IMG/VR virus record: IMGVR_UViG_3300029787_000271
Location: 1-26,784 of that record
Direction: 5' to 3' (one strand)
DNA length: 26,784 bases
DNA from: a virus
Positions 1 to 26,784 of this stretch are shown one piece after another (within the stretch, counting starts at the first letter, position 1; the number at the start of each line of letters is the position of its first letter). Under the pieces are notes generated by a model. That model searched no databases. It was not told the origin of the DNA and saw only the letters and a program-made list of their open reading frames with translations. The position numbers and the translations under genes are program-made.

Positions 1-1
1 T

Positions 2-3000
2 AAAGACTTACCGAAAGAAGACCAAGAGTATTGGGATGCAGAAGCAGAAACCCGCGGTGCTACTGAAACTGGAGATGTTGAAACAGCCCCTACTGAATTA
101 GAGGCGTTAAGAAAAAGACAAGAAGAAATAACAAACATTCCCGCTGCTGAAATGACAACGGAGTTAACTGATGAGTACCAAACGAACCAAGAAGTACTTA
201 GTGAGTTAGAAACTGCCGAAAGAAAAGCGGGCGCAGAAAAATTAGGGATTGGTGCTTTTGCCGAAGTAGACAGGAAGTTAAACAGGCGACCTAAAGTAGT
301 TGCTGAGAAAGAAACTACCGATGTAAAAACCGGAACAGAAGTAGAAGCCGAACCAGAAGATAGACTCAAAACTATTGCTAAAGCAGCCGATACAGTAAAA
401 GAAGAAACGCAAGAACAAATAGAGGCAATTAGTCAGGTAGAAGAACAAGCCATAGACGACGCAGAAAAGCTGCTAAGGAAAAAAGGTTTTAGCAGCAGGA
501 AAGCTGAAGACTTCACCGATGAAGAGATTAGTACCTTTGCTATGGCAATACCTGCGTTAGAAAGAAGTAAAATGTCTACGAAAGAGAAGACTGAATATTT
601 TGAACGTATTTCTATTGACTACCAAACTGATTTTATTGCTAAAGAAGGGCGCGAGCCAACCAACGAAGAAAGAAATGAAATACTTAACCGAGTTAAAAAA
701 GAAGTAGATGCAGAACAAAAGTTAATTTCTACAAGACTAGGTAAACTAAAAAAAGCTACTAAGCCAGTACAAACTAAAATTGAAGACGAAGCCGCTGCCA
801 TTGAAGCCGCAAAAGACGAAAAGCCCATAAGGGAAAGGCTTGATACTACGACTGAGGTTAAAGAAGCAGAGGTAGGTGTACTAGAAGCTAGAGAAGAAAT
901 AGAGAAAGGTGAAGTAGAAACTTTTGAAAAAAAGATAGAAGGCCAGAAAAAACCAATAGTTACTTCTAAAAGAGAACAAGAAGAAATACAGAAATTAAAT
1001 GAAGCAATAGGCGAAGATTGGGAACAAACCCAATCTGAAGCGTATAAAGCTTTTGTAGATAGTGGCAAACAAAAAGTGGATGCTCCTAAACTACCTCCAA
1101 ACCTTAGTGACTCAGAAGCTATAACAGAACTTTTCTTAAAAGAAGGGAAACCAACCGAACAAGAACAGGATGCGATTACTTACTTAACTGCACACCCAAC
1201 CTTGGAACGTAATTTATTTGATTTAGCTTACGAAGATGCAGTAGATGCCCCTGCATACCAAGCATCAGAAGATGCTTCCGCTGCGGAAAAAGAATTTTTT
1301 GCTGGTAGGGGTGGGAAACACAGGAAAAATGCGCTTGCTTGGGTTAGAGATAACCTATCTGCCGAAGCAAATATGTGGGTGTATAACGCAACGGAAAGTC
1401 AAATTGCTAAACTTGAGCGTAATCCACCACTTAGTGCAGATTATTACGACGTAAATCAAAAACCATCTACACCGCCTTTCGGCCTTGAGAAATCTGTTAA
1501 CACGCCGCAAGTATACGATGGCTCCTTTAATGAAGCCTTAAATTTAGCTAAAACAAATAGAGTAAATACTCCTAAGTTTCTTGCGCTTTTAAAGACACTA
1601 CCCCCAGAACAACAAAAAGAAATAGCAGTTAAAATAAAACAGGATATAGAGAAAGCAAGAGAAGCAGAAACACAAAGCCTAGCATTACCCAAAGACTCTG
1701 AACTTAACCTTGATGTGCCTATGCACCCCATCGTTATGACTCAATTACGTAATGGTGATTTAGCGGGTGCGCTTCGATCTTTAGCAACCACTTCATCTAA
1801 CCCCCGTGTAAAAAGCATAGCTAAAAACCTAGCTAAAATAGTAGGTGAAACCAAACTAGAAACTTCTAAGAACTTAAAAGCTAAAGACGGTAGGGCGGCT
1901 AACGGTCTGTTTGACCCAGAGACCAATACAATAAAACTAGACGCTGATACAGGGTTAAACACGCATACTGTACTGCATGAGATGACTCACGCGGCTACTT
2001 CAGCACAGTTGGCAGATGGTAAGTCTGCGGCTGCTAAACAGCTTAAAAAGCTATTTAATGAAGTAAAAGACCAACTAGGCACTGCGTACGGTTCGCTTAC
2101 TGTAGATGAGTTTGTAGCAGAAGCTTTTGGTAACCCTACGTTCCAACGAGAGTTAGCTTCAATAACTGTCCCTAATACCTTTAAGACAGCGTGGCATAGG
2201 TTCTCAACAATAGTATCTAACATACTAAACTTCTTAACAGGTCGCCCACGTATACCACTCGCAGGTAAAGGTACTACTGTAGATGCGTTTACTGACCGAC
2301 TTACCACTGCACTGTTAGCACCAGCTCCTTCATCACGCTTCTCTGGTGAGTTATTGATGGCGTTTAAAGAAGGTAATGCTGCTAGTGCTGTAAAGAACTA
2401 TGGAAGAAACGTAGTAGAAGCAGTAAAGAGTATTGATGAAAAGGTATTATCGGACGGGGCTGGAGATTTATTAGAGAACGCTAAAAAAGCAGCCAAAGTA
2501 ATTGGCCTTGCTGCCCTTAATACTCAATCTTTAGCTGATGTATTAACAAAAACATTGGGTGTAAAAGGTGCTTATAAGGTACACCAACTAATAGAAAAAC
2601 AAGCAGGGCTGATAGATGGGGAAAACAAGTTATTAGATGGCACTGCTAAACAGATAGAAGATTTCTTAAAAGCCAACCCAGACAAAAAAGAAACTTTCGA
2701 TCAGCTTGTGGGTAAAAGCACGATAGAACAAGTCGATCCTTCCAAAACTAAAAGTGAAGCTGACGCAGCATACGATTCAGAAAAACTTGCTGTATGGAAG
2801 GGTATGCAGACGGATTGGAACTCTCTTGAAGCAGAGGGGCAAGCAGAATATGTTCGATTGAGAGATTCATATAAGCGACTGTTTGATAAACTTAAAGAAG
2901 CTTTAGCAGCTCGATTTGAAGTAATAGAGAAAGAAAACCCTAATAACGAAGCAGTTAAAGAGTTAAAAAACACACTGTATCAACGGTTGATGGAAGCGGC

Positions 3001-5542
3001 TACGATTGAACCTTACTTCCCGTTAACCCGCACAGGGGAGTACTGGATACGATATACAGCGACTCCAACTGATAGCAACGGTAATGCCATAGGGCCACCA
3101 GAAGTAACGGTAGAAGCACTTGATACAAAAGCTGCACGTACTAGACGTATACGTTATCTAAAAAGCATTAGCCCGCAAGAAGATAACGCTCAAATAGCAG
3201 ACATAAAGTTCTTTAATAATATAAGTAATATGGATTTTGATAACGTAGCTCCAACTTCTTTTGTGTCCCAAATGCTACAGGTGTTGCAGGGCGCAGGGGT
3301 AGAAAAAGATGTTCAACTACAAATAGCTAGAAACTTTATTGATGCTGTACCTGAGTCTTCTTTCCTTAAGTCTTTACATAAAAGAAAAGGAACCGCTGGA
3401 TATAACGTAGATGCTATGGATGCGTACCGACAAAAAGCTTATAGCATAGCTAGACAAGCGGTAAATATAAAAGTAACGGAAGAGTTGTACTCTACCCGCG
3501 ATGACATACGTAAAGCACTTACTAAGAAATTAGAAGCTATTGCAACACTTGAAAGCGATTTGGATGATGCAAAACGGCCCGCTGATGAAAACCGCACACC
3601 TAGTCAAAGGGCTAAAGAGATAGCGGCTATAGAAAAGCAGATGGAAGAACTAGGTGCTAACAAATACATTAGTAGTGAAAATGTAGACGCTGCGGTAGCT
3701 GAAATAAACGCTCGTATTTTACAGGCAACTTCACCCGCAGATAATTGGGTAGAAACAGTAGCGAAAACAGCAAACCGTTTAGCGTTTTTAGGTACTATCG
3801 GGTTTAGCGCAGCATCTACCATTGTCAATATGGGCCAAGTACCTATGGTGGTAGTTCCTTTCTTAGCGGGTAAAACTAATTTTACTACCGCAGGTAGAGC
3901 AGCTATGACAGGTATGAATCTGTTTGCAGGTAGTGGGCTTAGTAATAAGTTACCTGTTTTAGATAGTAATAATAAAGAAAAAGACATAGAAGTTAGAGGT
4001 ATGCCGTCTATTGATAATTACTATACGGAAGATAATGACGGTAATTTGATACTACGCGACGACATAGAAGACGTTAAAAACTACTATGCCATGCCCATAG
4101 ATGACAAAGGTAACACTAAGATGTTATCTAAAAAGGAACTCCTAACCATTCTTAAACCTTTAATAACAGAAGCGGGCGATAGATCTCTGCTTAATCGATC
4201 TCTAGCTGCGGATACGCTTGGTGTAGAACTGGCGGGTAAGAAGAGAGGAACTAAACTTAGAGAAGGATGGGATAAATTTAATTTATGGAGTGCCTTGCCT
4301 TTCCACACAGCAGAGCGCATGAACAGGCAAGTGTCTTTAGTTGGTAGTTACTTAAATGAAGTAGCTAGAATGAATATGAAGCCCAACAAAGCGAAAGGAG
4401 AAAATAATCTTACTGAGCAAGAAATATTTGAGACAGCGATAGAAACAGCTTTATATGACACACAGCAGACTAATGGTGGTGCTACATTGGCTACTTCACC
4501 TCGTATCGCGCAGAAACACATAGGCCGCGTTGCTATGATGTTTAAGACGTACGGGTTTACGATGTACTACCATCAGTTAAAGATGGCCCTGACTGCACTA
4601 CAACAAGCAAAAGAAAACGGTTTAGACGACTACACTATACGCCAAGCAAGAAGGCAGTTGGTGGCGAGTTTAGGTGCTACAGCGGTGATGTCAGGATTGC
4701 AAGGACTTACTATAGTAGGGGTGTTTGAAGGATTAGCAAATCTTTTCCTAGATGATGAAGACGAAGATGCAGAGACTTATATCCGTAAGTTTCTTGGGGA
4801 ACCCTTGTACAGCGGTGGTTTGCAGTATTTAACCATGTTTGCGGGTGATATTTTCGGGGCAGAGACAGAACTAGATATAGCCTCTCGTATAGGTCTTTCG
4901 CACCTCATATTGGGTAATAACAAATATGACTTTAATGAGTCTGCTAAAGAAGAATTTGTAAACATATTAGGTGGCCCCGCATTAAGTTACGGTTCGTCAA
5001 TCGCAAGAGGTGTAAATGATATATACAGCGGAGAGATGCAAAGAGGTATAGAAAGCATTGTACCTTCCGCCATCCGTAATGTATTAAAGACCTTTAGGTA
5101 CTCTGATTTTGACGAAGGTACGGCCCGCACTCGACGCGGCGATCCTATAGTGGATGACTTAAATCCTGCACAAATGACCGCTCAGTTCTTAGGATTTGCC
5201 CCCGCAGAATACTCCAGAGCGCAAGAGATAAACCAAGACATCAAGCGTATAGACCGAGCAGTTAACCAAAAACGTACTAAGCTGATGAAAAAATACTACG
5301 TTGCTAAACGTATGGGGGACGCAGACGGTATAAGGGAAACGGCAGAAGAAATAAGAGAGTTTAACAAACGACATAGAAACAAAGGGCCGAAGGTTAGGAT
5401 TAGCACAGAAAGCCTTATTAGATCTATGAGGATGCACGCAAAAACTTCATCCGAAATGCACAACGGTATTACGTTAAGTCCCAATATAAGAGAGTACTCT
5501 AAAGAATTAGCTAATGAATATGCTAGGTCAGGGCTTTTTTGA
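2..5542 (+). CDS. Giant polyvalent virion (ejection-type) protein with zinc metallopeptidase motif, 5' partial
   Basis: The frame is open from base 2, so the ATG at 152 is only the first Met visible and the gene starts outside the window. Counting from that Met, the first 450 residues are rich in Glu, Lys and Ala and probably helical or coiled. An HEMTH motif lies at 609-613 (bases 1976-1990), with an EFVAEAF segment about 45 residues later that could give the third zinc ligand, as in zincin domains of polyvalent phage proteins. Hydrophobic stretches occur near 1210-1250 and 1510-1540, and the segment FKTYGFTMYYHQL near 1465-1480 resembles the C-terminal part of other giant phage proteins. 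Such proteins are usually packaged in the capsid and ejected with the DNA; that role is inferred. It is the only convincing plus-strand gene and faces the minus-strand replication block. Confidence 0.75.
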   Translation, partial: KDLPKEDQEYWDAEAETRGATETGDVETAPTELEALRKRQEEITNIPAAEMTTELTDEYQTNQEVLSELETAERKAGAEKLGIGAFAEVDRKLNRRPKVVAEKETTDVKTGTEVEAEPEDRLKTIAKAADTVKEETQEQIEAISQVEEQAIDDAEKLLRKKGFSSRKAEDFTDEEISTFAMAIPALERSKMSTKEKTEYFERISIDYQTDFIAKEGREPTNEERNEILNRVKKEVDAEQKLISTRLGKLKKATKPVQTKIEDEAAAIEAAKDEKPIRERLDTTTEVKEAEVGVLEAREEIEKGEVETFEKKIEGQKKPIVTSKREQEEIQKLNEAIGEDWEQTQSEAYKAFVDSGKQKVDAPKLPPNLSDSEAITELFLKEGKPTEQEQDAITYLTAHPTLERNLFDLAYEDAVDAPAYQASEDASAAEKEFFAGRGGKHRKNALAWVRDNLSAEANMWVYNATESQIAKLERNPPLSADYYDVNQKPSTPPFGLEKSVNTPQVYDGSFNEALNLAKTNRVNTPKFLALLKTLPPEQQKEIAVKIKQDIEKAREAETQSLALPKDSELNLDVPMHPIVMTQLRNGDLAGALRSLATTSSNPRVKSIAKNLAKIVGETKLETSKNLKAKDGRAANGLFDPETNTIKLDADTGLNTHTVLHEMTHAATSAQLADGKSAAAKQLKKLFNEVKDQLGTAYGSLTVDEFVAEAFGNPTFQRELASITVPNTFKTAWHRFSTIVSNILNFLTGRPRIPLAGKGTTVDAFTDRLTTALLAPAPSSRFSGELLMAFKEGNAASAVKNYGRNVVEAVKSIDEKVLSDGAGDLLENAKKAAKVIGLAALNTQSLADVLTKTLGVKGAYKVHQLIEKQAGLIDGENKLLDGTAKQIEDFLKANPDKKETFDQLVGKSTIEQVDPSKTKSEADAAYDSEKLAVWKGMQTDWNSLEAEGQAEYVRLRDSYKRLFDKLKEALAARFEVIEKENPNNEAVKELKNTLYQRLMEAATIEPYFPLTRTGEYWIRYTATPTDSNGNAIGPPEVTVEALDTKAARTRRIRYLKSISPQEDNAQIADIKFFNNISNMDFDNVAPTSFVSQMLQVLQGAGVEKDVQLQIARNFIDAVPESSFLKSLHKRKGTAGYNVDAMDAYRQKAYSIARQAVNIKVTEELYSTRDDIRKALTKKLEAIATLESDLDDAKRPADENRTPSQRAKEIAAIEKQMEELGANKYISSENVDAAVAEINARILQATSPADNWVETVAKTANRLAFLGTIGFSAASTIVNMGQVPMVVVPFLAGKTNFTTAGRAAMTGMNLFAGSGLSNKLPVLDSNNKEKDIEVRGMPSIDNYYTEDNDGNLILRDDIEDVKNYYAMPIDDKGNTKMLSKKELLTILKPLITEAGDRSLLNRSLAADTLGVELAGKKRGTKLREGWDKFNLWSALPFHTAERMNRQVSLVGSYLNEVARMNMKPNKAKGENNLTEQEIFETAIETALYDTQQTNGGATLATSPRIAQKHIGRVAMMFKTYGFTMYYHQLKMALTALQQAKENGLDDYTIRQARRQLVASLGATAVMSGLQGLTIVGVFEGLANLFLDDEDEDAETYIRKFLGEPLYSGGLQYLTMFAGDIFGAETELDIASRIGLSHLILGNNKYDFNESAKEEFVNILGGPALSYGSSIARGVNDIYSGEMQRGIESIVPSAIRNVLKTFRYSDFDEGTARTRRGDPIVDDLNPAQMTAQFLGFAPAEYSRAQEINQDIKRIDRAVNQKRTKLMKKYYVAKRMGDADGIRETAEEIREFNKRHRNKGPKVRISTESLIRSMRMHAKTSSEMHNGITLSPNIREYSKELANEYARSGLF

Positions 5543-5547
5543 GATGA

Positions 5548-5577
5548 CCCCTTACCGAATAACGGAACGATAAGGGG
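5548..5577. terminator. Stem-loop between convergent transcription units
   Basis: CCCCTTA (5548-5554) pairs with TAAGGGG (5571-5577), with a smaller CCG/CGG stem inside. It starts six bases after the stop of the plus-strand giant gene and lies about 55 bases past the end of the last minus-strand gene, so it can serve both directions. Neither side has a clean T tract, so intrinsic termination is likely but not certain. Confidence 0.6.
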
Positions 5578-5632
5578 CCGAGTCTAGGGGAGTTTGTGCA
5601 ATGAAAGTTATCACATTACGTTAAAAATTCTA

Positions 5633-5848
5633 TCACATAGTTCTCCAAAAACGCACGCCTAATTTACCTTTTTCTATACGAACTTTATGTTGCAAAGTCA
5701 TGCCTTTGGTATGACCTACTTCTATAGTTTCTCTTAAGACCTTATCAGTATTGATACAAGGGATGAACATAGAAGCCCCAACTACCATGTCCGTCCATTT
5801 GATAACTACTCGTATGCCATCAGGAGCAACGTCATCAATCTTCCGCAT
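5633..5848 (-). CDS. Conserved phage hypothetical protein, 71 aa
   Basis: The ATG at 5848 (MRKIDD) is preferred to the upstream in-frame TTG. It overlaps the last 14 bases of the primase-helicase gene, which suggests translational coupling; no strong Shine-Dalgarno is visible. The segment VVGASMFIPCIN followed by a basic C-terminal part ending GKLGVRFWR looks like a small conserved phage family that I know only as hypothetical. It is probably a nucleic-acid-associated accessory of replication, but this rests on position alone. It is the last gene of the minus-strand block before the terminator. Confidence 0.6.
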   Translation of the reverse strand: MRKIDDVAPDGIRVVIKWTDMVVGASMFIPCINTDKVLRETIEVGHTKGMTLQHKVRIEKGKLGVRFWRTM

Positions 5849-8645
5849 CAACGTCTACACTAGAACAATCTACTGAAATCACATCGGTAGATGGCAACTG
5901 CATATGTGTGCCTTTACCTAAACGCATCTTGGTTCTTTTCGCGCCAAGCTTATCTGTTAAGTCTTGTAAGAACGAGGCGTAGTTTATCTGCTGCGCTCCA
6001 CACCAAGTCCGTAAGAATTTAGGTACTAAGAAAGCACGTTTTGTATCTGTCTCGTACCTAGCAACTAAAGCTCCTCTTGGCAAGGCATCGGGGACAATTA
6101 GTTGATTGAGTCCATTATTTTGAGCCTTTCGTAGATCATCGGTGCTTTTGATCTGTAATATATTGTTCCAATTTTCGTTTATATAATCATTAAGCAACTG
6201 CTCTACAGACTCGTTCATATCGTTAGAGGCGTTCTTATTCTTCTTAAGTACTTCTAGTATCCACTTATAAACAGGCTTGGAGTCGTAGGGTAGTAGACCT
6301 ATCTTATTACATAGAATCAAAGCAGTTAGAGAACACGCAACCCCTGCTGACCAGAACCTATTTTCCGCAGCCAGCCCTGCATCCTTATCTATGCGCTTCT
6401 GTACGTGTTCTAATATCCCTTTTATCTCTTCCAAGTTGTTAATAACGCACTGTACGAACGGTATACCCGCGTGTCCCCAATTGTCGAATATCTCTTTGCT
6501 GAACTGATCTGTCTTCTCCTTGTCAGAAGGAGACTTAAACATCTTATCTACTTTGTACTCTAATATACGCTGTGCCTCTGCCTTGGGCGCATTTTTGTAC
6601 ATTCCTATACGTTCGATAATACTTACGTTACCTGTAGACACAGAGGTGAAACTCCATGAAAGACCGTTGTATCGCTCTACGTTAGCACTGCCTGTAAGTC
6701 GCCTACGCTGCCTACCACTAACATACTGGTAAGCTAAGTTACTTAAATCTTTAGGACTGAGGTTAGTAATCTCATCTAAGAAAAAAGGCAAGCTATGATA
6801 AATTTCACCCCGATTCATCTTAGTGTTTAGGGTATCTTCTTTCTCCATTAATAATTCTTTGGGGTTACCCCACGGAGTTAACGCTGCATACAGTGCTGTT
6901 GTTTTTCCGTACCCTGTGTCCTTACTGTGAATATGTAAAGAGGCGCACGCTACTGGCATGAGTTCCATAAGAATAGAACCAAAAGAAGCCCCAACAACGT
7001 ATTGATAAGCCTCTTGTCCTTCTTCATTAAAAAACCCCATCACCTCTTTCCAGCCTTCTAATGTACCTTTCGGTTCAAACGCATGGAATAGCCCTGCTGT
7101 GTTAGTAGAAGGCGGGTTAAATGCTATACGATCCCCAAATATCTCCATATTCCCTAGTATAAAAGACTTCATCTCTTCACTAGTCCAACCAAACTGTCGG
7201 TGCGCTTCATCAGCCGTAGCACTGGCTTGTAGCTCGTTCACCCACGTAGTTGTGTATTGCATAAGTTCGTCCATCCTACTAACAGCTACGCCCTGCATAG
7301 ACATATGTTTACGAAACTCCTCCTTAGAGGTAGCCGCAGTAAGAGGCACTGTAAATTCCCTTACTCCGTCTTTGGGCAGGTGAAGCCGCATAACAATAGC
7401 TTCACCCATCTCTGCGTCGCGTATACGTTTAACTACATACAGGTCATTATGATATACCATCTTCTCTTCTATCTCTCCATCAGCACTACTGGAGCGAACA
7501 TATATACCCCCCTGCGCCCCTCTAAAATAAGGGCGGGGGTAGTCAGGTATGGTATAAACTTGAACTGGATTATTAGGTCTATCTGCCGAAGGAGCCTCAA
7601 CTACGTTATCTCCTTCCTGTGCTTCTTTTATAGTTTTACCTAACACTATAGGAGATTTTATCTTTCCCCAGTGTTTACATTCAGTGCATACGTTAGGGTT
7701 AAACTCATCAAACTTATCGCATAGATACGGGCCTTTTATACCCTGTACCTTCTCAACAGTTTCTTCTTCTGAAAATTCTGGATGTCGTTTAGATATGTTA
7801 AATATAGCCTTATCAGAATCAACACAAAACTTAGCTATAGACAAACCCGCCCGCCACATGGGTTCGGTACATTCTTCTTGATTTTCAATTATCGCTGCTA
7901 GTTGAGCGCATCCATTACCTTCTTTTGTCTTAACTAAGATATCCCTAAATTTGGTTTCCATGTTTCCCATCAAGGCATCCATCATTGCGCTTGAAGGAGC
8001 AGGGGTAAACTTCTTAGGCACTGGTATCGCTTCGCCGCCAAGTATTTCCGCGAACTCTTCAAAGTCTACTAATTCAGGTACTTCTACGCCCATAGGAAGT
8101 ACAGGAAGAGGCGGGTCTCCTTTGTGGTTATGGGTATACGGGATACGAAGTACTCGCGCTGCGTCAGCAGTTACCGCTGGATCTGGTAAGAACTTATGGA
8201 GACCACAGTAACGCTTCAGTTGTTCCGCTACAGGTAACCATTTTTCATACGATACTGCTTCTGATAAAGCCCAATAAACGTGTATACCTCTACCAGAACT
8301 AATGATAAGAGGTTTAGGTAGCCCCACTGCTTTAGCGAAACTACGTAATGCGTGTATCCCTTCGGTCTGATCTACATATTCTTTGCTAGGGCCGCAATCA
8401 ATATCAAGAAAAAATGATTTTAACTCTTTAACATTAATTGTTTTACGAGACCCTGCTTCTTTAAAAGTTCCTAACGCGAAGTATGTATCGAACCCTTTTT
8501 GATCTAAATTTGTTGCTGTGTGTATTAAGTCTTCTAGTGATGTATAAAATTTCTGTGTTCTTTTTTCTTCTGCAAGCTTTGAAGCGAAGAGGCAGTAATG
8601 ACCATCCCCGCTAAGTACTCTCTGTAGAAATGTTTTTGAATCCAT
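5835..8645 (-). CDS. Primase-helicase: AEP-type primase fused to DUF927-like helicase
   Basis: The N-terminal part carries the three archaeo-eukaryotic primase (AEP) motifs: FFLDID (78-83, catalytic acidic pair), SSGRGIHVYW (116-125, the s-x-H motif) and DAARVLRIPYTHNHK (161-175). A small Cys cluster (C309, C320, C323) lies between the domains. The C-terminal part is a DUF927-like superfamily 3-type ATPase with Walker A DTGYGKTT (576-583), Walker B FFLDE (621-625) and a sensor-like SFTSVSTGN. Together they should prime synthesis and unwind DNA at the fork. At 936 residues it has the size of phage and plasmid primase-helicase fusions. The ribosome site is odd: the start is preceded by AAAAGGGT only one base from ATG, after a repeated TGGGTAAAA. 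A large dyad lies just upstream. Confidence 0.88.
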   Translation of the reverse strand: MDSKTFLQRVLSGDGHYCLFASKLAEEKRTQKFYTSLEDLIHTATNLDQKGFDTYFALGTFKEAGSRKTINVKELKSFFLDIDCGPSKEYVDQTEGIHALRSFAKAVGLPKPLIISSGRGIHVYWALSEAVSYEKWLPVAEQLKRYCGLHKFLPDPAVTADAARVLRIPYTHNHKGDPPLPVLPMGVEVPELVDFEEFAEILGGEAIPVPKKFTPAPSSAMMDALMGNMETKFRDILVKTKEGNGCAQLAAIIENQEECTEPMWRAGLSIAKFCVDSDKAIFNISKRHPEFSEEETVEKVQGIKGPYLCDKFDEFNPNVCTECKHWGKIKSPIVLGKTIKEAQEGDNVVEAPSADRPNNPVQVYTIPDYPRPYFRGAQGGIYVRSSSADGEIEEKMVYHNDLYVVKRIRDAEMGEAIVMRLHLPKDGVREFTVPLTAATSKEEFRKHMSMQGVAVSRMDELMQYTTTWVNELQASATADEAHRQFGWTSEEMKSFILGNMEIFGDRIAFNPPSTNTAGLFHAFEPKGTLEGWKEVMGFFNEEGQEAYQYVVGASFGSILMELMPVACASLHIHSKDTGYGKTTALYAALTPWGNPKELLMEKEDTLNTKMNRGEIYHSLPFFLDEITNLSPKDLSNLAYQYVSGRQRRRLTGSANVERYNGLSWSFTSVSTGNVSIIERIGMYKNAPKAEAQRILEYKVDKMFKSPSDKEKTDQFSKEIFDNWGHAGIPFVQCVINNLEEIKGILEHVQKRIDKDAGLAAENRFWSAGVACSLTALILCNKIGLLPYDSKPVYKWILEVLKKNKNASNDMNESVEQLLNDYINENWNNILQIKSTDDLRKAQNNGLNQLIVPDALPRGALVARYETDTKRAFLVPKFLRTWCGAQQINYASFLQDLTDKLGAKRTKMRLGKGTHMQLPSTDVISVDCSSVDVDAED

Positions 8646-8678
8646 ACCCTTTTACCCATTTTACCCAATGTACGAAGA

Positions 8679-8743
8679 CACTACGGCAGGGTGGAGAAAC
8701 GCACGAACCCACCTTTTCGATCTGCCGAAACCTAGCCGTAGTG
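8679..8743. promoter_or_regulatory. Long dyad in the leader of the primase-helicase gene
   Basis: CACTACGGC (8679-8687) and GCCGTAGTG (8735-8743) are perfect 9-bp inverted arms 47 bases apart. Inside, GGTGG/CCACC and an alternative pair CGGCAG (8684-8689)/CTGCCG (8722-8727) compete for the same bases. It sits in the 112-bp gap between the ssDNA-binding protein gene and the primase-helicase gene. It could be a partial terminator or attenuator lowering primase expression relative to the ssDNA-binding protein. No T tract follows. Confidence 0.45.
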
Positions 8744-8757
8744 AAAACTATGAGGAG

Positions 8758-9465
8758 TTAGTCGTCCCACTCAGAGAGAACGTCAGCTATTTCAGACTTC
8801 TCTTCTTTAGGAGCCGCTGATTTTTTAGACATCTTCTTGGGTTCTTCAACCTCAAGAGTATCGTCTTCCTCGGAAGCAGTATCGGCAACAACTTCTTCAA
8901 ATGGATTATCATCTGAAGAGTCGTCGGATGTAAAGCCATCAACCGCTTTAAATGGAGAGTTGACACTTCTTGGAACGTACTGGATAACTTGTACTGCTTT
9001 TAAACGCAGAGAAACGCCTGTTCTATCTTTATCGATAGAGTACGGCACAAAAACAACCGCTACGTTTACCGTACTGCCTGTAGTAAGCTCGAAAGTCTCA
9101 TCTAGCTTCTTATTCTTCGCATCAAACTGAGCAGGTGCAGGTGTGGGATTGCCGTTGTAGGCCGCAGCAAGCTTAGACTTGAAAGTGAAAGTGCCACTAT
9201 CCGCGTCTTTCTTGAAAGGGTTCTTGATCTTCTCAGGCCAAGAGTCTTCTTTCTGACTAGCATATGCGTTAGACATAGCCTTCCAAAGATCCTGTGCTTG
9301 ACCTTTGTTCATACGAAAATCTATTTCGTACTTCGCTTGGTCGTCGGTAGCATCGCATGGGACACTACGCTTTTCCTTATTATCAAACCGATAAGGGCGG
9401 TTTATCTTAGGCCACAAAGCCTCTACATCTTCCACGATGTACTGTAGGTTTTGGTTCTTATCCAT
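8758..9465 (-). CDS. Single-stranded DNA-binding protein (gp2.5-like)
   Basis: A 235-residue protein with a beta-rich core and a strongly acidic C-terminal third ending in SEIADVLSEWDD. The acidic tail with terminal aromatic and acidic residues is the hallmark by which phage and bacterial SSBs contact partner replication proteins. The core (FRMNKGQAQDLWKAM, TVNVAVVFVPYSID) resembles marine phage proteins annotated as T7 gp2.5-like SSBs; I cannot confirm the OB fold by eye. The start ATG is preceded by GGAGAACGCA. It lies between the conserved Zn-binding protein and the primase-helicase, which suits a fork component. Confidence 0.65.
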   Translation of the reverse strand: MDKNQNLQYIVEDVEALWPKINRPYRFDNKEKRSVPCDATDDQAKYEIDFRMNKGQAQDLWKAMSNAYASQKEDSWPEKIKNPFKKDADSGTFTFKSKLAAAYNGNPTPAPAQFDAKNKKLDETFELTTGSTVNVAVVFVPYSIDKDRTGVSLRLKAVQVIQYVPRSVNSPFKAVDGFTSDDSSDDNPFEEVVADTASEEDDTLEVEEPKKMSKKSAAPKEEKSEIADVLSEWDD

Positions 9466-9524
9466 TGCGTTCTCCTAAACGTCTTACTGTAAACTTACTG
9501 AATGGAATGAATGTATCAACGAAG

Positions 9525-10196
9525 CTATCGAAGATAACTTGTATGATCGAACCCCTCTACCTCTTTAAACGGAGATACAACTTTGTCTCCCCCTCCGACT
9601 AAGGTTATAGCCTGTAAGGTGTCGGGATGTGATTCCAATTCAGCCACTTTATTCAACTCCTCTTCGTCTAGCACACGCATCGGACGAAATCGAAGCCTTG
9701 GTATGTAACCGTCCTTTTCAAAACCCATTCTGGTTACAACCGTTATCGCAGAGGTATTGTATTCGTTTAAATGTCTAGCATAGTTCTGCATCGACATCCA
9801 TCCGCTACCCGCAGGGCCAAATAGGCTAGTGGCAGGTAGTTGAATCTGAAATACCTCTTCCAAGTTATCCTCCAATACGACTGCAATACGCTGTGAATAT
9901 TTACACGCTCTTGCATTGTTACCTCCAGACCCTTTTATGTTGTGTGGGCAATCGATACAACGAGTCGCCTGTCTATGCACGCTAGGTACATCTGGGTCAG
10001 GTCTTTGTGTATCGGATGACCAACAAACAGGTGCTGTCGGCTTATTAGGATCGTATTGGTTTGCATAATATATTCTGGAAACTCTACCCGCGTTCACGAT
10101 CACCGCATCTAAAGTATCAGAATCAAATATATGCGTTTCAGTCCCGTCGATAACTTTACGGAACTTGCCTTCCCTTAATGAAATACGAGCAGTCAT
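9525..10196 (-). CDS. Conserved phage protein with putative zinc-binding cysteines
   Basis: 223 residues with four cysteines, C58, C80, C83 and C98, in the pattern C-x21-CxxC-x14-C around a KGSGGNNARACKYSQRIAVV segment, then FQIQLPATSLFGP. This is a recognisable conserved phage family with no function known to me; the Cys spacing suggests a structural zinc site. The ATG overlaps the stop of the HTH gene (TAATG), so the two are translationally coupled. Its fixed place just upstream of the ssDNA-binding protein suggests a role in DNA metabolism. Confidence 0.7.
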   Translation of the reverse strand: MTARISLREGKFRKVIDGTETHIFDSDTLDAVIVNAGRVSRIYYANQYDPNKPTAPVCWSSDTQRPDPDVPSVHRQATRCIDCPHNIKGSGGNNARACKYSQRIAVVLEDNLEEVFQIQLPATSLFGPAGSGWMSMQNYARHLNEYNTSAITVVTRMGFEKDGYIPRLRFRPMRVLDEEELNKVAELESHPDTLQAITLVGGGDKVVSPFKEVEGFDHTSYLR

Positions 10197-10465
10197 TAGA
10201 AATCTTTATCCAAGTCTTCTAATACTTCTTGTGGATCGACTTCATTAACTGCTTCTTCAAGCATGGGTTCTTCTTTTGCTTTCGGCTGTTCGCCTAACAG
10301 TGCATCCGATATGAGGTTCAATTCAAACCTAAAGGTCTTACCGACTTTAATGTAAGTATGTTCAGGTATGCTACCGTTTCGTATCCATGCTCTGACGGTG
10401 GATTCAGATACTTTAAAATGATCTGCCACCTTCTTTATTTCAACAAACTCTCGTTCTTCAGACAT
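10196..10465 (-). CDS. Excisionase/MerR-type helix-turn-helix protein
   Basis: Residues 8-50 form a winged-helix DNA-binding domain of the excisionase/MerR-like type (KKVADHFKVSESTVRAWIRN then IPEHTYIKVGKTFRF). The remaining 40 residues are acidic (EEPMLEEAVNEVDPQEVLED). The start overlaps the preceding gene's stop (TAATG) and its own stop overlaps the next start, so it is embedded in a coupled cluster. With no integrase visible it need not be a true excisionase. It is one candidate to bind the palindromes at the right of the window, though nothing in the sequence links them directly. Confidence 0.75.
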   Translation of the reverse strand: MSEEREFVEIKKVADHFKVSESTVRAWIRNGSIPEHTYIKVGKTFRFELNLISDALLGEQPKAKEEPMLEEAVNEVDPQEVLEDLDKDF

Positions 10466-10869
10466 TATGCCCCCTTGGCTTTTCGCACGCCTATCGTGTA
10501 TTCAGAGTTAGACTGAACACCATCAATGGTTGCTTCTGGGTTATCTTCAAAGAACTGTTCTAAATTGTTCTGGTGAATCCGTGCTTGTAGTAATTCAGGG
10601 TTGCCTGTTTCCTTAATAAAGTCATAGACCTTACCCCAATCGCTAACAAAGTAATTCCTTTTCACTGAACGATAGAAAGTCCCTGCCTCCGTCTTAACGC
10701 TCTTAGCCCCTGTTTCATTGCAATGGTCAAGAAAAGCCTTCTTTATAACGTCCTGTTGACGTTCAAGTTTTCCGTCTTCTTCTTCCCATTCCTTTTTGAG
10801 CTTAGCTCGTTCGGCGCGTATCTTAATGAAGACTTCAGTAGCCTTCGATAGATAGTTAGTATCTCGCAC
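10465..10869 (-). CDS. Conserved phage hypothetical protein with coiled-coil N-terminus
   Basis: The frame is open to a TTG at 10929 that overlaps the SNF2 stop. The GTG at 10869 is preferred because it has a GGAG site six bases upstream and fits the usual beginning of this family. The product starts with a charged coiled coil (IRAERAKLKKEWEEEDGKLERQ), then TEAGTFYRSVKRNYFVSDW and RIHQNNLEQFFEDNP. I recognise the pattern as a widespread phage family of unknown function. Its stop overlaps the ATG of the HTH gene. If the TTG is used the protein is 154 instead of 134 residues. Confidence 0.65.
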   Translation of the reverse strand: MRDTNYLSKATEVFIKIRAERAKLKKEWEEEDGKLERQQDVIKKAFLDHCNETGAKSVKTEAGTFYRSVKRNYFVSDWGKVYDFIKETGNPELLQARIHQNNLEQFFEDNPEATIDGVQSNSEYTIGVRKAKGA

Positions 10870-10921
10870 ACAAATCTCCGTACTTTGTGGTTGGAAACCG
10901 AGTATAGTGGTATCCAATATG

Positions 10922-12457
10922 TTATACAAGTATTTCTTTGTATAAATCTATCATTTTTGTGTGTACGTCTATTCTATTATCAAGTAATGAGTAAACACGT
11001 TTTTCTATGAAGGAGCCTTCTAGTTGCACCACGGTGCATTTATGGTCTTGCCCCGCTCTATGTACCCTAGCGTTAGCTTGAGCATAAGTTTCTAAAGAAC
11101 TAGTCGGCCCCCACCAAACCACTGTATTTGCAGCAGTTAAAGTAATACCGTGGGCCGCAGCTTGTGGCTGTATGACAAGGACTTGTGGAGAATCGGTTTC
11201 TTGGAATCTTTTGAATATATCGGTGCGTTTATTAACTGATACATCTCCCCTGATTATCTCTGTAGGTATACCGTCCTGTATTAATTTGTTAGTGAGAACG
11301 TCAATAACGTGTTTGAATGGGACAAATACTAATACTTTCTTACTAGATTCATCGATTACTTCTCTAAGTACTTTGTATCTGTGCTTGATATCAAACTCTA
11401 ACGCCTCTCCGTCATCTGTGTATATAGCACCAGAAGCTATTTGCAGTAGCTTGTTCATCTCTACAGCGGCATTTACAGCAGTGATACGTTCTCCCCCTGC
11501 CTGTACTACTAGTTTATTCTTTAGTTCGTTGTAATATTTCTTCTGTTGCCGTGTCATTTCTACCGTTCGTTTGGTGTAGATCATGTCAGGTAGGTCAAGA
11601 CACTCTTCTTTTGTAAATCGTATGGCTGGTTGTAAAGACTTAAATACAGTATCAGTAGCATCTGGTCTTGGGAGCCATTTAAAATTAGTTATCTTGTACA
11701 TAACCATGTCCCTAAATGCGCTAAAGAAACGCGGTACAGAGTTAGGGTTAATTAATTTAGCTAGACCAAAGGCATCTAGTGGTGATTGAGCAGCGGGGGT
11801 TCCTGTCATCATCCACAGCCATGTGTTAGGCGTGACTAGTTTATTAAGAACTTTCCACCGTCTAGTCTGTACGTTTTTATAGTGGGTAGCTTCATCTGCG
11901 ATTATTAAATCAAACCCACCGTTTGCTATTGCATCGGCTACTATCTCCACACCGTCATAATTAATTACTATAAACTCTGCACCACCTTCTATTATTTGTT
12001 TGCGTTTATCAGAGGAACCGTAAGCGATATCCACAGAACGGTGCATTGCAAAGGTAAACAAATCTTTTCGCCACGCTGAATCCATAATAGATAGAGGGCA
12101 TATGACTAGGACGCGGTTAATACGGCCTTGGTTCATAAGGTAGTCTGCGGCCCATATCGCACTAGCGGTCTTGCCTGTACCCTGCTCGTTAAAGCAGAAC
12201 GCACGTTTATTCATGGTAAGAAAAGAGGATGTGGTTTTCTGATGGTCGAAAGGTTTGTGTTTACCTGTCCACTTATACTGCCCTTCGATGGGAGATGGGA
12301 CTTTTATGTTAAGGTTTTTTAATACGTGCGACTCGTCAACTCCCCAGTTCACCAGTACTTTGTTTCCTGATAATCTCTTACTCTTAGGTATGATATCCGT
12401 TACTTTTTCCGGGTCACGTAGGTTTAATAGTATTGCCCTGTTATCTATCACCCGCAT
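10922..12457 (-). CDS. SNF2-family DEAD/DEAH helicase
   Basis: 511 residues with the full SNF2 motif set: Walker A EQGTGKT (91-97), DEAT box in LIIADEATHYKN (188-191), motif III MMTGTP (217-221), and a C-terminal lobe ending with QANARVHRAGQ (motif VI, about 461-471). Phage SNF2 helicases of this short form are thought to act as DNA translocases in replication or recombination. The start has GGAG upstream. It lies between the HNH-like gene and the small conserved proteins, all on the same strand. There is no obvious accessory domain, so it is close to the minimal two-lobe motor. Confidence 0.88.
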   Translation of the reverse strand: MRVIDNRAILLNLRDPEKVTDIIPKSKRLSGNKVLVNWGVDESHVLKNLNIKVPSPIEGQYKWTGKHKPFDHQKTTSSFLTMNKRAFCFNEQGTGKTASAIWAADYLMNQGRINRVLVICPLSIMDSAWRKDLFTFAMHRSVDIAYGSSDKRKQIIEGGAEFIVINYDGVEIVADAIANGGFDLIIADEATHYKNVQTRRWKVLNKLVTPNTWLWMMTGTPAAQSPLDAFGLAKLINPNSVPRFFSAFRDMVMYKITNFKWLPRPDATDTVFKSLQPAIRFTKEECLDLPDMIYTKRTVEMTRQQKKYYNELKNKLVVQAGGERITAVNAAVEMNKLLQIASGAIYTDDGEALEFDIKHRYKVLREVIDESSKKVLVFVPFKHVIDVLTNKLIQDGIPTEIIRGDVSVNKRTDIFKRFQETDSPQVLVIQPQAAAHGITLTAANTVVWWGPTSSLETYAQANARVHRAGQDHKCTVVQLEGSFIEKRVYSLLDNRIDVHTKMIDLYKEILV

Positions 12458-12514
12458 TTACTTCTCCATGCACAAACTTACATCGTAAAGTGGTGTCCAC
12501 AATACGAACTAAAT

Positions 12515-12584
12515 GCCGTCTCTAGTACCCACGGACGGCGCGTGGTGGGTTTGCCCACTAAGGGGATGGGGCTTAGTACTAAGC
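12515..12584. promoter_or_regulatory. Cluster of three dyads between SNF2 and HNH-like genes
   Basis: The 121-bp gap holds GCCGTC (12515-12520)/GACGGC (12534-12539), GTGGG (12545-12549)/CCCAC (12554-12558) with a 4-base loop, and a perfect 14-bp palindrome GCTTAGTACTAAGC (12571-12584) that covers the stop codon of the upstream gene. This much symmetry in a genome whose genes otherwise overlap suggests termination or regulation ahead of the helicase. There is no T tract, so a classical intrinsic terminator is doubtful. Confidence 0.4.
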
Positions 12585-12881
12585 TTTTCTCGTAGTGCGT
12601 TTCTTTGGCTTCTTGCCGTTACGACTACGATTCTTACTTTTACTTTCTATCTTGTACCCATCGGCGTTTGTACCGCCTTTACTTAACATCTTATTGTGAC
12701 TGATATCTCTCCCCTCTCGTCTATCAGCCTTGCCATTATTATCGGCATCTCTTCCCGTCTTATCTACTGCGCGTCTAGCACGTTGCCGCTCCATGCGATC
12801 TTCGTGTTCTCCACGTTTTAATTGGAGTTGATACTCTCTTTTATAGGGTCTGCGTTTGCCTTTACCCGTTCGCTTATACAC
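12579..12881 (-). CDS. Small very basic HNH-like protein
   Basis: Starts at GTG 12881, three bases after the stop of the RecB-like nuclease, with GGGAGG nine bases upstream. The 100-residue product is extremely rich in Arg and Lys. Residues 58-85 (GRDISHNKMLSKGG then KIESKSKNRSR) recall the second half of phage HNH endonucleases (D-x-x-H, then S-x-x-NR). The first His pair is not clear, so it may be an inactive or minimal HNH fold, or just a DNA-binding protein. It is adjacent to two recombination-type enzymes. Confidence 0.6.
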   Translation of the reverse strand: MYKRTGKGKRRPYKREYQLQLKRGEHEDRMERQRARRAVDKTGRDADNNGKADRREGRDISHNKMLSKGGTNADGYKIESKSKNRSRNGKKPKKRTTRKA

Positions 12882-12884
12882 TTG

Positions 12885-13556
12885 TTAGTTCCTCCCGTTG
12901 TGTGGACACTCCACCACTACACAATGGTTGCGGCATAATCCACTCGGTTTAGGGTTCCATACGTCATTATCGTATGCCAACTGCATAGTTGTAAAATCAG
13001 AAAGCCATTTTTCCCACATATCTTCAGCACTTTCTGAACTATACGTATCCTTTATAAATGCTTCTGCTAATACAAACAGTAACCCTGCTCTAACTTCTTT
13101 CACAAAAGGAAAGTGTTTAAACGTAGCCAAAGCCATCAACTCTAGCTGTCCTTTATCTGCATACTTGGCAGACTTGCCTGTTTTGTAGTCAACAACCCAA
13201 GCTAACCCTTCTTCGACATCTATTATCAAGAGGTCTACTATTCCGCGCCACCATACGCCTTCAGCCCTAAATCCACAAGGGTCTAGCTTTTCAGTAAGCC
13301 CCATCCTATGTTCGCAAAGCTTGTCTCCTTTCTTTGCGTTTAAAACATCTAACGCATCTTTAGCAAATAAGAACTTTCTAGGTAATTCCTTATCATCACG
13401 TATGTATTCTTCTGCTGCTCGATGGAATTCGTTGCCGTAGTTCATCGCAAAACTAATAGGCTCTTTGTAATCCTTAACGACTTTCAAGTGGTAAAACTGT
13501 TTAGGGCATTGCTCGAAAGACTTTATCCTACTGTACGACCAAGGTGCTGCACTCAT
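12885..13556 (-). CDS. RecB/Cas4/AddB-like PD-(D/E)XK nuclease with Fe-S cysteines
   Basis: 223 residues. The nuclease motifs are GNEFHRAAE (H45), GIVDLLIID (D108), VVDYKTGK (D123, K125) and GQLELMALA (Q137). One N-terminal cysteine (C17, in FEQCPKQFYH) and three C-terminal ones (C208, C212, C217) reproduce the split four-cysteine arrangement that holds a 4Fe-4S cluster in Cas4 and AddB. It should be an exonuclease processing DNA ends for recombination or replication. No Cas1 or Cas2 is nearby, so a CRISPR role is not suggested. Its ATG overlaps the stop of the 48-residue gene upstream. Confidence 0.85.
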   Translation of the reverse strand: MSAAPWSYSRIKSFEQCPKQFYHLKVVKDYKEPISFAMNYGNEFHRAAEEYIRDDKELPRKFLFAKDALDVLNAKKGDKLCEHRMGLTEKLDPCGFRAEGVWWRGIVDLLIIDVEEGLAWVVDYKTGKSAKYADKGQLELMALATFKHFPFVKEVRAGLLFVLAEAFIKDTYSSESAEDMWEKWLSDFTTMQLAYDNDVWNPKPSGLCRNHCVVVECPHNGRN

Positions 13557-13699
13557 ATATGTATCTTATTCATTATGATTATGTAGTCCTGCGGCGGTAT
13601 CTGTAGTTGAGTACACACCTGAAGCTGTTTAGAAGTCATCTTATCAACCGCAGTTTGTACCTGCTTCTTTCTCTTTTTAAGGTAAAAATCGTTACTCAC
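13553..13699 (-). CDS. Small protein, 48 aa, GTG start
   Basis: Begins with GTG at 13699, inside the end of the preceding gene (8-base overlap), with AGGGG five bases upstream, and ends in TGA overlapping the ATG of the RecB-like nuclease. The product is Lys-rich at the start (KKRKKQVQTAVDKM) and ends IPPQDYIIIMNKIHI. It is overlooked if only long frames are considered, but overlaps at both ends and a strong ribosome site make it convincing. No function is recognised. Confidence 0.65.
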   Translation of the reverse strand: MSNDFYLKKRKKQVQTAVDKMTSKQLQVCTQLQIPPQDYIIIMNKIHI

Positions 13700-13919
13700 T
13701 GTGTCCCCTGTCGTTAAAAGCTTTTAACTCTTCTTTGTTAGAAATCCAAAATATGTCTTTTCCTAACGTAATATCATGGATAGTTTTCACTATAGCAAGA
13801 TCAATATTAGGAAAGTTCTTTACGTGCGTTTCTTTAGCTTCGTAAGCATCCTGTATTGAATCGTAGTGCCCGTCTATAAAAGGTGTTCCCAAAAACAATA
13901 TGTCATATTTACTATTCAT
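13692..13919 (-). CDS. Hypothetical protein, 75 aa
   Basis: ATG at 13919 overlaps the polymerase stop (ATGA), indicating coupled translation. The product (KYDILFLGTPFIDGHYDSIQ ... DIFWISNKEEL) has a compact alpha/beta look, without recognisable catalytic motifs, signal peptide or membrane segment. I do not recognise the family. Its position between the polymerase and the nuclease cluster suggests an accessory in DNA metabolism, by context only. Confidence 0.6.
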   Translation of the reverse strand: MNSKYDILFLGTPFIDGHYDSIQDAYEAKETHVKNFPNIDLAIVKTIHDITLGKDIFWISNKEELKAFNDRGHSE

Positions 13920-15742
13920 TCACATTCTCCATAAGACCTTCCCACAAAAGCCTCGCAATCCAAAGGTAATCCTTCGGCCCAATCTGGAACCCAACGCATA
14001 TACATCTCTATGTCTTGCTTCGCTTGTTCTGCATCGTCCTCCTTGACACAGCATACAATCGAGTCATGTACAGTCAGTGCTACACGATAATGCTTTGCTA
14101 TCTTTAGCATCTGTTCTGCAATTATGCAGCGGGCTAACGCTTGGCACGCGTTCTCCACAAACTTACCGCCATATATCTTGGCGCGTCCATTCCTTCTTTT
14201 ATATGTATACTCCACACCTCTGGAGTCATTGACCCCCTCTAAATCGTCGTATCGCATAAGTAATCCAGACGGAAGGCGCACTGCTGATAAGTTACCAACA
14301 GGCTCCAATACTCTCGGTACACCGATTGACTTCTCTTGACCTTTAGCTAACTCCTTAATCATAAGCTGTGCCTCTTGCCATAGACCACTTATCTCTGCAT
14401 TAGCTTCTCGGTAAACTTGTATAACCCGCCGTGCTTCCGCAATGTCTATTTCAAATCCGAAAGTAGCCATCTGTGATTGGAACTTAACCGCGCCCATACC
14501 GTATCCACTACCTAATATTGTGGTCTTACCAACAAAGCGTTCGTCTTTCGTAACTTCTGATTCGTCTTTATCGTATATACGAGAAGCCATCTTTACATAG
14601 ACATCCTCTCCGTCACGAAACGAAGATACTAAATCATCTTGTCCTGCTAACCACGCAAGTACTCTTGCCTCTATTTGAGCAGAGTCACAGTCAATCAAAA
14701 CACAGCCGTCGGGGGCTAGTATGCTTTTCTTTAAGACCTTACCGTCAAGTCCACGGCTCGGTAAGTTTTGTAGGTTGATTTTGTCATCACCACCCCATCG
14801 ACCTGTATGTGCGGCATAGTATCGCACTGGTGCGGGCAATAAACCGCGTCTGGATATGTCGATAAATCTTTGAGTCCGGGTTTCCTCTATGGTGCTTTTG
14901 TTACCAAGCCGCGCTGCTACTAAAGCTTGTACATCAATGGAGGAGTGTTCCTGTAACGCTTTGAACCCTTCGTCAGTCTTAGCAAATGCGTAGGCTTCTT
15001 TACCTGTAGTGGGGCTTATCTTGGTAGGAGGGACTACGCCGTGTTTCTTCAATAGTTCGGCAAACTTATCGTTACTCATCAACGATTCTTTACTAGTCCC
15101 TGCTTCTATGAGCAGCGTGTCCTTTCTATCTCGTATGTCCATAAGGTGTTGCTCTAGCAAACCCATATCTAAATCTAGTACAGGTTCGATAAACATACGT
15201 AGTGTGGTGTCAATCACCTTAAGTTCTTGTCTAGGGTAGCCAGCCGCCATGATAGAGAACAGCTTGTAAGTCAGTTCAACATCGTTAATACAGTAGTCGC
15301 CGTACTTATCGAGGCTCTTCTCACTAAACTCTTCTCGACGCTTACCCATCGCATCGACCACTTCCGTACCCTTTTCACCGATATTATAACGCTGCGCTAG
15401 TGCAGCTAGACTACCGCCAACCTCTACACCGTGCAGACTTCTAGCCATACATAATGTATCGGCCCAAACCTTCGGGCGTATATCGAATAGCCAAGATAGT
15501 ATCGCGCCATCGAACATGGTGTTATGTGCAAGCACCATACTGTTAGCCCAATCAAATTCGTGTAGGTATTCTTTAGTCTGCTCGAATGTACCGCTCGCCC
15601 ACTCCGCGTACCCATCGTTTACTTTTATACCCACGCCTACTACTTCAAAGCGACGATCACGTACGTATTCTTCTGTGGTAAGTTTGCTTAGTGAGAAGTC
15701 CTTACTGTAAAAGGTCTCAAAGTCTATTGTTATTAGATCCAC
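13916..15742 (-). CDS. Family A DNA polymerase with 3'-5' exonuclease (Leu762 type)
   Basis: The GTG at 15742 (VDLITIDFET) is chosen because GGAAG lies seven bases upstream and the exonuclease domain begins at once; the longer frame to TTG 15823 adds a non-conserved leader overlapping the upstream gene. Of 608 residues, the exonuclease motifs are D7/E9 (TIDFET), N74/D78 (HNTMFD) and Y150/D154. Polymerase motif A is D353-SAQIE358, motif B R402-xxx-K406-xxx-L410-G-xx-Y414, and motif C HDS (559-561) instead of the usual HDE. L410 corresponds to E. coli residue 762. A RYYAAHTGRWGG segment (308-318) supports the assignment. This is the replicative polymerase. Confidence 0.93.
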   Translation of the reverse strand: MDLITIDFETFYSKDFSLSKLTTEEYVRDRRFEVVGVGIKVNDGYAEWASGTFEQTKEYLHEFDWANSMVLAHNTMFDGAILSWLFDIRPKVWADTLCMARSLHGVEVGGSLAALAQRYNIGEKGTEVVDAMGKRREEFSEKSLDKYGDYCINDVELTYKLFSIMAAGYPRQELKVIDTTLRMFIEPVLDLDMGLLEQHLMDIRDRKDTLLIEAGTSKESLMSNDKFAELLKKHGVVPPTKISPTTGKEAYAFAKTDEGFKALQEHSSIDVQALVAARLGNKSTIEETRTQRFIDISRRGLLPAPVRYYAAHTGRWGGDDKINLQNLPSRGLDGKVLKKSILAPDGCVLIDCDSAQIEARVLAWLAGQDDLVSSFRDGEDVYVKMASRIYDKDESEVTKDERFVGKTTILGSGYGMGAVKFQSQMATFGFEIDIAEARRVIQVYREANAEISGLWQEAQLMIKELAKGQEKSIGVPRVLEPVGNLSAVRLPSGLLMRYDDLEGVNDSRGVEYTYKRRNGRAKIYGGKFVENACQALARCIIAEQMLKIAKHYRVALTVHDSIVCCVKEDDAEQAKQDIEMYMRWVPDWAEGLPLDCEAFVGRSYGECE

Positions 15743-15776
15743 GTTATTTCTTCCCGTAGTGTTTGCATTAATCGCA

Positions 15777-15959
15777 CTATTTCTTTTCGTGGTTGTTAAC
15801 AACCAAGTAGTGTGTCTTAGCAAAGAATTTACGAGACCTAGTTAAGTTCCTCAGTTGAGAGACTGTAGTATCTACCTGTTCAATCTCCCCACCCTTCCTC
15901 AAGAACTCTGCCACTTGGTCGTCTAGTTCTTTACTTTGTTCCTGTTTTGTCTTACTCAT
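15777..15959 (-). CDS. Small phage protein, 60 aa
   Basis: The ATG at 15959 (MSKTKQEQ) has TTGAGG nine bases upstream, so it is preferred to the in-frame TTG at 15974, which is part of that same site. The product has a charged helix with AEFLRKGGEIEQV, a pattern found in small conserved phage proteins, then a basic C-terminus (LRNLTRSRKFF). Function unknown. Its Shine-Dalgarno is made from the last words of the pentanucleotide array, so the array forms its leader. It ends 35 bases before the polymerase start. Confidence 0.6.
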   Translation of the reverse strand: MSKTKQEQSKELDDQVAEFLRKGGEIEQVDTTVSQLRNLTRSRKFFAKTHYLVVNNHEKK

Positions 15960-15968
15960 TTTTAATAA

Positions 15969-16361
15969 CCTCAACGTACCTTACCGAAACTCACCTAACG
16001 AAAACTCAACTCAACACGATACACCACACCTGCCAAACCACACACCGCCTTGACCCGCCGCAATCCACCTGAACCGAACCCACCAAACCTGCCAAACCTC
16101 GTCATACCACAACCTTAACTAAACCGACCTAGCCTCGCCTCACCATACCTGCCACACCGAAACGGAACTAAACGTAACACAACACGCCTAACACCAACGC
16201 ACCTTACCTGCCAAATCATGCCCCAGCCTAACCCACCAAAACCTTACAAATCCAAACCGACCTGACCACACCTGCCTTACCTTACCTAACCGCAACCGAA
16301 CCCAACGTACCGGAACTCGCCTTATCACACCTGCCAAACCAAACCGCATCCAGACCAAGCC
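15969..16361 (-). repeat. Pentanucleotide array: GKYNN words punctuated by six GGCA words
   Basis: Read on the minus strand, all 393 bases divide into 5-nt words of pattern G-[G/T]-[T/C]-N-N, apart from two 6-nt words and six GGCA words. By hand count there are 73 words: 68 begin with G, 68 have G or T second, 71 have T or C third, and all 16 dinucleotides occur in the last two positions. The GGCA words lie at 16332-16335, 16273-16276, 16209-16212, 16150-16153, 16090-16093 and 16031-16034. They are 59, 64, 59, 60 and 59 apart: 4 + 11x5, 4 + 12x5, and one 60 from a single 6-nt word. GGCA is usually followed by GGTGT or similar and preceded by GGTTT. Middle words differ between units. No frame is coding. 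It begins right after the stop of the 166-residue gene and runs into the ribosome site of the 60-residue gene. Confidence 0.9.
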
Positions 16362-16364
16362 AAT

Positions 16365-16865
16365 TTATTTTTTAAGAAACAAACTGATTGGTTCCAAGAC
16401 ATCCGATAACTCAGACAAGGCTTTGTATTTATGTGTAAATGCCTCAAGCTCTTTCTTGGCGTTGTCAACTAACTGTTGTCTACCTTCAGGATCTTTCAAC
16501 ATATCAAACGTGTTAAGCCAGATTCTTTGGGGCTTGCCGCCGCACTCAATCTTTGCTCGTTGAAACAAACGAATCTCTGTAGGTTCAATCTGATCCTCGT
16601 TTAACTTCTCAGTTACCACTACTAAAGACCTTTTGATTTTTTTCTCTGTTATCAATCGGAATTTACTACCCGCTATTTCGTCGTTCCATTCAAAGTCATT
16701 ATGCAAAACAGACTTTGGGCTGCGAGCGTGTTCTACTAAAGAACCATCGGGGGCATAACCCCCGTGGCGTTTATTCAGAGCCTCTATTTCCTTTAGAGCA
16801 GCGTTCGCATCTGCCTTGAAAAAAGACCCCTTTCTCCATTTGACTTCGGTGTAAACAGGTTTCAT
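16365..16865 (-). CDS. Conserved phage hypothetical protein, 166 aa, partner of the RAMP-like protein
   Basis: ATG at 16865 overlaps the stop of the 215-residue gene (ATGA), so the two are co-translated. The N-terminal segment (WRKGSFFKADANAALKEIEAL) is followed by SLVEHARSPKSVLHNDFEW (42-60) and IAGSKFR, which I recognise as a conserved phage and prophage family without known role. The C-terminal half is helical and charged, ending FLKK. The pentanucleotide array begins three bases after its stop codon. Coupling and adjacency suggest that this protein, its upstream partner and the array act together; no catalytic residues can be assigned. Confidence 0.7.
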   Translation of the reverse strand: MKPVYTEVKWRKGSFFKADANAALKEIEALNKRHGGYAPDGSLVEHARSPKSVLHNDFEWNDEIAGSKFRLITEKKIKRSLVVVTEKLNEDQIEPTEIRLFQRAKIECGGKPQRIWLNTFDMLKDPEGRQQLVDNAKKELEAFTHKYKALSELSDVLEPISLFLKK

Positions 16866-17509
16866 GCTGCTGCTTCCGATTCAAAGTCTATGGAGGTTTC
16901 CTTCAGTTCAATTTGATGCTTGAACTCCCTGTCAACCTCGAACCGACCATACTCTCCACCCTTTTCTGGACGCATCTCACCTAGTCCAACACCAAACCCA
17001 GCACGTTGAACTAAGCTCAGTATGGTATTTAAAGTAAGAGATTGAGAATCAAACTCTATGCGAACAATCATCGACCAGTTACGAAATTCAGGGCGATAAC
17101 GTAAGTCAGTAGAACCCATGCCTACCTTAACTATGTCTTGTCGCATCAAAGGTTCATCTGATTCAAAGGCACACAGATTGTTAACCGTGTCATCAGGGAG
17201 TATGAACAAAGACTTCTTTAACAAAGTTTTTTCTAGTCCAATGTCTTTGTGAGCAGCATTTATCATACATTTTTTTAACCCGCCTGATGGAAACCCAAAG
17301 CGTCCATCCTCACAAACGTAAGCAGCATCCTTAAACTCTTGTTCAGGAACTCTAACGTCACGGTTTTTGACTTTCACCCCTGCGTGTTTGTCTTCCATCA
17401 TCTTTATTGCTTTCTCACTCCACTTGTGTTCGATCAAAGCAGAGATCCCCTTAATGCGCGTGGTCAAAATTGACTGTTGCATCTCTTCAAGTTGTATTAC
17501 GTTACTCAT
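16862..17509 (-). CDS. Conserved phage protein with RAMP/Cas7-like features, 215 aa
   Basis: Seen: GISALIEHKWSEKA (21-34); DGRFGFPSGGLKKCMINAA (68-86), resembling the FP-x-x-x-x-K segment before the main helix in Cas7-type proteins; RYRPEF (137-142); and a Gly-rich C-terminal loop GFGVGLGEMRPEKGGEYGRF (171-190). The last closely recalls the G-loop by which RAMP proteins (Cas5, Cas6, Cas7) bind RNA. Known: it belongs to a phage family usually left as hypothetical. Inferred: a RAMP fold and an RNA- or ssDNA-binding role. No Cas genes are nearby. It overlaps the 166-residue gene, and the array follows. It could also be a ssDNA-annealing protein or an unrelated beta-rich fold. Confidence 0.6.
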   Translation of the reverse strand: MSNVIQLEEMQQSILTTRIKGISALIEHKWSEKAIKMMEDKHAGVKVKNRDVRVPEQEFKDAAYVCEDGRFGFPSGGLKKCMINAAHKDIGLEKTLLKKSLFILPDDTVNNLCAFESDEPLMRQDIVKVGMGSTDLRYRPEFRNWSMIVRIEFDSQSLTLNTILSLVQRAGFGVGLGEMRPEKGGEYGRFEVDREFKHQIELKETSIDFESEAAA

Positions 17510-17541
17510 TCTATCTTCCTTAGCGGCTATGCCGCGCTTTT

Positions 17542-17976
17542 TTAATTTAGAAAGTTTCCTTTCTCTAGTCGTTTAATTTCTGCGTCGATATAAAACTTAA
17601 TCTTCTTAGCATCTCTTAATTTGTCGCTGTGCGAAGCAATTCCATATCGATAGCATGATCTAAATATCTCACCTATCTGTGCGTTCATATCTCTATACGA
17701 GATCAAGTCTTGCAATTCATTGGCGTTACTCGGCAGCTCGTAGTAAGCCGCTGTGCTACCATCTGATAAGGTCTTATCAGGAAGTTCCCAACTTAACCCG
17801 TTACTCGTGGCATCGTGACCAACAGCATCATTATTGTTATCCGTTGTTATATCGTCACGCGCACTTTTGACTTTGTACACATAAGACGCTGACACACCAA
17901 CCCGCGCTGCTATTTCTTTGTTCGACTTCTTTGGAAACTTGTTTAGTGCATCCACTATCTTTCTGTATTTATTCAT
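17542..17976 (-). CDS. HTH protein fused to DUF3310-like domain
   Basis: Residues 1-40 contain a helix-turn-helix (KSNKEIAARVGVSASYVYKVK, recognition helix about 26-37). After a polar linker (about 41-75), residues 76-138 (YYELPSNANELQDLISYRDM, then SCYRYG and RDAKKIKFYIDAEIKRLEK) match the DUF3310 pattern of small phage proteins, sometimes annotated as nucleotide kinase without proof. The start overlaps the VRR-NUC stop by eight bases. The combination suggests a DNA-binding regulator or a recruitment factor. It precedes the RAMP-like gene by 32 bases. Confidence 0.7.
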   Translation of the reverse strand: MNKYRKIVDALNKFPKKSNKEIAARVGVSASYVYKVKSARDDITTDNNNDAVGHDATSNGLSWELPDKTLSDGSTAAYYELPSNANELQDLISYRDMNAQIGEIFRSCYRYGIASHSDKLRDAKKIKFYIDAEIKRLEKGNFLN

Positions 17977-18262
17977 CTGTACCCCCTGTTATTAAATCTC
18001 TTACGCTGTGCATATTCTTTTCGTTGACAACCAACGCTATGCCGTTTTGTTTTTCTATATCATCTAGGTTTATTTGTTGGAGAGGAGTGGGGGTGTTGTT
18101 ACCCGCTTTACATTCGATACCGAAGAACTTGCCTTGGTAACATCCTACTATGTCTGGCACGCCGCTACGTCCGTACCCGCCTGTCACTGGATAGAAATAA
18201 TAAGCACCGAGGTTGCGAAGCTGATTAACTACCACCTTCTTTACCTTGGCTTCAGGAGTCAT
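17969..18262 (-). CDS. VRR-NUC domain nuclease
   Basis: 97 residues forming a stand-alone VRR-NUC domain of the PD-(D/E)XK superfamily. The motifs are GRSGVPDIVG (D37), GIECKAG (E50, K52) and PLQQINLDDI. Such phage proteins are structure-selective nucleases, probably acting on Holliday-junction-like intermediates in replication or recombination. The N-terminal EAKVKKVVVNQLRNLGAYYF is typical. The ATG overlaps the end of the small 44-residue gene, and the stop overlaps the HTH/DUF3310 gene, so three genes are coupled. Length is normal for the family. Confidence 0.88.
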   Translation of the reverse strand: MTPEAKVKKVVVNQLRNLGAYYFYPVTGGYGRSGVPDIVGCYQGKFFGIECKAGNNTPTPLQQINLDDIEKQNGIALVVNEKNMHSVRDLITGGTDE

Positions 18263-18386
18263 TCTTTACGGTGTGGTTGGTTGCTAGAAGCTTTTCGACG
18301 CGAATGAGCGAATCCTTTATCTCGGTTATCATCCCAAGCAGCTCCATGAGATCCCCTTCATCTAACTCTATTATTACTTTTGCCAT
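18252..18386 (-). CDS. Small acidic protein, 44 aa
   Basis: ATG at 18386 (MAKVIIELDE) has AAGG five bases upstream, and the TGA overlaps the VRR-NUC start by 11 bases. The product is probably one helix (LMELLGMITEIKDSLIRVEK). It is the first gene after the structured gap and the palindrome at 18414-18433, so it would open a new translational cluster. No function is recognised; ribosome site and overlap make it credible. Confidence 0.6.
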   Translation of the reverse strand: MAKVIIELDEGDLMELLGMITEIKDSLIRVEKLLATNHTVKNDS

Positions 18387-18413
18387 AAATACCTTGCAGA
18401 AACTGGTATCAAA

Positions 18414-18433
18414 ATTTGTGTAATGACACAAAT
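18414..18433. promoter_or_regulatory. Operator-like palindrome, site 1
   Basis: ATTTGTGTAATGACACAAAT: perfect 8-bp arms around AATG. Its 18-base core recurs in opposite orientation around 25162. It lies 28 bases upstream of the 44-residue gene that opens the VRR-NUC cluster and directly after the T6 end of the structured stretch, where an operator would be expected. It is the most symmetrical member of the GTGT...ACAC family in this window. Confidence 0.6.
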
Positions 18434-18446
18434 CTTTAGTGTTAAA

Positions 18447-18690
18447 AAAGAGGGGCAGGGCAGTCGCGTACTAGCCGACTCCGAGCGTGCGGTTGAGGCT
18501 CCCCATCTCTGAAGAGCCGTACCCCTAAAGCTACATCGTGATAGTCGATGCGATTGGCCTAATGAACCCTATTAGCAAAGGCGTGTGGAAGCACTTCATC
18601 GCATCCGTTCTTTAAACCTCATACAGCACGTAAATATGTAACGCGTTACGAGGCGGAAATCCGTCGGAGGCTATCACTCCCCCGACTTCC
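18447..18690 (-). ncRNA. Structured non-coding stretch ending in a T6 tract (candidate ncRNA or long terminator)
   Basis: The 329-bp gap between 18386 and 18716 holds no convincing gene but several dyads: GTCGG (18663-18667)/CCGAC (18682-18686), the 12-bp palindrome GTAACGCGTTAC (18638-18649), GATGCGAT (18547-18554)/ATCGCATC (18598-18605) enclosing CTAAT/ATTAG, GGCTC/GAGCC, AGTCG/CGACT, and an outer AGGGG/CCCCT pair. On the minus strand these end in CCCCTCTTTTTT, as at an intrinsic terminator. No tRNA T-arm or CCA end is visible. It may be a phage small RNA or only the terminator region of the upstream operon. Confidence 0.4.
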
Positions 18691-18715
18691 CTACCACACA
18701 ATCAAATTACGTACA

Positions 18716-19054
18716 CTATGGGAGTATCCAAAAACTATCGATGCTCCCTTTGATGTCTGGCTCATATCCAGTAAACCTAGATCCTACACCTTCAACTTGT
18801 GGTTCCCTTGTCGGGTGACTTTTGAGGTCGCATGGTTCCCAATTCTTGAGGACTGCTACCTTGCCTTTCACCCATTCAGGCAACGCATCAAATGAATCAT
18901 ATAACCCATCGATGTCCGAGTCAACACAATGTATACCAACACACGTTATTTCATACTTACCTGTGTCAGGCATTTCCATTACAAGATAAACTGGATCGTT
19001 TCTCGTTAAGGTCTTCTCTTCTATGACTTCTTCTTCGTTATGATTGGTAGACAT
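18716..19054 (-). CDS. Hypothetical protein, 112 aa
   Basis: ATG at 19054 overlaps the end of the 307-residue gene, with GGAGGAGG seven bases upstream. The N-terminus is acidic (NEEEVIEEKTL); the centre (VYLVMEMPDTGKYEITCVGI) looks like a beta sheet; then DALPEWVKGKVAVL. No catalytic motif, signal peptide or membrane helix is seen, and I do not recognise the family. It is the last gene before the structured gap and so ends the right-hand minus-strand cluster. Confidence 0.6.
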   Translation of the reverse strand: MSTNHNEEEVIEEKTLTRNDPVYLVMEMPDTGKYEITCVGIHCVDSDIDGLYDSFDALPEWVKGKVAVLKNWEPCDLKSHPTREPQVEGVGSRFTGYEPDIKGSIDSFWILP

Positions 19055-19961
19055 AGTAAACCTCCTCCGCTACGCGCACACCTACATCGGGGATATATGT
19101 ATTCTTATCCACATTATGTAAGACGGACATCTTCCCCATAAGGTCTTCTGGTATTTCATCCAAAGGGTACGTCTTGTGCCCATAACCTTCTTTGTACCCC
19201 CACGAATTGTGGGAATCAACCATAACCGTCTGCAATGCGTTACGCTCAACCCATGCAAGAACCATAGCATAGTCAGTTCTGTTGAGTATACTGTTGTTCT
19301 TTCTACGCAACTCAAAGTACTTGTGTAAATCCCCACCGAATGAATCGTTAAGCCATTTGTAAGGCGAACCACGATTGACCTCTGCAACCAGATTTTCCAA
19401 TTCATCTAGTAACGTCTTGAACCCTTCCATCCTATGACTGTAGGTGCTATCAAGATAAGGACTTATGATCTTTTGTGACTCATCAAGTAGACGATCATTC
19501 TCCTTACTACGCGACGAACTCATGTCGTTCCAAGTCATTTGCCCTATCTCGGATAAATCCCAAGGACTCAAAGCCATCGCAGCGATTTGCAACGCTTTGT
19601 CTAACTTCTTACTGTTACGCATGAACTGTCCGTCACCCCAATTGTATCTATTGTTCTGGATGTTGCGGGAGAAGATCCAATACGTATCCTCTCTAGTCTC
19701 AGGATCTTGGCGAAAGTCTCCGTACCCAATCCACCCACGCAAGTAAGTCTCGTCGGGATGGTAGACCCACAGTTTAGTCCTAGCGGCACGTTGCGTAACC
19801 TTTAAGCTAGGTACTTTTTCTAATAGGGCTTCCCCAAATCTTCTTAGTCCTAGCGGCATAACGCCTTCCGTGGCGTTTAAGTGTGTTTGGTAGTCAGGTA
19901 GCACGTATTCTCGTTGCCCCTCGGTTAACTCACTAACCTTTGGATTTGTGTGTGGTAACAT
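19038..19961 (-). CDS. Hypothetical phage protein, 307 aa
   Basis: The ATG at 19961 (MLPHTNPKVSEL) is preferred to one 30 bases upstream because AAGGAG stands seven bases before it. The protein is rich in Trp, Tyr and Asn. The N-terminal part (ARTKLWVYHPDETYLRGWIGYGDF, about 60-85) looks globular and beta-rich; the middle is helical; and the C-terminal part ends GKMSVLHNVDKNTYIPDVGVRV. This resembles the EWVKGKVAVL segment of the next gene only loosely. Function unknown. It is translationally coupled to the 112-residue gene. Confidence 0.65.
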   Translation of the reverse strand: MLPHTNPKVSELTEGQREYVLPDYQTHLNATEGVMPLGLRRFGEALLEKVPSLKVTQRAARTKLWVYHPDETYLRGWIGYGDFRQDPETREDTYWIFSRNIQNNRYNWGDGQFMRNSKKLDKALQIAAMALSPWDLSEIGQMTWNDMSSSRSKENDRLLDESQKIISPYLDSTYSHRMEGFKTLLDELENLVAEVNRGSPYKWLNDSFGGDLHKYFELRRKNNSILNRTDYAMVLAWVERNALQTVMVDSHNSWGYKEGYGHKTYPLDEIPEDLMGKMSVLHNVDKNTYIPDVGVRVAEEVYYVYQS

Positions 19962-20012
19962 TACTGATCTCCTTGTTGTGTTTTGATACAAATTGTTTAA
20001 GACTTTTTCTAC

Positions 20013-21059
20013 TCATCGACCCACCTTACCCACCGGCTCTTCCCACTTATCAACCAAGCCACATGACTGATTGATAAATCGGTTGAACTTAACGCGAAGC
20101 TTCTTAAGATCTTCTGGAGAAGTAGCCTCCTTTATCTCTGTGTCTGACAAGAAGACTACGAGTAACGCTAGTGCCATTGGTACTTTCGAACCACCTGCTG
20201 ATATAGTCTTAAGTATTCTCCTAACCTTGTGTTCTACCCAATCAGGGGTGCCATACAGCCCCCCAATTTCATCGATAACACCATGATCGATTAACACTTG
20301 CTTCTGGGTGCGTACATACTGATCGTCATCTACTGGTAAGACCACACCTATAGCGCAAGCCCAATCCCAGAAGTCATCTATGTATGACTTAAGCTCTGCC
20401 TTGGCTTCTACGTCTACCTTGCTTCGCTTCTTTTTTGGTGTAAATACACTACCAATATTGCACCAATGTTCCGTACCTACCTCGCGCATAAGTATGATTT
20501 GTTTGTTGTCATCCGCACGATCAAAGCCACGCCGCTGTAAAGTCTCGACTGTATCCCACGCTGTCGCACCAACGTAATTACTCTTTGGCAGAAAGAACTT
20601 TTCACGTACTCGTTTATCTGTCCACGCGTATACGAACTGCTTACCGTTCTGTATATCAAACCCAATACTTCTTGGTAGGAAATCATCAAGAAACACATAC
20701 CTAGTATTATGCGCCCTGTCCCCTGTACCGTTGCGGATCTTGATTACCTCGTTAGTTATCCGATCCCCTGCCTCGTTCCTACCCACTACGCGTTCCCATA
20801 CGATAGGTGCAAGCGCGTGTAGTTCCCTTGGCGTGGGGGTTGCATCTGACATAGCCCACCACTTGAACACATCATCACCAAAGCTATACCCATCAAGAAG
20901 CGCATAGCAATCATCACTAAGCTTCTTGATTCTCTGCCACTTGTACCGCCGCTCACCTACAGGGCGTATGTCTTGCTCCAGTGTGTGATTCTTACTTACC
21001 AAAGGCTTTGTACTGTTGTACTTAGCCTCCACTGCTTTAAAGTTATTTAGGAATTCCAT
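20013..21059 (-). CDS. Hypothetical phage protein, 348 aa
   Basis: ATG at 21059 has AAGGAG eight bases upstream. The protein has a Trp-rich N-terminal half (RRYKWQRIKKLSDDCYALLD, DVFKWWAMSD), a segment GRNEAGDRITNEVIKIRNG, and a basic linker PKKKRSKVDVEAK near residue 210, followed by a helical C-terminal domain. The basic linker suggests nucleic-acid contact, but no enzyme motif is visible and I do not recognise the family. It follows the VWA gene after a stem-loop and may be expressed at a different level. Confidence 0.65.
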   Translation of the reverse strand: MEFLNNFKAVEAKYNSTKPLVSKNHTLEQDIRPVGERRYKWQRIKKLSDDCYALLDGYSFGDDVFKWWAMSDATPTPRELHALAPIVWERVVGRNEAGDRITNEVIKIRNGTGDRAHNTRYVFLDDFLPRSIGFDIQNGKQFVYAWTDKRVREKFFLPKSNYVGATAWDTVETLQRRGFDRADDNKQIILMREVGTEHWCNIGSVFTPKKKRSKVDVEAKAELKSYIDDFWDWACAIGVVLPVDDDQYVRTQKQVLIDHGVIDEIGGLYGTPDWVEHKVRRILKTISAGGSKVPMALALLVVFLSDTEIKEATSPEDLKKLRVKFNRFINQSCGLVDKWEEPVGKVGR

Positions 21060-21079
21060 TTATGTATCTCCTTGTATTT

Positions 21080-21105
21080 GCTTCTGGCGTGTCATAACCA
21101 GAAGC
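21080..21105. terminator. Intercistronic stem-loop after the VWA gene
   Basis: GCTTCTGG (21080-21087) and CCAGAAGC (21098-21105) form a perfect 8-bp stem with a 10-base loop in the 59-bp gap between the VWA gene and the 348-residue gene. No T tract follows on the minus strand, so it may be a weak terminator, an RNA-processing or mRNA-stability element, or a protein-binding site. Confidence 0.45.
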
Positions 21106-21118
21106 CCTGTTGTAAAAA

Positions 21119-22489
21119 TTAAATGTCTTCACTGTTTACGTGTAAGACCTTACCGTTATCGGGCATAGCCCCTTCGTTATCCACGATGCACCACAGCACT
21201 GGATGATCCCAAGTCCCCCAATCCCACACGTATCCATCGGTGAACACGATACTTGCGTTGGGTTTGATCTTGTGTTCCTCAAGATACTTCGGTACACACG
21301 TAACATCCGTACCGCCCCCACCTGTGGGCTGTGTCTTCTTGACCACATCGTCAAGATCTTCCAAGGCATACCTCTCTGCGCGAGCTACTTGTGTATCCCA
21401 ATACAGAACGTGCAACTCTTTCGGCCTGACCATCTTGGCAATGTCCACCACTTCAGATAGCTGCCGCCTCGCTTCCGCAATGCCAATCGAGCCAGACATA
21501 TCTATCTCTACACAAAGAACATCCACCGTTTCGGATATCCCACTAGGGAAGTAATACCCTGCCCCGATGTACCTGCGATTAGGGGTTTTGTATGTAGACA
21601 TATCACTCCCCCGACAGTTACTGACCATGAAGTCTCGAAGCACATCTAGCCAGTTAATCTGTGGTTTGAGTAACGCTTCAAGCGCGGTCACTGTGCCACC
21701 CGCACCTGATTTACTCGCTGCCATACATCCCTGACGCACTGCTGTGTCGATGGCCTTTTCCAAGTCTTTCTTCTCTTGGTCGGACATATCTTGTGCGCCT
21801 TCCCAATCGTGGTCATCGAAACCTACTGCTGTGTTTTCTGAACCTGTGGTACTGGGAACATCGGGTTTCTTCTTTTGTGGTAAGGTCTTACCATCACTAC
21901 CACAACCTTGCCCGTGTTGCGGATCATCTATACGATCCTCATCGTCACATTCTTCACCACCCTGACCACCTTCGCCCTCGTCATCGTCACCTTTCTCTTG
22001 ATACAAGATATCGAACACTTGCTTGGCGTTCATACCTCGGAACTTCTCATCGACTAGCCCTTGGTAATCACCCGTAGGCATCTCGGCAAAGGGTACGTTC
22101 CAATCGGGCGCACCATCCTTACGCTTACGTTCCATAATCGCTTTGATCTCATCCTCGATCTCAAGATTAATCACGTAGTCGCACGCCATGTTTGCGATCC
22201 TAGCGTTCTTCTCGTACAAGACCTTCCACGTTTTTAGATGTCGATACGCTTTGTGCTTGCCTTCATGTATAATTACATACCGTAAATTGGCATCACTGAT
22301 TGCTTCGATCATAGCCACACCGTACTTCTCATCGCGCCCATTGGTACACGCTGTCGGTATGTTTGGATCAACTTCTTTAGTGCCGATCATGTATACGCCT
22401 GTCATGGGCAGATACATCGGCTCACCCATCACCTTTACAACGGCCTTGGTCAACCGTTGTTCGGGTGTTAGTTTGTCGAATAACCCCAT
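21119..22489 (-). CDS. VWA-domain protein with N-terminal DUF2201-like metallopeptidase domain
   Basis: The ATG at 22489 (MGLFDKLTPEQ) is chosen for AGGAG upstream. The N-terminal domain has HEGKH (75-79) and NMACDYVIN (D104), the zinc-ligand pattern of DUF2201-type metallopeptidase-like domains. A low-complexity acidic Gly-rich linker follows (about 175-205, GDDDEGEGGQGGEECDDEDR). The C-terminal VWA-like domain carries a MIDAS: DMSGS (330-334), TGGGGTD (389-395) and FTDGY (416-420). With the MoxR-like ATPase it should form a chaperone-like remodelling or protein-maturation pair, in which the ATPase acts on targets bound through the metal site. The target is unknown. Confidence 0.85.
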   Translation of the reverse strand: MGLFDKLTPEQRLTKAVVKVMGEPMYLPMTGVYMIGTKEVDPNIPTACTNGRDEKYGVAMIEAISDANLRYVIIHEGKHKAYRHLKTWKVLYEKNARIANMACDYVINLEIEDEIKAIMERKRKDGAPDWNVPFAEMPTGDYQGLVDEKFRGMNAKQVFDILYQEKGDDDEGEGGQGGEECDDEDRIDDPQHGQGCGSDGKTLPQKKKPDVPSTTGSENTAVGFDDHDWEGAQDMSDQEKKDLEKAIDTAVRQGCMAASKSGAGGTVTALEALLKPQINWLDVLRDFMVSNCRGSDMSTYKTPNRRYIGAGYYFPSGISETVDVLCVEIDMSGSIGIAEARRQLSEVVDIAKMVRPKELHVLYWDTQVARAERYALEDLDDVVKKTQPTGGGGTDVTCVPKYLEEHKIKPNASIVFTDGYVWDWGTWDHPVLWCIVDNEGAMPDNGKVLHVNSEDI

Positions 22490-22499
22490 CCTAGTTCTC

Positions 22500-22721
22500 C
22501 TATAGCTGGTTAACATTGTTAGTAACTGTCAGGCTGTACCCTAATTCCTTAAGGTCATCGACAGTCGCTTGAGTTAAGGTCGGTCTATCTCCCTTGGTAG
22601 TACCCGCTATCCTTGCGAATATCTTAGACTTCTCGCAATTAGGGCGTATGTGAGTACACCCAAATGCGTGAGTCAGTTTGACCTTAAGCTCCATTCCATT
22701 TTCTTGTGTATCTACACTCAT
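22500..22721 (-). CDS. Small protein, 73 aa, between MoxR and VWA genes
   Basis: ATG at 22721 has AGGAGG six bases upstream. The product (MSVDTQENGMELKVKLTHAF, then CTHIRPNCEKSKIFARIAG and a helical end) has two Cys and two His in the first half and could be a small folded domain. Its first 24 coding bases match those of the 327-residue gene at 24831 except for one base, and contain the GTGTA-N2-TACAC palindrome. It separates the ATPase and VWA genes and is probably part of the same module. Family not recognised. Confidence 0.65.
   Translation of the reverse strand: MSVDTQENGMELKVKLTHAFGCTHIRPNCEKSKIFARIAGTTKGDRPTLTQATVDDLKELGYSLTVTNNVNQL
22706..22717. promoter_or_regulatory. Operator-like palindrome inside a gene start, site 2
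   Basis: GTGTA-TC-TACAC occupies codons 2-5 of the 73-residue gene. The same palindrome lies at the same place in the gene starting at 24831. In RNA it could form a GUGU/ACAC mini-hairpin just after AUG; in DNA it is a symmetrical protein site. Confidence 0.45.
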
Positions 22722-22731
22722 TCTTGACCTC

Positions 22732-23829
22732 CTAGTTTTGATCTGCTGTTCGTAGATAGTTGTTCTCGATACACCATTGAGTGAACTTCTTATTGGTCAT
22801 CACCAAGTGGTGTTCGGGGTAGTCCTTACTGCTTGCGCCTTGGGCAAACATCGCTTGCGCCTCTGTGTTCAACCGCTCCAAGTAAGTCATCCACGGATCA
22901 ATCAAGTCTCGACTCATTGCCCCTAAGACCTTAAACACAGTCATACAAACGGCTGGTGCTTCTGGGGGTACTTTCGCGCCATTGGGATTAGTCTTGATAT
23001 CCTCCAGTGATGGCAACTGATCTGCCAACTGTACGAAGGTATTCAGATCTGCTGCTGCCCTCGCACCTATCGTGCCGATCAACAAACTAAAGATCGTATC
23101 GCTATCCAGCGCATCTTGTTTCATCAGTATGTCGGAGGCCGCGTGTAAAGATCTTGGTGTACAGAACGCCTCACGTTCTTCTCTCGGATGAAAGATGTAG
23201 GGGTTTTCTGCTGGATCTTTTACTTCCTCGAAAGATTGAAAGACCTGCGGGAACTCCCTAACGAAACCCAACACCGAGGGGTGTAACTTATTAGGGACAC
23301 CGAAATCAACAATCCACTCTTCCCATGTGGGTTTACGTACTTGAATTGTCGTAATCGCATTACGCTTATGGGCTTCCATCAAGTCACCCACGTTTTCTGC
23401 CCCAAGGTTAGTTGTAGCAAACACAATGCTTTCGGAGTGTAGCTCGTATGTACCGATCTTTCTTTCGAGCATCACCCGACGCAATGCCGATTGAACCGCT
23501 CGATTACACTTACCGATCTCATCGAGCATCAAGATGATTGGCTTGTCACTATGTGCGCCCAACTCTTCGTTAGTCAGGTAGCGTATGAACTTACCTTCAC
23601 CGTCGATCATTTGTACGTTCGGGATCATAATGTCGCCCAAGTCCTTAGTCGTACAATCGAAGTAACAAAGTAAATGATTAGGTAGTCGCTTACCCAATGC
23701 CGGTAACATGGAGGACTTACCGATACCCATGTGACCTTCTAGTAGAATCGTCCTACTTGGCCCGACCTCTACGAGTGCGTCTTGTAGCTGTCGGAACCCT
23801 AGCGCGTATTGTGATTTGAATGATTGCAT
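22732..23829 (-). CDS. MoxR-like AAA+ ATPase
   Basis: 365 residues: Walker A GHMGIGKSS (32-40), Walker B IILMLDE (98-104), sensor 1 FATTN (137-141) and a conserved basic segment AHKRNA (153-158). This is the MoxR branch of AAA+ ATPases, which work with VWA proteins to remodel or insert metal into client proteins. The C-terminal half (about 190-365) is helical, with no extra domain recognised. AAGGAG lies nine bases before the ATG. It is flanked by the 73-residue and VWA genes downstream and the 327-residue gene upstream, all on one strand and closely spaced. Confidence 0.87.
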   Translation of the reverse strand: MQSFKSQYALGFRQLQDALVEVGPSRTILLEGHMGIGKSSMLPALGKRLPNHLLCYFDCTTKDLGDIMIPNVQMIDGEGKFIRYLTNEELGAHSDKPIILMLDEIGKCNRAVQSALRRVMLERKIGTYELHSESIVFATTNLGAENVGDLMEAHKRNAITTIQVRKPTWEEWIVDFGVPNKLHPSVLGFVREFPQVFQSFEEVKDPAENPYIFHPREEREAFCTPRSLHAASDILMKQDALDSDTIFSLLIGTIGARAAADLNTFVQLADQLPSLEDIKTNPNGAKVPPEAPAVCMTVFKVLGAMSRDLIDPWMTYLERLNTEAQAMFAQGASSKDYPEHHLVMTNKKFTQWCIENNYLRTADQN

Positions 23830-23847
23830 TTTATCGATCTCCTTTTA

Positions 23848-24831
23848 TTAAATGTCTAGTGATGGCAAAGAATTAAGTACGTCATTCAGTGCCTGTTTTG
23901 TTTGTGTTCTTACACCTTCATTGTGCTTAAGCATATCCGCATTGATCCCACGGTCAGTTATCGCTTCACGTAACTTCTTATGGGCAACTTGCATATCCGC
24001 ATTACCGTCGAAGTTGAACCGTTCAAGCACCTTTATCATGCGCTCTACGTGTTCAACTGCTGAGTTTTGGAATTGATTCCTATCGGGGTTGTTCTTGTAC
24101 CCTCCCGAAAAGTCTAGCTTCTTAGCCAAGTGTTCTATGTGTTTAATAGTTTCTTCCCACACCCCTCTCGTAAACTTATTAAACCGCTCTCGCTGTTGTC
24201 TATCTATGTAGCTGGTCGCTACATCAACACCTTCTTGAGCTATCCTAGTGATGAAGTTATCGTCGACTACATCTATCTCGAAGTCGATATAGAACTTAGC
24301 TATCATCTCCTCCTTTGTTTTTGGATAGTCGTCCGGGTTGAACAGCCCACCACGTAACGCCTGATCTGCGACCACCGCATCGTCGTAACCATTTGCGAAT
24401 GGCCCATGAAGACAATCTAACTGCTGTTGTTTAAAACCACTTATTGTCTCGACATACTCGTTAAGGTCTGTTGATGGGATCACGAACCCACCACGTTTTG
24501 ACCAAGGATAAGCTAACCTAGCGTGCGTGTTCCTAGCTTGACCTCTAAGAAACAACACCTTATCTAGTGGCTTCCATCCCACCAAGATCCTCTTGAGATA
24601 ACTGTCGTTCTTGACCGACTCGGAAGAAACAGCGTTAATGCCTTGAACTTGTGCTTTGGCTTTCGTGTCTTTCACTGTAAGTGTAGGTTCACCACAATGT
24701 AGCTGAACCATTGCCATGCTCGATTGAATCGATGGTACATAAGCATCAGGGATCTCGATGCTTGAGGGTTGGTGAATATCCGAAAAGCTCGGATAGTTAT
24801 TTGTCGTATTTTCTTGTGTATTTACACTCAT
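23848..24831 (-). CDS. Conserved phage protein of the MoxR-VWA module, DUF3150-like
   Basis: 327 residues. After a low-complexity start come RLAYPWSKRGGFVIPSTDL (about 105-123), then helical segments, GGLFNPDDYPKTKEEMIAKF (about 160-180) and a long helical C-terminus. This pattern (a GG-x-VIP segment, then a DYP motif, then F-x-F) resembles phage proteins next to MoxR/VWA pairs and recalls DUF3150; the match is from memory and uncertain. It may be the adaptor or client of the ATPase. Its first codons contain the operator-like palindrome and repeat the start of the 73-residue gene. AGGA is found eight bases upstream of the ATG. Confidence 0.6.
   Translation of the reverse strand: MSVNTQENTTNNYPSFSDIHQPSSIEIPDAYVPSIQSSMAMVQLHCGEPTLTVKDTKAKAQVQGINAVSSESVKNDSYLKRILVGWKPLDKVLFLRGQARNTHARLAYPWSKRGGFVIPSTDLNEYVETISGFKQQQLDCLHGPFANGYDDAVVADQALRGGLFNPDDYPKTKEEMIAKFYIDFEIDVVDDNFITRIAQEGVDVATSYIDRQQRERFNKFTRGVWEETIKHIEHLAKKLDFSGGYKNNPDRNQFQNSAVEHVERMIKVLERFNFDGNADMQVAHKKLREAITDRGINADMLKHNEGVRTQTKQALNDVLNSLPSLDI
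24816..24827. promoter_or_regulatory. Operator-like palindrome inside a gene start, site 3
   Basis: GTGTA-TT-TACAC lies within codons 2-5 of the 327-residue gene, in the same register as site 2. The surrounding 24 bases differ from site 2 at one base. Confidence 0.45.
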
Positions 24832-24841
24832 ACTTTATTTC

Positions 24842-25117
24842 CTATTTGCCAATGTGTTGAATGTCATCTTTCGGGATGACCTGATATGCGCCTTTGTTGT
24901 ACGCGGGCGCGATTGTGTAACCGTCACTCTTAGGATAAGACCTCACTGATGTAGTGTGCGCCTTGCCTTGGTGTGATGGATACTTGTCTACCCTGTATGC
25001 CGCAGGTAGTTCTTGTCGAACCAGAGGCTTGTCGTCTCTGACTCGGTAAGACCTTTTGATAAGTCTACGTTTCTTTCGACCTGAAAGATCGCAGCTCATG
25101 TTTCCGTGAATAATCAT
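24842..25117 (-). CDS. Basic conserved phage protein, 91 aa
   Basis: First gene of the large minus-strand block. ATG 25117 follows GGGAGG by 11 bases; a second Met at residue 7 (25099) is an alternative start. The product is Arg/Lys-rich (SGRKKRRLIKRSYRVRDDKP), with YPSHQGKAHTTSVRSYPKSD and then YTIAPAYNKGAYQVIP, which resembles the C-terminal part of a common phage family of unknown function. Probably a nucleic-acid-binding protein. Between its ribosome site and ATG lies a GTGTA-N2-TACAC palindrome, which suggests translational or transcriptional control at the head of the operon. Confidence 0.65.
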   Translation of the reverse strand: MIIHGNMSCDLSGRKKRRLIKRSYRVRDDKPLVRQELPAAYRVDKYPSHQGKAHTTSVRSYPKSDGYTIAPAYNKGAYQVIPKDDIQHIGK

Positions 25118-25129
25118 GTGTAACTACAC
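25118..25129. promoter_or_regulatory. Operator-like palindrome between ribosome site and ATG, site 4
   Basis: GTGTA-AC-TACAC directly abuts the ATG of the 91-residue gene and separates it from GGGAGG. A protein bound here would block initiation; as RNA, a GUGU/ACAC hairpin with a 4-base loop would pull the ribosome site closer to the start. Confidence 0.45.
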
Positions 25130-25161
25130 CTCCCTAGTGCCGATACCGTGTCTCGTAATTC

Positions 25162-25177
25162 TTGTGTCATTACACAA
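25162..25177. promoter_or_regulatory. Operator-like palindrome in the leader, site 5
   Basis: TTGTGTCATTACACAA, the exact reverse complement of the core of site 1 at 18414-18433; 18 bases match if AT is added on the right. It lies about 45 bases downstream of the first gene's ATG position in the leader and about 55 bases after the predicted -10 element. Two near-identical 18-bp sites about 6.7 kb apart in front of two gene clusters fit a shared regulator. Confidence 0.55.
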
Positions 25178-25231
25178 ATTCTCCGTAAGTTGTTGTGGTG
25201 GGGGACACATATATCTCCCATTCATATATCT

Positions 25232-25250
25232 ATTATACCATACGTGTCAA
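25232..25250 (-). promoter_or_regulatory. Extended -10 promoter for the minus-strand block
   Basis: On the minus strand, TGGTATAAT is a perfect -10 (TATAAT, 25232-25237) with a TG extension. A perfect TTGACA (25245-25250) lies only seven bases upstream, too close to pair with this -10; it would instead be -35 for a poor -10 near 25225. Transcription should start near 25225, giving a leader of about 108 bases to the first gene. Confidence 0.55.
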
Positions 25251-25270
25251 GTAGTACCATATGGTGTTAT

Positions 25271-25659
25271 GTAATTGTAAGTAATGTAATGTTCTGTAAT
25301 GTTCTATATTGTTCTGTTGTGTAGGTGGGTAAGTACTTGATAAATAAGTAATGTTCTAATGTTCGGTAAATGGACGAAATTGTGAGGGGGTGTGAATGTG
25401 CGAAAGAAGAGAGCGAACATTCTTTTTCTTTTAGAAACTCAGAATGTTTTCATTGTATATAGACCCCTAACCGAACATTATAAAAATATAAATATATATA
25501 TATATATATAAATAAATAATACTAATACTTACCATTACTTACAATTACTTACCACGTTTGTAATGTTCGTTTTTGCCTCTTTGAAACCGAACATTAGCGG
25601 AACATTGCATACCTTTTACCGAACATTGCGCGTCAGGCGGGGCTTTCCAGCCGAACATT
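25271..25659. other. Candidate replication origin: 11 iterons, TA tract and flanking inverted repeat
   Basis: AATGTTC or its complement GAACATT occurs 11 times exactly. AATGTTC begins at 25288, 25298, 25350, 25358 and 25562; GAACATT at 25415, 25473, 25589, 25600, 25621 and 25653. Several extend to CCGAACATTA. In the middle are a (TA) tract (about 25493-25510) and three tandem 10-bp repeats of TACTTACNAN (25526-25555). A 16-bp inverted repeat, GTAATTGTAAGTAATG (25271-25286) and its complement (25533-25548), flanks the AT-rich part. Iterons beside an AT-rich unwinding tract are typical of origins. No gene fits here. Confidence 0.55.
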
Positions 25660-25676
25660 ACCCGCCACGCGGCATA

Positions 25677-25832
25677 GAGAACTGGTTTCGGTTTTTTGTG
25701 TAATTACATAAATTTCTTAGGGAGACGCGCTACGCTGTGCTTAAGGACTTGTGGAAGGGGGCGACGCTACGCAGAGAACTGGTTTCGGATCGGCGGTGGT
25801 GTGGTGCGGAGCAGCATCGAGAACTGGTTTCG
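25677..25832. repeat. Three direct repeats of GAGAACTGGTTTCG
   Basis: Exact copies begin at 25677, 25774 and 25819; the first two share the next G. They lie between the candidate origin and the 66-residue gene. The pieces between them are GC-rich and unrelated to each other, apart from short CGCTACG stretches before the second copy. They may be protein-binding sites or recombination remnants. Confidence 0.6.
25696..25711. promoter_or_regulatory. Operator-like palindrome, degenerate site 6
   Basis: TTGTGTAATTACATAA matches the TTGTGTNATNACACAA pattern with one mismatch in the right arm and is perfectly symmetrical over TGTAATTACA. It lies just after the first GAGAACTGGTTTCG repeat. Confidence 0.4.
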
Positions 25833-25834
25833 AA

Positions 25835-25850
25835 GGGAGCCGAAGCTCCC
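25835..25850 (-). terminator. UUCG-tetraloop terminator after the 66-residue gene
   Basis: On the minus strand GGGAGC-TTCG-GCTCCC lies seven bases after the stop of the 66-residue gene and is followed by TTCGAAA. A 6-bp GC-rich stem closed by UUCG is very stable. The T tract is short, so efficiency is uncertain. Confidence 0.6.
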
Positions 25851-25856
25851 TGTTGG

Positions 25857-26057
25857 TTAGATGATGTTGTTGTACCAAGCCAGCCATAATGAAAACGTGG
25901 CCCAGAATGTAAACACAATCGCGCATACATTTCTGATATGTTGCCGTCTAAAGAAGATTCTGTCTCTCTCTGCTACGGCATCGGATAGTAATTTATCTAA
26001 TTTTTCCTGCTCTTCTTCCCATCTCGCGTGAGCAATTTGTCTCTCTGTCTCTGTCAT
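25857..26057 (-). CDS. Small membrane protein with N-terminal coiled coil, 66 aa
   Basis: ATG at 26057 has AAGGA about seven bases upstream. Residues 1-40 are charged and helical (RWEEEQEKLDKLLSDAVAERD). Residues 45-61 (VCAIVFTFWATFSLWLAWY) form one hydrophobic segment, so the protein is probably anchored by a C-terminal helix with the coiled coil in the cytoplasm. Size and layout would suit a holin-like or other small phage membrane protein, but no family is recognised. A stem-loop follows it and another precedes it, so it may be a separate transcript. Confidence 0.6.
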   Translation of the reverse strand: MTETERQIAHARWEEEQEKLDKLLSDAVAERDRIFFRRQHIRNVCAIVFTFWATFSLWLAWYNNII

Positions 26058-26075
26058 TTTGTTTCCTTAAGTAGT

Positions 26076-26093
26076 GGGGGGCCGAAACCCCCC
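26076..26093 (-). terminator. G6/C6 stem-loop after the right-hand gene
   Basis: On the minus strand GGGGGG-TTTCGG-CCCCCC begins eight bases after the stop of the right-hand partial gene and just upstream of the 66-residue gene's ribosome site. It is a strong hairpin without a T tract, either a terminator or an element limiting read-through. Confidence 0.5.
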
Positions 26094-26101
26094 GGTTTAG
26101 T

Positions 26102-26784
26102 TTAGCTGAAGTCACAATCTACATCGTCGTCTGACTCTACATCGTCGTCTGACTCTACATCGTCGGCATCTGAACCATCCGCTTCCGCCCATTGTTCCGG
26201 CGTTCCGCCTACCGCTATGAATAGCTGTTCAAGTATGCGCCCCACTTCAATCATATCGACATTGTCGGGTATGACTTCAAATGCGGTTAGATCGTTGCGC
26301 GTTGCCAGTGCAATTTCGACCATCGATTTGATCTCAACCTCTGGCTCTGGCTTTTCAACCTCTGGCTTAAAACCTCTTATGAACATCTGAACGATTTGGT
26401 TCACGTTTTTCCGATGCCCCTCGATAGTCGATTTGACGTTGTCGCCATATACGCTACCGATCTTCTTAGGAGTCATTTTGTAAATCTTATTGAACTCGGT
26501 AACCAATGGCTCATCGTTCTTAAGCTTTACATCGGATCTTTCCGCCTGTCCTCTATGCAATGGCTTAATCAGTTTATTTCTGACCGTGTCATGCGTTTTC
26601 TTCTCAACCTCGGTCATATGTTCCTTGACCGCTGGCGGAAGTTTCGTCATAGACGTGTAGAGTAGGTCGCCGTCAAGTTCGCCATCTGTTGTAAAGAATT
26701 GGCGTATCGCTTCTTTCCAATCTTCGAGATCCTTAGATGCGGTCTCTTGTGATTGTCCGACTATTAAGCCTGACGCGGTAACCG
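26102..26784 (-). CDS. Hypothetical protein with acidic repeat tail, 5' partial at the window edge
   Basis: The frame stays open from the first visible Met (26650) to the right edge, and the extra 44 residues (SQETASKDLEDWKEAIRQFF ... DLLYTSM) read like protein, so the true start lies outside. The body is helical and mixed-charge (VKEHMTEVEKKTHDTVRNK, KNVNQIVQMFIRGF). The end is strongly acidic, with VESDDD repeated. Acidic tails are seen in SSBs, scaffold proteins and DNA mimics; none of these is specifically supported. Family not recognised. Confidence 0.6.
   Translation of the reverse strand, partial: VTASGLIVGQSQETASKDLEDWKEAIRQFFTTDGELDGDLLYTSMTKLPPAVKEHMTEVEKKTHDTVRNKLIKPLHRGQAERSDVKLKNDEPLVTEFNKIYKMTPKKIGSVYGDNVKSTIEGHRKNVNQIVQMFIRGFKPEVEKPEPEVEIKSMVEIALATRNDLTAFEVIPDNVDMIEVGRILEQLFIAVGGTPEQWAEADGSDADDVESDDDVESDDDVDCDFS
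26119..26166. repeat. 18-bp tandem repeat encoding the acidic tail
   Basis: CTACATCGTCGTCTGACT occurs at 26119-26136 and 26137-26154, with a partial third copy to 26166. The 18-bp period keeps frame and encodes the DDVESD repeats of the gene above, consistent with recent slippage or unequal exchange. Confidence 0.75.

Follow-up and report, generated by a model that had tools for sequence, protein, structure and literature searches.

A continuous array of GKYNN words beside a phage vipr homologue is very probably the guide store of a VIPR system

Introduction

Phage-encoded, RNA-guided recognition of DNA from a compact array is known from TIGR-Tas systems, whose protein fold differs from that of VIPR and whose spacers are contiguous. 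VIPR itself, known in the literature we searched from a single April 2026 preprint (bioRxiv 2026.04.26.720920, PMC13142463), comprises an ancestral, single-domain RAMP protein, Vipr, and vrRNAs made of YNNGG repeats. In that preprint's account, GGY stays unpaired and holds the register while the NN pairs recognise double-stranded DNA with one skipped base, and the resulting complex represses its targets and acts between phages. The preprint distinguishes seven types, mentions "staggered arrays with overlapping vrRNAs" for some of them, proposes VIPR as an ancestor of CRISPR, and cites the established behavior of RAMPs, which assemble side by side along a guide RNA and interrupt its pairing at a fixed period.

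Here we analyze a stretch of 26,784 nucleotides (the window), a virus record of IMG/VR that carries phage replication genes and in which an array of pentanucleotide words had been picked out from the raw sequence without knowledge of VIPR. That sequence-only reading knew of no described element of this form, a statement overtaken by the VIPR preprint (PMC13142463).

Results

On the minus strand, from 16362 to 15968, automatic segmentation resolves 72 words of the form G-[G/T]-[C/T]-N-N (GKYNN), with G first in 67/72, G or T second in 66/72, C or T third in 71/72 and all 16 dinucleotides at NN. The sequence-only reading had counted 68 of 73 words with G first and 71 of 73 with C or T third between 15969 and 16361, and both the array and its limits, which lie within a few bases of those set by an HMM (15968–16362), are borne out. 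The autocorrelation at lag 5 that it had proposed as a check is far above the controls, with an identity of 0.503 against 0.324 ± 0.023 (maximum 0.394) in 500 dinucleotide-preserving shuffles. Under the word model the array scores 63.5 against −85.6 ± 9.9 in dinucleotide shuffles (z = 15), and by BIC the best period is 5, ahead of all others from 2 to 12. As a positive control, the same word model recovers the four published vrRNA tracts of SUSP1, one before vipr and three after it.

Embedded in the array are six 4-nt GGCA words, spaced 59–64 nt or 12–13 words apart, each of which shifts the word phase by −1, whereby the array is divided into units. These boundary words lie at 16332–16335, 16273–16276, 16209–16212, 16150–16153, 16090–16093 and 16031–16034, their first bases on the minus strand being 16335, 16276, 16212, 16153, 16093 and 16034, respectively. 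They delimit a short 5′ segment, U0 (16336–16365), and the putative guide units U1 (16277–16331, 11 words), U2 (16213–16272, 12 words), U3 (16154–16208, 11 words), U4 (16094–16149, 11 words, one of them of 6 nt), U5 (16035–16089, 11 words) and U6 (15971–16030, 12 words, without a terminal GGCA), all on the minus strand. Near-identical repeats of about 20–50 nt with unique spacers, as in CRISPR, are absent, there being only the 5-nt lattice and the short GGCA words, and the earlier judgement that the array is neither a microsatellite nor a CRISPR holds. The accompanying argument that period 5 excludes coding is too strong as a general rule, although the array is indeed non-coding, judging by its phase shifts and the function found. 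Rfam covariance models gave 0 matches in 12 sources at the gathering score, and BLAST of the window against INPHARED returned no match and no near relative.

Two genes precede the array, the order on the minus strand being vipr, partner, array. The vipr gene (16862–17509, minus strand) encodes a single-domain RAMP protein of 215 aa, the family profile of which matches PDB 36pp_D ("SUSP1 Vipr protein") with E = 2.8e-15 and, by hhalign, the SUSP1 vipr gene with E = 1.5e-16; both match phrog_4652. Foldseek pairs an AF2 model of the window Vipr (pLDDT 93.6) with Csm and further RAMP subunits of CRISPR systems at a probability of 1.00, and the model's top 50 PDB matches are all CRISPR RAMP subunits, mostly Csm. 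The partner gene (16365–16865, minus strand) encodes a protein of 166 aa (phrog_15946) that yields a confident model, yet no fold match in the PDB. Pfam, NCBIfam and PADLOC hold no model for Vipr nor, where tested, for the partner.

Both genes are tightly linked to arrays of this kind. When ORFs were clustered around 196 arrays in 177 loci, the arrays having been picked by DNA pattern alone, two families were found next to arrays, always on the same strand: one of ~232 aa, present in 103 loci and adjacent to the array in 102, and one of ~166 aa, present in 75 loci and adjacent in all of them. By profile search, Vipr occurs in 147/177 array loci and the partner in 136/177, against 2/141 and 1/141, respectively, among control loci, which in those cases later proved to bear arrays. 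Neither family was detected in 25/177 array loci, in most of which the array lies near the locus end. In six loci (L127, L136, L328, L347, L364 and L407) the array is more than 1.2 kb from the locus end and neither vipr nor partner was found by profile; these are possibly solitary arrays or carry a divergent Vipr. Given its linkage to arrays, the gene at 16365–16865 is a probable VIPR accessory (vap) gene.

The window locus resembles the type II VIPR of SUSP1 (PMC13142463, PDB 36pp) in its Vipr homologue, in the second small gene of the operon, in tandem GGY/NN tracts that are intergenic and beside vipr, and in the 1-nt skip in the target. It differs in that SUSP1 has four separate tracts, each then followed by a structured tail, whereas the units of the window are continuous and parted only by GGCA; the invariable 3′ tail after each tract, a feature of the SUSP1-clade type II, is absent at the window. 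SUSP1 moreover uses GGYNN words, compared with the looser GKYNN of the window, and its vap1 belongs to phrog_5926, to which the window partner is unrelated (hhalign probability 0.1, different PHROGs). By these sequence features, that is, no tail between units and a different accessory gene, the window system is a VIPR of other than the SUSP1 type.

Closer in layout are Gordonia phage UmaThurman, Mycobacterium phage Donkeykong and Cyanophage Cy-LDV1, which carry continuous GGCA-bounded arrays next to vipr that are not annotated as VIPR, and which are otherwise unrelated at the DNA level. UmaThurman gp41 and Donkeykong gp50 are homologous to the window partner (phrog_15946). These three differ from the window in using mostly GGCNN words and in that the array may stand before or after the partner. 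The annotated hypothetical proteins UmaThurman gp40 (L457 4628–4951) and Donkeykong gp48 (L458 3483–3869) coincide with VIPR arrays and are probably non-genes. Class 1 CRISPR shares with the window the RAMP fold of its subunits (Csm, Cas7); the window, however, has no CRISPR repeats or cas operon, and its guide is noncontiguous with period 5.

The sequence-only reading had also called for a search of phage genomes for such arrays, and they prove to be widespread. When IMG/VR was scanned for a DNA pattern in which 11 words surround a single GGCR, at least 120 matches came up, where about 5 would be expected by a rough count that assumes ~6e10 bases, both strands and even base composition. A stricter pattern gave many matches in bacterial genomes too, counted as at least the matches listed, although many single bacterial matches in GC-rich actinobacteria are not arrays. 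Among the IMG/VR matches listed, word segmentation gives array lengths of ~100–2460 nt, and the arrays share a common grammar with differing flavors (GGC, GGT, GTT or GTC words). Among the same matches, 4-nt words number 871 compared with 30 6-nt words, are nearly all GGCA (553) or GGCG (155), and have a spacing that peaks at 10–12 words. One very long array, at L193 2037–4495, spans 2.46 kb with 501 words, 43 of them of 4 nt.

To search for targets, 1071 distinct guide units of the GKYNN/GGCR type, taken between boundaries among the matches listed, were used as queries against both strands of ~3.7 Mb of fetched DNA in which arrays had been masked, with 0–3 skipped bases allowed. An excess was found at skip 1 only, skips 0, 2 and 3 being at chance. 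At skip 1 and a score of at least 14, 14 guides matched, compared with 2.67 ± 1.49 for shuffled guides (no more than 7 in any of 30 shuffles) and with 4 when the word order was reversed; at a score of at least 16 there were 9 against 0.67 shuffled. Pooled over this array type, the NN thus decode to DNA with one base skipped. Guides from four arrays, of which L158 and L199 share theirs, target a Sak4-like annealing gene (L160:421-1191). Further targets are polA (L061) and, in other phages, vipr genes, with a guide of L335 covering the vipr start codon in L332; since vipr loci are over-represented in the data set, the proportion of targets that are vipr cannot be read as a rate. In these identified genes it is the third codon position that is skipped. 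When the longest open frame is counted instead, the skip is at position 3 in 7 same-strand and 3 opposite-strand matches, and 6 matches lie in the opposite frame with shared codon boundaries, a less clean picture, as GC-rich DNA often contains long antisense frames.

The same matches locate the ends of the guides. NN past the flanking GGCR match the target at chance (20/90, 26/90, 21/72 and 24/72), and among the matches listed the anchor motif is near the 3′ end in 124/156 complete arrays, often with GGCAGG, GGCGGT or GGCAGT as the very end; guide length peaks at 9–10 words and is mostly 7–14. Since matching stops at GGCR and most arrays end in the anchor, GGCR ends each guide. On the simplest view it forms the 3′ terminus of a unit, and the GGY/GTY after it also belongs to the guide that follows. 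This head-to-tail layout may correspond to the one called "staggered" in PMC13142463.

The sequence-only reading had named absence of arrays from the equivalent locus in all relatives as fatal to it; one relative, L156, has an array at the same place. L156 is 84–88% identical to the window across most of the shared region, with 90% identity for Vipr and 98% for the partner. In its array, U0 and U2 are letter-identical to those of the window and U5 is a diverged copy, while the other units have been replaced; whole GGCR-bounded units have evidently been exchanged between these relatives. For comparing substitutions at NN, homologous guide pairs numbered eight.

Five of the window guides (U1, U2, U3, U5 and U6) were scanned against IMG/VR by exact 8-word matches. 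For U1, U3, U5 and U6 this gave matches whose remaining words fit at chance, whereas U2 matched nine contigs, including four (L418, L419, L421 and L426) that form one lineage syntenic with the window. L426 is 61% identical to the window in polA, 55% in the AAA ATPase and 70% in the resolvase, and among the 62 loci fetched by the guide scans only these four have at least two window genes. The candidate site is found close to the end of the gene orthologous to window gene 23848–24831 and fits at 16/16 and then 3–4/8 positions, compared with a best fit of U2 of 17/24 to the window itself and 16/24 to L156. In this gene, which is on the other strand, the skipped base is the first of its codon, so that the wobble rule is not followed here. 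On balance, we consider that the U2 site is rather likely to be a real target. The matched lineage has its own VIPR array of GGCG flavor; arrays with GGCG boundaries lie at L421 8760–9506 and L426 3285–3903, and some of their guides are shared with L155. No good match to the window was found for the guides of this lineage.

Several other features of the window may be recorded. Right after the array, the ORF at 15777–15974 (minus strand, 65 aa) matches the Pfam SutA RNA-polymerase-binding domain (E = 3.2e-13), and the phage may therefore carry a small RNAP-binding protein. A polyvalent protein of 1796 aa with an LPD39 domain and DarB-like similarity is encoded at 152–5542 (plus strand), on the strand opposite to the other identified genes. 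One AT-rich intergenic stretch (25288–25659) holds 11 copies of GAACATT, counting both strands, the whole window having 12 against 3.97 expected; similar runs of GAACATT/TGTAATGTTC occur in L021 2300–2720 and L051 1860–2100, and the cluster is possibly an origin or operator region. A perfect 18-bp tandem repeat of 2.7 copies (26118–26165) lies within the ORF 26102–26650.

Discussion

We propose that the stretch at 15968–16362 is, very probably, the vrRNA array of a VIPR system, a reading that draws on the homology of its Vipr to PDB 36pp, on the match to the Csm/Cas7 RAMP fold, on the linkage of arrays to vipr, on the skip-1 targets and GGCR boundaries in the pooled data, on the recovery of the SUSP1 tracts by the word model and on the exchange of units with L156. 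Vipr subunits, as single-domain RAMPs of the Cas7/Csm kind, would line up on the RNA, hold GKY and present NN; the NN pairs of a unit, with one base skipped between them (NNxNNx...), would recognise the DNA of a rival phage, which would thereby be silenced. Guides would be packed head to tail, each ending in GGCA (or GGCG), with the GGY/GTY after GGCR doubling as the first word of the next guide. Transcription of the array, RNP assembly, double-stranded DNA binding and repression would proceed as described in PMC13142463, from which they are carried over by analogy. The sequence-only reading, with its fixed three-base frame, free two-base payload and register for a protein, agrees with a RAMP protein reading a tract of guide RNA in which NN is the payload; what it overlooked were the GGCA unit boundaries and the vipr gene two genes away.

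A variant of the VIPR reading would have guides overlap and cross the 4-nt words instead of being bounded by GGCR. PMC13142463 does mention staggered arrays with overlapping vrRNAs, and a transcript may span an anchor; nevertheless, target matching that drops to chance past the anchors on both sides, the GGCR motif near the 3′ end of most complete arrays listed and the exchange of whole units between relatives make this unlikely. Far less probable still is that the array is a degenerate pentanucleotide satellite, spread by slippage and without any guide function. Pure period-5 microsatellites are indeed present among the matches of a scan without the 4-nt word, but a satellite accounts poorly for GKY being held while NN is free, for phase changes that among the matches listed are almost all −1 and at GGCR, for the linkage to vipr, and for decoded NN that find targets only at skip 1.

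The position of the array between replication genes and upstream of polA could perceivably point to a site acting at the DNA level (an origin, primase or recombination sites, a G-quadruplex), or else the array might be an RNA sponge for a host protein. Arrays, however, track vipr and not replication genes, for among 80 fetched relatives of polA an array was present in one (L024) and in none of the other 79, many of them short contigs, and arrays also occur elsewhere, such as beside tail genes in Gordonia phage ODay; we thus attach hardly any weight to either possibility. Period-5 signals in the polA relatives L051, L037, L019 and L054 are not arrays of the GKYNN/GGCR kind. A primase-site array, a Rho site, a TRAP-like site, a G-quadruplex and a satellite were all dropped because the linkage to vipr and the skip-1 targets made them unnecessary.

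The VIPR reading leaves room for different origins of the units. The replacement of whole GGCR-bounded units between phages that are 84–88% identical elsewhere could suggest that arrays of this type are supplied with new guide units by a dedicated writing process, a memory-like form of adaptation, which we regard as doubtful. No writer gene was seen at the window locus, and a guide cannot have been simply copied from its target, since one target base in three is left out and GGY put in. Recombination among arrays together with point selection would explain the exchange of units more simply.

Taken together, VIPR is striking, young and already described, and to it the present analysis contributes an independent test of the 1-nt skip, made on a type of array that differs from that of SUSP1, a simple rule for guide ends (GGCR) and the turnover of units between close relatives. 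How new noncontiguous guides originate is the question that these findings raise. Finally, U2 adds a candidate case of a phage guide aimed at a syntenic rival that has a VIPR system of its own.
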